Of a stretch of 64,000 nt of DNA, positions 1 through 64,000 are shown one piece after another (position 1 is the first letter of the stretch; each line of letters starts with the position of its first letter). Below the pieces are notes generated by a model that was not told the DNA's origin, made no database searches, and worked only from the letters and a program-made list of their open reading frames with translations. This DNA comes from Candidatus Bathyarchaeota archaeon (GTDB taxonomy: Archaea > Thermoproteota > Bathyarchaeia > TCS64): positions 38,260 through 102,259 of the forward strand of contig JAPKYO010000047.1 of the NCBI GenBank assembly GCA_026394265.1, written 5' to 3'. The position numbers and the translations under genes are program-made.

Positions 1-154
1 GCGTGACATCCTTTATCGATAAGCCCTCGTTTGTCAGGCTCGCCTTTAGCTCTTGCATCCCTCCGGGCCAGCCGACATCGATTAACAGCTTCGCCTTCTC
101 GGTGACTAGGAGGTAGCAGTTGACCGACCTGTATCCGACGTTTAGTATCTTCAC
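1..154 (-). CDS. MBL-fold metallo-hydrolase, N-terminal fragment
   Basis: The first 51 codons of a gene that runs off the left edge. The translation begins VKILNVGYRSVNCYLLV and continues to a LLIDVGWPGG segment. This is the usual beta-strand and DxG start of the metallo-beta-lactamase fold; the HxHxDH metal motif would lie beyond the edge. The start is a GTG with a strong ribosome site (GGGAGGAG) just upstream. The gene is divergent from the tRNA-Ala. The substrate cannot be told from this fragment. Confidence 0.6.
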   Translation of the reverse strand, partial: MKILNVGYRSVNCYLLVTEKAKLLIDVGWPGGMQELKASLTNEGLSIKDVT

Positions 155-202
155 GGCTGCTCCTCCCGGTTGCTCACCGTCAACGTGCCGAAGCTGAAAA
201 AG

Positions 203-211
203 GCTTTTAAC
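203..211 (+). promoter_or_regulatory. TATA-like box for tRNA-Ala
   Basis: A GCTTTTAAC sequence is centred about 30 bp before the mature 5' end of tRNA-Ala. This is the distance expected for an archaeal TATA box. Inferred from position and sequence only. Confidence 0.45.
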
Positions 212-236
212 TCCGTTGAGGGTTTGAAGGGGCGTT

Positions 237-311
237 GGGCGCGTAGATTAGTAGTAGATCGCCTGCCTCGCACGCAGGAGGTCAGGGGTTCAATTCCCCT
301 CGCGTCCACCA
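237..311 (+). tRNA. tRNA-Ala (CGC)
   Basis: A full cloverleaf can be folded. The seven-pair acceptor is GGGCGCG with CGCGTCC. The anticodon stem CCTGC/GCAGG holds loop CTCGCAC with anticodon CGC. The T arm is AGGGG-TTCAATT-CCCCT. The discriminator is A and CCA is encoded (309-311). No intron is seen. Confidence 0.93.
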
Positions 312-572
312 CATCCCCTAAAAATTACTTCTACTCCTCCCCAGTTTTAGACTACATTCGCCATCTGGAGACGTATCGAGAAGCTGAGAAGTTCATTATT
401 ATCCTTAAAACCTCGACATTTACTATCCATACAACGTATATTCTGGAAATAAACGTTTAAATATCCTACCCATCACCTCACACGAAATATAGTGAATAAA
501 AAGTGGGGATACTTCTCGGGAAAAACCACGACTCATCCTAATACGCAGCGTCTTGTGGTGGAATGTTAACTA
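312..572. other. Intergenic region with probable operon promoter
   Basis: No gene is visible here. The stretch is AT-rich. A TTTAAATAT box lies at 456-464 and is a candidate promoter for the hydrogenase-4-like operon that starts at 573; it would leave a leader of about 85-90 nt. A GTGGTGGAA purine-rich stretch just before 573 may serve as the ribosome site. Confidence 0.35.
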
Positions 573-2519
573 TTGATTGAGTCCCTCTACCAGATCGGCC
601 TGCTCATCCTCATCCTGAGTATACTGTTTCCCCTCACGATATTCCTCAAGAAGAGCGCCGTCCCCCGGACCCTGTCAAACATATCCCTGATACTATCCTC
701 ACTCCTGCTCTCCGTGGCGTCTGTGCTGCTTCTGCTCCAAGGCGGCGAAGTAACCATCACGAGTTATATGTTCGCCCCGAACCTCACACTCTCATTATCC
801 GTCGACCGCCTCTCAGCATTCTTCATCCTCGTAATAGCCATCGTGAGCTTCAGCGTCGCGGTCTTCTCCCCCGGGTACCTCCACCACCTCGAATCCGAGC
901 GCCGCAGGAGCATAGTCACCTCCGCGACGAGCCTCTTCGTCGCCTCGATGCTGCTGCTGGTGATCTCCCGCGACATCTTCTCATTCCTCCTCTTCTGGGA
1001 GGCGATGTCCCTCTCCTCGTTCATGTTGGTAATGACGAACTATGAGGAGCGGGAGGCGGGGAAGGCTGGGCTGTTCTACTTCGCGATGACGCAGCTGAGC
1101 ACGATGTGCCTGATGTCGGGTTTCCTCGCCCTCTACGCGTTGACGGGCTCTTACTCGATACCCTTCGCGGGTGTCGTGGACCCCGTCGCCCTCAGTGTCG
1201 TCTTCGTCGTTCTCTTCGTCGGCTTCGGCATCAAGGCGGGCGTGGTGCCCTTCCACAAGTGGCTTCCATATGCCCACCCGGCGAGCCCCTCGAACATCTC
1301 CGCCCTAATGTCGGGGGTCATGATCAAGGTCGCCATCTACGGCCTGATCCGATTCGTCTCCGGCGTCGCCTCCCCGCCCCTATGGTGGGGCAGCCTCATA
1401 CTCGTCGCCGGCACAGTATCCGCCGTCCTAGGCGTCATCTACGCCATGAAGGAGCACGACGTCAAGCGCCTACTCGCCTACCACAGCATCGAGAACATCG
1501 GCATCATACTCATCGCCTACGGCCTCTCCGTGACATTCACCGGCTACGGCCTAGCCGACCTCGCCAACCTCTGCCTCGTCGCCGCACTCTTCCACACCCT
1601 CAACCACGCACTCTTCAAGAGTCTCCTATTCATGACCGCGGGCTCAGTCATCAACGCCACCGGGGTCAGGAACGTCGAGGAGCTGGGCGGGTTGATCAAG
1701 AGGATGCCGTACACGGCTGTCCTCTTCCTCGTCGGCGCAGTCGCCATCTCCGGGCTGCCCCCATTCAACGGCTTCGTAAGCGAACTCATGATATTCCAGG
1801 CCTTCCTCAGCGGCTGGCGCGTCGGCGGCCCGCTGGAGTCCGCCGTGATGCTGACGTGCCTCGCCGTCTTCGCGTTGACGAGCGCCCTCGCCGCCGCCTG
1901 CTTCGTGAAGCTCTTCGGCACGATGTTCCTGGCCATGCCCCGGTCCGAGGAGGCGGCTGAGGCGCACGAGGTCGGCCTCGGCATGCTCGTCGGCCCCGCC
2001 GTCCCTGCGGCGCTCTGCATACTCCTCGGCGTATTCTCCTACCAGATACTCGCACCCATGGGACTCGGCGCATACGTGCCCAACATGGCCGTCTTCGGCC
2101 TCGCATTGCTCGCCACGGGCGCCGTCGTATTCGCCTCTGTGCGCCTACTCGCCTCCCGCGAGACACGCGTCACCGAGACGTGGGGCTGCGGCATCCCGAA
2201 GCAGGACCCGCGGATGGAGTACACGCCCTCTGGCTTCTCGGAGCCCATCATGGTTATCTTCAAGCAGATATACCGCACGCAGGAGCGCCTCGACCTCACC
2301 TACTACGACAGGAACCGCGTCATCCTCCGCGGCGGCCTCGCCGAGATACGCCTCTTCAAGCTGTTCGAAGAGAGGCTCTACCTCCCAGTGGCACGCGCCG
2401 CGCTGCGCGTATCGGAGGCGCTGAACAGGGCGCAGGAGGACCAGCTCTCCGACACCTACCTGCTATACATCTTCGCGGCGTGCCTAGTGCTGCTCATCGC
2501 CGGGGGGCTGTTCCTATGA
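573..2519 (+). CDS. hyfB: Antiporter-like membrane subunit of hydrogenase-4-type complex (HyfB/NuoL family)
   Basis: 648-residue polytopic protein of the proton-translocating NuoL/MrpA/HyfB family. The central antiporter domain (about residues 60-420) keeps the expected charged membrane residues: Glu in LLFWEAMSLSS, Lys in FGIKAGVVPFHKWLP, and the HTLNHALFKSLLF segment with His and Lys. The C-terminal part carries a soluble stretch and a last helix near 630-648, typical of HyfB-like subunits. It probably moves protons or sodium ions across the membrane. The start is TTG at 573. It overlaps the next gene by four bases and opens a six-gene operon whose catalytic-type subunits have lost metal ligands. 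Confidence 0.88.
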   Translation: MIESLYQIGLLILILSILFPLTIFLKKSAVPRTLSNISLILSSLLLSVASVLLLLQGGEVTITSYMFAPNLTLSLSVDRLSAFFILVIAIVSFSVAVFSPGYLHHLESERRRSIVTSATSLFVASMLLLVISRDIFSFLLFWEAMSLSSFMLVMTNYEEREAGKAGLFYFAMTQLSTMCLMSGFLALYALTGSYSIPFAGVVDPVALSVVFVVLFVGFGIKAGVVPFHKWLPYAHPASPSNISALMSGVMIKVAIYGLIRFVSGVASPPLWWGSLILVAGTVSAVLGVIYAMKEHDVKRLLAYHSIENIGIILIAYGLSVTFTGYGLADLANLCLVAALFHTLNHALFKSLLFMTAGSVINATGVRNVEELGGLIKRMPYTAVLFLVGAVAISGLPPFNGFVSELMIFQAFLSGWRVGGPLESAVMLTCLAVFALTSALAAACFVKLFGTMFLAMPRSEEAAEAHEVGLGMLVGPAVPAALCILLGVFSYQILAPMGLGAYVPNMAVFGLALLATGAVVFASVRLLASRETRVTETWGCGIPKQDPRMEYTPSGFSEPIMVIFKQIYRTQERLDLTYYDRNRVILRGGLAEIRLFKLFEERLYLPVARAALRVSEALNRAQEDQLSDTYLLYIFAACLVLLIAGGLFL

Positions 2520-3457
2520 TAGACTCACTGGCATACGTCGCCCTGAACACGCTCACGTTCCTCCTCGTCTCCCCGCTCTTCGTCAGCCTCATCAAGAAGG
2601 TGAAGGCGTGGTGCCAGGGGAGGCGCGGCCCACCGCTCCTGCAGACCTACTACAACCTCGCCAAGCTGGCGCGTAAGGAGGTCGTCTACTCCTCCACCTC
2701 GTCGTGGGTGATGCGCTTCACGCCGTACCTTAGCATGTCGGTGCTCATAGTGGCATCCATCGCGGTGCCCCTCGTCCTCGTCCCCGGCGACATCTGGGGC
2801 CTCGGCAACGTCATCCTCCTCGTCTACGCGCTGGCGCTCGCAAAGTTCTTCATGGCGCTCTCGGGGCTCGACGCTGGGAGCACATTCGGGGGCATGGGGA
2901 GCAGCCGGGAGATGAGCATATCCGCCGTCTTCGAGCCCGTCGTCATCATGGTCTTCGCCGCCCTCAGCTACCTGCTACACACGACGGACGTCCCGCAGAT
3001 GCTGGGGCTCGGCATAGACAACCCCCTCGTACTCGCCCACCCCACACTCATACTGCTCCTCATCAGCCTCTTCATAATCCTCATAGTCGAGACCGCCCGC
3101 GTGCCCGTCGACAACCCGGAGACACACCTCGAACTCACGATGATACACGAGGCCATGATCCTCGAACAGAGTGGGAGGAACCTTGCCCTCATGGAGTACT
3201 CGTACGCGCTGAAGAACACGCTCTTCATCGCCCTGCTCGTCAACCTCGCCTTCCCCGTTGGGCTGACGGCTGAACTATCCGCGGCCTCGCTGGTCATCGG
3301 CCTTGTGCTCTTCCTCGTCAAGGGCGTCGCGGCCTCCGTCGTCATCGGCCTCGTCGAGTCCTCGCTCGCCAAGTACCGCCTCTTCAGGATACCCAGCATG
3401 TTCACCGTCGTCCTGTTCTTCTCCTTCCTCACGATCATCCTGGAGGTCTTCGGGTGA
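2516..3457 (+). CDS. hyfC: Membrane anchor subunit of hydrogenase-4-type complex (HyfC/NuoH family)
   Basis: 313 residues, about eight membrane helices, NuoH/HyfC family. This subunit links the peripheral arm to the membrane arm in complex I and group 4 hydrogenases. Family segments are visible: QGRRGPPLLQTYYNLAKLARK in the first cytoplasmic loop and VPVDNPETHLELTMIHEAM in the acidic central loop. The ATG at 2516 overlaps the stop of hyfB (ATGA). A longer frame extends upstream inside hyfB but only the part from 2516 resembles the family, so that start is chosen. Confidence 0.9.
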   Translation: MIDSLAYVALNTLTFLLVSPLFVSLIKKVKAWCQGRRGPPLLQTYYNLAKLARKEVVYSSTSSWVMRFTPYLSMSVLIVASIAVPLVLVPGDIWGLGNVILLVYALALAKFFMALSGLDAGSTFGGMGSSREMSISAVFEPVVIMVFAALSYLLHTTDVPQMLGLGIDNPLVLAHPTLILLLISLFIILIVETARVPVDNPETHLELTMIHEAMILEQSGRNLALMEYSYALKNTLFIALLVNLAFPVGLTAELSAASLVIGLVLFLVKGVAASVVIGLVESSLAKYRLFRIPSMFTVVLFFSFLTIILEVFG

Positions 3458-4140
3458 TGGACGCCGCCTTCATCGCCGAGGTGATTCGTATCCTGCTTGT
3501 TCTCGTCGTCGTCACGGCGGCGGCGATAATCGTTGTGAGGGACATACCATTCCTCTTCACCGGGTACGCCTTCCAGTCCCTGCTGCTCGCCCTCGTCGCG
3601 TTTGCCCTCTACGCGGAGACGGGGGAGCTATCTCTCATAGGCGTCGGTGTGGCCACCATCGTCAGCAAGACGCTGCTCATTCCCCGCTTCATGGGTAAGA
3701 TACACGGGGACATGAAGATTCGCCGAGACGTCGAGTTCCACATACTCAGCCCAACGACCAGCGTCATCCTCAGCGCTGCGATACTCTTCGTCGTCCACTA
3801 CTCCTTCCAGCGATTCGCCGCCGTGCTCGAACTCGATACAGTTCACTACCTTGGCACCATATTCGGCATACTCCTCACCTTCATGGGGCTGCTCGTCATG
3901 TTCAGCAGGAGGAAGCCGATCACGAAGATCGTGGGCTACTTGACGATGGAGAATGGCGTCCTGCTCTTCAGCCTCTTCTTCGCGGCGCTCCCCCTCGTCT
4001 TCGAGGTCATAGTGACCGTGGACCTGATCGTGCTCGTGCTGCTGTCGACGATCCTCGCCTTCGGGGAGGACTCGGACGTGGACGCGTTCCAGCGGAGGCT
4101 CGTGCCTTTCAGGACGTGGATTCTGGAGGAAGAAGATTGA
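3454..4140 (+). CDS. hyfE: Membrane subunit of hydrogenase-4-type complex (HyfE family)
   Basis: 228 residues with about six to seven membrane helices. The first half resembles HyfE and the segment around FSRRKPITKIVGYLTMENGV resembles the NuoK-like half, including an acidic residue in the last-but-one helix pair. In the family it forms part of the ion path between the two antiporter-like subunits. The start is GTG at 3454, or ATG at 3457; a GGAGG site lies at a good distance from the GTG. It overlaps hyfC and is followed by hyfF with overlap. Confidence 0.85.
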   Translation: MMDAAFIAEVIRILLVLVVVTAAAIIVVRDIPFLFTGYAFQSLLLALVAFALYAETGELSLIGVGVATIVSKTLLIPRFMGKIHGDMKIRRDVEFHILSPTTSVILSAAILFVVHYSFQRFAAVLELDTVHYLGTIFGILLTFMGLLVMFSRRKPITKIVGYLTMENGVLLFSLFFAALPLVFEVIVTVDLIVLVLLSTILAFGEDSDVDAFQRRLVPFRTWILEEED

Positions 4141-5582
4141 TCGAACTCTATGCGTTGCTCTGCGTCGCGGCGCTCGCCGTCGTCGTCATCTCGAAGGACC
4201 GGAGGCTGATGAACGCCGCCACGGTGGTTGACGCCGCTGGCTGCCTCGCGTTGGCGGTCTACGGCCTCGCCGCCGTCCCCATGCCCGTCTACTACCTCGC
4301 CGACCGTCTATTCGCCCTCACGAACCTGGGGCTCTACATGGTTGCCTCCGCCTCCGCCGTCTTCCTCCTCGCCGCCGTCTACAGCGACGGTTACGTCCCC
4401 GATCTGCTTAACATGGGCGCCATGAAGAGGGAGAACCTCCGCCTCTTCTACGTCTCATTCAACCTGCTCCTGCTGTCCGTGATCCTTGCATTCCTGTCAA
4501 ACAGCCTCGCCCTGTTCTGGGTCTTCACCGAGTTGACCACCCTCTTCTCATGTGTCCTGATCATCTCGGTCAGGGACCGGGGGGTTATCCACGCGGCGTT
4601 GAACTACGTTTTCATCGCCTCGGCGGCCATGATCTTCAGCTTCATGGGCATCCTGATGGTCTACGCCCTGACCCAGCGGGGAGGCGGGGTCGTCGCCCTC
4701 AACTGGGACAGCCTCGCCGCGGGTGCCTCGTCGTTCAACCCGTCGCTGCTCGGCTTGGCGGCGGTATTCATGTTCATAGGCTTCGCTGCGAAGGCGGCTG
4801 TGGCCCCGTTCCACACGGGGCTCGCCCCCGTCTACGGTAGGGGCCCGGTCATCTTCAGCATCCTCTCCGGGTCGCTCCTCACCATCGGTGTGTACGGGCT
4901 GATACGCGTCAACTCGGTCGTCGCGGCGACGGCTGCTGCCCCCACTTTCTCGATGATACTAATCTGCTTCGGCGTCTTCACCATCGCCGTCGCGGGGTTC
5001 ACTATGCTCGCACAGAGGCGGCTGCGCCGGCTATTCGCGTTCTCTAGCGTGGAGAACATGGGCGTCGCCCTCATCGCGGTGGGGGTCGGGACACCCGTGG
5101 CGTTGCTCTGGGTGCTCTACCACGTCGCCGCCCACGCCCTCGCTAAGGCTCTCATCTTCTTCTCACACGGGATTCTGCGTGTGCAGTACCGCAGCGTCGA
5201 TGACGAGAAGGTCGTAAACCTGATCCGGCTCCAGCCACTCGCCTTCGCCGGGCTCATCGTCGGGTCCGCCGCGGTGATCGGCGCGCCCCTGCTGCCCATC
5301 TTCATGTCGAAGTTCTTCATACTCAGCGAGTTGGCACGCCTGTCGCCGATCCTCCTCGGGTTAACCATACTGTTGCTGGCTGTGGTGGCGATCGCCGTCG
5401 GCTACTCACTGATGCGCGTTGTTACCCGGGTCGAGGGCGGCGGGCCGGAGGCCGTGGCGATTCCCTCCTCGATGAGGGCCCCGATAGTCGCCTTGATCCT
5501 GATACTGTTCGTACTCGGCTTAGCCATGCCCGAGGGGCTGAGGGCAGTCCTGGCGGGCGCCCTCGCCGAGCTTGGAGTCTGA
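4137..5582 (+). CDS. hyfF: Second antiporter-like subunit (HyfF/NuoN-like)
   Basis: About 481 residues, polytopic, NuoL/N/HyfF family. Conserved features: LFWVFTELTTLFSCVLI (membrane Glu), GFAAKAAVAPFHTGLAP (membrane Lys), RRLFAFSSVENMGVALIAVG and YHVAAHALAKALIFFSHG. With hyfB it would give the complex two ion-pumping modules. I choose the TTG at 4137, which overlaps the hyfE stop and has GGAGG about 10 bases upstream, over a GTG at 4116. The hyfB gene starts the same way (TTG followed by Ile-Glu). Confidence 0.86.
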   Translation: MIELYALLCVAALAVVVISKDRRLMNAATVVDAAGCLALAVYGLAAVPMPVYYLADRLFALTNLGLYMVASASAVFLLAAVYSDGYVPDLLNMGAMKRENLRLFYVSFNLLLLSVILAFLSNSLALFWVFTELTTLFSCVLIISVRDRGVIHAALNYVFIASAAMIFSFMGILMVYALTQRGGGVVALNWDSLAAGASSFNPSLLGLAAVFMFIGFAAKAAVAPFHTGLAPVYGRGPVIFSILSGSLLTIGVYGLIRVNSVVAATAAAPTFSMILICFGVFTIAVAGFTMLAQRRLRRLFAFSSVENMGVALIAVGVGTPVALLWVLYHVAAHALAKALIFFSHGILRVQYRSVDDEKVVNLIRLQPLAFAGLIVGSAAVIGAPLLPIFMSKFFILSELARLSPILLGLTILLLAVVAIAVGYSLMRVVTRVEGGGPEAVAIPSSMRAPIVALILILFVLGLAMPEGLRAVLAGALAELGV

Positions 5583-5587
5583 GCGCC

Positions 5588-7138
5588 ATGACAAACATAA
5601 GGGAAGAAGCTGGGAGACTCTTCGAGGGCACGGTAACCTACGAGGCAAACAACGAGTACTACCTCGCCATTGACGAGGGCAGCTTCCAGGACGCCATACA
5701 CGCGCTAGCCGAGGCCGGTTTCGGCCTCGTCAGCCTGTTCTGCGTCGAGGGATTCGAGGGTGACGCACTCAGCATCATCTACGCCTTCGAGAAGAGGGGA
5801 GCCGAGGGGGTTCTCTTCATCGTCAGGGGCGTCGTGGGCGGGGTCACGTCGGTCGCCGACTTATTCCCGTCTGCGAGCTGGTATGAGAGGGAGGTCGGCG
5901 ACGGATTCGGCGTCAGGTTCGAGGGCGCATTCGATAGGCGCCGCCTCTTCCTTCACGAGGCCTACCCCGACTCCTTCCACCCACTGCAGAAGCTGTTCGT
6001 CAACGGTCCATTGAAACTGGGTGGGACGCCGGGCACTGAGCACCGCTTCAAGCGCGTCGCGGGGGAGGGCGTCTACCAGATACCCGTCGGCCCCGTCCAC
6101 GCCGGCGTCATCGAGCCGGGCCACTTCCGCTTCAGCGTCATCGGCGAATCCGTGTTCAGCCTCGAACTCCGGATGTTCTACAAGCACCGCGGCGTGGAGA
6201 AGCTCGCCGAGGGGCGTACCCCAGTCGACTGCGTCAAGATCGCCGAGGCGATAAGCGGTGACGAGTCCGCGTCGAACGCCGTCGCGTTCTGCCTCGCCGT
6301 AGAGAAGATCGCCGGCGCAGCCGTCCCCGAGAGGGGCTGGGCGCTCAGGACAATATACCTCGAGCTGGAGAGGATGTACGCCCTCCTCGGGGACCTCGCG
6401 GGGATGGTCGTAGACGTCGCCTACCCCGCCGGGGCGAGCCCATTCTTCATATTGCGCGAGGAGTTGCTCAGGTGGAACGGCGCCTTAACTGGGTCGCGTT
6501 TCCTCAAGGGCGCGGTGAGCCTGGGCGGAGTCACTGGAGACGTGGGCGACGGGAAACTCGCCGAGTTGGCGTCCTACCTCGGGTCATTCCAGTCCCGGTT
6601 CGCCGAGGCGCGTCGCCACGTGGTCTCAAACCCGAACGTCGTCGACAGGTTCGAGACGGCGGGCGTCCTGAAGCCGGGGCTTGTACCCTTGCTGAACGTC
6701 ACGGGGCCGGCCGCGAGGGCGTCCGGTGCACCCGTCGATACCCGCGTCGACCACCCCTACGGGATATACCCGACGCTCAACGTCCAGACTGGGACGCACG
6801 GCGACGGGGACGTGATGGCGAGGTTCCAGCAGAAGGCGGACGAGGTGCTCAACTCAGTCGCCATCGTTACGAGTTTGGCGAAGGCGATGCCGCAGGGCGC
6901 CGTCAACACGGATGTCTCAATCAGGGACGGCTACGCCTGCGGGCTCGTCGAGTCGCCGCGCGGCCAGAACTTCCACTGGGTCTACATCCGCGGCGGGCGT
7001 GTGAGCCGGTACAAGGTTAGGACCGCGTCCTACTGTAACTGGCAGGCGCTGGAGCACGCCGTGCCCGGGAACATCGTGCCCGACTTTCCTCTCGTAAACA
7101 AGAGCTTCAACCTCTCCTACGCGGGGACGGATCTCTAG
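5588..7138 (+). CDS. NiFe-hydrogenase-like large subunit without NiFe-binding cysteines (fused NuoC/NuoD type, Ehr-like)
   Basis: 516 residues. An N-terminal NuoC-like domain (about 1-145, with a WYEREVGDGFGVRF stretch and RRLFLHEAYPD) is fused to a NuoD/HycE-like large-subunit domain. In hydrogenases two CxxC motifs hold the NiFe site. Here the first site region reads DCVKIAEAISGDESAS (about 214-229) and the C-terminus reads NLSYAGTDL (508-516), so neither CxxC pair is present. The protein therefore cannot carry a classical NiFe centre. This matches the energy-converting hydrogenase-related (Ehr) complexes described in the literature. It lies between the membrane subunits and the small subunit in one operon. 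Confidence 0.88.
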   Translation: MTNIREEAGRLFEGTVTYEANNEYYLAIDEGSFQDAIHALAEAGFGLVSLFCVEGFEGDALSIIYAFEKRGAEGVLFIVRGVVGGVTSVADLFPSASWYEREVGDGFGVRFEGAFDRRRLFLHEAYPDSFHPLQKLFVNGPLKLGGTPGTEHRFKRVAGEGVYQIPVGPVHAGVIEPGHFRFSVIGESVFSLELRMFYKHRGVEKLAEGRTPVDCVKIAEAISGDESASNAVAFCLAVEKIAGAAVPERGWALRTIYLELERMYALLGDLAGMVVDVAYPAGASPFFILREELLRWNGALTGSRFLKGAVSLGGVTGDVGDGKLAELASYLGSFQSRFAEARRHVVSNPNVVDRFETAGVLKPGLVPLLNVTGPAARASGAPVDTRVDHPYGIYPTLNVQTGTHGDGDVMARFQQKADEVLNSVAIVTSLAKAMPQGAVNTDVSIRDGYACGLVESPRGQNFHWVYIRGGRVSRYKVRTASYCNWQALEHAVPGNIVPDFPLVNKSFNLSYAGTDL

Positions 7139-7147
7139 GGTGATTGC

Positions 7148-7672
7148 ATGGAGACCGCAAAGAGATTCTTTGGAAAGAAGGCGACGGAGGAGATCATCCT
7201 CGAGGACGAGGAGTTTGAGGCGGTGGGTGTCCAGCTCAAGAGGGAGATCGACGCCGTCTTCGGGCGAAGCCTCGCCATTCGCGTGGTTGACACGGGCAGC
7301 GACAACTCCCCTGAGATCGAGTTGAACAACCTCGCCACGCCCCACTACGACGTCGAGAGGTTTGGCGTCAGCTTCGTCGCCTCCCCCCGCCACGCCGACG
7401 TCCTCGCCGTCACCGGCCCCGTCACACACAACATGGCCGGCGCCCTACTCAAGACATACGACGCGACGCCCTCTCCCAAGTATGTCGTCGCCATCGGTGA
7501 CGACGCCTGCGGCCTCGGCATCTTCAACGACTCCTACGCCATCGTAGGCGCAGTCGAGAAGGTGATACCCGTCGACCTGAAGATACCCGGCAACCCCCCG
7601 ACTCCAACCGAGATCATAAAGGGGCTCCTCGCTTTGATGAAGGCGGCGCGGGAAAAGCCCAGAAAAGCTTAG
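7148..7672 (+). CDS. NuoB/HyfI-like small subunit lacking the N2-type [4Fe-4S] ligands
   Basis: 174 residues of the NuoB/HyfI fold. The family motif that should read CxxC is VVDTGSDNSPEIEL, with Asp52 and Pro55 in the Cys places. The GDC site reads GDDACGLG (Asp119) and the final PGCPP reads PGNPP (Asn149). All four ligands of the proximal cluster are therefore replaced; Cys121 remains but is not enough to hold a cluster. The ATG at 7148 follows the large-subunit stop by nine bases. It is the last gene of the operon; no ferredoxin-like HyfH gene follows. Confidence 0.86.
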   Translation: METAKRFFGKKATEEIILEDEEFEAVGVQLKREIDAVFGRSLAIRVVDTGSDNSPEIELNNLATPHYDVERFGVSFVASPRHADVLAVTGPVTHNMAGALLKTYDATPSPKYVVAIGDDACGLGIFNDSYAIVGAVEKVIPVDLKIPGNPPTPTEIIKGLLALMKAAREKPRKA

Positions 7673-7691
7673 CCCCGATGGTAACGGGTGC

Positions 7692-8234
7692 TCACTTTAC
7701 CCCGCTCTTCACCCTTAGGTCCGCGAGTATCTGGTTGATCTTCTCGACGTTATCCTTTATGACGCGTATCGTCTCGGCGTTTAGCTGCTTTCTCTCCTCT
7801 GCGACGTAGGCTGCCTGTGAGATGAGTTTGAGGGGGTTCCTGATCTCCTGCTCCGTCTTGACGACGTCTTCGCCTATGTGGGCGAGCCTCTCCGCCTCGA
7901 TCAGCTGATTCGACTTAATCTCAATAATTTTCTCGAGGTTCTTCTCGTTCTTCTCGACCTGCTTGAATGCGTAGATGAGGATGATCATGAGCGTTGAGCC
8001 CATGAGGTAGTAGGCGTAGTCGCGGATCTCCTTTATCACGCCGGTGAAGGGGGCGTCCGTGACGTATGGTATGAGCAGGAGGGGGTAGATGAGCAGGATT
8101 ATCAACGCGCCCACGAAGAGCATCTTCTCGGTGTTCGTCCCCTCGCGCCTCCAGTGCCCGTAGAGGATGTAGCACGTGTAGAGGAGCAGCCCCATCAGGG
8201 TTAGCTCCAGTAAGGCGCCGATGAGGAAGTTCAT
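7692..8234 (-). CDS. Membrane protein with a degenerate histidine-kinase dimerisation helix
   Basis: 180 residues. About three membrane helices (5-25, 38-58, 73-91) are followed by a long charged coiled coil. Residues 128-135 read EQEIRNPL, which lines up with the H-box (HDLRNPL) of sensor kinases, but the phosphate-accepting His is Gln129. No HATPase domain follows: the protein ends about 45 residues later. It may be a signalling adaptor or the remnant of a kinase. It converges on the hydrogenase-like operon. Confidence 0.6.
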   Translation of the reverse strand: MNFLIGALLELTLMGLLLYTCYILYGHWRREGTNTEKMLFVGALIILLIYPLLLIPYVTDAPFTGVIKEIRDYAYYLMGSTLMIILIYAFKQVEKNEKNLEKIIEIKSNQLIEAERLAHIGEDVVKTEQEIRNPLKLISQAAYVAEERKQLNAETIRVIKDNVEKINQILADLRVKSGVK

Positions 8235-8241
8235 CTACCTA

Positions 8242-8805
8242 TTACTGTGCTTTCATGGTTAAACCTTGTTCGCCGGGGAGGAGCCTCCTGAATGGCACCC
8301 AGCGCCCCGTTTTGAGGTTGTAAAACCACGCCGCGTCGATGTCCTCCAGTAGCTGCTCGGTGATGGCGGCGACGGCCGGGTAGTAGGTGTTCTCGACCTC
8401 CACGCTCGTGGACTGGATGGGCACCATGCCTCCGGGGTACTCGTCGACGTGGTCCTTCAGGGCGGTGCAGGTCATGTCGAAAGTCTTCATGATGCCGTGC
8501 CCCTGGGTTATGACTGGGACGAAGGGGTAGGACCTGCAGATGGCGGGGCGGTAGGCGTGCATGAAGCATCCACCGAGCCCCCTGTGCGGGCAGGAGTTTA
8601 GGCGCATCTGATAGGCTATGACCCTGAACCCCGGATCCCTTGGGCTTACGCCAATTCCGTAGGCGGGCCTGACGTGGTCCTTCCTGAAGAGCTCGACCTC
8701 ACCGGGGAGGAGGGGCAGCCCCTTGCGGACGCCCTGCCTGTCAATCAGTAGCCTATTGCAGCATACACCGCAGTTGACGCAGTGGTAGGCGATTGGGTCG
8801 GGCAA
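8242..8805 (-). CDS. YkgJ-family CxxCxxCC cluster protein
   Basis: 187 residues. The N-terminus has CVNCGVCC and a later stretch has NSCPHRGLGGC followed by YRPAICRSYPF. This is the typical pattern of the YkgJ (UPF0153) family, thought to bind zinc or iron, or an iron-sulfur cluster. The function is unknown in the family. It lies 7 bp after the membrane sensor-like gene's start and 13 bp after the next upstream gene, so the three minus-strand genes may be one transcript. Confidence 0.82.
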   Translation of the reverse strand: MPDPIAYHCVNCGVCCNRLLIDRQGVRKGLPLLPGEVELFRKDHVRPAYGIGVSPRDPGFRVIAYQMRLNSCPHRGLGGCFMHAYRPAICRSYPFVPVITQGHGIMKTFDMTCTALKDHVDEYPGGMVPIQSTSVEVENTYYPAVAAITEQLLEDIDAAWFYNLKTGRWVPFRRLLPGEQGLTMKAQ

Positions 8806-8818
8806 GGCTTTTCCCGAC

Positions 8819-9121
8819 TCAGAGCCGCTCCAGCTTGAAGACGACGGGGCGCAGCCCGTCCGTGCAGCAGCTAATCATCACGCCCTTCTCCAGGATCCAG
8901 GGGAAGTCACCGCCGAGGCTGAGGTGGATGACGTCCCGCTGTATATCCGCCCAAGCCCAGCTGCAGAAGCCCTCGGGCATCTGCATCCCCTTCGACAGGT
9001 ACACCTTATCGTCTTTCATGATGGTGCACTCGGGCGTCATCTCCGCCGAGGCGTACTTCTCGAAGACGTCTCCCGTCTTCAGCTTCTTCAACACCGTTAT
9101 CTTGACATCTTTTCCGACCAT
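8819..9121 (-). CDS. TIGR04076-family protein
   Basis: 100 residues. The segments FCSWAWADIQRDV, GGDFPW and CCTDGLRPVVFKLER are those I recall for the uncharacterised TIGR04076 family of anaerobes and archaea. Conserved Cys residues (Cys-Ser-Trp and Cys-Cys-Thr) suggest metal or redox chemistry, but no function is established. I choose the ATG at 9121, which has an AGGTGG ribosome site, over a TTG-type start further upstream. Confidence 0.78.
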   Translation of the reverse strand: MVGKDVKITVLKKLKTGDVFEKYASAEMTPECTIMKDDKVYLSKGMQMPEGFCSWAWADIQRDVIHLSLGGDFPWILEKGVMISCCTDGLRPVVFKLERL

Positions 9122-9210
9122 TGAACCACCTGTTATCACTCCCCGTCATCGTTTATTACAGTGTCTAAAAGGGTAGGGGGGAGGGGGGGTCTTCCAAATT
9201 TCTATTATTT

Positions 9211-9258
9211 AGACCCCGTTAACCAAAAGAAACCTAAAAACTGCCCCGATTGGGATCG
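9211..9258 (-). repeat. Dispersed intergenic repeat, copy A3
   Basis: Read on the minus strand this segment gives AATCGGGGCAGTTTTTAGG and then GGTTAACGGGGTC. It lines up with the repeat at 15836-15880 over about 45 bp with most positions equal. It is the copy nearest to the A-tract array. Confidence 0.5.
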
Positions 9259-9267
9259 AAACTATAC

Positions 9268-9327
9268 AAAAACGTACATAAAACAACCTAAAAATGCACG
9301 AAAAACGCACTCAAAATGACATTTTTT
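9268..9327. repeat. Helically phased A-tract array
   Basis: Runs of four or five A begin at 9268, 9280, 9290, 9301 and 9313, followed by T6 at 9322. Centre-to-centre spacing is about 10.5-11.5 bp, close to one helical turn. Such spacing produces intrinsic DNA curvature. A similar array is found at 15914-15972. Confidence 0.6.
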
Positions 9328-9420
9328 AGCCAAGTGAATGGCTCAAACCACGAGAAACGACGCGAAAATACACACGATACGCCGATGAAAAAATGGGATC
9401 AGGCATCCAACCAGAAATAC

Positions 9421-9498
9421 GACTCCCTCGACTGAAATAAACTCTAAAACTGCCCCGATGGTGTGCCGATCTAAGCAAAAGGAGCATCTATTCCCTAC
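9421..9498 (-). repeat. Dispersed intergenic repeat, copy A2
   Basis: The core at 9459-9498, read on the minus strand, matches 28805-28844 at 36 of 40 positions. It starts GTAGGGAATAGATGCT and continues through a CTTTTGC then TAGATCGG block. Similarity fades beyond the core into a G-rich GGGGCAGTTTT stretch also seen in other copies. Confidence 0.75.
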
Positions 9499-9580
9499 AA
9501 AGCTCGGAGAAAATATTTCTCGTTATGAGCAGTAGCACGCCATAAGCCCCGAGACGCATAGGGAGAAGAGAGTGAGCCGG

Positions 9581-9670
9581 ATAACCCGAAAAACTCCCCC
9601 AATCCGGAAAATACTCTCGAACATCGACCCATTCGTGATCTGATCTCAGCAAAAGGAGCACATATTCCCA
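9581..9670 (-). repeat. Dispersed intergenic repeat, copy A1
   Basis: On the minus strand, bases 9661-9642 are identical over 20 positions to 28550-28569 (GTGCTCCTTTTGCTGAGATC). Weaker similarity continues for a further 60 bp, including TTTCC and TTTTTCGGGTTAT blocks. The order A1 then A2 on this strand equals the order of copies B1 and B2 at the 28.5-kb locus. Confidence 0.75.
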
Positions 9671-9692
9671 ACAGTGATCCGAGAAGTATTGT

Positions 9693-9769
9693 TGGTGCCG
9701 CTGGTGTGATTTGAACACACAACCCCTCGGTCTTCAGCCGAGCGCTCTCCCAGGCTGAGCTACAGCGGC
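9693..9769 (-). tRNA. tRNA-Phe (GAA)
   Basis: The minus strand gives a full cloverleaf: acceptor GCCGCTG with CAGCGGC, anticodon stem CTCGG/CCGAG with loop CTGAAGA (anticodon GAA), and T arm TGTGT-TCAAATC-ACACC-type pairing. The discriminator is A and CCA is encoded at the plus-strand positions 9695-9693. A CTTTATATC box about 30 bp upstream (around 9797-9805) fits an archaeal promoter. Confidence 0.92.
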
Positions 9770-9890
9770 GCGACAAACCATAGGCTGGGGGAATTGATAT
9801 AAAGATTCTCGTCAGGCGCGGCTGGCTTAGGGCGCCGCCACCCACGAATCAGCCCCGCGACTCGACTACACATGCAAAGCAATAAAAGCC

Positions 9891-10418
9891 ATGGCGAAAG
9901 AGGAAGACAAATTGGACTCCCCCACAACGGAAGCGGCTCACAGGGAACTCGTCGACAGAGTATACCCCAACTACGCCAACTACACCCCAGCCCAGAGCGC
10001 CCTCATACCCCTCCTACAGGAAGTACAGGCTGAAGCCGGATACCTCCCCGCCGCCGCACTCACCCGGGTCTCGGAGCTGCTACACATACCCCCCAGCCAG
10101 GTCTACGGCGTCGCCACATTCTACCACCAGTTCAGACTCCGCCCAAAGGGCGAGCACATGATCACCGTCTGCAGGGGAACCGCTTGCCACGTCAGGGAGT
10201 CCCTAGAGGTCTACAACTTCCTAAACCAGCAACTAGGCATCACGCCCCCCCAGGACACCTCCCCAGACGGCGCATTCACCATCCAGCAGGTACGCTGCCT
10301 CGGCGCCTGCGGCCTCGCACCCGTTATAAAGGTCGACGAAACCGTCTTCGGAAAAGTTGACAACGCGAAGATCAGGGGAATCCTCCGAGCCATGAAGAGG
10401 GGAGGAAAACAGGAATGA
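9891..10418 (+). CDS. nuoE: NuoE-like [2Fe-2S] subunit
   Basis: 175 residues of the 24-kDa NuoE/HndA/HoxE thioredoxin-like family. Four cluster ligands are present: CRGTAC (two Cys) and CLGAC (two Cys). The N-terminal helical bundle includes LIPLLQEVQAEAGYLP and the family segment VYGVATFYHQFRLRPKGEH. It passes electrons between the flavin subunit and partner clusters in NAD(P)H-linked complexes. The gene overlaps nuoF by four bases and opens a four-gene operon that ends with an HdrB-like protein. Confidence 0.93.
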   Translation: MAKEEDKLDSPTTEAAHRELVDRVYPNYANYTPAQSALIPLLQEVQAEAGYLPAAALTRVSELLHIPPSQVYGVATFYHQFRLRPKGEHMITVCRGTACHVRESLEVYNFLNQQLGITPPQDTSPDGAFTIQQVRCLGACGLAPVIKVDETVFGKVDNAKIRGILRAMKRGGKQE

Positions 10419-12391
10419 ACGGTTTGATGGACAAATGCTGCGAGAAGTGCACCCACACAGGGGAGACGCCCTGTAAGGACTTCGTCGCCTGCAGGACAAC
10501 CGGCCCCCTCTGCCACGAAAGTGAAGAGTGCCGCATCAAAATCAGGGAAGCCATCGACAACACCATCTACGGTCCCAAGGGAATCAGGATAAGCGTCGGC
10601 ATGAGCACATGCGGGCTCGCCTCCGGCGCCCAAGCCGTCTACGACAGGATCGGGGAAGAACTCTCCAAGAGGAGCCTGGACGCGAAGCTCGTCGAGGTCG
10701 GCTGCATGGGGTCGTGCTACGCCGAGGTCATAGTAGAGTTGACCCGGAAGGGCTACCCCACGGCGATATACAGCGACGTGACCCCCGCCAAGATAGCCGG
10801 GATACTCGACACCTACCTCGCCGGCGACGCCGGGGGCGCACTCGCCCTACGATCCAGAGCCGCGAAGATGAGTGGAGAAGAAACCACCCCACTCCTCGAG
10901 GAACTAAACTTCTTCAAGCACCAGAAGCGCAGGGTGCTAAAGAACTGCGGCGTCATCGACCCCGAGTCTATCGAAGAATACATCATCCACGGCGGCTACC
11001 GCGCCCTATCCCGGGTCCTCGCGGGGATGACCCCCGAAGCAGTCATCGCGGAGGTCACCGCCTCCGGCCTCAGGGGACGCGGCGGAGCGGGCTTCCCCAC
11101 CGGGCTCAAGTGGAAGATATGCAACCAGGTCCCCGGAGAGACGAAGTACGTCATCTGCAACGCCGACGAGGGCGACCCCGGCGCATTCATGAACCGACTC
11201 ACCGTCGAGGGCGACCCCCACAAGGTGCTGGAGGGCTTGATGATCGCCGGCTACGCCACCGGGGCGAGCGAGGGCTACATATTCGTACGCGCCGAGAAGC
11301 CGCTGATGGCTGAGCGCCTAAAGACCGCCATCGCGCAGGCGAGGAAACACGGTCTGCTCGGTAAAAGCATCCTCGGCTCAAAGTTCAGCTTCGACGTCAA
11401 GCTGATGCTAAGCGCGGGCGCCTTCGTCTGCGGTGAGGAGACGGCGCTGATCGCTGCGATCGAGGGTAAGAGGGCGATGCCTCGTCCACGCCCACCGTTC
11501 CCCGCCACTCATGGTCTCTGGGGCAAACCCACAACGATCAACAACGTCGAAACCCTCGCACACATCCCCCTCATCCTATCCGAGGGCGCGAAGGAGTACG
11601 CCGGCGTCGGCTCAGAGAAGAGCAAGGGGACGAAGGTGTACTGTCTCGCCGGTAAAGTTGAGCGGACCGGAGCAGCCGAGGTCCCAGTCGGAACCACGAT
11701 TCGGAGGCTCGTCTTCGACATCGGCGGCGGGGTCCCATCTGGTAAAAAGTTCAAGGCAATCCAGATCGGCGGACCGTCAGGCGGGTGCCTGCCCGAGAAG
11801 TTCCTCGACCTCCCCCTCGACTACGAGAGTCTACAGAGCGCCGGCGCCATCATGGGCTCGGGGGGCATCGTCATCATCGACGAGGACACGTGCATCGTTG
11901 ACCTCGCCAAGTACTTCTTAAACTTCACCACAGCCGAGTCCTGCGGTAAATGTTCGCCGTGCCGCATAGGGCTGCAACGGATGCTGGAGATCATCACCCG
12001 CATCACGGAGGGTAAGGGTAGCGAGGGTGACTTGGCCGACCTCAGGGACATATCCGCCGCAGTCGCCGACTCCTCCCTCTGTGCCCTTGGGCGCACCGCG
12101 CCCAACCCCGTCCTAAGCACCATGAAGTACTTCCCAGAGGAGTACCACGCGCACGTCGATGGCAAGATCTGCCCCGCCCACGCCTGCGCAGCCATGATAA
12201 AGGGCTACAGGGTAGAGACGGACATCTGCAAGTGCTGCGGGCTCTGCGCCAAGAAGTGCCCGACCGGCTCCATCAGCCTCAGACCCGCCGGAAAGGACCC
12301 GGGTAAGGCGTCCATAGACCCCACAAAGTGCATACGATGCGGGCAGTGCATCAACGAGTGCGCCTTCGGCGCCATCAAGGAGGAGTGGTGA
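10415..12391 (+). CDS. nuoF: NuoF-like NAD(P)H/FMN subunit with extra ferredoxin domains
   Basis: 658 residues, longer than classical NuoF and like the bacterial HydB/HndC type. Order: a Cys-rich start (residues 5-35, with CCEKC and CKDFVAC), a thioredoxin-like [2Fe-2S] region (STCGLASGA, GCMGSC), the FMN/NADH domain (GRGGAGFPTGLKW, NADEGDPGAFMNR), the [4Fe-4S] site ESCGKCSPCR, and a C-terminal 2x[4Fe-4S] ferredoxin (CKCCGLCAKKC and CIRCGQCINEC). All expected ligands are present. It should oxidise or reduce NAD(P)(H) and feed the iron-sulfur chain of the complex. It overlaps nuoE and is followed directly by the nuoG-like frame. Confidence 0.93.
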   Translation: MNGLMDKCCEKCTHTGETPCKDFVACRTTGPLCHESEECRIKIREAIDNTIYGPKGIRISVGMSTCGLASGAQAVYDRIGEELSKRSLDAKLVEVGCMGSCYAEVIVELTRKGYPTAIYSDVTPAKIAGILDTYLAGDAGGALALRSRAAKMSGEETTPLLEELNFFKHQKRRVLKNCGVIDPESIEEYIIHGGYRALSRVLAGMTPEAVIAEVTASGLRGRGGAGFPTGLKWKICNQVPGETKYVICNADEGDPGAFMNRLTVEGDPHKVLEGLMIAGYATGASEGYIFVRAEKPLMAERLKTAIAQARKHGLLGKSILGSKFSFDVKLMLSAGAFVCGEETALIAAIEGKRAMPRPRPPFPATHGLWGKPTTINNVETLAHIPLILSEGAKEYAGVGSEKSKGTKVYCLAGKVERTGAAEVPVGTTIRRLVFDIGGGVPSGKKFKAIQIGGPSGGCLPEKFLDLPLDYESLQSAGAIMGSGGIVIIDEDTCIVDLAKYFLNFTTAESCGKCSPCRIGLQRMLEIITRITEGKGSEGDLADLRDISAAVADSSLCALGRTAPNPVLSTMKYFPEEYHAHVDGKICPAHACAAMIKGYRVETDICKCCGLCAKKCPTGSISLRPAGKDPGKASIDPTKCIRCGQCINECAFGAIKEEW

Positions 12392-12392
12392 C

Positions 12393-13226
12393 ACGAGCAT
12401 CGAAATAACAATCGACGGAAGAAAGGTCAAGGGCAACCCCAACCAGACCATCCTGGAAGTCGCCAAGGAGAACGGCGTACACATACCCACCCTCTGCAAC
12501 CACCCCCACCTCGATGCGACGGGCGCATGCCGAATCTGCGTCGTAGACCTGGGCAGACCCGACAGACTCGAAGCCGCCTGCACCACCCCCATATCCCCAA
12601 ACATGGTCATCAACACCTCAAACGAACGAGTCGCCAAGGCGAGGAAGACGACTCTAGAGCTTATCCTCTCCAACCTCGGCGTCGACGCCGAGACACTCAA
12701 CAAGAGCGGCGTAAACACCCTCCTCGACCTAGCCGAGGAACTCGGCGTCGACACCCACAGCCTCAGGTTCAAGCCGTCGAGGATAGACGCCCCCGAGCCC
12801 GTGGACAACCGGAACCCAGTCATCATCAGGGACAGGGACAGGTGCATCCTCTGCGGGCGGTGCGTGAGCGCCTGCAACGAGCTGCGCCACTACGGCGTCC
12901 TCAACTTCGAGGGACGCGGATACCACACAAACATTGTTTCCGGCCTCGTCGAGCCCCTCCTCGACTCTGGCTGCGCCTCATGCGGGGAATGCGTCGAGGT
13001 CTGCCCCACCGGCGCCTTCAGGACACTCGCGAAGGAACTCGTGCAGGGCGAGGTGGACGCCGTGATGGAGACCGGCGCCGCCCTCCCGGCGTCGGGCGCC
13101 ACCCAATCCGCGAGAAGCAGACTCGGGCTCCCCCCGATCGACAGCAGCGGCGCAGCAGACCTACCCAAGATAGCCCGCAAGACGAAGCTAAGATGCAAGC
13201 AGACGCAGGAGGCTGACGAGCAATGA
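12393..13226 (+). CDS. nuoG: NuoG-like iron-sulfur subunit, short form, without an obvious start codon
   Basis: About 278 residues if read from 12393. The N-terminal [2Fe-2S] domain has Cys35, Cys46, Cys49 and Cys63. A 2x[4Fe-4S] domain follows (CILCGRCVSAC and CASCGECVEVC). The HxxxCxxCxxxxxC motif that normally lies between them has the right spacing but is Leu95, Ala99, Leu102, Asn108, so that cluster is lost. The frame has no ATG, GTG or TTG before Met71 (12603), which lies after the [2Fe-2S] domain. An AAGGAGGAG site (12378-12386) sits well for an ACG at 12393; a small indel near 12388-12395 is the other explanation. No H-cluster or molybdopterin domain follows. Confidence 0.8.
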   Translation, partial: TSIEITIDGRKVKGNPNQTILEVAKENGVHIPTLCNHPHLDATGACRICVVDLGRPDRLEAACTTPISPNMVINTSNERVAKARKTTLELILSNLGVDAETLNKSGVNTLLDLAEELGVDTHSLRFKPSRIDAPEPVDNRNPVIIRDRDRCILCGRCVSACNELRHYGVLNFEGRGYHTNIVSGLVEPLLDSGCASCGECVEVCPTGAFRTLAKELVQGEVDAVMETGAALPASGATQSARSRLGLPPIDSSGAADLPKIARKTKLRCKQTQEADEQ

Positions 13227-14098
13227 CGCGCAGCTACGCGTTCTTCACCGGGTGCCAGATACCCATCCGTCAGCCACACGTCGAATACGTCACGAGGAAG
13301 ATAATGCCCGAGCTAGGCATCGAATTGAAGGACGTAAAGGGGTTCACCTGCTGCCCCGAGCCCGTCGCCTTCGGGCTACAAGACCGACTCACATCCACGA
13401 CCATCGCGGCGAGAAACATCGCACTCGCCGAGGAGCAGGGCGCCGACATAATGACCGTCTGCAACGGCTGCTACTTCACCCTAAAACACGCCGCCGAGGA
13501 ACTCCGGGACAAGGACATGAGGGACACGGTCAACGAGGCCCTCGCAGAGACCGGGCACCAGTACAGGGGCACCGCCGAGGTCAAGCACTTCGCACAGGTC
13601 CTCAGGGACGACGTTGGCGTCGAAGCGATAAGGCGCGCCGTAAAGCACCCACTCGGCGGGTTGAACGTCGCCGCCCACACGGGGTGCCACTTCTCCAACC
13701 GCATGGGGGAGGACGCCGCACTCCTCGACAGACTAGTCGAGGCGCTCGGCGCCAAGTCCGTCGACTACGAGGGGAAGAACCTCTGCTGCGGCTGGACCCT
13801 CGGCACCTATGGGCAACCCGACGCCGGATACGCTTGGCTGAAGAAGAGGCTCGACGCCATGAAGGTGGGCGGAGCAGACTGCATCACAGTCATCTGCCCG
13901 CAGTGCCTGCAGCAGTTCGACATGGGGCAGCTGATAGTGTCGAGGAAGGTGGACATCCCCTACAGGCTCCCCGCCCTCTTCTACCTACAGCTTCTCGGCG
14001 TCGCCATGGGGCACAGCCCGGAGGAGATGCAGGTCGGCGCTGGCAGGGTGAAGGACCCCGCCCTAGAGGAGAAGCTGAAAAAGGCGGTGGGCTCCTAG
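13223..14098 (+). CDS. HdrB-like CCG-domain protein
   Basis: 291 residues with two CCG-type domains as in heterodisulfide reductase subunit B. Motif one: FTCCPEP (around 33) and CNGC (around 80). Motif two: NLCCGWTLG (around 190) and CPQC (around 229). In HdrB these Cys hold two noncubane [4Fe-4S] clusters that reduce disulfides. The first motif is CCP rather than CCG. It overlaps the nuoG-like gene by four bases, which suggests that the NuoEFG-like module passes electrons to this subunit, perhaps to a thiol-disulfide substrate. No HdrA or HdrC gene is nearby. Confidence 0.87.
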   Translation: MTRSYAFFTGCQIPIRQPHVEYVTRKIMPELGIELKDVKGFTCCPEPVAFGLQDRLTSTTIAARNIALAEEQGADIMTVCNGCYFTLKHAAEELRDKDMRDTVNEALAETGHQYRGTAEVKHFAQVLRDDVGVEAIRRAVKHPLGGLNVAAHTGCHFSNRMGEDAALLDRLVEALGAKSVDYEGKNLCCGWTLGTYGQPDAGYAWLKKRLDAMKVGGADCITVICPQCLQQFDMGQLIVSRKVDIPYRLPALFYLQLLGVAMGHSPEEMQVGAGRVKDPALEEKLKKAVGS

Positions 14099-14251
14099 TT
14101 CGAGCCTTTGCGAGAGGTCCTATACCTCGTGGGGTCGGGGTCCGTGTGGCGTGACCTCGGATACCTCGTCGCCTCCGGTTCCACGAGGGGATGGGGCTCG
14201 TCATGCTCCGGTAACCTTTATACGATCCATCCGAGGTATGGTGAGTTGGTC
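14099..14251. other. Intergenic region before tRNA-Val with long-range inverted repeat and promoter
   Basis: Bases 14125-14132 (CCTCGTGG) and 14181-14188 (CCACGAGG) are exact inverted repeats about 48 bases apart; this may be chance or a folded transcript. A CCTTTATAC box at 14215-14223 is about 30 bp before tRNA-Val and is its likely promoter. Confidence 0.3.
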
Positions 14252-14327
14252 GGGCCGGTGGTCTAGTGGTTATGACATCGCCTTGACATGGCGGGAGTCG
14301 CAGGTTCGAATCCTGCTCGGCCCACCA
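14252..14327 (+). tRNA. tRNA-Val (GAC)
   Basis: Cloverleaf: acceptor GGGCCGG with TCGGCCC (one G-U pair), anticodon arm CGCC-TTGACAT-GGCG with anticodon GAC, T arm GCAGG-TTCGAAT-CCTGC. The discriminator is A and CCA is encoded at 14325-14327. No intron is seen. Confidence 0.93.
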
Positions 14328-14410
14328 CCCCCTTTCAACCCCAGAGATTCTATCGTTCGCCAATCGACGGCGTTAAAAAGCCACAATACAATTGATACCG
14401 GTTTCCCTAG

Positions 14411-15778
14411 ATGCCGGCAACAGATAGGAAGTACGACGTCGTTATAATCGGCGGCGGCCCCGGGGGGTACATCGCCGCAAACAAAGCTTCACAGAGCGGC
14501 GCGAGGGTGGCGCTTATTGAGAAAGACCTCCTCGGCGGCACATGCGTCAACAGGGGATGCGTCCCCACGAAGGCGCTCACAAACGTCTGCAAGTGGCTGA
14601 GCAAGTCAGACAAGCTTCGGGACTTCGGCGTCAGAAAGGAAGCCTCTATCGTCAGCCTCGATAAGGTCATGGGGGAGGCCCGGCGCGTCTCCTCGGAGAT
14701 TCGAAGCCAGATAGGGGAGATGATCGAGCACAACGGCGTCGATGTCTACCGTGGCGTGGGGCGCCTGGTCGGGGAGAGGCTCGTGGAGCTCGACTCCGAG
14801 AATGGGCGAACGGTGCTATCGGCGAAGTCCGTAATCATAGCCACCGGCTCGAGCCCGTTCATCCCACCCATCCCCGGGGCGGACTCCGTGGGCGTCTACA
14901 CGAGCGACAACGTCTACTCGCTCAAGGAGCTGCCTCGGCGAGTCACTGTGATCGGAGCGGGGGCCGTTGGTCTCGAGTGGGCATCAATATTCCACGGTTT
15001 GGGCTCACGAGTTCATGTCATAGAGATGCTCGGAGACATACTCCCACGCGAATCAGGCGAGGAGGTGAAGATTATGCTCAGGGAGATGCTCGAGGAGTCG
15101 GGCATCTCGGTGCTGACCGGCACCAAGGTGAACAGGATCGAGAGGACCGCCGACGGATTGAGTGCCTTGCTCTCTACTGGTGACAAGGTGGAGTCGGATA
15201 TCATCCTCATGGCGGGTGGGAGAGTGCCCAATAACAAGGGGTTGGGTGTTGAGAATTACGCCGACCTTGAGAGGGGCTTCATCAAGACTGACGAGGCGAT
15301 GAGGACGCGTTCGCCCTGGCTGTATGCGGTCGGCGACGCCGTGGGGAGGTGGATGCTCGCGCACGTCGCCATGCACGAGGGCCTGGTGGCGGGTGAGAAC
15401 GCCGCCGGTGGAAGCGCCAAGATGAACTACGTCGCCATCCCGCGTTGCGTCTTCACGGCCCCCGAGATTGCCTTCGTGGGCGTGGATGAGGAGGAGGCGG
15501 GGAGAGGCGGAGTCGAGACGCGTTCGGTGCTGTACCCAATGAGGATCAACTGCAGGGCTCTGACCCTGGGTGAGAACAGGGGAATGATCAAGCTGGTCTA
15601 CGGGGCGGACGGCGTCGTCTTGGGCGCCCAGATGCTGGGACCGGAGGTGAGCGAGCTGGCGGGTGAGGTATCCCTGGCGATCAAGAAGAGGGCTACCCTC
15701 GACGATCTGCGTTCAACCGTCCACGCGCACCCGACGCTCGGTGAGGCGATCTGGGAAGCGAGCCTGAGGGCGCGTTAA
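14411..15778 (+). CDS. lpdA: Dihydrolipoamide dehydrogenase family protein
   Basis: 455 residues of the class I pyridine nucleotide disulfide oxidoreductases. FAD site GGGPGGYIAA near the start; redox disulfide GGTCVNRGCVPTKAL; NAD(P) site GAGAVGLEWA around 180; GDAVG around 305; and the C-terminal HPTLGE that supplies the active-site His-Glu pair. It would oxidise dihydrolipoyl groups with NAD+, as in 2-oxoacid dehydrogenase or glycine cleavage systems. No partner genes lie nearby, so the true partner is uncertain. The ATG at 14411 is the only good start. Confidence 0.9.
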   Translation: MPATDRKYDVVIIGGGPGGYIAANKASQSGARVALIEKDLLGGTCVNRGCVPTKALTNVCKWLSKSDKLRDFGVRKEASIVSLDKVMGEARRVSSEIRSQIGEMIEHNGVDVYRGVGRLVGERLVELDSENGRTVLSAKSVIIATGSSPFIPPIPGADSVGVYTSDNVYSLKELPRRVTVIGAGAVGLEWASIFHGLGSRVHVIEMLGDILPRESGEEVKIMLREMLEESGISVLTGTKVNRIERTADGLSALLSTGDKVESDIILMAGGRVPNNKGLGVENYADLERGFIKTDEAMRTRSPWLYAVGDAVGRWMLAHVAMHEGLVAGENAAGGSAKMNYVAIPRCVFTAPEIAFVGVDEEEAGRGGVETRSVLYPMRINCRALTLGENRGMIKLVYGADGVVLGAQMLGPEVSELAGEVSLAIKKRATLDDLRSTVHAHPTLGEAIWEASLRAR

Positions 15779-15835
15779 CCCTGCTTTCCGTGATCTCCGG
15801 GAGATGCGATCTTGATCACCCCCCTCCCCCCCTGT

Positions 15836-15895
15836 TTGTGAATGGGGCGGTTTTAAGGCTCCTTCGTGGTAACGGGGCATTTTTATCGGTTATCT
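15836..15895 (+). repeat. Dispersed intergenic repeat, copy C
   Basis: This copy begins GTGAATGGGGCGGTTTTAAG and continues to a CATTTTTATCGGTTAT block. It resembles B1 (28570-28630) and A3 (minus strand of 9211-9258). The phased T-tract array follows directly. Confidence 0.55.
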
Positions 15896-15913
15896 CGGTG
15901 TCAAAAATGTGCA

Positions 15914-15972
15914 TTTTATGTACATTTTCGTGCATTTTTCGGGCGTTTTCTATACATTTTCGCGCTGTTTTT
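15914..15972. repeat. Helically phased T-tract array
   Basis: Runs of four or five T begin at 15914, 15925, 15935, 15946, 15957 and 15968: intervals of 11, 10, 11, 11 and 11 bp. This is near-perfect phasing with the DNA helix and predicts curved DNA. The words between the tracts (for example CGTGCATTTTT and TTATGTAC) recur in the array at 9268-9327 on the other strand. The array lies between lpdA and the GTPase gene. Confidence 0.7.
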
Positions 15973-16031
15973 CGGCGTGTTGGGGAGCCTCTTATTAGAC
16001 CCACGGCGGTTGTCTAGGTGGGTGACCCGGT

Positions 16032-17198
16032 TTGGTGACTAACCTCCCTCCGCAGGCGAAGGAGAAGTGGAACGAGGTCACCCTGACACGCAACCCGGAG
16101 GAGAGGCTCCGCCTCATGGGGGAGTTCCTCAGCATCGTCCCCAAGCACAAGGGGACGGACCGGATGATAAGCCAGGTCAAGAAGCAGATGGCCGCCCTCC
16201 GCGAGGAGATTGAGAAGAAGAAGCGGATGCCGAAGGCGGGGAGCGCACCCGCGTACTTCGTCCCCAAGGCCGGCGCCACACAGGTCGCCGTCGTCGGCCC
16301 TACCAACGTGGGGCGCAGCAGCCTACTACGCGCCGTCACAAACGCGCAGGTCGAGGTCACCCCCTACCCATACGGCACGAAGACACCCGTACCCGGCATG
16401 CTCCCCTACGAGGACATACAGTTCCAGCTAGTCGAGGTCCCAGCCCTCGTCGAGGGGAGCAGCGAGGGGCGCGCCGACGGCTTCATGAAGCTCAGCATGT
16501 CGCGCAACGCCGACGCCATAATAATCGTCGTCGACGTACGCGACGACCCCGCCGGAAACTTCCTCATGATCGCCGGGGAGCTGGCAAACAGCAGGATACT
16601 CATCACCCCACCCGAGGGCGAAGTGGAGATAGAGAAGCGGACGGGCACCCAGATACAGTTCCTCTGGGAGGGCGAGCTGGTCGACTGCTCCACCGAGGAC
16701 GTGATCAAGCTCCTCGCCGGGTACAAGATACGCAGCGCACTAGTCCGGGTCAGGGGCAGGGTCACCATCGAGAACGTCGAGGACGCCATCTTCGGAAACA
16801 CCGTCCACCGCCCCACACTCGTCCTCGCAAACAAGTCCGACCTCAGACCCGACCGCCGCGCCATGGAGCAGCTACGCATGGCATCAGAACCCCTCGAAGT
16901 CATCGTCGCCTCCGCAGAACACACCCCGGGCCTCGCCGCCACACTCGGCGAGAAACTATTCAAGCTACTCGACATCACGCGCGTCTACACGAAGGAGCCA
17001 GGCAAGAAGCCCGCCAAGGTCCCCACGGTATTCCGGGGCGCCGTAACCGTCGGTGAACTCGCGCGGACGATCCACAACGACTTCTACAAGAACTTCAAGT
17101 ACGCCCGCGTCTGGGGCCCCGCGGCGAAGTTCCCCAACGAGAAGGTCGGCCTCGACAGGAGACTCACAGACGGCACGATCGTCCAGCTCTACACCTGA
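16032..17198 (+). CDS. DRG/Obg-like GTPase with C-terminal TGS domain
   Basis: 388 residues. A helical N-terminus (1-75) precedes a G domain of the DRG type: G1 GPTNVGRSSLL, a G3 region at VEVPAL, G4 NKSD, and a G5-like VASAEHTPG. The last 65 residues look like a TGS domain (VPTVFRGAVTVGELARTIHN). Family members bind ribosomes or assist translation. Oddities: the P-loop Lys is Arg (GRS, not GKS), and the G3 motif reads VEVPAL instead of DTPG. Nucleotide binding or hydrolysis may be altered. The start is TTG at 16032 or GTG at 16035. Confidence 0.83.
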   Translation: MVTNLPPQAKEKWNEVTLTRNPEERLRLMGEFLSIVPKHKGTDRMISQVKKQMAALREEIEKKKRMPKAGSAPAYFVPKAGATQVAVVGPTNVGRSSLLRAVTNAQVEVTPYPYGTKTPVPGMLPYEDIQFQLVEVPALVEGSSEGRADGFMKLSMSRNADAIIIVVDVRDDPAGNFLMIAGELANSRILITPPEGEVEIEKRTGTQIQFLWEGELVDCSTEDVIKLLAGYKIRSALVRVRGRVTIENVEDAIFGNTVHRPTLVLANKSDLRPDRRAMEQLRMASEPLEVIVASAEHTPGLAATLGEKLFKLLDITRVYTKEPGKKPAKVPTVFRGAVTVGELARTIHNDFYKNFKYARVWGPAAKFPNEKVGLDRRLTDGTIVQLYT

Positions 17199-17311
17199 AT
17201 TATACCCCGTTCCTCCGCGGGGCGCCTCACATCTTTGAAACGGGTGTTCCCAAACATTCCACGGTGTCCCTTATACCCCGCACGCCCCGCACGATCAACC
17301 GTGAATAAGAG

Positions 17312-17842
17312 ATGAGTCAGAACAAGCTGATCCTGGGCATAGGAATACTGGTCGTCTTGATCGGCGCCGCATATTACTCGTACAACGCGTTCGCCTCGGG
17401 CACGCTCGCCGTCAAGATCACGGACCCGCCGAAGGACTGGGGCAACGCGACACACGTCTACATCCTCTACTCCGCCATAAGCGTCCACAAGACGGGCGAA
17501 GGAAACGAGACCGGCTGGTCCACCGTCGTCCAGAGCGAGGGATGGATCAACCTCAGAGACGCCATAAACGCGACGAAGACCCTCGGCAGCAACGCTCTCC
17601 AGCCCGGCGCCTACAATCTGATAAGGTTCGAGGTCAAGGAGAGCAAGGTCACCGTCGGCGGCCAGAACTACACCGCGACGGTGGCAAGCGGCAAACTCAA
17701 CATAGCCATCCTCCAGGGGGGCGTCACCGTCAAGGCTGGGCAGACCACCAGCGTCGTCATCGACATAACTCCGAAGGTCGTAGGCTCCCCCACCCAGGGC
17801 TTCAGGGTGGTCCCGGCGGCCAAAGCCTTCCCACAGCCATAA
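17312..17842 (+). CDS. DUF4382 membrane-anchored protein
   Basis: 176 residues. One N-terminal membrane helix (residues 5-25, uncleaved anchor or signal) is followed by a beta-rich domain of DUF4382 type: GTLAVKITDPPKDW, a VYILYSAISVHK strand, WINLRDA, and a late VVIDITPKV strand. It should sit on the outside of the cell membrane. The function of the family is unknown. The gene stands alone, with T-rich sequence after it (around 17866) that could end transcription. Confidence 0.75.
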   Translation: MSQNKLILGIGILVVLIGAAYYSYNAFASGTLAVKITDPPKDWGNATHVYILYSAISVHKTGEGNETGWSTVVQSEGWINLRDAINATKTLGSNALQPGAYNLIRFEVKESKVTVGGQNYTATVASGKLNIAILQGGVTVKAGQTTSVVIDITPKVVGSPTQGFRVVPAAKAFPQP

Positions 17843-17932
17843 GATAGACCAATAATCACCACCCCGATCTTTTTCTCGGTTGCTTCGGGATAAGCGATTT
17901 ACACTCACCAGACACATATCACGCGAGGGCGT

Positions 17933-18967
17933 ATGCTGGGGGAGGAGAGGGTAGAGAAGAGCATCGCGTGGCTCCTAGACCACGGCTCAGCGCCGGTCAG
18001 GTACATGACCCTGCTCCGGATCGTCGGCGAGAACCCATCCACCGCTGAGATGAGGGCGCTCTGGAGGGAGGCGCAGCGCCACCCCGACGGCGTCGAGGCA
18101 TTCTCAAAGCAGAAGCCGGACGGCTCATGGTGCACAGGCGGACCATGGGCGCCCAAGCCGAGCTACGTCCCCATGAGTGGCTGCACACCCGTCAGCCCCA
18201 AATACGTCACCACCTCATGGCTCCTCAACATCCTCGGCGACGCCGGCTACACTGTGGCGGACCCCCGTGTCTCCAAGGCCGTGGAGTGGGTCCTCGGATA
18301 CCAGCGCCCAAACGGCGTCCTAACCGAGCACCACAAACTATTCACGGAGGAGGACTACGACGAGAACCCCCGAAACGTCCCCTGCAGGATGAGCATACAG
18401 CTCGCCGGCCTCGCCAAGGTCGGCGCCGCCGACGACCCCCGGGTGCGGAAGGGCTTCGACGTCCTTCTCAGGTGGCAGCGTGAGGACGGCGGCTGGGTCC
18501 AGGAGGGGCACAAGGACGGCACAGTGGCACCCTACAAGCACTGGACCCGCAGCTGCCCATGGGTCACATTCTTCACCTGCACGGCACTATACGCCGGCCG
18601 CCTCCCCGAGCACCGCGAACCACTCAGGCGAGGACTAGAATTCATCCTCTGGCACCTGAACCAGAAGAAGAGGGCGGACCTACGCAGATTCTTCTGGCAC
18701 GGACACGAGCCCGTCCGCGAACTCGTCATGCTCGCCGAGAACGGCTTCAGCAGGGACGAGCCCACCATAGAGAACCTACTCGAGTGGCTCGAAACAATGT
18801 ACAACCCCGAGACGGGCTCATACAGGTACAACGGCAAACCCGTCTCCAAGATGACCATACGCGAGGACGGCGGAGACCCACGCGTCATGAAGTACCGCCT
18901 CTACCACCTCATCGAGGAGGACTGGCTCACATACTTGATGACAAGAATCGAAAAATGCTTTCTCTAG
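17933..18967 (+). CDS. Terpenoid-cyclase/prenyltransferase-like toroid protein
   Basis: 344 residues of repeated helix pairs with QxxDGSW-like turns: KQKPDGSWCTGG, YQRPNGVL, WQREDGGWVQEG. This is the alpha/alpha toroid repeat of squalene-cyclase and prenyltransferase folds. The catalytic DxDD motif of cyclases is not seen, so enzyme activity is doubtful. It may be one of the many archaeal stand-alone toroid proteins of unknown role. It begins with ATG at 17933, about 90 bp after the DUF4382 gene. Confidence 0.72.
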   Translation: MLGEERVEKSIAWLLDHGSAPVRYMTLLRIVGENPSTAEMRALWREAQRHPDGVEAFSKQKPDGSWCTGGPWAPKPSYVPMSGCTPVSPKYVTTSWLLNILGDAGYTVADPRVSKAVEWVLGYQRPNGVLTEHHKLFTEEDYDENPRNVPCRMSIQLAGLAKVGAADDPRVRKGFDVLLRWQREDGGWVQEGHKDGTVAPYKHWTRSCPWVTFFTCTALYAGRLPEHREPLRRGLEFILWHLNQKKRADLRRFFWHGHEPVRELVMLAENGFSRDEPTIENLLEWLETMYNPETGSYRYNGKPVSKMTIREDGGDPRVMKYRLYHLIEEDWLTYLMTRIEKCFL

Positions 18968-18979
18968 TATCGGTCGTGT

Positions 18980-19213
18980 TTATCTGATCCAGCGGACCTT
19001 GAGTCCTTCTATCTCCTCAAAATGGGGATCATCGGAGATCACGGGGCATTTTTCCCGGATGGCTGTTGCAGCGATCACATGGATAGTGACGGAGGAGACC
19101 AATCTACGCCTCATCCCTGTGAAAACGTTGCGCAACAAGGCCCTATCCCGGGGTGAGTCGCTATAGTAGGCTTGGTTGAAGTACCTCGTGTCGAATACGG
19201 CGGAGTCAGGCAT
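18980..19213 (-). CDS. VapC-like PIN toxin with an internal deletion (probably inactive)
   Basis: 77 residues, against about 125-140 for PIN toxins. The N-terminus (AVFDTRYFNQAYY) and C-terminus (CPVISDDPHFEEIEGLKVRWI) are typical. In the middle, the strand LVSSVTI runs straight into HVIAATAI, so about 50-60 residues are missing. That part would hold the second and third catalytic acids. The first Asp and the last Asp remain. The frame is open, so this is an in-frame deletion. It overlaps the antitoxin gene by eight bases, the usual vapBC arrangement. Confidence 0.72.
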   Translation of the reverse strand: MPDSAVFDTRYFNQAYYSDSPRDRALLRNVFTGMRRRLVSSVTIHVIAATAIREKCPVISDDPHFEEIEGLKVRWIR

Positions 19214-19457
19214 CCTGCTTCCTCATTTCTTCGAGGAGCTTGTTCATCTCCTCAGGTGTGGAGTGGCGCGCCCCAGAGCCGATGAGGTCAAGAAACCCAA
19301 CTGACTTACGCACAACTATGCAATCATCCGCGTCCTCGAATGTAACACGTGACCCCTCTTCGAGGCCATATTTCTCTCTCAATTTCAGGGGGATAGTGAC
19401 CTGTCCCTTCCGCGTCACCTGATGTTCAATCAACACCAGCACCAGTACTACCCTCAT
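19206..19457 (-). CDS. AbrB-family antitoxin (VapB-like)
   Basis: About 83 residues. The SpoVT/AbrB swapped-hairpin DNA-binding domain is clear: VTRKGQVTIPLKLREKYGLEEGSRVTF. The C-terminal tail (STPEEMNKLLEEMRKQ) would bind the toxin. It should repress its own operon and neutralise the toxin, but the toxin gene is internally deleted. The start is uncertain: ATG at 19457 is given, with GTG 19436 or TTG 19433 as alternatives that fit the promoter better. Confidence 0.78.
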   Translation of the reverse strand: MRVVLVLVLIEHQVTRKGQVTIPLKLREKYGLEEGSRVTFEDADDCIVVRKSVGFLDLIGSGARHSTPEEMNKLLEEMRKQDA

Positions 19458-19469
19458 CTCGGTAGTACT
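19444..19469. promoter_or_regulatory. Operator palindrome at the antitoxin start
   Basis: AGTACTACC (19444-19452) and GGTAGTACT (19461-19469) form an exact inverted repeat with nine-base arms and an eight-base spacer. An ACCTATATTTG TATA-like box lies just beyond it at about 19470-19480 on the minus strand. The position over the start fits autoregulation by the AbrB-type antitoxin. Confidence 0.6.
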
Positions 19470-19645
19470 CAAATATAGGTATTACCCAGCCGTCGCCGCC
19501 TCCGCCGCCCAACGGCGCCAGAAAAACACGCCGAATCCAAAAAACGACCCAAAACACGCGAAACGCGACGACAACGAACACCCCCTCCCCCACCCCCACA
19601 CGCACAAGCTATTTCACCTCAAACAGCCAATCTAACCCGATCAAC

Positions 19646-20704
19646 ATGAGTATGTCAGGCCTAGGCGGCGACCTCTCGGGGCTACCCGTCCTGAGGGACG
19701 CCAAGAGGAGACGCTTCAGCAGCTACGACCGAACCGGCGGAAACAAGGACTACATCACCGTACCCGCGGGGGAGACCGCGGTTCTCGCCGAGATGGAGGG
19801 CGCCGGCGTCGTCAAGCACATCTGGGTGACGATACGCACCCGGGACGAGTTCTTCCTACGCAAGCTAGTCCTACGCGCCTACTGGGACAGCGAGAAGAAT
19901 CCCAGCGTCGAGGTCCCCATCGGCGACTTCTTCGGCATCGGCCACGCCATCAGCAAGAACTACGTCTCGGCGCCGCTCCAGATGAGCCCCGAGGACGGCA
20001 AGGGCTTCAACTGCTGGTTCCCTATGCCCTACTCCAAGGGCGCGAGGATCACCGTCGAGAACCAGGGCTCGTGGGACTGCGAGGCGTTCTACTACTATGT
20101 CGACTACGAGGAGCACAAGGCGCTCCAGGATGGGCTCGGCAGGTTCCACGCCACGTGGCACCGCGAGAACCCGACCAAGGGCGACCCGAGCGACGAGTGG
20201 GACAATCCTACGTGGCTCTTCCGAGGCGAGAACAAGGACGGCAAGGAAAACTACATCATCCTCGAGGCCGAGGGGAAGGGCCACTACGTCGGATGCAATA
20301 TGAACGTCCACAACCTCCGCCCCACCCAGCGCTTCAACTGGTACGGCGAGGGCGACGACATGATATTCATAGACGGGGAGAAGATGCCGAGCCTCATCGG
20401 CACCGGAACCGAGGACTACTACGGGATGAGCTGGTGCCCGACGCAGGAGTACTGCGCCCCATACCACGGCTTGCCCCTCCCCGGCTCCGACAAGAACTGG
20501 AACGGCAAGGTCACGTGGTACAGGTACCACATCCTCGACCCCATCTACTTCGAGAAGAGCATCAAGGTTACAATCGAGCACGGCCACGCCAACAAGCGCA
20601 GCGACGACTACAGCAGCACCGCATACTGGTACCAGACCGAGCCCCACAAGAAGTTTAAGCCCCTGCCCCCAGTACAGGAGCGTCTACCGAGGGAGAAGCC
20701 ATGA
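19646..20704 (+). CDS. Glycoside hydrolase family 172 (DUF2961)
   Basis: 352 residues, DUF2961/GH172. Typical segments: RFSSYDRTGGNKDY near the start, VKHIWVTI, the NCWFPMPYSKGARI strand and GTGTEDYYGMSW, whose Glu is in the highly conserved GTGTEDY motif. Known GH172 enzymes act on D-arabinofuranosides or difructose anhydrides. No signal peptide is seen, so it would act inside the cell. It overlaps the next gene by four bases. Isomerase and kinase genes follow, so a released pentose is probably fed straight into catabolism. Confidence 0.86.
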   Translation: MSMSGLGGDLSGLPVLRDAKRRRFSSYDRTGGNKDYITVPAGETAVLAEMEGAGVVKHIWVTIRTRDEFFLRKLVLRAYWDSEKNPSVEVPIGDFFGIGHAISKNYVSAPLQMSPEDGKGFNCWFPMPYSKGARITVENQGSWDCEAFYYYVDYEEHKALQDGLGRFHATWHRENPTKGDPSDEWDNPTWLFRGENKDGKENYIILEAEGKGHYVGCNMNVHNLRPTQRFNWYGEGDDMIFIDGEKMPSLIGTGTEDYYGMSWCPTQEYCAPYHGLPLPGSDKNWNGKVTWYRYHILDPIYFEKSIKVTIEHGHANKRSDDYSSTAYWYQTEPHKKFKPLPPVQERLPREKP

Positions 20705-22245
20705 AAGTAGGAGTATTCAGCCCAAACGACGCACGCCCTTGGGTCCGCGAGGACAACATCGACCACATGATCAGCCAGGAGAAGCTCCTAGTTGACGCGC
20801 TACGGAAAGCGAAGGTCGAGGTAACCCGAGGCGGCGAGAAGCACGCGAAGATGGACCAGATAGCCTGGAACACCCGGCTCGTACAGGCACACATCAGGCA
20901 CATCGCCGAGGCGAAGCCCGATACACTCATCATCAACCAAGGGAGCTGGACCTTCCCCTGGGACAGCGTCGACGCCGTCAAGCGGTTCGCAGCGGAGACG
21001 GGCGACGTCCCCCGCGTCGTGATGTTCAGCCACAAGGACCCGACGGTCCCCGGCCTCGTCGCCGGCATGGCGGCGGGCGGCGGACTCACACGCATAGGCG
21101 TTCCATTCAGCCACGTCTTCGGCGACATCAAGTCAGACAAGACGGTGATCAAACGCCTACTGGCGATCCTCTCCTTCAACGAGCGCCGCGCAGCTGAGGC
21201 GGAGACCGCGAAGAGGGTCATCAGCGACCTCAAGGCGCAGAAGTACCTCGCCCTCGGCGGCATGAGCCTAAAGATGCCCACTACCACCGCGGACGTCGAC
21301 CAGTGGCAGAAGCTCTTCGGAGTCAGCTACGAGGCGCTGGACCAGAGCGAACTGCTCCGCAAGGCACTAACCATGGTCGAGTGGGGCGGAAAACCCGGGG
21401 AGGGAAAGTACAGGATACTCGATCCCCGCCTCAAGAAGGCCGCCGACTACATCCAGAAGCACGGCACAATCAGCTACGATCGCCCCAAGCTCAAGGAGTT
21501 CGCCAAGATGCTCCTCCAGCTCAGCCTCTACTACGCCGGCGAGGACATAGCCGAGGAGTACGCAGTCACATTCGCGGGCATAAAATGCCAGGACGAGCTG
21601 AGCGCCCAGCACTGCACCGCCTGCTTGATGGCGGCTTACCTGAGCAACGACGTCGGCCCAGACGGGAAGCCGAAGAAGGTGATACCCGTCGCCTGCGAGA
21701 ACGACATGGACTCGTCCCTCACGCAGCTCATCATGCACCTAGCCACGGGGAAGCCCGCGGGCTTCGGCGACTTCCGCGACGTCGAGGACAGCGTACTCTA
21801 CATCGTGAACTGTGGGCAACATCCACCCTACTTCTTCGGGGGGCCTGAGATGGATTCGGTGAAGAAGCTGGATAATGTCGAGTACATGGGGCAGGAGTTG
21901 TTCTACGACGCGGGCGGGAGCAGCGTCCGCGGGAGGACGCCGGGCGGTCACGTCATGACCGTGGCGCGCCTCGGCAGGGAGAACCTAAGATATCGCCTCG
22001 TCGCCAGCGTCATCGAGACCCTTCCCGTCGAGCCGGAGGAGCACGAGAAGTACAACCCGAGCTGGCCAATAATCAAGGGCAAGATCCCCATGTCGGACGA
22101 GGAGATCATCAGCGTCTGGCCCTGCAACCACCTCGGCTTCGCCTACGGCGACCTCACACCGGCCCTCGCCGAGATAGCCCACCGCCTCGACATCGGCTAC
22201 ACCATCTACGACGCCGACGGGAACAAGTACCACAAGCCGACGTGA
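20701..22245 (+). CDS. L-fucose/arabinose isomerase-like protein
   Basis: 514 residues of the L-fucose isomerase-like family. The C-terminal half has CENDMDSSLTQLIMH and GFGDFRDVEDSVLYIVNCG, the region that supplies the metal-binding Glu and Asp. The N-terminal half is a Rossmann-like domain (TLIINQGSWTFPWDS). Members convert L-fucose or D-arabinose to the ketose. Lying between a GH172 gene and a sugar kinase, D-arabinose to D-ribulose is the likeliest step, but this is inference. Four-base overlaps on both sides show a tight operon. Confidence 0.8.
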   Translation: MKVGVFSPNDARPWVREDNIDHMISQEKLLVDALRKAKVEVTRGGEKHAKMDQIAWNTRLVQAHIRHIAEAKPDTLIINQGSWTFPWDSVDAVKRFAAETGDVPRVVMFSHKDPTVPGLVAGMAAGGGLTRIGVPFSHVFGDIKSDKTVIKRLLAILSFNERRAAEAETAKRVISDLKAQKYLALGGMSLKMPTTTADVDQWQKLFGVSYEALDQSELLRKALTMVEWGGKPGEGKYRILDPRLKKAADYIQKHGTISYDRPKLKEFAKMLLQLSLYYAGEDIAEEYAVTFAGIKCQDELSAQHCTACLMAAYLSNDVGPDGKPKKVIPVACENDMDSSLTQLIMHLATGKPAGFGDFRDVEDSVLYIVNCGQHPPYFFGGPEMDSVKKLDNVEYMGQELFYDAGGSSVRGRTPGGHVMTVARLGRENLRYRLVASVIETLPVEPEEHEKYNPSWPIIKGKIPMSDEEIISVWPCNHLGFAYGDLTPALAEIAHRLDIGYTIYDADGNKYHKPT

Positions 22246-23780
22246 CCGCGTTGATGTACCTAGTAGGCACGGATATCGGCACCCTCGGGACGAAGACGGT
22301 CGTCGTCGACGCCGAGGGGCGCATAAAGGGCAGCTCTTTCTTGGAGTACGGCGTTTTAACGCCGAAGCAGGGCTGGGCTGAGCAGTGGCCCGACGTCTGG
22401 GAGAAGGCAGCCCAAGCCTCCATTAAGGCGGCCATCGAGAAGGCGAAGGTCAACCCGAAGGAGATAGCGGGCGCGGCGATCAGCAGCCTCTACGGCGGAA
22501 GCGGCATCCCCCTCGACGGGAAGATGAAGCCGATCCGCCCCTGCATAATCTGGGCCGACCGCAGAGCCACCGACGAGTGCAAGTGGCTCCGCGACAACCT
22601 CGGCGCCGAAGCCCTCTTCAAGGTCACCGGCAACGTCATCGACCCCTACTACGGCTACACGAAGATGCTCTGGATAAAGAACAAGGAACCAGACAACTGG
22701 CGGAAGATTCACCGATTCGAGACCCCGAACGCCTACGTCATCCGTGGCCTCACGGGGGAGGAGAGCGTCGACTACAGCAGCGCGGGCAACTACGGCGGAA
22801 TCTTCGACATCCACAGGCGCGACTGGTCGGAGAAGATGATGGGTGAGCTAGGCGTCCCGAGGAGTTTCTTTCCGGAGAAGATCATAAGCTCGGAGGACGT
22901 CGTCGGGGAGGTCACGGCGGAGGGCTCGAAGGCTTCGGGTCTCCCCAAGGGCACGCCAATATGCGCCGGGGGGATAGACGCGAGCGTCAGCGCCCTCGCG
23001 GGGGGAGCCATCGAGGACGGCGACCTCGCCTCGATGCTCGGCACCAGCATGTGCAACGGCTTCATCAGCCACACCCCCCGCCTCTCGCCGAGGATGATCA
23101 ACTTCCCATACGTCGTCAAGGGGCGAGAGTACACCTACGGGTTCACCGGCATCGCCACGGCGGGCTTCAGCGTACGCTGGTTCAGGGACGAACTCGGGCA
23201 GAAGGAGAAGGAGGCTGAGAAGGTGACGGGCGTCGACGCGTACAAGCAGCTCGACGAACTCGCCGCCAAGGTACCACTAGGCAGCGACGACCTAGTCTTC
23301 CTCCCCCACCTCATGGTGGGCGAGCGCGCCCCCTACTGGGACGAACACCTCCGGGGCGGCTTCCTCGGCCTCAGCGTCTACCACAGCAGGGGACACATGT
23401 TCCGCAGCATCCTCGAGGGCGTAGCATACGCGATGAGGTACAGCCTCGAGGCGGCGTGGGAGATCGGGATCAAGGTGAATCGGGCGACCCTAGTCGACGG
23501 GGGTGCACGCAGCCCCCTCTGGAGGCAGATAATCGCCGACGTCACCGGGGTTCCGATGAGTTATATCTCTGGGGCGCAGGGGGCGCCACTCGGCGACGCC
23601 ATCCTCGCGGGCTTGGGCACAGGGACCATAAAGGACCACAAGGTAATCGAGAAGTGGATACCCGAGAAGGTCCCAATGAAGCCCATCCCCGAAAACGTCA
23701 AGGCGTACCAGCACTTCTACGCGCTGTACAAGCTGAGCCTCGAGGCTAGCCGACCACTATTTAGGGAGATGGCCGGGTAA
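22242..23780 (+). CDS. FGGY-family carbohydrate kinase
   Basis: 512 residues. N-terminal phosphate motif DIGTLGTKTVVVD; sugar-side residues in WADRRATDECKWL; catalytic-region CAGGIDASVSALAGG; the FGGY signature region GERAPYWDEHLRGGFLGL and VDGGARSPLWRQI. It is closest in appearance to xylulokinases and ribulokinases. It would phosphorylate the ketopentose made by the preceding isomerase. The start is GTG at 22242 (GTGA overlap with the isomerase stop) or ATG at 22254. Confidence 0.86.
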   Translation: MTALMYLVGTDIGTLGTKTVVVDAEGRIKGSSFLEYGVLTPKQGWAEQWPDVWEKAAQASIKAAIEKAKVNPKEIAGAAISSLYGGSGIPLDGKMKPIRPCIIWADRRATDECKWLRDNLGAEALFKVTGNVIDPYYGYTKMLWIKNKEPDNWRKIHRFETPNAYVIRGLTGEESVDYSSAGNYGGIFDIHRRDWSEKMMGELGVPRSFFPEKIISSEDVVGEVTAEGSKASGLPKGTPICAGGIDASVSALAGGAIEDGDLASMLGTSMCNGFISHTPRLSPRMINFPYVVKGREYTYGFTGIATAGFSVRWFRDELGQKEKEAEKVTGVDAYKQLDELAAKVPLGSDDLVFLPHLMVGERAPYWDEHLRGGFLGLSVYHSRGHMFRSILEGVAYAMRYSLEAAWEIGIKVNRATLVDGGARSPLWRQIIADVTGVPMSYISGAQGAPLGDAILAGLGTGTIKDHKVIEKWIPEKVPMKPIPENVKAYQHFYALYKLSLEASRPLFREMAG

Positions 23781-23849
23781 GCCAACCGTATACCTCTAAC
23801 CCTCCTTCGCCCCTTTTTTATATGGGTGTAGAGCACCCAGTGACCCTAT

Positions 23850-26138
23850 GTGAGAAAGATCTGTGCTTATCTTCTCGGCGTTTTTCTACTCCTCCTAGGC
23901 GGAGCAGCGTTGCTCCATCCCTCGTTGCTTATGGTTGCGGATTGGCTCGGGCCGATGTTCGGGTCTCGGGTCTCTGGCGCCTTGACTATAGCGTTCCTCC
24001 TGCTGGGGGACCCTCTTGGTTTCCCCTCCCTCCTCTTCATCTGGATGTTTGTGGCGCTCCTCATCGGCGGTATCATCCGCAGGAGGCTCGGAGCGGTACA
24101 GATCGCGCTGTTGGTCTGGCTGACGATGCTCCCGATCATGGCCTCGACAGTCTTCGCCCTCGCGCAGAACATCCCGATGGTGACGCAGGGCGGCGGTGGA
24201 ACTCTCGGTGGGTTACCCCCGCTCCCGAGCGGCTTGACTCTCACAAATATATTCGAGGCCCCGATAGCTGGCAAGATCATAAAGGCGGTGCTCTCTACTC
24301 TCAGCGGCAACGCGGGCGGGCAGGTGCTCGTCGAGCAGATCATCCGTGGGCTCGTGACCGATCTCGCCTTGAAGCCGGTGATCATGGTTGTTGGCGCGTT
24401 GATCGGGGTTGAGCTGGGTAGGCTGGTGGAGAGGCGGCGTTTCAGCGGCACACCCTCTGCACCTAAAGAGGGGGCGGTCAAGTTGGGTGCCACACTGCTG
24501 ATACTGTGCCTCTGCACGACGGTCCTCATACCCTCAGCCTCCGGGATACAGTTCGGTGACGAGGTTTATGCCGAGGCTATGGTCGGCGCCCTCGACAAGA
24601 ACGGCAGGGCGTACGTCGGTGACCTCTTCACGGACACCGGCTCGACGCTGTCCGGGATGGGGCTAAGCGGAACGGACACCGATGGCCTCGCCGCGGCGGT
24701 GGTCGTGTCTCAGAGCGGCGTCGTCGAGGAGTTCCAGAAGCGTCTCGGCTCAAGCTCATCCCTCGGCGAATTGTCGAGCCTGATCAACCTACTGCCGCCG
24801 ACCTTCGCAGTCGTCGTCTACCTAGACGTCCCCAAAGACACCGCTTCTCAGCGCTCCATCTCCGTCTCCAGGGCCCTCTCCTCCACCTATGGGGTGGACC
24901 TGAGCCTGTTGACATCATTCAGCATGAAACCGGAGAGTAACGAGACGGGCAAGGTGCCGATGGTTACGTTTGCTCTCTATCAGTCGTCCTCCGATATCGG
25001 GGTTCTCGCGGATAACTACCTCACCCTGTTCAAGGGCCGCGGCGGGTTCGTCGACGCGGTTAAGGGGGCGGTGGATAATGGGAGGCTGGTCCCGGGGAAG
25101 ACCGGTGACTCAGCCTCGGGTGCCATTTTCGCCGCCGGCTTCATCAACGTCGACGCGATAAAGAAGTATGTCCCGGCCGACCAGATACCTGCGAACGTGA
25201 CGGATGCCCTCGGGTCCTTCATGAGCGGCTCCGTCAGCTTCGCCGGGGGCGTCTCCTTCTGGAACCACGGCGCAAAGCCATCGGGCGGCGCAAACGGGCT
25301 TGACCTCATCAACCTCCTCGGCGCGAGCACGGTACCCTCCTATTCCCCGGACTCCGACCTCAGCCTCCTCCTCGCCTTCGCGCCCCCGGGGGAGAACCTA
25401 GGCGGCGGAACGGAGACCCCCAACGTGAAGATATCGACAAACGTCCCCCTGAGCCAGCAGGAACTCGACGCCATCTACAGCTTCCTCGAGCAGATGGGCT
25501 ACGTTGTCAGGGTGAAGCAGGGGACACCCTCAACGACCGACTTCCAGCTTGACACATCCGGCCTCACGCTCCCACTTAATGTCGCGGTCACGAAGACGAT
25601 CACCGGCGGGGAGACCGCGACGGTGACCGTGACCGTCGAGAACAAGGATGTGGAGCCGATGACGGGTGTTAAGGTGGACGACGGCGCGTCTCTGGCGAGC
25701 TACAGGACTGGTGTCGAGCTGGTTTCGGGGAGTACGACGGGCAGCTGGGACGTGATACCCGGGGGGGAGTCGCGTACAATCACATACACTGTGAGAATGG
25801 ACAACCCGGGCATCTATACCCTGCAGCCCGCGGACCTCAGCTACACCGACGTTGGTGTGCGGTTCAGTGACTCGTCGAACAGTGTGGAGACCGTCGCATC
25901 GAGGCCTTTCCCGCTCCTCGTGCCGTTCGAGCTCGCCGCGTTGACGTGGCTGACTGGCAGCCAGCTCCTCGACATGGTAACCGGCAGGGGAGTGATCATA
26001 ATGTCAGTCATCACGCTCGCCTTCGTCGCATTGATTGTCTGGGATGGGTTCAAGAGTTACCGGCGCTGGAGGCGACGCGAGGAGGCTAGTGGAGCCCCTC
26101 GATCAGTATCCGGAGATAAGAGCGAAGCCCCTCAGTGA
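23850..26138 (+). CDS. Large membrane protein of unknown function with CARDB/DUF11-like domain
   Basis: 762 residues that I do not recognise. Residues 1-200 hold about five membrane helices. A helix near 208-232 is followed by an extracytoplasmic part (235-700), low in charge and rich in Gly, Ser, Thr and Val. Within it, residues 575-690 look like an Ig-like CARDB/DUF11 domain (ETATVTVTVENKDVEPMTGV). A last helix (about 708-728) precedes a short basic tail. The GTG at 23850 is used because the overlapping ATG runs into a stop. It overlaps the opposite-strand gene by 53 bp at its 3' end. A surface role is likely. Confidence 0.6.
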   Translation: MRKICAYLLGVFLLLLGGAALLHPSLLMVADWLGPMFGSRVSGALTIAFLLLGDPLGFPSLLFIWMFVALLIGGIIRRRLGAVQIALLVWLTMLPIMASTVFALAQNIPMVTQGGGGTLGGLPPLPSGLTLTNIFEAPIAGKIIKAVLSTLSGNAGGQVLVEQIIRGLVTDLALKPVIMVVGALIGVELGRLVERRRFSGTPSAPKEGAVKLGATLLILCLCTTVLIPSASGIQFGDEVYAEAMVGALDKNGRAYVGDLFTDTGSTLSGMGLSGTDTDGLAAAVVVSQSGVVEEFQKRLGSSSSLGELSSLINLLPPTFAVVVYLDVPKDTASQRSISVSRALSSTYGVDLSLLTSFSMKPESNETGKVPMVTFALYQSSSDIGVLADNYLTLFKGRGGFVDAVKGAVDNGRLVPGKTGDSASGAIFAAGFINVDAIKKYVPADQIPANVTDALGSFMSGSVSFAGGVSFWNHGAKPSGGANGLDLINLLGASTVPSYSPDSDLSLLLAFAPPGENLGGGTETPNVKISTNVPLSQQELDAIYSFLEQMGYVVRVKQGTPSTTDFQLDTSGLTLPLNVAVTKTITGGETATVTVTVENKDVEPMTGVKVDDGASLASYRTGVELVSGSTTGSWDVIPGGESRTITYTVRMDNPGIYTLQPADLSYTDVGVRFSDSSNSVETVASRPFPLLVPFELAALTWLTGSQLLDMVTGRGVIIMSVITLAFVALIVWDGFKSYRRWRRREEASGAPRSVSGDKSEAPQ

Positions 26139-26310
26139 AGAGTATGAATCCGGCTAGGAGCCAGACCGTCGAGTCGGCGATGTATAGGATGCCGAAGCTT
26201 GCGGCGGAGTAGACGACGTAGCTCCACGCGTATTCTCCCCCGAGTATTAGGCAGACGACGCCGAGGAGTAGCTTGAATATCGAGTATAGGAGCCGCTCCT
26301 CTTGGGCCAA
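26086..26310 (-). CDS. Small membrane protein
   Basis: 74 residues with two hydrophobic helices (about 9-33 and 44-62) and a short charged start. I do not recognise a family. Its 3' end overlaps the end of the large membrane protein gene by 53 bp in the convergent orientation. That is unusual in this otherwise tidy gene layout, so expression should be regarded as likely rather than certain. Confidence 0.45.
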   Translation of the reverse strand: MAQEERLLYSIFKLLLGVVCLILGGEYAWSYVVYSAASFGILYIADSTVWLLAGFILFTEGLRSYLRILIEGLH

Positions 26311-26400
26311 GAATCTGCCTCCAATGATGAATCTCGGCTGGAGGTCGGTTATGGAGTGTGTAACTGGTAAAACTGTGCTATCGGTAAAAAGGGGTGGCGT

Positions 26401-27099
26401 TTAGAGGATGACGCGCGCGTCGACCGCGCGTGCGCCCTTCTCGTAGACGAGTATGGGGTTCATGTCGAGTTCCTTTATCTCGGGGCACTCCATGAGCATC
26501 TTGCTGACGGAGAGGAGCGTTGCGACGATTGTCTCCTTGTCCGCCTTGGCGGTTCCGCGGGGGCCGTCGAGCATCTTCTTCGCCTTGATCTCGTCGAGCA
26601 TCTCCCACGCGTCGTCCTTGGTGATGGGGGCGAGGCGGAAGCTGACGTCCTTGAGTATCTCGACGAAGATGCCTCCGAGCCCGAACATGATTGTGGGGCC
26701 GAAGGTCGGGTCGACGGTCGAGCCGATGATGATCTCGGTGCCCTTCGGCGCCATCTCCTGTACGAGGATGCCGTCGATGACGGCGGTTGGCACGTTCTTC
26801 TTTATGTTTGAGATGATCTTCTGGTAGCCTTCCCTGATGCCTTTCTCGTCGGTGACTCCGATGACGACGCCGCCGGCGTCGCTCTTGTGGAGGACCTGGG
26901 CGGAGACGATCTTGAGGACTATTGGGAAGCCGATCTTCTTCGCGGCCGCGACGGCTGCGTCTTCGGTCTTCGTCACCTCAATCTTTGTGATTGGCACGCC
27001 GTAGAGGCTGCATAGCATCTTTGCCTCGTGCTCGTATAGGAACTTCCTGTTCTCTGCGTTGGCTACTTCGAAAATCTTGCTGATCTGTGGGTCCCTCAT
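26401..27099 (-). CDS. acdB: ADP-forming acyl-CoA synthetase beta subunit (ATP-grasp)
   Basis: 232 residues, the size of a separate beta subunit. ATP-grasp features: FPIVLKIVSAQVLHKSDAGGV, GTEIIIGSTVDPTFGPTIMFGLGG, and the C-terminal ELDMNPILVYEKGARAVDARV. In archaea such as Pyrococcus this subunit works with an alpha subunit to make ATP from acyl-CoA, ADP and phosphate. No alpha gene lies nearby. The adjacent aminotransferase gene on the same strand (61 bp away) suggests a role in amino-acid fermentation. Confidence 0.9.
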   Translation of the reverse strand: MRDPQISKIFEVANAENRKFLYEHEAKMLCSLYGVPITKIEVTKTEDAAVAAAKKIGFPIVLKIVSAQVLHKSDAGGVVIGVTDEKGIREGYQKIISNIKKNVPTAVIDGILVQEMAPKGTEIIIGSTVDPTFGPTIMFGLGGIFVEILKDVSFRLAPITKDDAWEMLDEIKAKKMLDGPRGTAKADKETIVATLLSVSKMLMECPEIKELDMNPILVYEKGARAVDARVIL

Positions 27100-27159
27100 T
27101 GGGCAACCTTCCTGAACGGATATGGGGTGCCGTTTCCCCTTTTAAAAATATGGTATTGG

Positions 27160-28500
27160 TCAGCGGATGGATTTCTCGGCTGCTTTGAGTCCCTGCTCGA
27201 ATAGGGCGACGAGTTCGTCTATTTCCTCGCGTTTGGCGCAGAGGGGCGGGCCGATCTGTATGTGGTCTCCGCGGACGCCGTCTATGGTGCCTGCGCCGGG
27301 GTAGACTATGAGTCCCCTGTCCCAGCACTCCTTGAAGACGCGCTGGTTGAAGCCTAGCTTTGGGTCGAGTGGCTCCTTCGTCTTCTTGTCCTTTACGAAC
27401 TCGATGCCGGCGAAGAGGCCGAGGCCGCGGACGTCGCCGACTGTCGGGTGGTCGTATAACTCCTTGAGTCTCTTCATGAGGTATTTGCCGTTCTTGGCGG
27501 ATTTTTCGACGAGTTTGTGTTTCTGGATGTAGTCGAGGCAGGCTGAGCCTGCGGCGCAGCATAGGGCGTGGTTTCCGTATGTGTGTCCGTGGGCGAATGG
27601 TCCCTTGAAGGCTTCGTAGACCTTGTCGCTGGCGATTACTGCGCCGAGGGGGAGGTAGCCGCTGCTGATCCCCTTGGCGGCGGTCATGATGTCTGGCTCC
27701 ACCTCCCAGTGTTCGATTCCCCAGTTCTTCCCGGTGCGCCCGCAGCCGGTCATGACCTCGTCGGCTATGAATAGGACGCCGTGCTGGGTGCATGTCTCTC
27801 GGATTAGCTGGAAGTAGCCCTTGGGGGCGGGGACGGTCCCGAGGGTTGCGCCGACTACTGGCTCGGCTATGAAGGCGCTGACGTACTCGGGGCCGGTGGC
27901 GCGTATCATCGTGTCTAGGGCGCGCGCGCATTCGAGGTCGCAGTGGTCAGGCGTCTTGGCGTATGGGCACCTGTAGCAGTAGGCTGGGGGTATGTGCGGG
28001 TAGTCGATGAGCATGGGGGCGAAGCGGCGCCTTCTCCCGATGTGTCCGCTCATGCTGAGTGCGCCGAGGGTGTTCCCGTGGTAGCTTTGCCAGCGGGCTA
28101 TGACCTTGTAGCGTGTCTTGTCGCCGTTTTCGAGGTGATACTGGCGCGCCATCTTCGCCGCCGCCTCGGTCGCCTCGCTTCCGCCGTTGCAGAAAAAGTT
28201 GTGCTTCAGGGTGCCGGGTGTGAAGGCGGCTAGTTTCTCGCTGAGTTCCTTTACGGCGTCTGCGACGAAGAAGCCGCTGTAGGCGAAACTGACGGCGTCC
28301 ATCTGGCGCTTTATTGAGTCGTTGACCTCTTGGACGCCGTATCCTATGTTGACGCAGAGAGGGCCCCCGCTCCCGTCAAGGTACTTTTTGCCGTCGGAGT
28401 CCCAGATGTAGACTCCCTCGCCTTTGACGAGTGTGGGTGTATCCCCCGCGGCGCGTGAGAAGAGGTTGTGGTCCCTTGGCATAGAAGATCGATTATTCAT
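27160..28500 (-). CDS. Class III PLP-dependent aminotransferase
   Basis: 446 residues, class III (omega-amino acid) type. PLP features: GSEATEAAAKMAR, YHGNTLGALSMSG, LFIADEVMTGCGRTG (Asp that binds the pyridine N) and AAKGISSGYLPLGA with the Schiff-base Lys. It has an unusual CYRCPYAKTPDHCDLEC insert with four Cys, also found in some omega-amino-acid pyruvate transaminases. Substrate is uncertain: taurine, beta-alanine or 4-aminobutyrate are options. The start is ATG at 28500; a second ATG lies six codons on. Confidence 0.86.
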   Translation of the reverse strand: MNNRSSMPRDHNLFSRAAGDTPTLVKGEGVYIWDSDGKKYLDGSGGPLCVNIGYGVQEVNDSIKRQMDAVSFAYSGFFVADAVKELSEKLAAFTPGTLKHNFFCNGGSEATEAAAKMARQYHLENGDKTRYKVIARWQSYHGNTLGALSMSGHIGRRRRFAPMLIDYPHIPPAYCYRCPYAKTPDHCDLECARALDTMIRATGPEYVSAFIAEPVVGATLGTVPAPKGYFQLIRETCTQHGVLFIADEVMTGCGRTGKNWGIEHWEVEPDIMTAAKGISSGYLPLGAVIASDKVYEAFKGPFAHGHTYGNHALCCAAGSACLDYIQKHKLVEKSAKNGKYLMKRLKELYDHPTVGDVRGLGLFAGIEFVKDKKTKEPLDPKLGFNQRVFKECWDRGLIVYPGAGTIDGVRGDHIQIGPPLCAKREEIDELVALFEQGLKAAEKSIR

Positions 28501-28542
28501 TGTGTGGATGTTGGCTTAACACTAACGCTGTGGGCTTTGTGT

Positions 28543-28630
28543 CGAATACGTGCTCCTTTTGCTGAGATCCGATCATGAACGGGACGGTTTTCAAGCGTGG
28601 TTTCCTGAAGAGGGTCATTTTTCGGTTTAT
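28543..28630 (+). repeat. Dispersed intergenic repeat, copy B1
   Basis: Bases 28550-28569 are identical to the minus strand of 9642-9661. The similarity continues at a lower level through GGACGGTTTTCAAG, TTTCC and CATTTTTCGGTTTAT, blocks also found in copies C and A1. Confidence 0.75.
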
Positions 28631-28676
28631 TTGGGAAACTCGATTTTTTCACCATCGGTGATTATGGGAATATTGG

Positions 28677-28709
28677 GATCGTTATGTCTCACTTTGGGAC
28701 ATAATGATC
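28677..28709. repeat. Imperfect palindrome in repeat locus B
   Basis: GATCGTTATGTCTC and GGGACATAATGATC pair at 12 of 14 positions around a five-base loop. It could be a hairpin in RNA or a protein-binding site. It lies between copies B1 and B2 and has no partner in locus A. Confidence 0.45.
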
Positions 28710-28804
28710 GGCTGGCTGGCAGAGATTTTGTCTCTTTTTCTGGATCAGGGTCGTTTCCAGGCTTGGTTGTGTTACTCCCCTCCCCCTTTTTTAGGTGCAG
28801 GTAT

Positions 28805-28880
28805 GTAGGGAATAGATGCTTCTTTTGCGTAGATCGGCGTACCAACGGCGTCGTTTCTAAGCTCTTTTCGGTGAAAGAAG
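28805..28880 (+). repeat. Dispersed intergenic repeat, copy B2
   Basis: The first 40 bases (28805-28844) equal copy A2 (minus strand of 9459-9498) at 36 of 40 positions. A T-rich block (CGTTTCTAAGCTCTTTTCGGTG) similar in layout to the other copies follows. Confidence 0.7.
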
Positions 28881-28986
28881 CTCGGACGTGGATTATCTGG
28901 GGTACCCCCTCTCCCCTATGGTTTTCTGGGGTAATGTTGATAGGTTGGGCGTCGGGTTTTCCTGTCTTATTCAGGTCGAGTCGCGA

Positions 28987-30351
28987 ATGCTGTCGAGTGC
29001 CATCATCTCCGTCGCTATCTTCGTTGTGACACTGTTCCTGATGATAAAGCAGCCACGGGGGATCAACCTCGGGTTGGCCGCCGGCATCGGTGCTGTTGCC
29101 TCGCTGCTGCTCGGGACGGTGACGGTCGACGACGCCGTAACGGCGTTTGGGAGTATCTGGAACGCCGCCCTCGCCTTCGTTGGCATCGTGACCCTCTCCG
29201 TGACGCTCGACGTGATGGGCTTCTTCAAGTGGGCCGCGCTCAGGGTGGCGAAGCTGGCAAAGGGGAGCGGCGTCAGGCTCTACTTCTACATAGCCCTCCT
29301 CGCCGCGGCTGTGAGCATCCTCTTCGCGAACGACAGCGCCGTACTCATACTCACGCCGCTTGTGCTCGAGATCGTCCAGCAGTTGAAGCTGGAGATGAAG
29401 GGAAAGATGGCGTACCTCTTCGCCGCTGGGCTCATCGCCGACACCGCCGCGATGCCCCTGATAACGAGCAACCCGGTGAACATCGTGAGCGCCGACTTCT
29501 TCGGCTACACATTCATCGAGCACATGATCTTCATGACGCCCGTCGCCATAGTGACCATCGCGCTGAGCCTGATCGTCGTCTATCTCTTCTTCCGCAAGGC
29601 GATCCCCCGGAGCTATGATCCGGCGCTCGTCGACGCCCTCATCGTGGACGGCGCGGTCATACAGCCCCGGCAGCTCAAGGTCTGCTTCATCACCCTGGTG
29701 GTCATAGACGCGCTCTACGTGGTGGCGAGCCTTAACGGGGTACCCGTCGGGTTCGTCATCTTCGGGGGCGCGGTGTTTCTCCTCGGCTTCTACGTCTTCA
29801 CGATGAGCCACTCCCACATGCATGAGGATGAGAAGCACGGCGTCATCTACATCCTGAGGCGGGTGAACTGGGACATCCTCGTCTTCATGGTGGGCATCCT
29901 TCTCGTGGTGCAGGGGCTGAAGCAGGCGGGGGCGATACAGTTCTACGCGGACGCCTTCGCCTGGTGCCTCACACTGCCATCGTTCCTCTCGACGCTCGTG
30001 CCCAGCCTGCTCGTGACTGTGAGCGCCAGCTCCATGAACAACTGGCCCATGACGATGCTCGGCCTACTCAGCGTCCAGCAGGCGACGACCAGCTACGCGT
30101 TGAATAGCGCAAGCTCGACTGCCCTCATCTTCGCCAACATCATCGGCAACAACCTCGGCCCACACTTCTTCCCCATCGGCAGCCTCGCCATACTCATGTG
30201 GCTCAACACGATGAAGCAGAAGGGACTAAACATCCGCCTCATCGACTACCTCAAGGTCGGCTCGGTACTCTCCATAATCGAGGTCTTCGCCGCGGCGGTC
30301 ATACTCTGGGTGGAGGTATACGTGCTCCACTGGGCGCTCGTCCTCAGGTAG
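28987..30351 (+). CDS. ArsB/NhaD-type ion transporter
   Basis: 454 residues with about eleven membrane helices, of the ion transporter (IT) superfamily (ArsB, NhaD, CitT-like). The helix-turn segments FANDSAVLILTPLVLEI and ITSNPVNIVSADFFGY are the family signatures, repeated in the second half as SMNNWPMTMLGLL and NIIGNNLGPHFFPIGSLA. Substrate could be arsenite, sodium or an organic anion. I choose ATG at 28987; the frame is open further upstream, but there it lies in repeat DNA. Confidence 0.82.
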   Translation: MLSSAIISVAIFVVTLFLMIKQPRGINLGLAAGIGAVASLLLGTVTVDDAVTAFGSIWNAALAFVGIVTLSVTLDVMGFFKWAALRVAKLAKGSGVRLYFYIALLAAAVSILFANDSAVLILTPLVLEIVQQLKLEMKGKMAYLFAAGLIADTAAMPLITSNPVNIVSADFFGYTFIEHMIFMTPVAIVTIALSLIVVYLFFRKAIPRSYDPALVDALIVDGAVIQPRQLKVCFITLVVIDALYVVASLNGVPVGFVIFGGAVFLLGFYVFTMSHSHMHEDEKHGVIYILRRVNWDILVFMVGILLVVQGLKQAGAIQFYADAFAWCLTLPSFLSTLVPSLLVTVSASSMNNWPMTMLGLLSVQQATTSYALNSASSTALIFANIIGNNLGPHFFPIGSLAILMWLNTMKQKGLNIRLIDYLKVGSVLSIIEVFAAAVILWVEVYVLHWALVLR

Positions 30352-31609
30352 TGCTGAGGAAGTCGATTATCGTCCCGACGTGGACCTTGGCTGTTGTCAG
30401 GAGGTCTTCGACGGGGACCCTCTCATCGGCGGCGCCCATGGCGTAGACCTTTGGCCCGTAGGCGACCGCCGGGACGCCCCTCTGCCTCCAGAAGCGGCAA
30501 TCCGTCCCGCCCGATGTGAAGCTGAGGAAGGGCTCGGAGCCCGTGACCAACTTCGCATTTTCACTGATCACCTTCGCCATCTTGGAGTCTGGCGGGGAAT
30601 ATGTGGCGCCGAGGATAGTCGAGGGGTGGCGGCTGAACTCAACCGACGCCGACGGGTCGATGCTTCGCAGCTTCTCGGTCAGGGTCGCCTTGAGTTGGCC
30701 GGGGGAGACGCCGATTGGAACCCTCATGTCAACCTCGGCCTCGCACTCGGCGGGGACGATGTTCGCCTTCGCGCCCCCCCGGATGACACCGACGTTCACC
30801 GTGACGTGCCTTAGGACCCCGGCGAGGCCCTCCGCCTCGTGGCCGAACTGGACCGTGTACCCCTTGACCAGTTCCTCGGTCAGCGTCTTCTCCTCGGTGG
30901 TTAGGCTGGCGGGGATGTTTCTGAGCGCCTCTATCTCGGGTAGGAGGCGCCCCATCTTCATTATTGCGTTCTCCCCGGCGTAGCCGGCGAAGCTGCCGTG
31001 TGCGGGCTTCCCCCTCGTCTTCACGGTGAAGGCGATCATGCCCTTCTCGCCTATCCTCACCGTCCCCCCGGAGGGCTCCCCGCTGAGGACGCCATCCCCG
31101 ATTAGTCCGGGGACGTTGTCAAGGAGCCACAAGGCCCCCCATCTGCCACCTGTCTCCTCATCCGAGGTGCATGTGATCGTCACCTTTCCCGGTAGCCCCA
31201 GCTTGCTCGTGGCGCAGAAGCCGTGGATGAGGGATGCTAGTCCCCCCTTCATGTCACCGGAGCCCCTGCCCCAGACGCAGCCGTCCTTCACATCACCGGA
31301 GTACGGCGGGACGCTCCACGCCTCCCCCACCTCGGCGGGGAACTGGTCGAGGTGCCCGTTCAGGATGAGGTGCGGGCTACTCTCCCCCCAGCTGGCGACG
31401 ACGTTGACGTTGCCCTTGTTTGGCTCGTAGAGCCTCGGCTCGAATCCCCGGGCTTCTAGGTACTCTTTGACGAAGTGCGCGACTTCGACGGTACTCCCGG
31501 GTGGGTTGTCGCTCGATATCCTGACGAGACTGGAGAGTAGGCCGACTAGCTCATCCTTCTCCTCGTCGATAGATCGCTGTAACCTCTTCTTTGGGTCGGC
31601 GGGTGCCAT
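30344..31609 (-). CDS. M20-family peptidase/deacylase (ArgE/DapE type)
   Basis: 421 residues. Zinc-site motifs: LNGHLDQFPAEV, GRGSGDMKGGLASL with the bridging Asp, TSDEETGG with the catalytic Glu, and a late FTSGGTDCRFW. Between them lies the dimerisation domain (about 190-310). Members remove acyl groups in arginine or lysine synthesis or hydrolyse peptides. It lies downstream of the asd gene in the aspartate-family cluster, so a succinyl-diaminopimelate desuccinylase-like role is possible but not shown. It converges on the permease gene with an 8-bp overlap. Confidence 0.85.
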   Translation of the reverse strand: MAPADPKKRLQRSIDEEKDELVGLLSSLVRISSDNPPGSTVEVAHFVKEYLEARGFEPRLYEPNKGNVNVVASWGESSPHLILNGHLDQFPAEVGEAWSVPPYSGDVKDGCVWGRGSGDMKGGLASLIHGFCATSKLGLPGKVTITCTSDEETGGRWGALWLLDNVPGLIGDGVLSGEPSGGTVRIGEKGMIAFTVKTRGKPAHGSFAGYAGENAIMKMGRLLPEIEALRNIPASLTTEEKTLTEELVKGYTVQFGHEAEGLAGVLRHVTVNVGVIRGGAKANIVPAECEAEVDMRVPIGVSPGQLKATLTEKLRSIDPSASVEFSRHPSTILGATYSPPDSKMAKVISENAKLVTGSEPFLSFTSGGTDCRFWRQRGVPAVAYGPKVYAMGAADERVPVEDLLTTAKVHVGTIIDFLSTT

Positions 31610-31648
31610 GGAAAAAAGAAATGCTCTATGAGGAGTTAAAACTCGGGG

Positions 31649-32728
31649 TTAGAAGTACCTCTTCGCCCTGAGGTACTCGGCGGATTGGGCCGCCCCGCCT
31701 CCCGCGCCCTTGTCGAGGTTGTCGCTCGTCACCACGTAGGCGAGGCCGTTCCTGAAGACGGGGTCCTTCCTGAGCCGCCCGACGAGGGTGACGTCCCCGC
31801 CGTAATTCCTGTGTAGCTTCGGCTGGGGCATATCCGGCTCGTCGAAGACCTTTATCGTCCGCTCGGGCATCGAGGGGAGCTTGAGCCTCTGGGCTTCGCT
31901 TACGTAGCTCCGCATGGCCTCCTTCGCCTCCTCGGCGCTGCACGGTTTCTTGGTGTCGACGTAGACGGCCTCGGTGTGTACTGTCTGGACGTGTACGCGG
32001 GTACAGGTGGCTCCGACGATTATGCCCGCGCCCCTGACGCCGTCCCCCGATAGCTTGCCGAGTATCTTGTTCGTCTCACTCTCCACCTTCCCCTCCTCGC
32101 CCTCGATGTAGGGGAGGACGTTCATCTCGGCGCTCTTCCTGTAGGCGGAGTCGAGGCGCAGACCCTTCTCCCCGGCGCCGCTCAGCGACTGCTCAGAGAC
32201 GACGTGGACCGCGCGGACGCCGTATGCGTCCATGAGCGGCTTGAGGCTCACAACGAGGCCGACCGTCGTGCAGTTCGGCCCCGGGCAGATGAATCCCGCC
32301 CAGCCGTGCTTCTCCCTCTGCATCTTCAGCAGCTTGGCGTGCCTCGGGTTCACATCCGGTAAGAAGATGGGTACATCCGGCTCGTACCTGTAGGCGGACG
32401 CCGTGCTTATCACGGGCACGTGCTCCGCGAACCGGGGCTCCGCCACCTTCGCCACCTCGCTCGGCAGCGCGCTGAAGGCGAGGTCGTAGTCCCTCGGGGA
32501 CGCCTTCTCGACGTCCAGCACCTTCATGGCGAGAACTTCGTCACCCGGCGTCTTCTCGAAGAACCGCGCCCCCTCGATGGCCTTCTCGTATGTCATGCCC
32601 GCCGACCTGCTCGACGCGGCAAGGGCAACTAACTCGAACCAGGGATGGTTCGCGAGGGACTCGACAACGTTCTGACCGGCTGCGCCGGTCGCTCCTATGA
32701 CTATCGCTCTCTGTTTCCTCATTTTCAT
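31649..32728 (-). CDS. asd: Aspartate-semialdehyde dehydrogenase
   Basis: 359 residues, archaeal/yeast-type. NADP site IGATGAAGQNV; catalytic Cys in CPGPNCTTVGLV; later EGEEGKVESETNKILG; and GATCTRVHVQTVHTEAVYV. It reduces aspartyl phosphate to the semialdehyde, the branch point to threonine, methionine and lysine. It overlaps the aspartate kinase gene by four bases. The ATG at 32728 is followed by another two codons on. Confidence 0.93.
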   Translation of the reverse strand: MKMRKQRAIVIGATGAAGQNVVESLANHPWFELVALAASSRSAGMTYEKAIEGARFFEKTPGDEVLAMKVLDVEKASPRDYDLAFSALPSEVAKVAEPRFAEHVPVISTASAYRYEPDVPIFLPDVNPRHAKLLKMQREKHGWAGFICPGPNCTTVGLVVSLKPLMDAYGVRAVHVVSEQSLSGAGEKGLRLDSAYRKSAEMNVLPYIEGEEGKVESETNKILGKLSGDGVRGAGIIVGATCTRVHVQTVHTEAVYVDTKKPCSAEEAKEAMRSYVSEAQRLKLPSMPERTIKVFDEPDMPQPKLHRNYGGDVTLVGRLRKDPVFRNGLAYVVTSDNLDKGAGGGAAQSAEYLRAKRYF

Positions 32729-34137
32729 TCACCGAAGAACTCCTTGTAGACGGCGGCGACGGCGAGGGGTATGTCATCGTCGGCGACGCTGAACCTGATT
32801 ATGTTCTCGCTGTTTGGCTGCATGGCCTGCTCTATGTTTACCCCCTGCCCTGCGAGTGCGCCGGTCAGCCTGCTGAAGAAACCCTTGACGCCCCTCATCT
32901 CCGAGCCGATGACGCTGACCGTCCCCTTCATGCCCTCGATGGGCTTCGCCTCCATGATCGAGGGGAGTCCGTTCAGCGCCCTGATGGAGAGATCAACGTC
33001 CTGCTTCTGCACCAGGAGGCTGATCTGGTACCCGGAGGTGGAGATGTAGCGGACATCCACGCCAGCGCTGGCGAGGGCGCCGAACAGCTCCGCGTAGACC
33101 TCCGTCGGGAGTACGGACTGGGTGGGGAGCAGCCTTACGCCGTAGAGGTTCCGCTGGAAACTCACAGCCTTCGGGTGGCCGCTGCCCGCGCCCCCGTTCT
33201 CGGGGCCGATTATCGTCCCCTCCCCCGGGCTACCGATGCTCTTCAACTGAAGTTTGATCCCGCCGCGCATCAGTGGGTCTAGGACCTTGTAGTGAACCAC
33301 CTTGGTCCTCTCCTCCCTGAGCAACTCGGATGCCTCGACGTAGCTGAGGTAGGGGATGAGCCCCGGCCTGGGCACCGCCCCTATTCGGGTCTTTATCTCC
33401 GGCTTCTCCAGCTCCGCGTAGAACTTGGGGTCGAGGCTCATTATGCCCCCCTCATCTACGAACTTTACCAGCCTCTTGACGCCGAGGCAGTAGGCGAGGC
33501 AGGCGGCGGTGTCGTCTGTACCACCCCGCCCGAAGATCGTTATGAGGCCGGAGCCGCTACGCCCCGCGAAGCCCGCGATCACGGGCACCACACCCTCCTC
33601 GATGCAGGGCAAGAGCTGCTCCTCAACCCTTAACCGGGTCCTGTCGAGGTTGACGGCGGCCTCCCTGCTGTTCTCATCCGTGACCAGCAAGTCCTCACCG
33701 TAGAAGCACCTGCTCTTTATGCCCCGGGCCTCAAGCTGCGCGGAGATGAGGCGCATGACGAAGTTCTCACCCCTGCTAACCGTGTAGGCGTAGACGCTGT
33801 CACCCAGCTCCCCCGAGGAGCGGACGTAGCTGAGGACGTGCTCCAGTTTCTCGAACTCCCTCCGAAGGGGCTCAGGGTCCGCCCCTTGCGGGAGCGACGA
33901 CATGTGCTCCCTCATGAGCGCCTCCGTGAAGGCGCGTGGCTCGAAGTCCTCCACCCTGACCTGGCTGAGGGCCTGTATGATCCTGTCGGTGACCCCCTTC
34001 ATGGCGGAGACGACGCAGACGGGGACCCTGCCCGAGCCCAGCTCGGACTCCGCGACGTCCACAATCTTCCCCAGGTCCTCGCTGCCCCGAAGTATGGAGC
34101 CACCTAGCTTGTAAACGACGATGTCCACCAAGACCAC
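32725..34137 (-). CDS. lysC: Aspartate kinase
   Basis: 470 residues. Kinase motif KLGGSILRG near the start, GFAGRSGSGLITIFGRGGTDDTA around 180, then two C-terminal ACT domains (about 315-385 and 400-465; VSVIGSEMRGVKGFFSRLTGALAGQGVNIE). These ACT domains usually give feedback control by threonine or lysine. It makes aspartyl phosphate. GTG at 34137 is given; GTG at 34128 is another start and would begin directly with DIVVYKLGG. The thrC gene ends 5 bp before it. Confidence 0.92.
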   Translation of the reverse strand: MVLVDIVVYKLGGSILRGSEDLGKIVDVAESELGSGRVPVCVVSAMKGVTDRIIQALSQVRVEDFEPRAFTEALMREHMSSLPQGADPEPLRREFEKLEHVLSYVRSSGELGDSVYAYTVSRGENFVMRLISAQLEARGIKSRCFYGEDLLVTDENSREAAVNLDRTRLRVEEQLLPCIEEGVVPVIAGFAGRSGSGLITIFGRGGTDDTAACLAYCLGVKRLVKFVDEGGIMSLDPKFYAELEKPEIKTRIGAVPRPGLIPYLSYVEASELLREERTKVVHYKVLDPLMRGGIKLQLKSIGSPGEGTIIGPENGGAGSGHPKAVSFQRNLYGVRLLPTQSVLPTEVYAELFGALASAGVDVRYISTSGYQISLLVQKQDVDLSIRALNGLPSIMEAKPIEGMKGTVSVIGSEMRGVKGFFSRLTGALAGQGVNIEQAMQPNSENIIRFSVADDDIPLAVAAVYKEFFGE

Positions 34138-34142
34138 CCCGG

Positions 34143-35414
34143 TTACTGGCTGAGTATCCTCCTCAGCGATGCGGACATCGACGCGGCGTCGATGCGTGTG
34201 GGCGCGTTGGGCCTCAGGGGCGTGACTCCCTTGAGCTTGCCCGTGTGGTACCCGATCGTGGCATCCGAGTCCTTCAGGAGGTTCCCCGTCAGGATGCAGA
34301 CCACGTCCTCATCGGGTTTTATGACGCCCTTTGAGACGAGTTTCCTGACGCCGGCGACTGAGGCGGCGGACGCTGGCTCGCAGCCCACGCCGCTGCCGTC
34401 CACTACGGCCTTCGCCTCCATTATCTCGGCGTCCGAGACGGCGTCGACCACGCCGTTCGTCTCCCTGATGACGCTGATCGCCTTCTCCCAGCTAACCGGG
34501 TTCCCTATCTTTATCGCGGTGGCGACTGTCTCCGGCTTCAGCGACTCGAGGCTTGAGGCGCCCTCCTTCCACATCTTGTAGAATGGGGCTGAGCCCTCTG
34601 CCTGTATCGAGGCGATGCGCGGCACCTTCTCGATCCAGCCGAGCTCGACCAGCTCGCCGATTGCCTTGCCGAAGGCGGAGGTGTTGCCGAGGTTGCCCGC
34701 GGGCACCACGATCCAGTCGGGCGGCTCCCAGCCGCGCTGGTGGAGGAGCTCGAAGATGATGGTCTTCTGCCCCTCGACCCGCCACGGGTTGATCGAGTTT
34801 AGTAGGTATAGCCCGAGGTCTCGGCTCGCCTCCTGGACGATGCGCATGGCGTCGTCGAAGCTGCCCGGAACCTGGACGACCTTTGAGCCGTAGGCGAGCG
34901 CCTGGCTGAGCTTACCGTAGGATATCTCGCCCTCGGGGATGAAGACGACGCCGCGGAGCCCCGCCTGAGCCGCGTAGGCGGCCATGGATGCGGAGGTGTT
35001 TCCCGTGGAGGCGCAGGCGACGGCCTTCGCCCCCTGCCTGACTGCCTCGGAGACTGCGACGGTCATGCCCCTGTCCTTGAAGCTGCCCGTGGGGTTCTCC
35101 CCCTCGTGCTTCATGGAGAGGTTCTCCACGCCGGCGTAGTCGGAGACCGATTTGCGGTTGTAGATGTTCGTGTTTCCCTCGGGGCGTGTGACTATCATGC
35201 CGGCCGCTAGGCTAGGGTGTATTAGCTCCTTGTAGCGCCAGACGCCGCTGCTGTAGGGCACCCCCATCGGGCATAAGCGGGAGTCGACGACGTGCCTATC
35301 CCACCTCATCGGCTCGTGGACGACCTCCAGGAGGCCGCCGCACTCGCATCTGAAGACGCTGCCGGGCTCGTACTCCCTGCCGCAGCGTATGCACCTGAAC
35401 TTGGACGTCATCAC
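34143..35414 (-). CDS. thrC: Threonine synthase
   Basis: 423 residues. A zinc-ribbon start (CIRCGREYEPGSVFRCECGG) precedes the PLP fold. NPTGSFKDRGMTVAVSEA has the Schiff-base Lys; ACASTGNTSASMAAYAA and PAGNLGNTSAFGKAI hold the phosphate. It turns O-phosphohomoserine into threonine. It overlaps thrB by four bases and precedes the aspartate kinase gene, so the genes thrB-thrC-lysC-asd form one minus-strand operon. Confidence 0.94.
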   Translation of the reverse strand: MMTSKFRCIRCGREYEPGSVFRCECGGLLEVVHEPMRWDRHVVDSRLCPMGVPYSSGVWRYKELIHPSLAAGMIVTRPEGNTNIYNRKSVSDYAGVENLSMKHEGENPTGSFKDRGMTVAVSEAVRQGAKAVACASTGNTSASMAAYAAQAGLRGVVFIPEGEISYGKLSQALAYGSKVVQVPGSFDDAMRIVQEASRDLGLYLLNSINPWRVEGQKTIIFELLHQRGWEPPDWIVVPAGNLGNTSAFGKAIGELVELGWIEKVPRIASIQAEGSAPFYKMWKEGASSLESLKPETVATAIKIGNPVSWEKAISVIRETNGVVDAVSDAEIMEAKAVVDGSGVGCEPASAASVAGVRKLVSKGVIKPDEDVVCILTGNLLKDSDATIGYHTGKLKGVTPLRPNAPTRIDAASMSASLRRILSQ

Positions 35415-36325
35415 ACCAGCCTCGTGCCGAGGTTACTCGGCCTCGTGAGATATATTTCGGATTTGGTGTCGCCGAAGGCCTCGGCCATCGCCTTGCCTAT
35501 CTCCGCGGGGTTCTCCCCCACGGCGAAGACACTCGGGCCGCCCCCGGAGATGCTGCACCCGTAGGCGCCAGCCTGCAGTGCCGCGAGCTTGACGAGGTGG
35601 AAGTTGGGTATCATGCTCGCCCTGTGTGGCTCGATCATGCTGTCGCACATGCTCCTCCCGAAGAGTATCGGGTCCTTCATGGCGACGGCGGCGGCCATCC
35701 TGCTCGCGAAGCCGATGTTGCGGACGGCGTCCTTCAGGCTGACGGTCTTCGGAAGGAGCTCGCGCGCCATCTTCGTCTTGTTCTCATACTTGACGTTGGG
35801 GACGACGACCACGAAGCCGATGTCCGGGGTCTCCATCCTGACGACGTCGTATCCGTCGCCGACGAGGATGAAGCCGCCGAAGAGACTCGCGGAGACGTTG
35901 TCCGCGTGTGCGCTCCCAGCCACGGCTGCCTCGCCCTGCGCCGCGAGTTTGACGAGCTCCCTCTGGGGTAGTACGACGCCCATGAGTTTTTGAGCCGCGA
36001 CGGCCGCCGCCGCCGCTGAGGCCCCCGAGGAGCCCATCCCCGCGCCCGGCGGGATGCCCTTCTCGATCTCCATCTCGACGCCCGCAGACTCACCCAGCCT
36101 GTCGAGCGCCGCGTTCATGACGGCTCCGGCGCTGTTTAGCTGCGCCTTCACCGGGATGTGGTCCGCCTCAAAACCCTTAACGATGACTCGGACACCTGGC
36201 TCAGAGACCCTCTTGACCTTTATGTAGTCACCTAGGCCGTCGAGGGCTATACCGAAAACGTCAAAGCCGGGTCCAAGGTTCGCGATTGAGGCGGGAGCGT
36301 AGACTTTAAACTGTTTGATGGTCAC
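35411..36325 (-). CDS. thrB: Homoserine kinase
   Basis: 304 residues, GHMP kinase family. Start FKVYAPASIANLGPGFDVFG; ATP site GIPPGAGMGSSGASAAAAA; C-terminal GCSISGGGPSVFAV. These are the three classical motifs. It makes O-phosphohomoserine for threonine synthase. It is the first gene of the minus-strand threonine operon and faces the NifU-like gene divergently across about 165 bp, where both promoters must lie. Confidence 0.94.
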   Translation of the reverse strand: MTIKQFKVYAPASIANLGPGFDVFGIALDGLGDYIKVKRVSEPGVRVIVKGFEADHIPVKAQLNSAGAVMNAALDRLGESAGVEMEIEKGIPPGAGMGSSGASAAAAAVAAQKLMGVVLPQRELVKLAAQGEAAVAGSAHADNVSASLFGGFILVGDGYDVVRMETPDIGFVVVVPNVKYENKTKMARELLPKTVSLKDAVRNIGFASRMAAAVAMKDPILFGRSMCDSMIEPHRASMIPNFHLVKLAALQAGAYGCSISGGGPSVFAVGENPAEIGKAMAEAFGDTKSEIYLTRPSNLGTRLV

Positions 36326-36448
36326 CCATCACTCTAACACCTGGACAGCACATTGGGATGCTGCCACCCTTTTTAACCTTTACGCATGTGATCCGGACTA
36401 CACGCGGGTACGAGTTGTTGGTTGTTGGCCCGCCTGACCTGCCTCTCA

Positions 36449-36458
36449 ACGTTTTTAA
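36449..36458 (+). promoter_or_regulatory. TATA-like box for the NifU-C gene
   Basis: A TTTTTAAGG sequence preceded by AACG lies about 40 bp before the TTG at 36493. Transcription would start near 36480, so only a short leader would remain. It supports that start over the ATG at 36358, which lies upstream of the box. Confidence 0.45.
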
Positions 36459-36492
36459 GGCTCCTCGTATCCACACATCTGAAGGTGCGATT

Positions 36493-36714
36493 TTGGAGAA
36501 GGCAGAAGTACAGAAGGCACTCAACGACGTACGCCCACAGCTCCAGATGGACGGTGGAGACGTAGAACTCGTCGACATCGTCGACGGCGTGGTGAAGGTG
36601 AAACTCAAGGGCCACTGCGCGGGCTGCCCCATGAGCCAGATGACCATAAAATGGGGCGTCGAGCAGTACCTGAAGAAGAAGGTCCCCGGCGTAAAGGCCG
36701 TAGAATCCGTCTAG
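36493..36714 (+). CDS. NifU C-terminal-domain protein (Nfu-like)
   Basis: 73 residues. The domain is clear: VRPQLQMDGGDVELVDI, then LKGHCAGCPMSQMTIKWGVEQYL, whose CxxC binds a transient iron-sulfur cluster. It would deliver clusters to target proteins, of which this genome has many. I choose TTG at 36493, since the family starts here and the TATA-like box at 36449-36458 would put the transcription start just before it. Confidence 0.87.
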   Translation: MEKAEVQKALNDVRPQLQMDGGDVELVDIVDGVVKVKLKGHCAGCPMSQMTIKWGVEQYLKKKVPGVKAVESV

Positions 36715-36729
36715 AGGGAGCAGACCAAC

Positions 36730-37194
36730 ACGATAGCGTCCGACCTGGAAACCTGCAAGGACTACGGCGACGTCTTCGCCATCGTCAAGAGGAACGTCAA
36801 GAAGACACTCGGCCTACACAGGGTAGGCCTGATGCTGCTCCTCGGGAACCTCCCCATGAACGTCGGGGCGTTCCACCCGATGGGCACGAACGAGATCGTG
36901 CTCAACCGCCGCCTGCTAAAGGGCAAGACGGGGATGAGTGAGCGCAGCCACGTCTACACAATCCTCCTGCACGAGTACCTGCACAGCCTAGGCGTCGAGG
37001 ATGAGTCACAGGTCAGGCGCTTAACCTACAAGGTGTGCCTCGAGAACTTCGGGCGCAGCAGCCCGGTGGTCGAGGCCGCCCTCACTGGGCCGTGGGCCGA
37101 CCTCACAGAGGAGGACTTCGACGAGCTGGAGCCGGAGCTCAATCTTGAACTCGTCAGGAACTTTGAGAGGCCGGACAGCGGCTACATCATTTAA
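36730..37194 (+). CDS. Small zincin-like metalloprotease, without an obvious start codon
   Basis: About 154 residues if read from 36730. LLHEYLHSLGVEDE is an HExxH motif with a third ligand candidate downstream, so a zinc protease fold is likely. The frame between the NifU stop (36714) and Met35 (36832) is open and reads like protein (KDYGDVFAIVKRNVKK), yet contains no ATG, GTG or TTG. A GAGGGAG site at 36715-36721 would fit an ACG at 36730 or ATA at 36733. Read from Met35 the protein has 120 residues. The real start is uncertain. Confidence 0.6.
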   Translation, partial: TIASDLETCKDYGDVFAIVKRNVKKTLGLHRVGLMLLLGNLPMNVGAFHPMGTNEIVLNRRLLKGKTGMSERSHVYTILLHEYLHSLGVEDESQVRRLTYKVCLENFGRSSPVVEAALTGPWADLTEEDFDELEPELNLELVRNFERPDSGYII

Positions 37195-37367
37195 ACTGCT
37201 TCTAGCCTCTTTTCGAGGCATTTCGGGCATTCTAGCCTTTTATCGAATCCCATGGGGTAGTTTACTACGGTCCCGTGGGTCGGACACTTGAAGGCGTAGA
37301 ATGGGAGCTTACCGCTCCACCCCTCCTTTGCGAATTGACCTACGCATGTTCTACCGATGATTTCCAT
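37191..37367 (-). CDS. Small CxxC zinc-ribbon-like protein
   Basis: 58 residues: MEIIGRTCVGQFAKEGWSG then a YAFKCPTHGTVVNYPMGFD and ECPKCLEKR tail. The pairs Cys-Pro-Thr-His and Cys-Pro-Lys-Cys look like a zinc ribbon. I recall similar small proteins in archaea but know no function. The ATG at 37367 has an AAGGT ribosome-site-like stretch; the open frame extends upstream but looks unlike protein there. Its end overlaps the zincin gene by four bases. Confidence 0.6.
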   Translation of the reverse strand: MEIIGRTCVGQFAKEGWSGKLPFYAFKCPTHGTVVNYPMGFDKRLECPKCLEKRLEAV

Positions 37368-37577
37368 TTTGACCTTCTGCAGTAGGGTGAGTCTGCATGA
37401 TGGTGTCTGGATATGTTTCCTCCCTCGGAGGCTACAGCGTCGATCAGAACGGGGCACCATCATGACTCCACCCCTCCCACGGTTGATTGTGCCGTAACCG
37501 TGGAAAATAAATCGATAAAACAACCCGAGGGTCTAAGGCTTATAACGAGACCCAACCCCCTATCTCACGTGGTTCTG

Positions 37578-38120
37578 ATGCCAAGAGACAAGGTTGACAC
37601 ATTCAAGTATGTACGCGAGATGAACATGCTCCTCAAGGACGGGGGCCTCTTCCTCGTCGCCGAGGGGAAGGATAAGAAGCTGAACACGATGACGGTAGGC
37701 TGGGGCTTCCTCGGGACGATGTGGGCGAAGCCCGTCTTCATCGTCGCAGTCCGCCACAGCAGGCACACCTACAAGCTCATGGAGGAGGCGAAGAGCTGGA
37801 CCGTCTGCGTCCCCGCAAAGGGGATGGAGGCGGCGCTCGAGTTCTGCGGGACCAAGTCGGGTAGGGACGTTGACAAGTTCAAGGAGTGCAAGCTCACCGC
37901 AAAGAAGGGCGTCGCCGTCGACGCGCCATACATCGAGGAGTGCCCAATTCACGTGGAGTGCACAACCGTCTTCAAGACCGACATGAAGCCCGGCCAACTA
38001 GAAGGCGGCATAGAGAAGGAGATGTACAAGACGAAGGACTTCCACATGCTCTACTTTGGCGAGGTCAAGGGCGTCTACGCCGTCAAGGACGCCGAGAAGA
38101 AGCTCCCCAAGGTGGACTAG
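37578..38120 (+). CDS. Flavin-reductase-like (flavoredoxin) protein
   Basis: 180 residues with the FMN-binding split-barrel fold: LNTMTVGWGFLGTMWAKPVF then VAVRHSRHTYKLMEEAKSWTVCVP. Members bind FMN and pass electrons or reduce flavins. The ATG at 37578 is chosen; a GCTTATAAC box at 37537-37545 just upstream fits a promoter. The flavodoxin-like gene starts directly after the stop, so the two probably work together. Confidence 0.82.
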   Translation: MPRDKVDTFKYVREMNMLLKDGGLFLVAEGKDKKLNTMTVGWGFLGTMWAKPVFIVAVRHSRHTYKLMEEAKSWTVCVPAKGMEAALEFCGTKSGRDVDKFKECKLTAKKGVAVDAPYIEECPIHVECTTVFKTDMKPGQLEGGIEKEMYKTKDFHMLYFGEVKGVYAVKDAEKKLPKVD

Positions 38121-38594
38121 ATGAAGGTCCTCATAGTATACGACTCCAGCACCGGTAACACGGAGAAGATGGCGCACGCCGTCGAGGAGGGCGTAAAGAA
38201 GGCGGGCGTCGAACCCATCATAAAACACGTTGATGAGACATCCGTCGACGAGATACCCCAGTGCCAGGGCATCATCATCGGATCACCCGTATACTATGGC
38301 CTCCCCTCGGCGAAGATCAAGAAATTCATAGACGAATCCATAAAGTACCACGGCAAGCTCGACGGCATGGTCGGCGGCGCATTCGCCAGCGCCGGCGGAG
38401 CACACACCGGAGCGGAGACGACGATAATCGCCATAAACGAGATGCTCCTCGTCCACGGCATGATCATACAGGGCTCCTCAGCAGGCAGCCACTACGGCGC
38501 ATCATCCGTCGGCTCACCAAACGACGCCTCCCTAGAGGCGTGCAGGAAGCTCGGTGAACGCGTCGCCAAACTCGCCGCGAAGCTGAACAAGTAA
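38121..38594 (+). CDS. Flavodoxin/WrbA-like protein
   Basis: 157 residues. The FMN phosphate loop YDSSTGNTEKMA is at the start; GIIIGSPVYYGLPSAKIKKF and GGAFASAGGAHTGAETT are WrbA/flavodoxin-type segments. It would be a small electron carrier or a quinone reductase. It starts with the base after the stop of the flavin-reductase-like gene. Confidence 0.85.
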   Translation: MKVLIVYDSSTGNTEKMAHAVEEGVKKAGVEPIIKHVDETSVDEIPQCQGIIIGSPVYYGLPSAKIKKFIDESIKYHGKLDGMVGGAFASAGGAHTGAETTIIAINEMLLVHGMIIQGSSAGSHYGASSVGSPNDASLEACRKLGERVAKLAAKLNK

Positions 38595-38633
38595 GGGAAA
38601 CCATTTTCTCCCCCACCCACACCCTCTATCCAC

Positions 38634-39596
38634 ATGGCACCCAAGGCAGTCGACAGCATCCTAGAAGCCATCGGAAACACGCCGATGGTCAGACTCCAGA
38701 AACTCGCACCAAAGAGCGGCGCAGACATATTCGTCAAGGCCGAGTACCTCAACCCGAGCGGCAGCTACAAGGACCGGATCGCGGTCGAGATGATACGAAC
38801 CGCCGAGGCCGAGGGCAAACTCAAGCCCGGCTACACGATAGTCGAGGCATCGACGGGTAACACGGGGACCGCCCTCAGTTTCGTCGGCACCCGCCTCGGA
38901 TACAACGTCGAGATCTACATGCCCGAAGGCATGACGAGGGAAAGAATCAAGATAATGGAGAACTACGGCGCAAAGGTCCACGAGATGAAGATCGAGGGCC
39001 TCGACTCCAAGGGCAGCGTCGCCGGCGCCGAGGTCGAGTTCATCCCCCGTAAGAAGTGCCTCGAACTTGAGAAGAGCAACCCCAAGATTTGGTGGGCGCG
39101 CCAGTTCAGCAACCCCGCAAACTGGAGGGCACACCTCGTCACCGGAGCCGAGATCCTCGAACAGATGAACGGCAAGGTCGACGCCTTCGTCGCCAGCATA
39201 GGCGTCGGCGGCACGCTCTACGGCGTCGCCAAGGCGATCAAGGCGAAGGTACCTAAGTGCAGGGTTATCGGGCTCGAACCCGCATCCGCTAGGTACGCGA
39301 TAAGCGACGGCATCACCTCCCCGCCCGGCGTAAGCAAGGAGATCAGCGGAGGCATCATCGAGGAGATGATGGAGAGCGGCCTCATAGACGAGGTCGTCAA
39401 GGTAACGAACGAGGACGCCATCAAGACCTCGGACCGCCTAGTCCGGGAGGAGGGCCTCTTCTGCGGCATCTCCTCGGGCGCAAACGTCTACTATTCCCTC
39501 AAGGTCGCCGAGAAGCTCGGGAAGGGAAAAAGAGTCGCCACCGTCCTCCCCGACCACAGGGACAGATACCTCAGCGAGAAAAAATACACGACCTAG
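38634..39596 (+). CDS. cysK: Cysteine synthase-like PLP enzyme
   Basis: 320 residues, fold type II PLP family. LNPSGSYKDRIAVEMI has the Schiff-base Lys; EASTGNTGTALSFVG holds the substrate; SIGVGGTLYGVAKAI holds the phosphate; and late GLFCGISSGANVYYSL matches the C-terminal PLP-ring Ser. O-acetylserine or O-phosphoserine could be the acceptor. The closest archaeal enzymes make cysteine. It converges with the regulator gene, with a four-base overlap. Confidence 0.87.
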   Translation: MAPKAVDSILEAIGNTPMVRLQKLAPKSGADIFVKAEYLNPSGSYKDRIAVEMIRTAEAEGKLKPGYTIVEASTGNTGTALSFVGTRLGYNVEIYMPEGMTRERIKIMENYGAKVHEMKIEGLDSKGSVAGAEVEFIPRKKCLELEKSNPKIWWARQFSNPANWRAHLVTGAEILEQMNGKVDAFVASIGVGGTLYGVAKAIKAKVPKCRVIGLEPASARYAISDGITSPPGVSKEISGGIIEEMMESGLIDEVVKVTNEDAIKTSDRLVREEGLFCGISSGANVYYSLKVAEKLGKGKRVATVLPDHRDRYLSEKKYTT

Positions 39597-39970
39597 CCGC
39601 GCTCGAGCCTCATAAGCTCCTGTATCTTCGAGCCGGTGACCTCAAGCCTGAAGTCCTCGACCCGAATCATCTTCACGGGCCTCTTCGAGTGTTTATCGAC
39701 CTCATCGTGTATGGTGATGAGCTTCAGCTTCTCCATCTCCATCACCCTGTTCTGCACCGTGGTGTAGGGGATGCTCCCCTCGATGGCTATCTGCGTCAGA
39801 TTCTTCTTGCCGTCCATGAGGTCAGCGATGATCTCCCAAGTGTACTTCTTGGAAAGGACCCTGAGTCGCGCCTTGAGCTGCTTTGATGTATCGCCGAAGA
39901 TGGGCTGGAATTTAGCCTCCTGCCTCCTCTCCCGGTTGTCACCAATAACAAGAGTCCTAGTGGACATCAT
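39593..39970 (-). CDS. Winged-helix transcriptional regulator
   Basis: 125 residues with an ArsR/MarR-like winged helix: LSKKYTWEIIADLMDGKKNLTQIAIEGSIPYTTVQNRVMEMEKLKLI, a helix-turn-helix followed by a wing with KRPVKMIRV. The N-terminal 25 residues are basic. It may regulate the neighbouring cysteine synthase or flavoprotein gene, but no operator is clear. The start is ATG at 39970, or the ATG at 39967. Confidence 0.75.
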   Translation of the reverse strand: MMSTRTLVIGDNRERRQEAKFQPIFGDTSKQLKARLRVLSKKYTWEIIADLMDGKKNLTQIAIEGSIPYTTVQNRVMEMEKLKLITIHDEVDKHSKRPVKMIRVEDFRLEVTGSKIQELMRLERG

Positions 39971-40003
39971 AAGAGTGTTGTTTCTGTTATATATCAGTAT
40001 ATC

Positions 40004-40552
40004 TTATTTCTGCTTTGCGAGTCGGCGCCCCGCCTTCTCAAGCATCTCCAGCTTATGCTCCTTCGACACCTGCGTCACGGTGACTAGGTCGAAGATGGTG
40101 AACCCGACGCGCCGCATGTAGTCCTCTAGGTGTAGGAGTGCCTTCACGCAGCCGTTACCCGTCCCGCCGGCGGAGGCGATGCCGAGCGCGTATCTCCCAT
40201 TCAGGCTCTTGAACTCCCCCTTGACCTCACACCTGCGGAGCCTGTCGAGGAAGAGCTTGGCCGATTCGCTCAGGTCGCCCCAGTAGACGGGTGTGGCGAA
40301 GACGGTTGCGTCCGCCGCGTGTATCTTGTCCCTTATGGTCTGGAACTCGTCGTCGATGACGCATGTTCCCTCCCTGCGGCACTGCCCCCATCCCCCGTCG
40401 CATGCCATACAGGGCTTTATGATCACCTCGTTCAGATTCACCAACTCGACGACGGCGTTCTCCGCCTCGGCGCCCTTGAGCACCGCCTTCACCGTCTTAG
40501 CTGTTAGGCCGTCTTCGTTCGGGCTTGACTGTATCCCAAGTACTTTCAACAA
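40004..40552 (-). CDS. Iron-sulfur flavoprotein-like NADPH-dependent FMN reductase
   Basis: 182 residues. LGIQSSPNEDGLTAKTV is the FMN phosphate loop. CMACDGGWGQCRREGTC is a four-Cys motif (CX2CX6CX5C) in the place of the compact cluster motif of iron-sulfur flavoproteins, and the spacing differs from the classical form. FATPVYWGDLSESAKLFLDRL is the second FMN segment. Family members pass electrons from ferredoxin or reduce oxygen species in anaerobes. It stands divergent from the MarR gene. Confidence 0.82.
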   Translation of the reverse strand: MLKVLGIQSSPNEDGLTAKTVKAVLKGAEAENAVVELVNLNEVIIKPCMACDGGWGQCRREGTCVIDDEFQTIRDKIHAADATVFATPVYWGDLSESAKLFLDRLRRCEVKGEFKSLNGRYALGIASAGGTGNGCVKALLHLEDYMRRVGFTIFDLVTVTQVSKEHKLEMLEKAGRRLAKQK

Positions 40553-40620
40553 ATCGCACCTGCACTGATTGAGCGGTTCGGGTGGCTTTAAATCTCGCCA
40601 TCCCGTTGAGAAGGTACGTT

Positions 40621-40637
40621 TATATAATAGTTATATG
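40621..40637. promoter_or_regulatory. Inverted repeat and TATA-like region before the MarR gene
   Basis: TATATAA-TAG-TTATATG has six of seven arm pairs. It lies 32 bp before the ATG at 40669, on top of a TATA-like stretch. It is a fair operator for the MarR-family protein and may control both the MarR/ABC operon and the divergent flavoprotein gene. Confidence 0.45.
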
Positions 40638-40668
40638 TTTTAACTGTTTATTCGGTGAACGAAAAAAA

Positions 40669-41133
40669 ATGGTTGATGCCTCGACGCGTGGGAAGATGGA
40701 TCAGATGCTCGATGACATCTATAACGTGATCCCACTCTTCCACCGCACCATCCTGAGACCCGATACTCCCTCACACAACCCGATGGGCTCCGACTTCAAG
40801 GTCATGGGAATACTCATGAGGCACGGGCCACTCCCCATGTCCCGCATCGGGGTATGGCTGGGGATATCGAAGCCCAACATGACCGCCATCATAAACAAGT
40901 TGATAGCAGAGGGGCGGGTCGAGAGGAGGCAAGACCTCAAGGATCGACGCATAGTCGAGGTCGGTCTCACGGCGGAGGGGCGAAAGTACATGGAGGACAG
41001 TTGGAAGGAGGCGAGGGAGTCCATAAGAACCAAGCTCTCAGCTCTCTCCGAGGAGGAGAGAGACACCCTCTACACATCCCTCGAAAACATCCGAATCACA
41101 CTATCAAAACTCAGCGAGATGAGGAAGCAGTGA
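40669..41133 (+). CDS. MarR-family transcriptional regulator
   Basis: 154 residues. Winged helix with LPMSRIGVWLGISKPNMTAIINKLIAEG then RRQDLKDRRIVEVGLTAEG, the DxRxxxxxLT wing of MarR proteins. Flanking helices would form the dimer. It is followed at 52 bp by the ABC exporter genes and probably represses them until a drug or metabolite binds. ATG at 40669 has no ribosome site; the TATA-like stretch is close, so the transcript may be leaderless. Confidence 0.88.
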   Translation: MVDASTRGKMDQMLDDIYNVIPLFHRTILRPDTPSHNPMGSDFKVMGILMRHGPLPMSRIGVWLGISKPNMTAIINKLIAEGRVERRQDLKDRRIVEVGLTAEGRKYMEDSWKEARESIRTKLSALSEEERDTLYTSLENIRITLSKLSEMRKQ

Positions 41134-41184
41134 AGATAATAGAACAAGCAAAAAACGAGTCAAAGAACACAGGGAGGCAACGCG

Positions 41185-42924
41185 TTGACTAACTCCCTGA
41201 TCAGAATATTATCCTACCTTAGACCCTACTGGAAACCCGCGGCTCTGTCTATCCTGATGCTCTCAGTGTCGGTCATAGCGGAGCTGCAGATACCTAGGCT
41301 CCTGCAGAGCATCATAGACACCGGCATCCCAAACAAGGACCTCTACCTCATAGGGACGACCGCCGTGCTCATGGTGGTCATAGCCTTCCTTGACGCGGGC
41401 ATGGCGATAGGCAACACGTTCCTATCCGTCCGAGCCGCGCAGGGATTCGCCGCAGACGTTAGAAGCGCCACCTTCCGCCGAATCCAGAGCTTCAGCTTCG
41501 GAAACCTCGACAAGTTCCAGACCGGTCAACTCATAATCAGGCTGACGAGTGACGTCAACATCATCCAGATGATGGTGATGATGGGGCTGCGCATGTTCAT
41601 CAGGGCGCCCCTCATGATAGTCGGGAGCGTCATCCTGATGTACTCAATAAACGCCAAACTCGCCGACATCATCCTCCTCATAATGCCGCTTACACTGATC
41701 CTCTCCGGCATCTTCGTCTGGAAGGGGCAGCCCATGTTCATGAAGGTCCAGACCAAGCTGGACAAGCTAAACTCCGTTCTACAGGAGAACCTCTCGGGGG
41801 TACGCGTCGTGAAGGCATTCGTGCGCCAGAAGCACGAGTCGGAGAGGTTCGAGGCCGCCAACACCGACCTCATGAACCAGGGGATACGTGTCAACCGATT
41901 CATGATGTTCCTCATGCCCGCCCTGTTCGTCATGATCAACCTCGGCGTCTTGGCGGTCCTCTATTTCGGAGGCATACAGGTCATAGAGGGCACATTCACC
42001 GTCGGCGAGATACTCGCATTCTCAAACTACCTGCTCTCAAGCATGTTCCCCCTCATCTTCCTCGCCATAATGGCGAGCCAGATCTCCGCCGCCGTCGCCT
42101 CCGGGAACAGGATATACGAGGTCATCGACTCAGAGCCGATGGTCCAGAACAAGCCCGACGCCAAGGCACTTGGCGACGTCGCCGGGCGGGTGGCATTCGA
42201 GGGCGTATCCTTCAGCTACGTAAAGGGAGGCGAACCAGTCCTGAACGACGTCAGCTTCTCCGCGAACCCCGGACAGATCGTCGCCCTACTAGGCGCCACA
42301 GGAAGCGGGAAATCGACGCTGATCAACCTCATCCCCAGATTCTACGACGCCAACTCGGGCAGAGTCACAGTAGACGGCGTCGACGTCAAGGCGGTGACCC
42401 TAGAGTCGCTCCGGACACACATAGGGATAGCCCTGCAGGAGCCGGTGCTCTTCAGCGGCTCCATCCGCGACAACATAAGGTACGGAAGGCCAGGTGCCAC
42501 CGACGAGGAGGTCATCGAGGCCGCGAAGGCGGCGCAGGCACACGAGTTCATAACGAGCCTACCTAAGGGCTACGACACCGAGGTCGGTGAACGCGGAGTC
42601 GGCCTGAGCGGAGGCCAGAAGCAGCGCGTCAGCATCGCGCGCGCCATACTCGTCAAGCCCAAGATACTCATACTCGACGACTCGACGAGCAGCGTCGACG
42701 TCGAGACCGAGGCACTCATACAACAGGCACTCGAGACCGTGATGAAGGGACGCACGAGCTTCATCATCGCGCAGAGGATAAGCAGCGTCCTAAAGGCGGA
42801 CAAGATACTCGTACTGGACCGCGGCAAGATAGTTGCCGAGGGGAACCACAGGGAGCTGATGGAGACGAGCCCAATATATCGTGAGATATTCGACTCCCAG
42901 CTCGGCGGAGGCATCAGGCTATGA
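41185..42924 (+). CDS. ABC exporter half-transporter with degenerate ATP site
   Basis: 579 residues: a six-helix transmembrane domain (about 1-320) fused to an ATPase domain. Walker A GATGSGKST, signature LSGGQKQRVSIA, Walker B ILILDDSTSSVD and switch region IIAQRISSV. The catalytic Glu after Walker B is Asp and the switch His is Gln, so one composite site would be inactive, as in heterodimeric exporters such as TM287/288. It is one half of the pair; the next gene overlaps by four bases. Confidence 0.9.
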   Translation: MTNSLIRILSYLRPYWKPAALSILMLSVSVIAELQIPRLLQSIIDTGIPNKDLYLIGTTAVLMVVIAFLDAGMAIGNTFLSVRAAQGFAADVRSATFRRIQSFSFGNLDKFQTGQLIIRLTSDVNIIQMMVMMGLRMFIRAPLMIVGSVILMYSINAKLADIILLIMPLTLILSGIFVWKGQPMFMKVQTKLDKLNSVLQENLSGVRVVKAFVRQKHESERFEAANTDLMNQGIRVNRFMMFLMPALFVMINLGVLAVLYFGGIQVIEGTFTVGEILAFSNYLLSSMFPLIFLAIMASQISAAVASGNRIYEVIDSEPMVQNKPDAKALGDVAGRVAFEGVSFSYVKGGEPVLNDVSFSANPGQIVALLGATGSGKSTLINLIPRFYDANSGRVTVDGVDVKAVTLESLRTHIGIALQEPVLFSGSIRDNIRYGRPGATDEEVIEAAKAAQAHEFITSLPKGYDTEVGERGVGLSGGQKQRVSIARAILVKPKILILDDSTSSVDVETEALIQQALETVMKGRTSFIIAQRISSVLKADKILVLDRGKIVAEGNHRELMETSPIYREIFDSQLGGGIRL

Positions 42925-44768
42925 GCGGCCACGGCCCGATGGGCGGCGGTGGGCCGCGTGGCCCCGGTCCAGGCGGACCCGGGGGCGGCATGGGCAGGGG
43001 AATCGAGAGAGCCAAGAATCCGAGGGAGACCATAGCCCGACTCGCAAGCTACCTGCTGGTCTACAAGCTCCAGCTCGCACTGGTGGTGGTCAGCATAGTG
43101 ATAGCCGGTGTGCTTCAGCTGCTCGGCCCCTACCTCATAGGAGTGACCATCGACCAATACATACTCAAGGGGGACGTCCCCGGGCTTGAGCGGATGGCAC
43201 TGATCCTGCTCGGCGTCTACCTCGCGGGGTGGGTGATGCAGGCGGCCCAGGGATGGATCATGGCGACCATAAGCCAGCGCGCCCTCAGGCAGATACGCAG
43301 GGACCTATTCGAGCACATGCAGACCCTCAGCCTGAGCTTCTTCGACAAGAGGAGCCAGGGAGACCTGATGAGCAGGCTGACGAACGACATAGACGCCATC
43401 AACCAGGCGCTGACGATGAACGTCACCCAGATCGTAAGCAGCGTCCTCGGCCTGATCGGCATACTCATCGCGATGTTCGCGTTGAACCTCTGGATGGCCC
43501 TCGGTAACCTCGCGGTCATCCCCTTCATGCTCTTCGTGACGCTCATCATAGGGAAGCGGACGATGAGCGGGTTCCGCGGCCTCCAGTTCTCCATGGGTCG
43601 GCTCAACGGCAGGATGGAGGAGATAATCAGCGGCGAGCGCGTCGTCCAGGCATTCAGCAGGCAGGACGCCATCCTCGCCGATTTCGACAAGGATAACGAG
43701 GGGCTGCGCGTGGCCGCGACGAAGGCGATGAGCTGGGGCTTCATAATCATGCCCCTCGTCAACGTCATGAGCTACATCGGCATCGCCGTCGTCTCCGGCC
43801 TCGGAGGCTGGCTCGTAGTGACGGGCGCAGTCTCCGTCGGCCTAGTCGCGACCTTCATCAACTACGCCAGGAACTTCGTCCAGCCCCTACGCCAGCTCGC
43901 AGACCTCTACAACAGCATACAGACCGCCCTCGCGGGCGCGGAGCGCGTCTTCGAGATAATCGACACCAAGCCCGAGATCAACGATAAGCCCGACGCAAAG
44001 CCGCTAAGGGAGATCAAGGGCGACGTCGTCTTCGACCACGTCGACTTCACCTACGATGGCAAGACCCCCATACTCAGGGATGTGAGCTTCCACGCCGAGC
44101 CCGGTCAGACCATAGCCCTGGTCGGGCCGACGGGCGCGGGCAAGACCACGATGATCAACATCCTCAGCAGGTTCTACGACATCAGGGGCGGCGACATCCT
44201 CATCGACGGCACGAGCATCCGCGACGTGACCCGTGAGAGTCTGCGTAGGCAGATCGGCACGGTGCTGCAGGACAACTTCCTCTTCGCCGACACGGTGATT
44301 GAGAACATCCGCTACGGGAACCTTGAGGCGACGGATGAGGACTGCGTCGCGGCGGCGAAGCTCGCCAACGCGGACCAGTTCATAGTGCGCCTCCCCGACG
44401 GCTACAAGACGAGGCTGACGGAGAGGGGGAGCAACCTGAGCCAGGGGCAGCGCCAACTGCTCGCCATCGCGCGCGCCGTAGTCGCCGACCCGAAGATACT
44501 CATCCTCGACGAGGCGACTAGCAACGTGGACACCCGCACCGAGATCAGGATACAGGAGGCACTCCTCCGCCTGATGGAGGGGAGGACGAGCTTCGTCATC
44601 GCCCACCGCCTCAGCACCATCAGGAATGCAAACCAGGTGCTGGTCATAAACGGTGGGGAGATTATCGAGCGGGGCACGCACGAGTCCCTGCTGGGACAGA
44701 GGGGGTTCTACTTCAACCTCTACAACAGCCAGTTCAGGGGCACAAACGGCGGGTCCCCCTCGGAGTAA
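42921..44768 (+). CDS. ABC exporter half-transporter with canonical ATP site
   Basis: 615 residues. A Gly/Pro-rich start (MSGHGPMGGGGPRGPGPGG) precedes six membrane helices and an ATPase domain: Walker A GPTGAGKTT, signature LSQGQRQLLAIA, Walker B ILILDEATSNVD and switch VIAHRLSTI. Glu and His are both present, so this half supplies the active residues. The pair is probably a multidrug or lipid exporter, under the upstream MarR regulator. Confidence 0.9.
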   Translation: MSGHGPMGGGGPRGPGPGGPGGGMGRGIERAKNPRETIARLASYLLVYKLQLALVVVSIVIAGVLQLLGPYLIGVTIDQYILKGDVPGLERMALILLGVYLAGWVMQAAQGWIMATISQRALRQIRRDLFEHMQTLSLSFFDKRSQGDLMSRLTNDIDAINQALTMNVTQIVSSVLGLIGILIAMFALNLWMALGNLAVIPFMLFVTLIIGKRTMSGFRGLQFSMGRLNGRMEEIISGERVVQAFSRQDAILADFDKDNEGLRVAATKAMSWGFIIMPLVNVMSYIGIAVVSGLGGWLVVTGAVSVGLVATFINYARNFVQPLRQLADLYNSIQTALAGAERVFEIIDTKPEINDKPDAKPLREIKGDVVFDHVDFTYDGKTPILRDVSFHAEPGQTIALVGPTGAGKTTMINILSRFYDIRGGDILIDGTSIRDVTRESLRRQIGTVLQDNFLFADTVIENIRYGNLEATDEDCVAAAKLANADQFIVRLPDGYKTRLTERGSNLSQGQRQLLAIARAVVADPKILILDEATSNVDTRTEIRIQEALLRLMEGRTSFVIAHRLSTIRNANQVLVINGGEIIERGTHESLLGQRGFYFNLYNSQFRGTNGGSPSE

Positions 44769-44800
44769 ACCCCTTAAACGGGGACCCCTTTTCTCACCCG

Positions 44801-45121
44801 ATGCTCGACACGGGGTACCTCATCCTAATCTTCTTCATCCTTGGGTGCCTCGTCCTCGCGTTCTTCCTCGGCAGGAGCCCAGTGAGGCGGACGCTGGAGA
44901 CACGCGTGACGGGGAAGAGGGTGAGGTATCAGGAGACAATCACGGCCTCCGGCAACGCCTACGTGCCGGTGAAGAGCGAGGTCTTCACCATAGACACCGA
45001 GATAACCTTCGACGTCCCCGTCAGCAAGGCGCTGTGGGACAAGCTCGAATCGGGTGACAGGGTCGTGCTGGACCTCCACCTCAACGGCGAGTACAGCTTC
45101 AAGAGGCGGGTTAAGGAATGA
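44801..45121 (+). CDS. Small membrane-anchored protein of unknown function
   Basis: 106 residues: one N-terminal helix (6-25) and a soluble beta-rich domain (VPVKSEVFTIDTEITFDVP). I do not recognise a family. It lies 32 bp after the ABC pair and may share its transcript. Its last 11 bases overlap the 3' end of the radical SAM gene on the other strand. Confidence 0.55.
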   Translation: MLDTGYLILIFFILGCLVLAFFLGRSPVRRTLETRVTGKRVRYQETITASGNAYVPVKSEVFTIDTEITFDVPVSKALWDKLESGDRVVLDLHLNGEYSFKRRVKE

Positions 45122-46196
45122 TCTCGCAGCCGTTGTTTATCCTCGGGTAGTCGAGGGCGTCAGGCTTCAGTGTACCGTCCCTCATGAGTTCCCTCGTGGG
45201 CTCGACGAGTGCACCGAGTTCGTGTATCATGTGGTGCGTCGAGGCACAGACACGTTTGAACCACTCCTCGCCCCAGAACGTTGTCTTGTTGGCGAAGAGG
45301 CACCTGCCGCCGCAGACCCACTTGTCGGGGCAGAGGCTGCACGGCTCCCCGACGGGGAGGATGTCCCTGAGGGACTCTGGGGTGCTGTTCCTTATGTCCC
45401 CGACCGACGAGTAGGGTAGCTCCGGCGCTATCGGGCAGACGTCGATCCTACCGCTTGTCATGACTGCGAAGCTGTCCCTGCCCGAGCCGCACCAGATGTG
45501 GGGGACGGGTTCCCCGGTCAGGAGTGTGCGTAGGACGGGGATGAACGGCACTATGCCGGGGACCACGCCCTTTTCAAGTGAGTCACCGAAGTCCCTCACG
45601 AGACGCGTGATGCCCTCGTCGTATCTCCCCAGCCACTTCTCCACCTCGTGCTCGTCCCTGATCTCGCTCCAGAAGACGTCGAGCTGCCAGTGCACGTGGT
45701 TGAAGGCGGGGTCTTTGAGGTTGAGGAGATGTGTGACGTCCCGGTATATGTCTCCCTTCCGGCTGAAAGCCATCCGCGCGACGAGGTCGTTCACGTAGCC
45801 CTTGCGGCGGATGCTCCCGCAGTTCCTCATCACCGTGTCGTAGACGCCCTCGTGCCTGTTGGCGTCGGTGACCTCCCGGCCGCCGTCTACGCTGACCAGT
45901 ATGGCGTCGAGGCGCTTCAGGTAGGCTGGGTCGACGTCGTCGAGGTGTGTGGCGTTCGTCTGGAGGGTGAACGCCTCGGCGGGGACGCGGTCCATGATCT
46001 CATACATCTTGCCGAGGGCGAGTAGTGGCTCACCGCCGTAGAAGCCGATAACTGCCTCGTGATCGTGGCGGATGAAGTTCACCAATATCTCCACGTCATA
46101 GGCGACCTCGAGGGGTATCCCCTCTACGTGCCTTGTCCCGCCACAGTAGCCGCAGCACAGGTTACACCTCTCCGTGAGGACGACGTGGTACTGCAA
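45111..46196 (-). CDS. Radical SAM protein, AF1577-type putative peptide-modifying enzyme
   Basis: 361 residues. The radical SAM cluster motif is CNLCCGYC (Cys-x3-Cys-x2-Cys) in LTERCNLCCGYCGG. GFYGGEPLLALG, LQTNATHL and VSVDGGREVTDANRHEG follow. The C-terminal SPASM-like region has CGSG, VCP, CSLCPDKWVCGGRCLFAN and ends NNGCEIIP. This pattern matches my memory of TIGR04084, the AF1577 family. Those are thought to modify peptides; substrate unknown. The start is TTG at 46196. No obvious precursor peptide gene was found in the flanks. Confidence 0.85.
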   Translation of the reverse strand: MQYHVVLTERCNLCCGYCGGTRHVEGIPLEVAYDVEILVNFIRHDHEAVIGFYGGEPLLALGKMYEIMDRVPAEAFTLQTNATHLDDVDPAYLKRLDAILVSVDGGREVTDANRHEGVYDTVMRNCGSIRRKGYVNDLVARMAFSRKGDIYRDVTHLLNLKDPAFNHVHWQLDVFWSEIRDEHEVEKWLGRYDEGITRLVRDFGDSLEKGVVPGIVPFIPVLRTLLTGEPVPHIWCGSGRDSFAVMTSGRIDVCPIAPELPYSSVGDIRNSTPESLRDILPVGEPCSLCPDKWVCGGRCLFANKTTFWGEEWFKRVCASTHHMIHELGALVEPTRELMRDGTLKPDALDYPRINNGCEIIP

Positions 46197-46311
46197 TTCA
46201 GGGAATCGCGCGTCGAAGCCCGATAAAAGGGTGATGGGATGCGCAACCCGCGTTGCTCATTCCGCTTATTAACAATGGGCGGTCTCATACCACAACCAAA
46301 AAGCCGGTGCG

Positions 46312-47856
46312 ATGATGCCAAGCAACGAGTTCTACCTGAGCCAGTTCCAGGCCAGGAACAAGATCAACCCGCCGAAGCGGGTAATCATCTTCGACACGTC
46401 GATGAGGGACGGCGAGCAGACCCCCGGCGTGACCTACACGAACGACGAGAAGATCGAGATCGCACGCAAGCTAGACGAGCTGGGCGTCCCCAAGATCGAG
46501 GCAAGCTTCGCCATCTCAAGCGAGGGCGAGGCGGAGGCGACGAAGAAGATCGTGAAGCTCGGCCTGAGCAGCATGATCACCACGCTCGCACGACCCATCA
46601 AGGAGGACATCGACAAGGCGCTCTGGTGCGACGTGCCGTACGTTCACATCTTCATCAGCACAAGCGACCTGCACATCAAGACGATGATGAAGACGACGCG
46701 GGAGGAGGTGCTCAGGCAGAGCGTTGAGGGCATCGAGTACGCACGAGACCACGGGCTGCGCGTCGAGTACAGCCCGCAGGACGCGACGCGCACCGACATG
46801 GATTACCTCATAGAGATATGCAAGGCGGCGGAGGACGCGGGCGCGGAGATGCTGAACATCCCGGACACCGTCGGCGTCATGACGCCACGCATGACCTTCG
46901 AGTTCTTCAGCGAGCTGAAGAAGCACGTTAAGACGCCTCTGAGCGCCCACGCCCACAACGACCTCGGGCAGGCGGTGGCGAACACACTCGCAGCGATAGA
47001 GGCGGGCGCCGAGCAGGCGCACGTCACAATCAACGGGTTAGGTGAGCGCGCGGGGAACGCGAGCCTTGAGCAGGTAGCTGTATGCCTTGAGGCACAGTAT
47101 CGCATACCCACTGGCATCAACTTCGGCAAGATCGCGGAGGTCTCGGAGATGATACAGCACTACAGCGGCATCTACCTACCCCCGACGACACCCATCGTGG
47201 GTGACAACGCCTTCGCACACGAGTCAGGCATACACGTACACGGCCTCCTAGCCCACAGCGGCAACTACGAGATACTCAGCCCCGAGTTCGTGGGCAAGAA
47301 GCGCCGCATCGTGGCGGGTAAGCACGCTGGTCGCCACGGCATCGGCAGCATGGTCGAGGGCATGGGTTTCCACCCGAGCAAGGACCAGTTGAAGCTGATC
47401 GCCGAGGCGGTCAAGTCGCTTGGCGACTCCGGCAAGAGCGTCACGGACACCGACCTCTACGCCATCACGAAGAACGTCATGAACATCAAGGGGGAGGAGC
47501 GGGTCAAGCTCAAGGAGATGGTAGTCGTCACCGGCAACACCGTCACCCCGACGGCATCCGCTATCCTCATCATCGATGGGAAGGAGTATGCCGGCGCGGG
47601 CATAGGAAACGGCCCCATAGACGCCGCCGTAAAGGCCCTAACGAATGTCGAGAAGGGCTTCCGCGACATGAGATTGGAGAAGTTCAACATGAAGGCAATC
47701 ACCGGAGGCACGAACGCCGTCGCCGACGTCACGGTGAGCATGTGCCGCAACGGGCGCCACGTGACCGCGAGCAGCGTCAACGGCGACACCGTCATGGCGA
47801 GCGTCGAGGCCATCCTCAAGGGAATGAACAGGCTGATGGAGACCGAAGAAGAATGA
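46312..47856 (+). CDS. leuA: 2-isopropylmalate synthase family protein
   Basis: 514 residues. DTSMRDGEQTPGVTYT is the acyl-CoA site of the HMGL-like TIM barrel; SAHAHNDLGQAVANT holds the metal His pair; HESGIHVHG lies at about 305. The C-terminal LeuA allosteric domain spans about 385-510. Members make isopropylmalate, citramalate or homocitrate. With leuC, leuD and leuB downstream, leucine synthesis is likely; citramalate synthesis for isoleucine remains possible. Confidence 0.9.
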   Translation: MMPSNEFYLSQFQARNKINPPKRVIIFDTSMRDGEQTPGVTYTNDEKIEIARKLDELGVPKIEASFAISSEGEAEATKKIVKLGLSSMITTLARPIKEDIDKALWCDVPYVHIFISTSDLHIKTMMKTTREEVLRQSVEGIEYARDHGLRVEYSPQDATRTDMDYLIEICKAAEDAGAEMLNIPDTVGVMTPRMTFEFFSELKKHVKTPLSAHAHNDLGQAVANTLAAIEAGAEQAHVTINGLGERAGNASLEQVAVCLEAQYRIPTGINFGKIAEVSEMIQHYSGIYLPPTTPIVGDNAFAHESGIHVHGLLAHSGNYEILSPEFVGKKRRIVAGKHAGRHGIGSMVEGMGFHPSKDQLKLIAEAVKSLGDSGKSVTDTDLYAITKNVMNIKGEERVKLKEMVVVTGNTVTPTASAILIIDGKEYAGAGIGNGPIDAAVKALTNVEKGFRDMRLEKFNMKAITGGTNAVADVTVSMCRNGRHVTASSVNGDTVMASVEAILKGMNRLMETEEE

Positions 47857-49115
47857 GTCTAACCGTAAGCCAGAAGATACTCGCCGAACACGCGGGGCTC
47901 AAGAGCGTCGAGCCCGGGGAGATAGTGAAGGCGAAGATCGACATCGCCATGGCCCCCGACCTCACCGCCGTCATCGCCTACAACGCGATGAAGGAGATGG
48001 GCGTAAAGAAGGTCTGGGACAAGGGCAAGGTCGTCTTCCTTAACGACCACATAGCCCCAGCGACGAACGTGCAGAACGCGACGCTCCAGAAGCAGTGCAG
48101 GGAGATCGCCAAGCTGGAGGGCTTCACCTACTTCTACGACATAAACGCGGGCGTCTGCCATCAGGTGCTCCCCGAGAAGGGGCACGTCTGGCCTGGCATG
48201 CTGCTCGTGGGGGCGGATAGCCACACCTGCACCCACGGCGCATTCGGAGCCTTCGCCACCGGCATAGGCTCCACCGACATGGGCGCGGCGCTGGGCACGG
48301 GCAAGCTCTGGTTCAAGGTCCCCGAGACCATAAGGGTCGAGGTCAACGGGCAGCTGGCCCCGCGCGTCGCCCCCAAGGACGTGGTCCTCAGGACGGCGAA
48401 GGAACTCGGCGCGGACGGCGCCACATACATGGCGATAGAGTTCGGCGGCGAGGCCATACGCGCCATGAGCATGGCGGGCAGGATGACCCTCTGCAACATG
48501 GCGATCGAGATGGGCGGAAAGACAGGCATAGTCGAACCAGACAGGACCACCGACGCCTTCCTCAGGGACCGCGTCAGGAACAAGTACAAGATAATCAAGT
48601 CCGACCCCGGCGCAGAGTACGCGAAGAGGATAGAGATAGACGCCTCCGCCCTCGAGCCGCAGGTCGCTTGCCCACACGCCGTAGACAACGTCAAGGGCGT
48701 CACGGAGATCGCGGGCACCAAGGTCGATCAGGTCTTCATAGGCTCATGCACAAACGGGCGCCTAGAGGATTTGGAGGAGGCGGCGAGGATACTCAAGGGC
48801 AAGAGGATCAATAGGGACATGCGCCTCATGGTCACGCCCAGCAGCTTCGAGGTCTACGACGCGGCCAACGCCAAGGGCATCATAAAGGCACTCATGGACG
48901 CGGGCGGGGTCGTCTGCAACCCGAGCTGCGGCGCCTGCTTCGGCGGCAACAACGGCGTCATCGCCCCCGGCGAGGTCAGCCTTTCCACCAGCAACCGCAA
49001 CTTCAGGGGACGCCAGGGCAGCACGGAGGGATTCGTCTACCTCTGCTCGCCCGCCACCGCCGCCGCGTCCGCGCTTACCGGCGTAATCAGCGACCCACGG
49101 GAGGTCAAACAATGA
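47853..49115 (+). CDS. leuC: 3-isopropylmalate dehydratase large subunit
   Basis: 420 residues, archaeal LeuC/HacA type. Cluster ligands are in SCTNGRLEDLEEAARIL and in CNPSCGACFGGNNGVIAPGE. GADSHTCTHGAFGAFATGIGSTD is the conserved substrate site. With LeuD it isomerises 2- to 3-isopropylmalate through a [4Fe-4S] cluster. The ATG at 47853 overlaps the leuA stop; the frame is open further upstream but only as a shadow of leuA. Confidence 0.93.
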   Translation: MSLTVSQKILAEHAGLKSVEPGEIVKAKIDIAMAPDLTAVIAYNAMKEMGVKKVWDKGKVVFLNDHIAPATNVQNATLQKQCREIAKLEGFTYFYDINAGVCHQVLPEKGHVWPGMLLVGADSHTCTHGAFGAFATGIGSTDMGAALGTGKLWFKVPETIRVEVNGQLAPRVAPKDVVLRTAKELGADGATYMAIEFGGEAIRAMSMAGRMTLCNMAIEMGGKTGIVEPDRTTDAFLRDRVRNKYKIIKSDPGAEYAKRIEIDASALEPQVACPHAVDNVKGVTEIAGTKVDQVFIGSCTNGRLEDLEEAARILKGKRINRDMRLMVTPSSFEVYDAANAKGIIKALMDAGGVVCNPSCGACFGGNNGVIAPGEVSLSTSNRNFRGRQGSTEGFVYLCSPATAAASALTGVISDPREVKQ

Positions 49116-49603
49116 AGATAAAGGGCAAGGCCTGGAATTACGGCGACAACATAAACACCGACTTCATGCTCCCCGGCAAGTACCTCGAGTACACCGACCC
49201 GAAGGAGCTGGCGAAGCACGCCATGGAGGGGATAGACCCCATGTTCGCGAAGAAGGTGCAGAAGGGAGACGTCGTCATCGGGGGCAAGAACATGGGCCTC
49301 GGCTCCAGCCGGGAGCACGCCCCCATCGCCCTAAAACACGCGGGCGTCGGCGCGGTCGTCGCGGAGAGCTTCGCCAGAATCTTCTACAGGAACTCCTTCA
49401 ACGTCGGACTCGCCGCGATCGAGTGCCCCGGAATCTCCAAGGTGAAGACGGGGGACGAGGTGGAGATCGACACCGCCGCGGGCACCATAACTGTCAACGG
49501 GAAGGAGAAGCTGGCTATCAAGCCCCTCCCCGACTTCATGGTGCAGCTCCTCAACGAGGGCGGCCTCGTGCCATACCTTAAAACGCACATGAAGGAGTGG
49601 TGA
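49112..49603 (+). CDS. leuD: 3-isopropylmalate dehydratase small subunit
   Basis: 163 residues. GDNINTDFMLPGKYL at the start and VIGGKNMGLGSSREHAPIAL, the substrate-specificity loop region, are typical; SFARIFYRNSFNVGLAAIEC is the conserved strand. It completes the dehydratase with LeuC. It overlaps leuC by four bases and is followed at 4 bp by leuB. Confidence 0.94.
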   Translation: MKIKGKAWNYGDNINTDFMLPGKYLEYTDPKELAKHAMEGIDPMFAKKVQKGDVVIGGKNMGLGSSREHAPIALKHAGVGAVVAESFARIFYRNSFNVGLAAIECPGISKVKTGDEVEIDTAAGTITVNGKEKLAIKPLPDFMVQLLNEGGLVPYLKTHMKEW

Positions 49604-49607
49604 CTGC

Positions 49608-50624
49608 ATGGCGAAGTACAGGGTAGCCGTCATACCCGGCGACGGCATCGGCCCCGAGGTCATGTCCGCCGCGGTAAATGTCCTCACGGAGATGCAGGAC
49701 AGGTCGGGCAGCTTCGGCTTCGAGTTCAGGGAATACATGGCTGGAGACGCCTACAAGGCGAAGACGGGCGTCGCGATGACTGAGGAGACGTTCGAGGCGG
49801 TGAAGGCTTCGGATGTCTGCCTGTTCGCGGCGGTTGGCGCGACTGCGAAGGAGGTAATAATCCCCCTGCGCCAGAGGCTCAACCTCTACGCCAACATCCG
49901 GCCGGCGAAGGTGTACCCGAACGTCCCCAACGTGAAGGGACAGATGGACATGGTCATGGTCCGCGAGAACACGGAGTGCCTCTACAAGAGGATACAGGAC
50001 GGCGGACCCGACTGGGGCGTAGCCATGAGGGTCATCACCCGACAGGCGTCGGAGAGGATCGCCAAGTACGCCTTCGAACTAGCCAGAAAAGAGGGGCGCA
50101 AGAAGGTCACATGCGTCCACAAGTCCAACATGATGGAGACAACCTGTGGACTCTTCCAGAATAGTTGCCAGGTGGTCGCCGCGGGCTACAAGGACATAGC
50201 CTACAACGAGGAGATCGTAGACGCCTGCGCCATGAAGATGGTCATGTACCCGGAGAGGTTTGACGTGGTCGTAACGACGAACCTATTCGGCGACATTCTC
50301 AGCGACTTGGCTGCTGGCGTTGTGGGTGGCTTAGGTTTGGCCCCTTCGGCGAACATCGGCGACAAGATGGCCGTCTTCGAGCCCGTCCACGGCAGCGCAC
50401 CCGACATCGCCGGCAAGGGCATCGCGAACCCCATCGCCCAGATACTCAGCTCGGGCATGATGCTCGACTGGCTCGGCGAGAAGAAGGCTGCGAAGGCGCT
50501 CGAGGCGAGCTGCGTCGAGGTCCTCAAGGAAGGCATGACGCTGACCCCAGACCTCAAGGGCAACGCCAAGACGAAGGACGTCGCCAAGGCAATCATCAAG
50601 CACCTCGACGACAAAACCTTCTAG
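49608..50624 (+). CDS. leuB: 3-isopropylmalate dehydrogenase
   Basis: 338 residues of the beta-decarboxylating dehydrogenases. Start VIPGDGIGPEVM; VRENTECLYKRIQD for substrate contacts; VTTNLFGDILSDLAAGVVGGLGLAPSAN with the metal Asp pair; and EPVHGSAPDIAGKGIANP for the NAD site. Isopropylmalate or a related substrate (methylmalate, homoisocitrate) is possible; the operon favours isopropylmalate. It closes the leu operon. Confidence 0.92.
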   Translation: MAKYRVAVIPGDGIGPEVMSAAVNVLTEMQDRSGSFGFEFREYMAGDAYKAKTGVAMTEETFEAVKASDVCLFAAVGATAKEVIIPLRQRLNLYANIRPAKVYPNVPNVKGQMDMVMVRENTECLYKRIQDGGPDWGVAMRVITRQASERIAKYAFELARKEGRKKVTCVHKSNMMETTCGLFQNSCQVVAAGYKDIAYNEEIVDACAMKMVMYPERFDVVVTTNLFGDILSDLAAGVVGGLGLAPSANIGDKMAVFEPVHGSAPDIAGKGIANPIAQILSSGMMLDWLGEKKAAKALEASCVEVLKEGMTLTPDLKGNAKTKDVAKAIIKHLDDKTF

Positions 50625-50742
50625 ACGCCACTCCCCGGTTCACAAACTCCATTTTGTATCTCAAATACGACACGCGCAAATGAGAGTAAGAAAACCTTGT
50701 CCACCTAGGCACTTGGACTCTTTGCGTACATTCTCCGAGATA

Positions 50743-51486
50743 TTAGCTCGTGGCGTTGTCCCAGTAGTGAAGAAATAAATCGTTAACCCAGTCCATGAAA
50801 GAAGCATCGTTGCCAAAAAAGGCGCTTGTATCCATGCCCCCATCCGCGTCATAAATGAAGAAGGATGCCTCCTTCTCTGAACTTACGACACCCGCAGAAA
50901 CCCTGGGCAGGAATCGCCTCTCCACGTTCTCCCCAGTCTGCTTAAACTTAATCGATGTTTGAGACAACTCCCTGTTGTTGATGGAGCGAAGATTTACACC
51001 CTTACGAAGCCCTTCCACTGCTTTTCGGCTCAAGAACGGCATAACCTGAGGCATCATGACACAAAGATACTCATCCGCAGCCTCAACGATCTCCTCCCAC
51101 CTTATCATGATCTCATTCTGCTCGGTTAATAATACGCCCTGTGAAAGTTCACCAAATCTATAGACGAATGAAACGGGGATTTGCCCGAAGTCGCGGTGTA
51201 TAAAATATGGTTTGTTGCGACGTACAAACTCCATCGATGAAGAGAGGACTAGCAGGAGTCGCCCAATTTGCGTAAGAGTATAGGCGTTATTATTACACCT
51301 TTCAATAAACCCTGCCTTACTCATCCGTATCAGTTGCCTCGAAGCCTCAGTATCAGTAAGTTCTATTTTTCGGGCAATCTCATGCATCCTGAGATCCGCT
51401 TTACTTAACTCTTGTAAAATGTTCAACCTATCTTCGCTAGCCAGTTCAGAGAAGAGCGCCTCCAAACTTGACTCATCTTCTGCCAA
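50743..51486 (-). CDS. FilR1-type archaeal transcriptional regulator
   Basis: 247 residues. Winged-helix start (LASEDRLNILQELSKADLRMHEIARKIELTDTEASRQLIRMSKAGFIERC) followed by a C-terminal ligand-type domain (120-240) of the DUF1724/FilR1 family (YLCVMMPQVMPFLSRKAVEG). In methanogens FilR1 relatives respond to acyl-homoserine-like signals; the ligand here is unknown. The TTG start has a GAGAGGAGA ribosome site. It is divergent from the binding-protein gene, and a strong palindrome lies in between. Confidence 0.82.
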   Translation of the reverse strand: MAEDESSLEALFSELASEDRLNILQELSKADLRMHEIARKIELTDTEASRQLIRMSKAGFIERCNNNAYTLTQIGRLLLVLSSSMEFVRRNKPYFIHRDFGQIPVSFVYRFGELSQGVLLTEQNEIMIRWEEIVEAADEYLCVMMPQVMPFLSRKAVEGLRKGVNLRSINNRELSQTSIKFKQTGENVERRFLPRVSAGVVSSEKEASFFIYDADGGMDTSAFFGNDASFMDWVNDLFLHYWDNATS

Positions 51487-51718
51487 TTATTCTCCTCTCG
51501 AAAACATTTAGCCATCCTTACTGTTTAATGTTACACTTAATCGACACATAAGACTAGTTGACTTTAGAATCGTTTTTTCAAGTTGTCAGGCAACTTAAGT
51601 TAGGCGCCCAAAGAAAAACGAGACATGCTTCTTTTCCATGGAATGAGCCGAAATCCGCGCCATTTCCTTCTATATACTCATCATAGGTTAGTAAATACTA
51701 CTCTACTCCAATGTGTAG

Positions 51719-51745
51719 TTTGGTTTATACCAAATTGTTTGGTAT
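51719..51745. promoter_or_regulatory. Compound palindromic operator before the binding-protein gene
   Basis: TTTGGT-TTAT-ACCAAA (51719-51734) and ATACCAAA-TTG-TTTGGTAT (51727-51745) share their middle arm, so three alternating half-sites lie in a row. The second palindrome is perfect over eight-base arms. It covers a TTTATACC box and ends 17 bp before the GTG start, so binding there would block transcription. The FilR1-type regulator is the natural candidate. Confidence 0.65.
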
Positions 51746-51762
51746 TGGGTCGCGACTAACTG

Positions 51763-53091
51763 GTGAATGACTTGGCACAAAAAATTAATGGTAAGACGTT
51801 TGCAATTGTGTTACTGGTCGTAGGCATGATTGTCGGTGGAGGCATTGGATACTTCGCCGCACCGAAGACCGATACGACCGATACCACGACGGTACAGACG
51901 GTATCTGAGCTCCCTTTGAAGGGACAGACCGTTAAGATCGGCTACATTGCCGCGACGACGACGAATCTCGAGACTGGTAAGCCCCAACACGAGAAGATGA
52001 TCGCCGTTGACATGAACGCACAGGCTCAGCTCCTAGGCTGGGGCGGCGTCACGTTTGAGTATCTCTGTGACGACGCAAATAGTCAGGCAAACACACACCT
52101 CGAAAAGGTTCAGGGATTAAAATCCATAGGTGTCACAATCTTTGAGGGTGGCAACTGGTCGAGCATGGCTCAATCAGCCCTATCCTACTGTAACTCCAAC
52201 AACATGCTCATGTGGGCTACTACCGCTACCTCGCCCACCCTCTCAATCACTGATGACTACCTCTTCCGTATGTGCCCCTCTGACGCCGCACTAGCACCCG
52301 CGCTAGTCGACGTCATGTGGAGCTACGGCATCAAGACTGTGATCATCTTCCAGCGTGGTGACTCCTGGGGCGACGGCATCGTCAACCTCTTCGCACCCGC
52401 TTGGACAGCTAAGGGTGGTGAGATTACCGGCGAGATAATCCGCTACGCAGCCGAGTCTAGCGACTTTAGCAACTACCTACAGCAGGCGAACGGGATGGCT
52501 GCAGAAGCCATCGCAAAGTATGGAACTACTAACAAGGTCGGTATTCTACTACTTTGTTTCGACGAAGGATCAGTGATACTCACCCAGGCAAAGGACTTCA
52601 ATTACTTCTACGACTGCATACCCTTTGGTGGTGACGGTACCGCCGTTACCCAGAGGATCATGGACGACGCTGCTGAGCAGGCTAACCACATGAAGTTGTA
52701 TAGCCTCATGGCGCAGACTCCCGACTCCTCAAAGTTCAGAAGTCTACAGGCACGCTACATTGCACTCACACAGCAGCAGTACACCGCCTACTCCGCGTAC
52801 TCGTATGACGTGGGCTTCGTACTCATGGACTCCATCCTACAGGCTCAGAGCGTTGACGCAACGGATGTCATCAACCTCCAGATCCCCATCGCCGACAACT
52901 TGTTCGGTGCTAGTGGCTGGTGCCAGATGAACGAGTTCGGTGACAGAGCTGCCCCGATGTTCGATGTCTGGTTCTATGCACCTGGTACGAACGTGGCCTG
53001 TTTCTCCTACCTAGCCGGTGTCTATAACCCTGACACCCAAACGATGTCATGGAATACGGGAAACCTGGGTTTCACCCCCGCTGGTCCATAA
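51763..53091 (+). CDS. Orphan ABC substrate-binding protein (LivJ/Peripla_BP_6 type)
   Basis: 442 residues. A helix near 10-30 (FAIVLLVVGMIVGGGIGYFA) anchors it; a Thr-rich linker follows (DTTDTTTVQT). The rest has the two-lobed binding-protein fold: VKIGYIAATTTNLETGKPQ, ATTATSPTLSITDDYLFRM and VIIFQRGDSWGDGI. Members bind branched-chain amino acids, amides or ureas. No permease or ATPase gene lies in the window. The AT content of its flanks and third-position use (more T and A than neighbours) hint at strong regulation or transfer. Aromatic and Asn-rich C-terminal lobe. Confidence 0.85.
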   Translation: MNDLAQKINGKTFAIVLLVVGMIVGGGIGYFAAPKTDTTDTTTVQTVSELPLKGQTVKIGYIAATTTNLETGKPQHEKMIAVDMNAQAQLLGWGGVTFEYLCDDANSQANTHLEKVQGLKSIGVTIFEGGNWSSMAQSALSYCNSNNMLMWATTATSPTLSITDDYLFRMCPSDAALAPALVDVMWSYGIKTVIIFQRGDSWGDGIVNLFAPAWTAKGGEITGEIIRYAAESSDFSNYLQQANGMAAEAIAKYGTTNKVGILLLCFDEGSVILTQAKDFNYFYDCIPFGGDGTAVTQRIMDDAAEQANHMKLYSLMAQTPDSSKFRSLQARYIALTQQQYTAYSAYSYDVGFVLMDSILQAQSVDATDVINLQIPIADNLFGASGWCQMNEFGDRAAPMFDVWFYAPGTNVACFSYLAGVYNPDTQTMSWNTGNLGFTPAGP

Positions 53092-53264
53092 ACCTAACTT
53101 CTAGTAGTTCCATTATTTTTTAGTAATTTGTCTTATCAATAAATGATATCTTCTAAAACCTTCTAGTAATGGAGCTCTGAATAGTCGTTATTGTATGCTT
53201 AGATGTTTTACAAAACCTTTTAAACTCGGGCCCACGCATACCGAGTCGGGAGCAAGAATGTCCG

Positions 53265-53747
53265 GTGAACGTTTCCTCCAGCGCTAAGGCTGGATTCTAC
53301 CCGACCCCCGAATCAAAGAACCTAGTACAATCCCTCAACGAATTAAAGAGGGAGTTATCCAGATTCGGGAAAACAAACCCAGACAGGATCGGCTACAACC
53401 GATTGGTGAAGAACGTCGACTCCCTTGAGGAGTCGCTTAAGGAGCATTACCGAGAGCTCTACGCCATGGAGGGCGCCCTTGAGGCCGCCTCCGCCCGCAG
53501 GCTCACGGAGAAGCAGAGGATGATGCTCCGGATAGTCGCCGGGGTCCAGGGGGAGACCCTCTACACGACCCTAATAGACAGGGTCTCGGAGGAGCTCAGC
53601 ATACCACGGTCGACTGTCCGCTGGAACCTCAAGGGGCTCAGGGACGCGGGGCTCATCGCCGCGGGGGACCGCGACAACAAGGGAGTCCCCGTCCGGCTCA
53701 CGGAGACGGGCCGGGTCATGGCCGGCGTCGTCTCCCCCGTCGACTGA
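53265..53747 (+). CDS. Winged-helix regulator with N-terminal coiled coil
   Basis: 160 residues. A charged helical part (20-85, probably a coiled coil) precedes a winged helix: TLIDRVSEELSIPRSTVRWNLKGLRDAGLIAAGDRDNKGVPVRLTETGRVM. This looks like MarR- or ArsR-type DNA binding. No family name is certain. GTG at 53265 is the only start consistent with the frame. It lies 173 bp after the binding-protein gene and may regulate it. Confidence 0.7.
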   Translation: MNVSSSAKAGFYPTPESKNLVQSLNELKRELSRFGKTNPDRIGYNRLVKNVDSLEESLKEHYRELYAMEGALEAASARRLTEKQRMMLRIVAGVQGETLYTTLIDRVSEELSIPRSTVRWNLKGLRDAGLIAAGDRDNKGVPVRLTETGRVMAGVVSPVD

Positions 53748-54184
53748 TCAACCATTTTAACCGCCCAAATGGGTGGAGTTCTGAAGAGTCCGTCAAGTGT
53801 TTATTACAAAACTTAGTTTAGGGACGAGGCGGCGCGAATCGTCGGCGCCCTCTTCCCCGTCAAAATCTTATCGAACCAGATTAATATCTTACTACTTGAA
53901 ACTCTTCCGGTTTCCCCTCTTTCTGAGTGTACAATAAGTTCTGACCGAAGACTTGCACTTATTACAGTTTTTTACCGAACTTACTCTTAAAATACACAAA
54001 ATCTTCCCTTCCTAACTACAATAGTCGAAGATCGCTTAAAAAGGATGGCATTCATGGGCTATGATGGGCATCGAGAAACGCGCGTGAACCTCTGCGATTC
54101 TCCATAACCCACATTCTGCCCTATGTGAGTAAAATGCCCGAATGCGTGCGCGCACTAACTGGATTAAGATTTGTGAATACGTTA
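53748..54184. other. Intergenic region of about 437 bp without a visible gene
   Basis: AT-rich, no coding frame of note. A hairpin can be drawn at about 53828-53854 (GAG/CTC and GGCGC/GCGCC arms with a two-base bulge). A TTAAAAA box at 54036-54042 could be a promoter for an RNA, but I see no recognisable RNA fold behind it. Confidence 0.35.
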
Positions 54185-54442
54185 TTACCGTGGGTTTTCA
54201 ACGTCTACTGAGATGATTTTGAAGCCATTGATCTCCCCGGCGGATACTTGTGATTCTAGCTTCGCGGTCACTATCTCCTCCGCCTCTTCTTTCGAGTAAG
54301 CGTGTGCCTTCTGTTTCTTGGATCTGGATCCCTCCACTTCGTAGGTTACGACGAAATCGATTCTCTTCCTATTTGCCGTCTTATCCGGTATCTCTTTCGC
54401 CTTGTTTGGTACCTTCTTTGGGGCCTGTTTCTCTTCTTTCAT
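54185..54442 (-). CDS. Small charged protein of unknown function
   Basis: 85 residues, Lys/Glu-rich N-terminus (MKEEKQAPKKVPNKAKEIPD) then a short beta/alpha segment (RIDFVVTYEVEGSRSKKQKAHAYSKEEAEEIVTAKLESQV). The family is not recognised; a nucleic-acid-binding role would fit the charge but is a guess. The palindrome directly before the ATG suggests control by a repressor, perhaps by itself. Confidence 0.55.
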   Translation of the reverse strand: MKEEKQAPKKVPNKAKEIPDKTANRKRIDFVVTYEVEGSRSKKQKAHAYSKEEAEEIVTAKLESQVSAGEINGFKIISVDVENPR

Positions 54443-54457
54443 TATAACCAGGTTATA
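54443..54457. promoter_or_regulatory. Perfect palindrome next to the small charged protein gene
   Basis: TATAACC-A-GGTTATA, seven-base arms with a one-base centre, touches the ATG at 54442 on the minus strand. A TAAATTTAAA box lies about 20-30 bp further upstream. The likely transcription start falls on the palindrome, as in repressor operators. Confidence 0.5.
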
Positions 54458-54681
54458 TTTACTCGATAATGTGGTTTAAATTTATGGTGGCGTGTATTCG
54501 GTTTTTGCCAGACTTTCGTCGTCAATATTGGCCTGAGACGAATTATGATTCTAAAAATTCTTATTCCCGGTTTCCCATCCTCTACTTGTTAGCCGTAGCC
54601 CTCTAGGGATCGTGACAAAACGCTCAACGGTTACGGTTAGCAACGGAGTAAACAGTCAAGAAAAGGTGAGGATTTACAGCT

Positions 54682-54924
54682 ATGTCCGTCAAGGCATACA
54701 TCATGATAAACGTCAAGACCGGAACCGAGGACGAGGTCTGCTCGAAGGTCCTCAAGTTCAGCGAAGTCGAGGAGGCGGCCGCCATCTACGGCGAGTTCGA
54801 CCTGATTCTCAAGGTGAAGGCGAAGGACATGAACCACCTCGACAAGCTCATCGTGGATAAGCTGCGGGGGATTCCCGACATCCTCCTGACGGCGACGATG
54901 CTTATCGCGAAGGAGTACAGGTAG
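54682..54924 (+). CDS. Stand-alone Lrp/AsnC ligand-binding (RAM) domain protein
   Basis: 80 residues, exactly one RAM domain: VKAYIMINVKTGTEDEVCSKVLKF, EVEEAAAIYGEFDLILKVKAKD, then LVDKLRGIPDILLTATMLI. No DNA-binding part is present. Such proteins form rings that bind amino acids and may tune Lrp-family regulators. The ATG at 54682 is used. It lies just before tRNA-Asp. Confidence 0.87.
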   Translation: MSVKAYIMINVKTGTEDEVCSKVLKFSEVEEAAAIYGEFDLILKVKAKDMNHLDKLIVDKLRGIPDILLTATMLIAKEYR

Positions 54925-54935
54925 GGCCCGTAAAG

Positions 54936-54945
54936 TTTAATATAG
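54936..54945 (+). promoter_or_regulatory. TATA-like box for tRNA-Asp
   Basis: GTTTAATATA lies about 30 bp before the mature 5' end of tRNA-Asp, as expected for an archaeal promoter. Confidence 0.45.
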
Positions 54946-54971
54946 AAACCCCCTTCATTTGCTTGGCGCGT

Positions 54972-55050
54972 GCCCTGGTAGTATAGACCGGCCTAGTATG
55001 TTCGGCTGTCACCCGAAAGATCCCGGGTTCAAATCCCGGCCAGGGCGCCA
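54972..55050 (+). tRNA. tRNA-Asp (GTC)
   Basis: Acceptor GCCCTGG with CCAGGGC, anticodon arm TTCGG-CTGTCAC-CCGAA with anticodon GTC, T arm CCGGG-TTCAAAT-CCCGG. The discriminator is G and CCA is encoded at 55048-55050. No intron is seen. Confidence 0.93.
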
Positions 55051-55098
55051 TTACTTTTCAATAAATTTCCCTTTATAGATTTTCTTATACACGGAGTT

Positions 55099-55893
55099 TT
55101 ACAAGCTGACTCGCTTCACATTCATTCGCTTAGCGTGTCGGTATCCAACGAACATCTTTGGATGCAGGTAGACGATGCTTGAGATAAAAACGAACAGCGG
55201 GCTCCGCTTAGTGACCTGATAGCTAACCTGTCCCCTCGAATAGTAGTACCCTGATTCACTTGTTCGTGACCTTAGGTGCAGCGACTTCGTCCAATAGTGG
55301 CGGGCTGGGTATCTTCTCCTAATGGATCGGAACATCAACGTGTCCTGAGCGCGGAAGACCTTCTTCGCATCCTCTTCATTCTCGTTCTCAAGCCATGCCT
55401 TTCTTGAGAATATGAAGACCCCGCTGAATGTTGATCTCGGAAGGATCAGGCTGATGATTTTCCTAGCAAAGTATACGCGATCGAGGGGATACGGCTTAAG
55501 CCCGAAGGAGACGATTTTCACGTTGTCCCCTCCGAATTGTTCGATGTATTTTCTAATATCTTGATCTAGGACGATGTCGGCGGCCGTCGTCAGTATAGCA
55601 TCGTTTCTGGATGCTCTGTAACCTTGTCTGAACAGGTAAGCAACCCTATAGTTCCAGTCCTTTGGGATATCTCGCACCTCTAGGAATTTTAGGTGGCCTC
55701 TATAGTCGATCTTTCTCGCGTAGTACTCGATCAGTTGTCTGCTTCTGTCTGTGCAGTTGTCCATCACGAATACAACTTCATCCGGCTCCAATCTGAACAA
55801 GCTTGGCAGACTGAAGTGCAGATTCCGCTCTTCGTTATGGATGGGCATAACGACTGAGAACTCCAATCCTGCACTATCCGCTAAGCTGTTCAC
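55099..55893 (-). CDS. Family 2 glycosyltransferase-like protein
   Basis: 264 residues with the GT-A start FSVVMPIHNEERNLHFSLPSL and EVVFVMDNCTDRSRQLIEYYA (Asp of the nucleotide site). The usual DxD appears as TAADIVLDQDI. There is no clear C-terminal membrane helix. It may add sugars to lipids or surface glycans. Its codons are less GC-rich than those of the neighbours, with more A and T, which hints at later arrival. Confidence 0.75.
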   Translation of the reverse strand: MNSLADSAGLEFSVVMPIHNEERNLHFSLPSLFRLEPDEVVFVMDNCTDRSRQLIEYYARKIDYRGHLKFLEVRDIPKDWNYRVAYLFRQGYRASRNDAILTTAADIVLDQDIRKYIEQFGGDNVKIVSFGLKPYPLDRVYFARKIISLILPRSTFSGVFIFSRKAWLENENEEDAKKVFRAQDTLMFRSIRRRYPARHYWTKSLHLRSRTSESGYYYSRGQVSYQVTKRSPLFVFISSIVYLHPKMFVGYRHAKRMNVKRVSL

Positions 55894-55938
55894 GATGGTA
55901 TTTGTGCTGGATCTACTTAATGAAGGAAATTATTTTTA

Positions 55939-57726
55939 CTAATCACTATTGATGGTAGCCTCAAGCTGATCTACAAACGCCTCGAACTGCTGTATGCCCT
56001 TGCGCCAGAAGTCCTCCTCCGTGATGTCGATGCCGATCTCCTTGGCGAGGTCTGTTGGGCTCCTGCTTGAGCCCGCGGCTAGGAGGGCGCGCATCTTTGG
56101 CACGAATGCCTTGCCCTGCTCCTTGTAGAGGCGGTAGAGGGCGAAGACGAAGAGCTGCGCGTAGACGTATGGGTAGTTGTAGAAGCGGTAGTTGGGGATG
56201 TAGTAGTGGAGCTTCATGGTCCACTCCCACTTCATCTCGGGGAGCCACTCGACGGCGTCCCCGTATATCTTGTCCCTTCCCGCGGTCCATAGGCCGGAGA
56301 CCGTCTCCCCGTCGAGAAACTTACCCCCCTTGATCGCCTCGTAGAGGCTCTCCTCGAAGAAGACTCGGGCGCTCACCTGGTAGGCTGCCATGCCGAACTC
56401 GTCGAGGACGGTGGCGAGGATAGCCCGCTTCTCCGCCTTCGTCTTCGCCTCGGCGAGGAGCCTGTCTGTGAGGAGTAACTCGCCGAAGACGCTCGCCGTC
56501 TCCGCTATGCAGCTGCCGATCTCGTAGTTACTCGGCTTCTGGTAGCGGCCGCCCATGTAGGCGTGTACGGCGTGGCCCAGTTCGTGTGCCTGCGTGTAGA
56601 CGTCCCCCATCTGGCCGTTGAAGCTCTGCATGACCCAGGCGCTCTTGCCCGCGAGCCAGCTGGCGCAGAAGGCGCCGCTCCTCTTGCCGTTGCGGACCTC
56701 GCCGTCTATGTGGCGGCGACCGTACATCTCGTCTACCCACCTCGCCCACTCGGGGTCGAAGTCCGCGTAGGCGGCGACGACCTCCCTCCGAGACTCGTCC
56801 CACGTGTACTTCTTCTCGGGGGCGCCGGGGAGGGGGGCGACTATGTCCCAGTTACCCAGCTTCTTCAGCCCCATCAGCTTCGCCTTGAGGAGCAGATAGC
56901 GGCGATACGAGCCGACGCCCGCCTCCATGACGCGCATGAGCGCGTCTATCGCCCCCTGCTCGACGTCGTTGTCTATGAGACTCTGCGTCATCGGGGAGGG
57001 ATACTTCCTCCACTCGCACATCTGCAGGTGGTCGCCGCAGACGCCGCGTATGGCGCTCGCCCAGACGATGTCGTCGCGGCCGAGGCCGTCGTAGACGACC
57101 CTGTTCGCCTCCCTCCTGAGAGCCCTGTCCCTGCTCTGGTAGAGGCTGATGATCTCACCGTAGGGCATCGTCTTCTCCACGCCGTCGACCACGATCTTGA
57201 ACTTGCGCGTGCTCAGCCAGTCGCCCTGAAGCTGGGACCAGGCGCTGACGCCGTTCTGGTCCTTGGAGATGGTGAGCTTCTCAAGCTCCTCCGTCATCAC
57301 GTGTGGTATCCTGCGCACTATCCGTTCGAGGAAGTGCCTGTACTCGCCGAGCCTCGGGTCGGTGACTAGGCCGGGCTTGGCCTTGAGCAGGTCTCCCATC
57401 TCAATCTCCGCGAAGGCGAGCGCCTGCCCCGCCTTGTTGCCCGCCTTGCGCACAGCCTCGTTAAGTCTCTTCGAGACGGCGTCGGTGGAGTCGGCGCTGT
57501 AGCGTAGGCTGCAGTACTCCATCGCGCCCTCGTATCTGAGCGAGAACGCGTCCCTCGCCTCGAGCAGGGCGCGTAGCCCCGCCGCGTCTAGGGCCTTGAT
57601 CTTCCCCCTGTACTTCCCGGCGAACCCGCTCGCCTCCACGACCATCTCATCGAGCCTCGCCTCGATCTTCTCGGGGTCTGTGCTCTCGACGAGCTGTGCG
57701 ATGTCCCAGCGCATCTCCTCGGCCAA
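55939..57726 (-). CDS. pepF: Oligoendopeptidase F family (M3) peptidase
   Basis: 595 residues. The zinc motif is QAHELGHAVHAY, with a third ligand Glu in SCIAETASVFGE 25-30 residues later. The N-terminal helical domain (1-200) and the late YYIPNYRFYNYPYVYAQLF segment are typical of PepF. It would cut short peptides in the cytoplasm. The stop at 55939 is 46 bp from the glycosyltransferase gene. Confidence 0.92.
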   Translation of the reverse strand: MAEEMRWDIAQLVESTDPEKIEARLDEMVVEASGFAGKYRGKIKALDAAGLRALLEARDAFSLRYEGAMEYCSLRYSADSTDAVSKRLNEAVRKAGNKAGQALAFAEIEMGDLLKAKPGLVTDPRLGEYRHFLERIVRRIPHVMTEELEKLTISKDQNGVSAWSQLQGDWLSTRKFKIVVDGVEKTMPYGEIISLYQSRDRALRREANRVVYDGLGRDDIVWASAIRGVCGDHLQMCEWRKYPSPMTQSLIDNDVEQGAIDALMRVMEAGVGSYRRYLLLKAKLMGLKKLGNWDIVAPLPGAPEKKYTWDESRREVVAAYADFDPEWARWVDEMYGRRHIDGEVRNGKRSGAFCASWLAGKSAWVMQSFNGQMGDVYTQAHELGHAVHAYMGGRYQKPSNYEIGSCIAETASVFGELLLTDRLLAEAKTKAEKRAILATVLDEFGMAAYQVSARVFFEESLYEAIKGGKFLDGETVSGLWTAGRDKIYGDAVEWLPEMKWEWTMKLHYYIPNYRFYNYPYVYAQLFVFALYRLYKEQGKAFVPKMRALLAAGSSRSPTDLAKEIGIDITEEDFWRKGIQQFEAFVDQLEATINSD

Positions 57727-57818
57727 AACAGTCTCCTCTGATTCTTGTTCTCCCCACTCGGAATTAATGGTTGCCTCGGCGGGGATTGTTTTAAACGGCT
57801 GCCGGGTGACTCGGGTTT

Positions 57819-58301
57819 GTGGTCGATGCTCGACTTCTCAGCCGGTGCGGGATTTACTGCGGCGCATGCTTCATCTACAGGGCGGAGAGGGACGGCGGCG
57901 CCTTGCTGGATGAGGTGGCGAAAAGGTACAACGTCCCCAAGGAGGAGATAAGGTGCAACGGCTGCTCCGGTCCACACGCCGAGCAGTGGCGAAACTGCCA
58001 GGGGTGCAACCTTGTAGCCTGCCAGAGGCGCAGGGGAATCGGGAACTGCGCACAGTGCGAGGAGTTCGAGACGTGCCCCGACTACGGGTACCTCACCCGC
58101 TTCGCCGCTTACAGGGGCGAGGACTTGATGAGGAACCTGAAGCGGATCGAATCCGGCGACTCGGGCCTCCTCGAGGAGCAGGAGCGGCGGTGGAGGTGCC
58201 CCCGATGCGATGCCCCCCTCATGTGGTACGATAACAAGTGCCGCCGCTGCGGCGAGAAGGTCAGAGAAGAACCGATCACAATGGACGGCTTCAGAGAGTA
58301 A
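57819..58301 (+). CDS. DUF3795-type cysteine-rich protein
   Basis: 160 residues. RCGIYCGACFIYRAE and NGCSGPHAEQWRNCQGCNL, then CAQCEEFETCPDYGY, are the Cys clusters of DUF3795. An extra zinc-ribbon tail follows (RCPRCDAPLMWYDNKCRRCGEK). It probably binds zinc or an iron-sulfur cluster. The family has no known function. The GTG at 57819 is used because the conserved Cys-Gly-Ile-Tyr-Cys start lies close to it. Confidence 0.8.
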   Translation: MVDARLLSRCGIYCGACFIYRAERDGGALLDEVAKRYNVPKEEIRCNGCSGPHAEQWRNCQGCNLVACQRRRGIGNCAQCEEFETCPDYGYLTRFAAYRGEDLMRNLKRIESGDSGLLEEQERRWRCPRCDAPLMWYDNKCRRCGEKVREEPITMDGFRE

Positions 58302-58338
58302 CTTCATGCCTTCAGCGGCGCCACCCGGTCACACAGCC

Positions 58339-58366
58339 AAGATAAGGGACGTAATTACGCACCTTA
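58339..58366 (+). repeat. Left inverted repeat of the Cas2-like unit, containing a 24-bp palindrome
   Basis: The 28 bases at 58339-58366 are the exact reverse complement of 58735-58762. Within them, 58343-58366 is a palindrome with arms TAAGGGACGTAA and TTACGCACCTTA, only two mismatches per arm. It ends 7 bp before the ATG of the Cas2-like gene, so it may also be its operator. Confidence 0.8.
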
Positions 58367-58372
58367 AATGGG

Positions 58373-58657
58373 ATGACCCGGAGAAGCCTCGCCGACACCT
58401 ACTACGGGGAAGCTGATGACGAACCCTGCGAGGCGGAGACCACGTGGCTCCTCCTATACGACTTCAAGGGCATAAAGCCGGGCACCAAGTTCTGGGCCAA
58501 CCTAAAACGCCTGGCCGCTAAAGACGCCGGCGCGGGCCTCATCCAGTACAGCGTCTTCCTCACCCGCAGCGGAAGGGTCGCGAAGGCGGCTAAGAGGCTC
58601 GCTGAGCATTACGGGGCCGAGACATTCACATTCGCGGCCACGCAAGCCGCAACATAG
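58373..58657 (+). CDS. Cas2-like ferredoxin-fold protein
   Basis: 94 residues. TWLLLYDFKGIKPGTKFW resembles the first strand and loop of Cas2, with Asp30 at the place of its conserved Asp; GLIQYSVFLTRSG (55-67) resembles its central QYSVF strand; the end is a helix and strand (AAKRLAEHYGAETFTF). No cas1 gene or CRISPR array lies in the window. The gene is enclosed by 28-bp exact inverted repeats. It is the only gene of this unit. Nuclease activity, or a role in DNA or repeat binding, is possible but inferred. Confidence 0.6.
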   Translation: MTRRSLADTYYGEADDEPCEAETTWLLLYDFKGIKPGTKFWANLKRLAAKDAGAGLIQYSVFLTRSGRVAKAAKRLAEHYGAETFTFAATQAAT

Positions 58658-58660
58658 TCA

Positions 58661-58684
58661 TATGGTACGTAATTACGTACCATA
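58661..58684. repeat. Perfect 24-bp palindrome after the Cas2-like gene
   Basis: TATGGTACGTAA and TTACGTACCATA are exact reverse complements with no spacer. It shares the CGTAATTACG core and the outer layout of the two flanking repeats. It begins four bases after the Cas2-like stop codon. Confidence 0.85.
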
Positions 58685-58734
58685 AACGAACCCTGTATTG
58701 CCGCCGTTGCCGAGGGATCATCGAGACCGGATCA

Positions 58735-58762
58735 TAAGGTGCGTAATTACGTCCCTTATCTT
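58735..58762 (-). repeat. Right inverted repeat of the Cas2-like unit
   Basis: The exact reverse complement of 58339-58366 over 28 bases. The inner 24 bases (58735-58758) form the same near-palindrome. It lies 42 bp before the 3' end of the SDR gene, so it is not that gene's promoter. No short target-site duplication is seen outside the repeats. Confidence 0.8.
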
Positions 58763-58803
58763 TGGATCCCTTAGCGAATCCGCCACTCCGAGAACGCTCA
58801 CTG

Positions 58804-59637
58804 TCATCCCTTCTCAAGCGCCTCCCTGAGGCTGTTCGTCCCCTTCTGGTAGTCTCTCCACATCTTGCCGCCGGTGACGCCGCCGTCGACGACGAGGTTC
58901 TGCCCCGTCACATACTTGGAGTCGTCGCTGGCCAGGAAGAGGGCTGCCCTCGCCACGTCCTCGGGCATTATGGGTCCGCGTAGTGGCTGGGCGTCCCTGA
59001 AGGCATCCTCGATTATGTGCAGCTTCGCCTCAGCCTGGTCCCTCGTCAGGTTTCGGGCTATCCCGATCATGGGCGTAGGTATGTAGCCGGGGCTGACGCA
59101 GTTCACCCGTATCCCGGCCTCGCCGAGTTCCATGGCGACGCTCCGGGTAAGCTGTGCTATCCCCGCCTTCGATGCGCTGTAGATGTGGTTGCCGAAGCCG
59201 GCCTGGAGGGCTGCGGTGCTCGCGGTGTTTATGATGCTGCCCGAGCCCTGCCCCCTCATCACCGTGGCGGCGTGCTTCACCCCCAAGAATGCGCCCCGGA
59301 GGTTGACCCTGATGGTCCTGTCGAAGTCCTCGACCCTGACCCCCTCGATGGGGCCGACTGCGCCGACGATGCCCGCGTTGTTGAACATCACGTCGAGGCG
59401 CCCCCAGGTATCCACGGCTGCCTTCACCGTGTCTCGGACGTCTTCTTCGTTGGTCACATCCGTGTGGCGGTAGATGACGTTTCCCCCGATCTTCTCGGCG
59501 AGGCGCCTGCCCCTCTCGTCTTCCACGTCTGCGGCGACTATCCTCGCCCCCTCCGAGGCGAAGAGGCGCACACTCGCCTCACCGATCCCGCTTGCGCCAC
59601 CGGTGACGATGGCTACCTTTCCTTCGAGTCTGCCCAT
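58804..59637 (-). CDS. Short-chain dehydrogenase/reductase
   Basis: 277 residues, classical SDR. Nucleotide site VTGGASGIGEASVRLFASEG; NNAGIVGAVG; catalytic INTASTAALQAGFGNHIYSASKAG with Ser, Tyr and Lys (YSASK); and CVSPGYIPTPM. Asp in VAADVEDE after strand two points to NAD preference. Substrate unknown; similar to glucose 1-dehydrogenase and 3-oxoacyl reductases. ATG at 59637 is chosen; a TTG at 59652 is possible. Confidence 0.9.
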   Translation of the reverse strand: MGRLEGKVAIVTGGASGIGEASVRLFASEGARIVAADVEDERGRRLAEKIGGNVIYRHTDVTNEEDVRDTVKAAVDTWGRLDVMFNNAGIVGAVGPIEGVRVEDFDRTIRVNLRGAFLGVKHAATVMRGQGSGSIINTASTAALQAGFGNHIYSASKAGIAQLTRSVAMELGEAGIRVNCVSPGYIPTPMIGIARNLTRDQAEAKLHIIEDAFRDAQPLRGPIMPEDVARAALFLASDDSKYVTGQNLVVDGGVTGGKMWRDYQKGTNSLREALEKG

Positions 59638-59770
59638 AGCTATCACGGACAATATCCCTGGGAGGCTATTTCACGCTATCCCGCTCCCCCCTGCGCGTGA
59701 GTGCGTGTGCTGCCCGAGCACATGGAATAGCTTATCTCGAAGCACCGGTCCCCTGTTTTTAGTGTTCGCT

Positions 59771-59998
59771 GTGCCACTCTACAAGATGCTCGACAAGGCC
59801 GAGAGGCTTCTGAAGGCCGGGCGGATCGAGAGACTCGACGGCGGACACTACAACGTGATCGGTGACCACGGCACCTACACCCTCGTCGTCAGGAATGGGC
59901 GCGTCTACTGCAGCTGCCCCGGGTACCAGGAGAAGGGCGTCTGCAGCCACAGCCTCGCCGTGATGAAGCTGACTCAGAGCCCACGCAACAGATACTAG
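59771..59998 (+). CDS. SWIM zinc-finger protein
   Basis: About 75 residues. The SWIM motif is complete: VYCSCPGYQEKGVCSHSLAVM (CxC...CxH). Before it lies a short basic start (YKMLDKAERLLKAGRIERL). Such small SWIM proteins occur in many archaea; they bind zinc and probably DNA or proteins. GTG at 59771 is used; GTG at 59762 and ATG at 59786 are alternatives. A GCTTATCT box at about 59729 may be the promoter. Confidence 0.8.
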   Translation: MPLYKMLDKAERLLKAGRIERLDGGHYNVIGDHGTYTLVVRNGRVYCSCPGYQEKGVCSHSLAVMKLTQSPRNRY

Positions 59999-60038
59999 CG
60001 CGTGCAAACATCTAAACCGCCCTAGGCGCCACTCCTTC

Positions 60039-60848
60039 ATGATTGGCATGTTCACGGCAGAGGGATTTCTAGAGGTTGGGAAGCACCGGATTCACTACGC
60101 CACCTGGGGCCAGAAGGGCGGGAAGATCGTCATCCTCCACAGCATGGGCATGGACGCCTACAGCATGGAGAAGATGTGTGAGTCGCTGAGTGGAAAGTAT
60201 CGCGTACTCGCCCTGACGATACTCGCGCACGGTGACTCCTCGGTGCCCGCCGAGCAGGTCACCCTCCCCGAGCACGCCGAGCTGCTCCGAACCTGCATCA
60301 AGCAGCTAGGCTACGCGCCCTGCGTCCTCATAGGCCACAGCATAGGCGGCAGGATGAGCATGATACTCGCCGCGGAGCACCCCGACGAGGTCAAGGGACT
60401 CATACTCGTAGACATAGCGCCGCCTGACCCGGTCTCCCGCCCGTGGAGCCAGCAGGCACCCGAGGCGATGAAGAACGAGGCCGAGGCGAAGGCCTACCTC
60501 AGGCATAGGTACCCGGGCTTCGCGGCGGAGTACATCGAGAGCAGGCTCAGGCACGGCTTCGTAAAGCAGCCTGATGGTGGCCTGAAGCCAAAGCCGACGG
60601 GCAGCCCCACGATGACCAGCTATTACACCGACCTCTGGCCATACGTCGAGAAGATACGTGTCCCGGCGAAGCTGGTGCTCGGCTCGGAGAGTCCCCTCGT
60701 GACGCCGGAGAAGCGGGAGCGGATGGCGAAGCTTATACCCGGCTTAGAGGTCGTCACCGTCAAGGGGGCCAGCCACATGGTGCCTCAGGACAGGCCGGCG
60801 GAGTTCGAGGGGGAGGTCCGCGCCTTCCTGCAGCGGCTCAAGTGGTAA
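60039..60848 (+). CDS. Alpha/beta hydrolase
   Basis: 269 residues. Nucleophile elbow IGHSIGGRMSM; oxyanion region ILHSMGMDAYSM; acid near LGSESPLVTPEKRERM; and His in KGASHMVPQDRP. The triad Ser-Asp/Glu-His can thus be placed. Esterase, lactonase or haloperoxidase-type activity cannot be separated. The ATG at 60039 (or the ATG at 60048) is used. Confidence 0.87.
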   Translation: MIGMFTAEGFLEVGKHRIHYATWGQKGGKIVILHSMGMDAYSMEKMCESLSGKYRVLALTILAHGDSSVPAEQVTLPEHAELLRTCIKQLGYAPCVLIGHSIGGRMSMILAAEHPDEVKGLILVDIAPPDPVSRPWSQQAPEAMKNEAEAKAYLRHRYPGFAAEYIESRLRHGFVKQPDGGLKPKPTGSPTMTSYYTDLWPYVEKIRVPAKLVLGSESPLVTPEKRERMAKLIPGLEVVTVKGASHMVPQDRPAEFEGEVRAFLQRLKW

Positions 60849-60862
60849 ACCCCTTCGCAGCC

Positions 60863-61318
60863 TCATTTCGTCTTCTTGGCTAGTTCCCTGCCTAGGGCGC
60901 GGCATTTCTCCAGCACCTCCTTTGAGGGCTCCCCGGGGCAGCCGAGGGGTTCACCGACCTGCGTGCCGACGTACTTGAAGAGGCCGACCATGGCCTCCTT
61001 GACCCTGCCGCCGCCACCGTGGCTGTAGAAGAGGGCGTAGGGCTTCTCCTTCATCCCCTTGACGCCCTTCCGGGTGTGGATTATGTAGTGGTCGTCCATG
61101 AATGTCTTGAGGCCGCCGGCGACGTAGCTGTAGTAGTCGGGGGAGCCGAAGGCGACGCAGGCGTACTGGGGGAATGTGGAGGCGTCGAACCTCCCCCCGT
61201 TCGTGTTGAAGAGGGTGACGTCGCACCCCGCGGAGCGTAGCCCCTCCGCCACCGCCTCCGCCATCTTACCCGTGTTCCCAAACTCCTGAGAATGATACAG
61301 CACGAGAACCTTGACCAA
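60863..61318 (-). CDS. Flavodoxin-like NAD(P)H-dependent oxidoreductase
   Basis: About 151 residues. VLVLYHSQEFGNTGKMAEAVAEG is the FMN phosphate loop; CVAFGSPDYYSYVAGGLKTFMDDHY is the second FMN segment; LFYSHGGGGRVKEAM is the third. The protein resembles that at 38121, with about the same layout. TTG at 61318 is used; GTG at 61327 is a possible earlier start. It converges on the hydrolase gene. Confidence 0.82.
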   Translation of the reverse strand: MVKVLVLYHSQEFGNTGKMAEAVAEGLRSAGCDVTLFNTNGGRFDASTFPQYACVAFGSPDYYSYVAGGLKTFMDDHYIIHTRKGVKGMKEKPYALFYSHGGGGRVKEAMVGLFKYVGTQVGEPLGCPGEPSKEVLEKCRALGRELAKKTK

Positions 61319-61434
61319 ACCTAACACCTGATTATTCTACTCCTACGGGGTAATTATTGTTTGGGCAACACCGACAGTACCCCCAAATATGCCCGTTTTA
61401 GCGATTCATTTTCCCGACAGATTAGCGTATTGTG

Positions 61435-62565
61435 ATGAAAATCCCTATAAGCGATATGAGCCGAGGAGGCTGCATGGTAGCGGTGCAGCCGACGACGAAC
61501 GGTTCGACAGCTGACAACTTCATGGCCCGGTGTTTCTGTGCCACGCTGATGAAGAAGGGGACACAGAGCGTACGCTCTGAGGACCTCAACGAGTTCACTC
61601 CACTCATCGAGAAGGCGAGCGTCGCCTGGGTCGACTACATCGCCGAGGATATAAAGACGGACGCCGTCTCGGCGGCGACCTGCTTGGGATTCTCGGAGGC
61701 GCTCGTCGCCAGCCTCCTCCAGAACGCTCGCACTGGCTACGAGGACTACGAGAACGAGATGGGCCTGCTGCTCCCCGCCATACATGTCAAGGGCTTCGAT
61801 GCGACGATAAACCCCCTCCTCATACTCATCAGGAAGGACCTCATCCTCACCATTCATACGCGTGAGATCAAGCGATTCGTAAACATCCGCCGCTACGCGG
61901 AGACCTTCTTCAAGAAGCTGCCGAAGGACATGCCTCAGAACGACCGCCTTACGAGCGTCCTCATCAGGATCATCGACGAGAACAACTCGAAGAACTTCGA
62001 GTACCTTCAGGAGATCGAGGAGAACGGCGACGCGCTTAGCCGGGACCTCTCCAACTCGAAGATGGAGCGTATCCCGCTCGGTGAGAGGATATATCAGATG
62101 AAGCACGCCCTCATCGTATACCTCGGGGGGCTCTGGGCGACGTCCGAGGCGCTCTCCTCGCTCCGGTACGGGGACGCCGAGTTGATGTCCGACGACCCGC
62201 GCCTGCTCGACAAGATAAACGGGCTTCTCAACGAGGTCCACGGTCAGATAGGGCTCGCGGAGCATCTGTCGGAGGTCCTCGCCTCGGGGCTAGAGGTTCT
62301 GCAGTCCATCTACAACAACCAGCTGCAGATCATCAATAATCGCCTCTCGTTCCTCATGGGGATACTCACGATAATCGGCACCGCCCTGCTCGTCCCCAAC
62401 ACGATTGCGACGGTGATGTCCCAGACGAACATCTTCATGGTCACCCCCGCCGACATGTGGTGGTACCTCTCACTGATCATCGGGTCGACCGTGATCGCGA
62501 CGATATTCTCGTGGTGGGCCGTGAAGAAGATGGGCTTCCTGCCGAAGCACCCGGATGAGGAATAG
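61435..62565 (+). CDS. corA: CorA-like divalent-cation transporter with altered GMN motif
   Basis: 376 residues. A cytoplasmic alpha/beta domain and long helices (SNSKMERIPLGERIYQMKHAL) lead to two C-terminal membrane helices (about 306-325 and 343-362). In CorA the loop after the first helix starts with GMN. Here PNTIATVMSQTN lines up with PxTxITGIYGMN, so GMN is QTN. The transporter type is clear, but its cation choice may differ. ATG at 61435 follows a GTG at 61432. Confidence 0.82.
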   Translation: MKIPISDMSRGGCMVAVQPTTNGSTADNFMARCFCATLMKKGTQSVRSEDLNEFTPLIEKASVAWVDYIAEDIKTDAVSAATCLGFSEALVASLLQNARTGYEDYENEMGLLLPAIHVKGFDATINPLLILIRKDLILTIHTREIKRFVNIRRYAETFFKKLPKDMPQNDRLTSVLIRIIDENNSKNFEYLQEIEENGDALSRDLSNSKMERIPLGERIYQMKHALIVYLGGLWATSEALSSLRYGDAELMSDDPRLLDKINGLLNEVHGQIGLAEHLSEVLASGLEVLQSIYNNQLQIINNRLSFLMGILTIIGTALLVPNTIATVMSQTNIFMVTPADMWWYLSLIIGSTVIATIFSWWAVKKMGFLPKHPDEE

Positions 62566-62654
62566 GGCAACCACCGTTTTTCTCCGCTCCTTGTTCGGCT
62601 TCGCCTGAGGGGGCGATAGTCTTTTCACGGCATCGCGGGGATCAGGTTAAGACC

Positions 62655-63842
62655 TTGAGGATCGAGGAGGGGGGTCCGGGCTTCTTTGCGAGGGTCGCCG
62701 GCTACATGGCGGCCCTGTTCGCCACGTTCATCGGCTACGGCATGATCCAGCCACTCCTCTCCCTGCACACGAGCGGGTTCGTCGGCACATCATACCTCCT
62801 CGTCGGGGTACTCATCTCACTGATCGGGCTCGTCAAGGCGGGGTTCGGCCCGGTCAGCGGCTTCCTCTCGGATGTTTATGGGCGGAGGAGGCTCGCCGCC
62901 GTCGGAGCGGGGGCAATCGCGGGGAGCATGGCGCTCGTCTACCTCTCGAACTCGACTGCGATGCTCGTCGCCGGCTTCATACTATACGGGGCGGGGCAGG
63001 CGATGTTCTTCCTCGCCATGATGACCGCGATGGTTGAGGCGGCCGGCCCAGAGAAGAGGGCCGTCGCCATGGGGCTCTACGAGGGGGGCAACGGCATCGC
63101 CATAATGGTGGGCTCAGCCACCTCAAGCCTACTCGTCGGCATACTCGGGGTCCCGGCGGTCTTCGGCATCGCCGCAGCCTTCTCGGCTGTCTCCATCCTC
63201 GTCTGCGTCTTCTTCATCAAGGAGACGTCCCCGCCGAGCGGGGCGAGGGGGCCGATTCTAGACATCAAGGGCTTGAAGAACCTGATATCCCCGGCGTACT
63301 TGGGCGCCATGTACGCTGCTTTCCTCTTCATGTATTACCAGAGCGCCTTCGCCGCCATCATCCCCCTCTACACGACCCAGACTGGGCTGCTGGATGTCGA
63401 GGGTCTCGCGCTGCTCTTCGTCGCCGTCGCCGGGGCCACGGCGCTGGGCTCTCTCCTATCGGGGCCCGTCTCTGACCGCGTCGGGAGGAGGCTGCCGATC
63501 GCCGTGGGGATGGTCTTCACCGCCCTGAGCTTCGCCGGGTTGTATGTGGCTGCGGCGCCCCTCCTGTTGGTGGCTTCGAGTCTCGCCCTCGGCTTCGGAA
63601 CGGGCTTCTTCCACCCCGTCGCGAGCGCCCTCGTCGCCGACGTCTCTACCCCCGAGAACCGTGGGAAGGCTTTCGGCTTCTACCGTCTACTGAGAGACCT
63701 CGGCACCTTCGCTGGACCTGCTGTTGCGGGGATCGTCTCAGCCCTCCTCGGCGTCGGCTCACTCTTCCTCCTCAACGCTGGGCTCGCACTGCTTGGCTGT
63801 TTCCTTGCTATCGTCGTTGTCAAGGAGACATTGAAGAAGTAG
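62655..63842 (+). CDS. Major facilitator superfamily transporter
   Basis: 395 residues with twelve predicted helices. The MFS loop motif GFLSDVYGRRRLAAVGAG lies between helices two and three and is repeated as GPVSDRVGRRLPIAVGM between helices eight and nine. Drug or sugar-phosphate export is possible; the sequence does not decide. The start is TTG at 62655. About 90 bp separates it from the CorA-like gene. Confidence 0.87.
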   Translation: MRIEEGGPGFFARVAGYMAALFATFIGYGMIQPLLSLHTSGFVGTSYLLVGVLISLIGLVKAGFGPVSGFLSDVYGRRRLAAVGAGAIAGSMALVYLSNSTAMLVAGFILYGAGQAMFFLAMMTAMVEAAGPEKRAVAMGLYEGGNGIAIMVGSATSSLLVGILGVPAVFGIAAAFSAVSILVCVFFIKETSPPSGARGPILDIKGLKNLISPAYLGAMYAAFLFMYYQSAFAAIIPLYTTQTGLLDVEGLALLFVAVAGATALGSLLSGPVSDRVGRRLPIAVGMVFTALSFAGLYVAAAPLLLVASSLALGFGTGFFHPVASALVADVSTPENRGKAFGFYRLLRDLGTFAGPAVAGIVSALLGVGSLFLLNAGLALLGCFLAIVVVKETLKK

Positions 63843-64000
63843 TGCTCGCCTCACCCCTGGATGAACAGTAAACGGTTTATCTCCCCCCCTTTTCACCTGA
63901 TTAATAGTTACATTCACAAATTCACAACTCTTACCATAACCTCACACTTCCTTCCCTTCTCTCCCCTATACTCATACTCTCCAACGCACCAGCACTCAAC
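63843..64000. other. Right-edge non-coding stretch
   Basis: About 158 bp after the MFS gene. It has a C-rich run (around 63884-63890) and AT-rich sequence. I see no gene or structured RNA here. Confidence 0.4.

Follow-up and report, generated by a model that had tools for sequence, protein, structure and literature searches.

What would a solitary Cas2-like gene be doing between copies of a palindrome of its own? The question is posed by a 64-kb stretch of a Candidatus Bathyarchaeota contig (64,000 nucleotides; hereafter the window), for which an earlier note had proposed either a small mobile unit or a palindrome-binding Cas2-like regulator.

The unit and its protein

The unit is bounded by two 28-nt arms (58339–58366 and 58735–58762) that form a 100% complementary inverted repeat with 368 nt between them. 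Each arm holds a 24-mer (palindrome 1, 58343–58366; palindrome 3, 58735–58758) with dyad pairing at 10 of 12 positions, and a further 24-bp palindrome (palindrome 2, 58661–58684) has a perfect dyad. Between the arms, on the forward strand, lies an open reading frame for a 94-residue protein (58373–58657); palindrome 1 is centred 18.5 nt 5′ of its start codon, palindromes 2 and 3 15.5 and 89.5 nt 3′ of its stop codon. The palindrome type is TAAGGTACGT-AATT, and its core, GTAATTAC, occurs three times in the window, always at the unit (0.20 expected; 0 of 100 shuffles reach three). The exact repeats, perfect third palindrome and enclosed gene of the earlier note are confirmed, and counting the 24-bp consensus, as it had suggested, gives three copies in the window, all at the unit (up to three mismatches; 0.00 expected). 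A DUF3795 gene lies to the left (57819–58301, forward strand) and a short-chain dehydrogenase to the right (58804–59652, reverse strand); no target duplication around the unit is seen by eye. The note had also reported no CRISPR array, and Tandem Repeats Finder agrees: its sole array in the window (15914–15975) is 1.9 copies of an AT-rich 32-bp unit, not CRISPR-like. Cas1 had no Pfam match among the 12 window proteins scanned (the 94-residue protein, the DUF3795 protein and ten neighbours).

Judged alone, the window protein is hard to place, with no Pfam match up to E = 10 and E = 0.056 against the PADLOC Cas2 model; the Cas2 link made in the note is carried by the family. A protein database yielded 55 relatives via the window protein and 117 via a profile of 27 sequences, mostly 92–104 residues long and none with a precomputed Pfam domain. 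Among 56 diverse members, 28 match PF09827 (CRISPR_Cas2) and 31 match one PADLOC Cas2 model at E ≤ 1, the best at 5.9 × 10−5 (23.6 bits, just under the cut-off of 23.8) and 9.4 × 10−7, respectively. At this threshold no other Pfam family is matched by more than two of the 56, no PADLOC model outside Cas2 by more than four, and transposase families, including the tyrosine (Y1/HUH) type, are absent from the Pfam matches. Structure prediction, the check put forward in the note, agrees: two models (mean pLDDT 86.6 and 89.1), of the window protein and of a copy in genome G417 (G417b), are closest to Cas2/VapD in Foldseek searches of the PDB. The best three matches listed for the window protein are Cas2/VapD (E 0.014–0.044), and the best 20 listed for G417b are Cas2 or VapD (best E 0.0042), at modest E-values and TM 0.4–0.5; rows bearing only locus names (for example, rows 1 and 3 for G417b) we take to be Cas2/VapD.

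From profiles and fold, the family forms a separate branch within the Cas2/VapD superfamily; its members stand alone and carry a basic arm at the N terminus. Its near-invariant residues include M1, R3, Y29, D30, F31, N43, Q58, S60 and Y80. It is like the CRISPR Cas2/VapD nucleases in fold, in the conserved Asp, in the profile matches of relatives and in the YDx and QxSV motifs; it is unlike them in its N-terminal arm and private palindromes, and in having no array in the window or cas1 among the scanned proteins. D30, the Asp ending the first strand, is kept in at least 90% of the A2 and A3 members (it is lost in the G416 copy), and it occupies the position on which catalysis by Cas2 and VapD is said to centre (PMC10491678). 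The conserved Asp may leave room for a putative nuclease step.

The closest relative (locus L001 in genome G001, JAUYEB010000144.1, a Candidatus Bathyarchaeota MAG) has a protein 89% identical to that of the window, the same right neighbour and all three palindromes unchanged from those of the window. Within the family of G001 (Bathyarchaeia), relatives occur in 7 of 27 genomes at nine places, two genomes having two copies; matches were obtained in 10 of 256 genomes of the class, three of these weak, and in 13 of 398 in the phylum sample. No relative was found in viral contigs, phages or plasmids, and no partner gene was found to recur beside the close-clade copies. At L001 the dehydrogenase is covered by two matches (L001:1259–2172), a ~74-column insertion repeating part of the gene. 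Weak relatives of ~73 residues (E about 1 × 10−7 to 1 × 10−6) form convergent pairs in G044 (L079:1500–1948) and G028 (L078:1501–1950); no such palindromes are seen there by eye, and one has a stop within the match.

Sites paired with each gene copy

Sites were picked by hand for eight copies (the window, six close-clade copies and G289), the start codon of L050 being set to 2875; hand-picked sites also underlie the compensatory-change analysis and one permutation. On the 5′ side, the closest site has its centre 12.5–30.5 nt ahead of the start codon in 8/8 copies; on the 3′ side, the centre of the first site lies 3.5–22.5 nt beyond the stop codon in 7/8, and in G415a and G417a this site overlaps the stop codon. 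Tandem downstream copies are present at G417a, G417b and G414. By eye, the asymmetric centre of GTAGT-type loci faces one way in 10/10 downstream sites and the opposite way in 4/6 upstream sites; at G417a the upstream site is direct, not inverted, relative to the downstream.

The type of site changes with the gene copy: GGCGGTAGT in G414, ACGAAATAATTTCGT at G417b and a CAACCTRTAGT-type palindrome at G415a and G417a. G415 and G417 each carry two gene copies with differing sites, and these paralogue pairs are the best, internal control for copy-specific sites. A flank test free of picked sites compared the 80 nt 5′ of the start with the stretch from −15 to +140 nt around the stop, leaving out L051 and L030, whose starts are truncated, and L001, a near-duplicate of the window; none of the site tests used the weak relatives in G028, G044 and G564. 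Across the eight close-clade loci the observed total is reached in 2 of 40,320 permutations, a result with which permutation of the hand-picked sites agrees. Locus by locus, P ≤ 0.012 in seven of eight, G416 giving 0.03 with 20-mers and 0.10 with 16-mers. At seven of these eight loci the upstream and downstream flanks have a common site of ~20 bp, and this site differs between loci. Such copy-specific sites suggest a separate DNA signal for each protein, read by that protein. By dyad score alone, few single flanks are remarkable.

The earlier note had asked whether the palindromes always flank the gene and whether they recur elsewhere in the genome; by its own standard, the answers tell partly against it. 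Flanking holds at seven of eight close-clade loci and breaks down in the distant clade, where the flank test on 11 loci is not significant and 10 have no matching flank pair, the exception being L028 (G289; P 0.012–0.015). As to recurrence, the close-clade core TAGTATTSRCTA has 17 copies in G414, G415, G417 and G418 taken together, 16 at Cas2-like genes and one away; G416 has three copies, none at its gene, and G423 and G001 have zero. The departure is G352, where 24-bp sites that agree in length and in their outer half-site (TAAGGTGTGCAAATGCACACCTTA-like) occur at 10 places (~9 loci, two of the places apparently being a single locus at the ends of overlapping contigs): two sites flank the gene and about seven lie elsewhere. 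Among the 17 genomes of the G352 family, sites are present in two of three gene-bearing genomes and one of 14 gene-less genomes, with controls at 0. G289 has two sites at its gene and four other places, all with three mismatches, as has the site in the gene-less genome; in G340, the third gene-bearing genome, the gene is shortened and interrupted by a stop inside the match, and it has no site.

Several G352 sites away from the gene (L094, L107, L114–L128) sit just 3′ of stop codons; some are near nucleotide-sugar epimerase-like genes and two lie just after paralogous PAPS-reductase-like genes (names by eye). Among 18 loose G352 sites, three are in reading frames and 7 of the other 15 fall close to a stop codon; for random points between genes the share is 29%, so the difference is not decisive. 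A regulon was considered and rejected, the close-clade core being almost only at Cas2-like genes and the outlying sites of G352 too few.

A different motif accompanies the distant clade. Within ~0.3 kb of the gene at 8 of 12 loci (L020–L024 and L026–L028) there is an ORB-like motif; at L023, L024 and L027 the motifs form oppositely oriented pairs. Elsewhere the pattern occurs at no more than one place each in the window, L001, L031 and L047–L054, with none near the window's unit, and L025 has one such place, 7.5 kb from its gene. The distant-clade gene often stands beside a ~130-residue wHTH-like gene and an HTH+CBS gene. Sulfolobus oriC1 is described as having AT-rich DNA between inverted ORBs (PMC12141716), and the distant-clade loci with ORB-like motifs are candidate replication origins with a Cas2-like neighbour. 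UBP, the ucm-binding protein of Sulfolobus origins, differs in its described structure (PMC12141716) and probably does not belong to the family.

Loss, decay and exchange of the unit

One orthologous junction, from an M19-like peptidase to a flavodoxin-like or M24-like peptidase gene (names by eye), is found in several states. G415 and G417 have the gene there, with three and four sites; G414 is gene-less with two decayed palindromes, and G418 is without gene or palindromes. The gene was lost and its palindromes left behind, and empty sites, raised as a question in the earlier note, do exist both with palindromes and without. At the window's own junction, G422 has 67 bp between the dehydrogenase and an M3 peptidase, and G419 and G423 have another gene. 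Remnants keep only the upstream palindrome and first codons: 20 nt at G001:C76, and 25 codons followed by a stop at G415:C50. Solo window-type palindromes occur once each in three genomes that yielded no gene, G404 (there inside a reading frame), G406 and G411, as well as at G001:C2; G001 has the window type at seven places. The contig G001:C76 (L031:1–2430) holds a second cluster of three window-type palindromes and one degenerate, the first followed by the initial 20 nt of the gene; between the first two lies a gene pair resembling toxin–antitoxin (by eye).

The window and L001 differ at 4 of 95 third codon positions in the Cas2-like gene, far fewer than in the neighbouring dehydrogenase (45/163, P = 9.6 × 10−7), hydrolase (86/270, P = 4.6 × 10−9) and SWIM gene (18/73, P = 1.3 × 10−4), so the unit was exchanged recently between two lineages. 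The little-diverged stretch (about 58243–58800, limits approximate; identity ~94–97% from 58301) extends past the left arm to take in the final ~60 nt of the DUF3795 gene, and homologous recombination therefore fits better than cutting at the repeats. Precise transposition was rejected on this overrun and on the missing target duplication. Between the two genes there are 10 nonsynonymous and 4 synonymous codon differences, so purifying selection is not evident on this short time scale, and the palindromes show 0/72 differences against 18/335, a borderline conservation (P = 0.053). Over a longer comparison, G415a and G417a differ at 41 of 89 third positions in the gene (neighbours 196/428, 83/164 and 36/104) and at 29 of 178 first and second positions; here the gene has stayed in place, diverging like its neighbours and under purifying selection.

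Candidate mechanisms and known systems

Our favoured reading, with a probability of roughly 0.55, is that a stand-alone Cas2-fold protein, as a dimer, occupies the palindromes of its own locus and keeps its promoter repressed; we infer both the binding and the repression, and it is in this form that the palindrome-binding regulator of the earlier note survives. The locus would have two parts, the protein and its own 24-bp palindromic sites. The protein would bind a site as double-stranded DNA, a homodimer placing one subunit on each half-site (in the window about TAAGGTACGT, around a 4-bp AATT centre). The upstream site would cover the core promoter of a leaderless transcript, such that binding would block the gene's own transcription; downstream sites would add binding and possibly form a loop around the gene, and the unit would move between lineages by recombination and disappear by deletion. 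In leaderless archaeal genes the core promoter lies at about the position of the upstream site, 12.5–30.5 nt 5′ of the start. This position, over a predicted promoter, and the private specificity of the sites fit an autoregulated DNA-binding protein. The four gene-bearing site sets contain 48 single-arm changes, five compensatory and two other double changes, with 8.0 compensatory changes expected if the arms vary independently. Single-arm changes are rarely compensated, and therefore a dimer on duplex DNA fits better than a hairpin; together with the upstream-site position, these substitutions make autorepression by a Cas2-fold dimer the best reading. Also in its favour are the shared flank sites of the close clade, the differing sites of the paralogues in G415 and G417, the near-confinement of the core TAGTATTSRCTA to the genes, the distribution of sites and gene in the relatives of G352 and the purifying selection between G415a and G417a. 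Counting against it are the downstream sites, unneeded for simple autorepression, the null flank test in the distant clade, the weak G416 locus, the few flanks that stand out by dyad score, the gene-less solo sites and the want of purifying selection between the window and L001.

The main rival is a REP/RAYT-like mobile system, in which the Cas2-like protein would cut or pair the palindromes and the gene or single palindromes would spread and be lost, leaving solos. We hold this possible, at well under even odds. Palindromes flank the gene, the window's outer pair being an exact inverted repeat and the GTAGT-type loci showing their orientation bias; presence is patchy, at different places in the 7 of 27 genomes, two of them with two copies; and the empty sites of G414 and G418, the remnants at G001:C76 and G415:C50, the solo sites, the exchange seen in third positions and the catalytic-type Asp all point the same way. 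Exchange, patchiness and empty sites likewise uphold the earlier note's small mobile unit, which is let down by the missing target duplication, the lack of a transposase family in the matches of 56 members and a boundary that overruns the left repeat into DUF3795. The gene of G415a and G417a, moreover, stays put and evolves like its neighbours, there is no genome-wide burst of palindromes except the few sites in G352, and compensatory changes are not in excess in the gene-bearing sets. That last count also weighs on the idea of a VapD-like RNase whose own mRNA's end hairpins, the palindromes, control the protein or act as an antitoxin: pairing is unprotected (48 against 5, with 8.0 expected), and no partner gene recurs beside the close-clade copies. 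VapD structures among the best 20 Foldseek matches listed for the second model, palindromes at both gene ends and the tandem downstream copies of G417a, G417b and G414 speak for it, and we consider it improbable. An RNA hairpin as such is not supported by the four gene-bearing sets; the six solo or remnant window-type sites are less clear (14 single-arm changes, 5 compensatory against 2.7 expected). Finally, the palindromes might serve some other protein of the host, such as a regulator or origin binder, with the Cas2-like gene among them by chance, as the ORB-like motifs at 8 of 12 distant-clade loci, the G352 sites away from the gene and the solo sites in gene-less genomes might hint. Paralogues in one genome have different sites, each on both sides of its gene, the site mostly accompanies the gene among the relatives of G352, and no ORB-like motif lies near the window's unit, all of which make this very improbable.

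Several known systems border on this one. Like an insertion sequence, the unit has inverted repeats; target duplication (by eye) and transposase are absent. PaaX likewise has a Cas2-like domain within a DNA-binding regulator, and one member of the family matches PF20803 weakly (E = 0.04); PaaX carries further winged-helix DNA-binding domains, unlike the present family, in which the Cas2-like domain is accompanied by nothing more than a short N-terminal arm. A survey reports no detectable CRISPR-cas loci in 23 complete Bathyarchaeota genomes (PMC12669027), whereas a paper on Bathyarchaeia viruses (PMC10848311) mentions a host CRISPR array and a viral Cas2-like protein. The latter, from a chiyouvirus, resembles the present protein as a stand-alone Cas2 homologue in the Bathyarchaeia world; it is viral and comes with mini-CRISPR arrays (PMC10848311), and the scan of viral contigs gave no relative of the present family. 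RAYT genes are described as always flanked by two inverted REPs, orthologues remaining in place while the REPs change; protein and palindromes change together, and palindromes sometimes accumulate only near the gene (PMC2817692). Our unit is alike in being a small gene between palindromes, at some loci inverted, that change with the protein and also between orthologues that keep their place, and in having palindromes mainly near the gene in the close clade; it is unlike in belonging to a Cas2-like family without a tyrosine transposase, in having few palindromes per genome and in showing no compensatory excess in gene-bearing sets. Membership of REP/RAYT fails on transposase and copy number, yet the unit may work like one. 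That archaea possess a REP/RAYT counterpart built on Cas2, with a solitary nuclease recognising and cutting private palindromes and with gene and palindromes spreading, exchanging and decaying together, seems doubtful to us.

No description of a Cas2-like gene with private flanking palindromes was found in the open-licence PMC literature. Both candidate kinds, an autoregulated DNA-binding protein and a palindrome-flanked mobile gene, are known; the Cas2 fold alone in either role would be new. If the Cas2-based REP/RAYT counterpart were true, it would mean that a Cas2 protein can recognise palindromes by their sequence in a setting other than CRISPR, and would offer a possible picture of the role of Cas2 before it joined Cas1. 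The ORB-like origin motifs beside distant-clade members are a second lead. A Cas2-fold family that is present also in Bathyarchaeia and tied to copy-specific private sites allows a direct, cheap test of specific DNA reading and cutting; it bears on the reason for nuclease activity in Cas2 proteins and on the part their ancestors played ahead of CRISPR.
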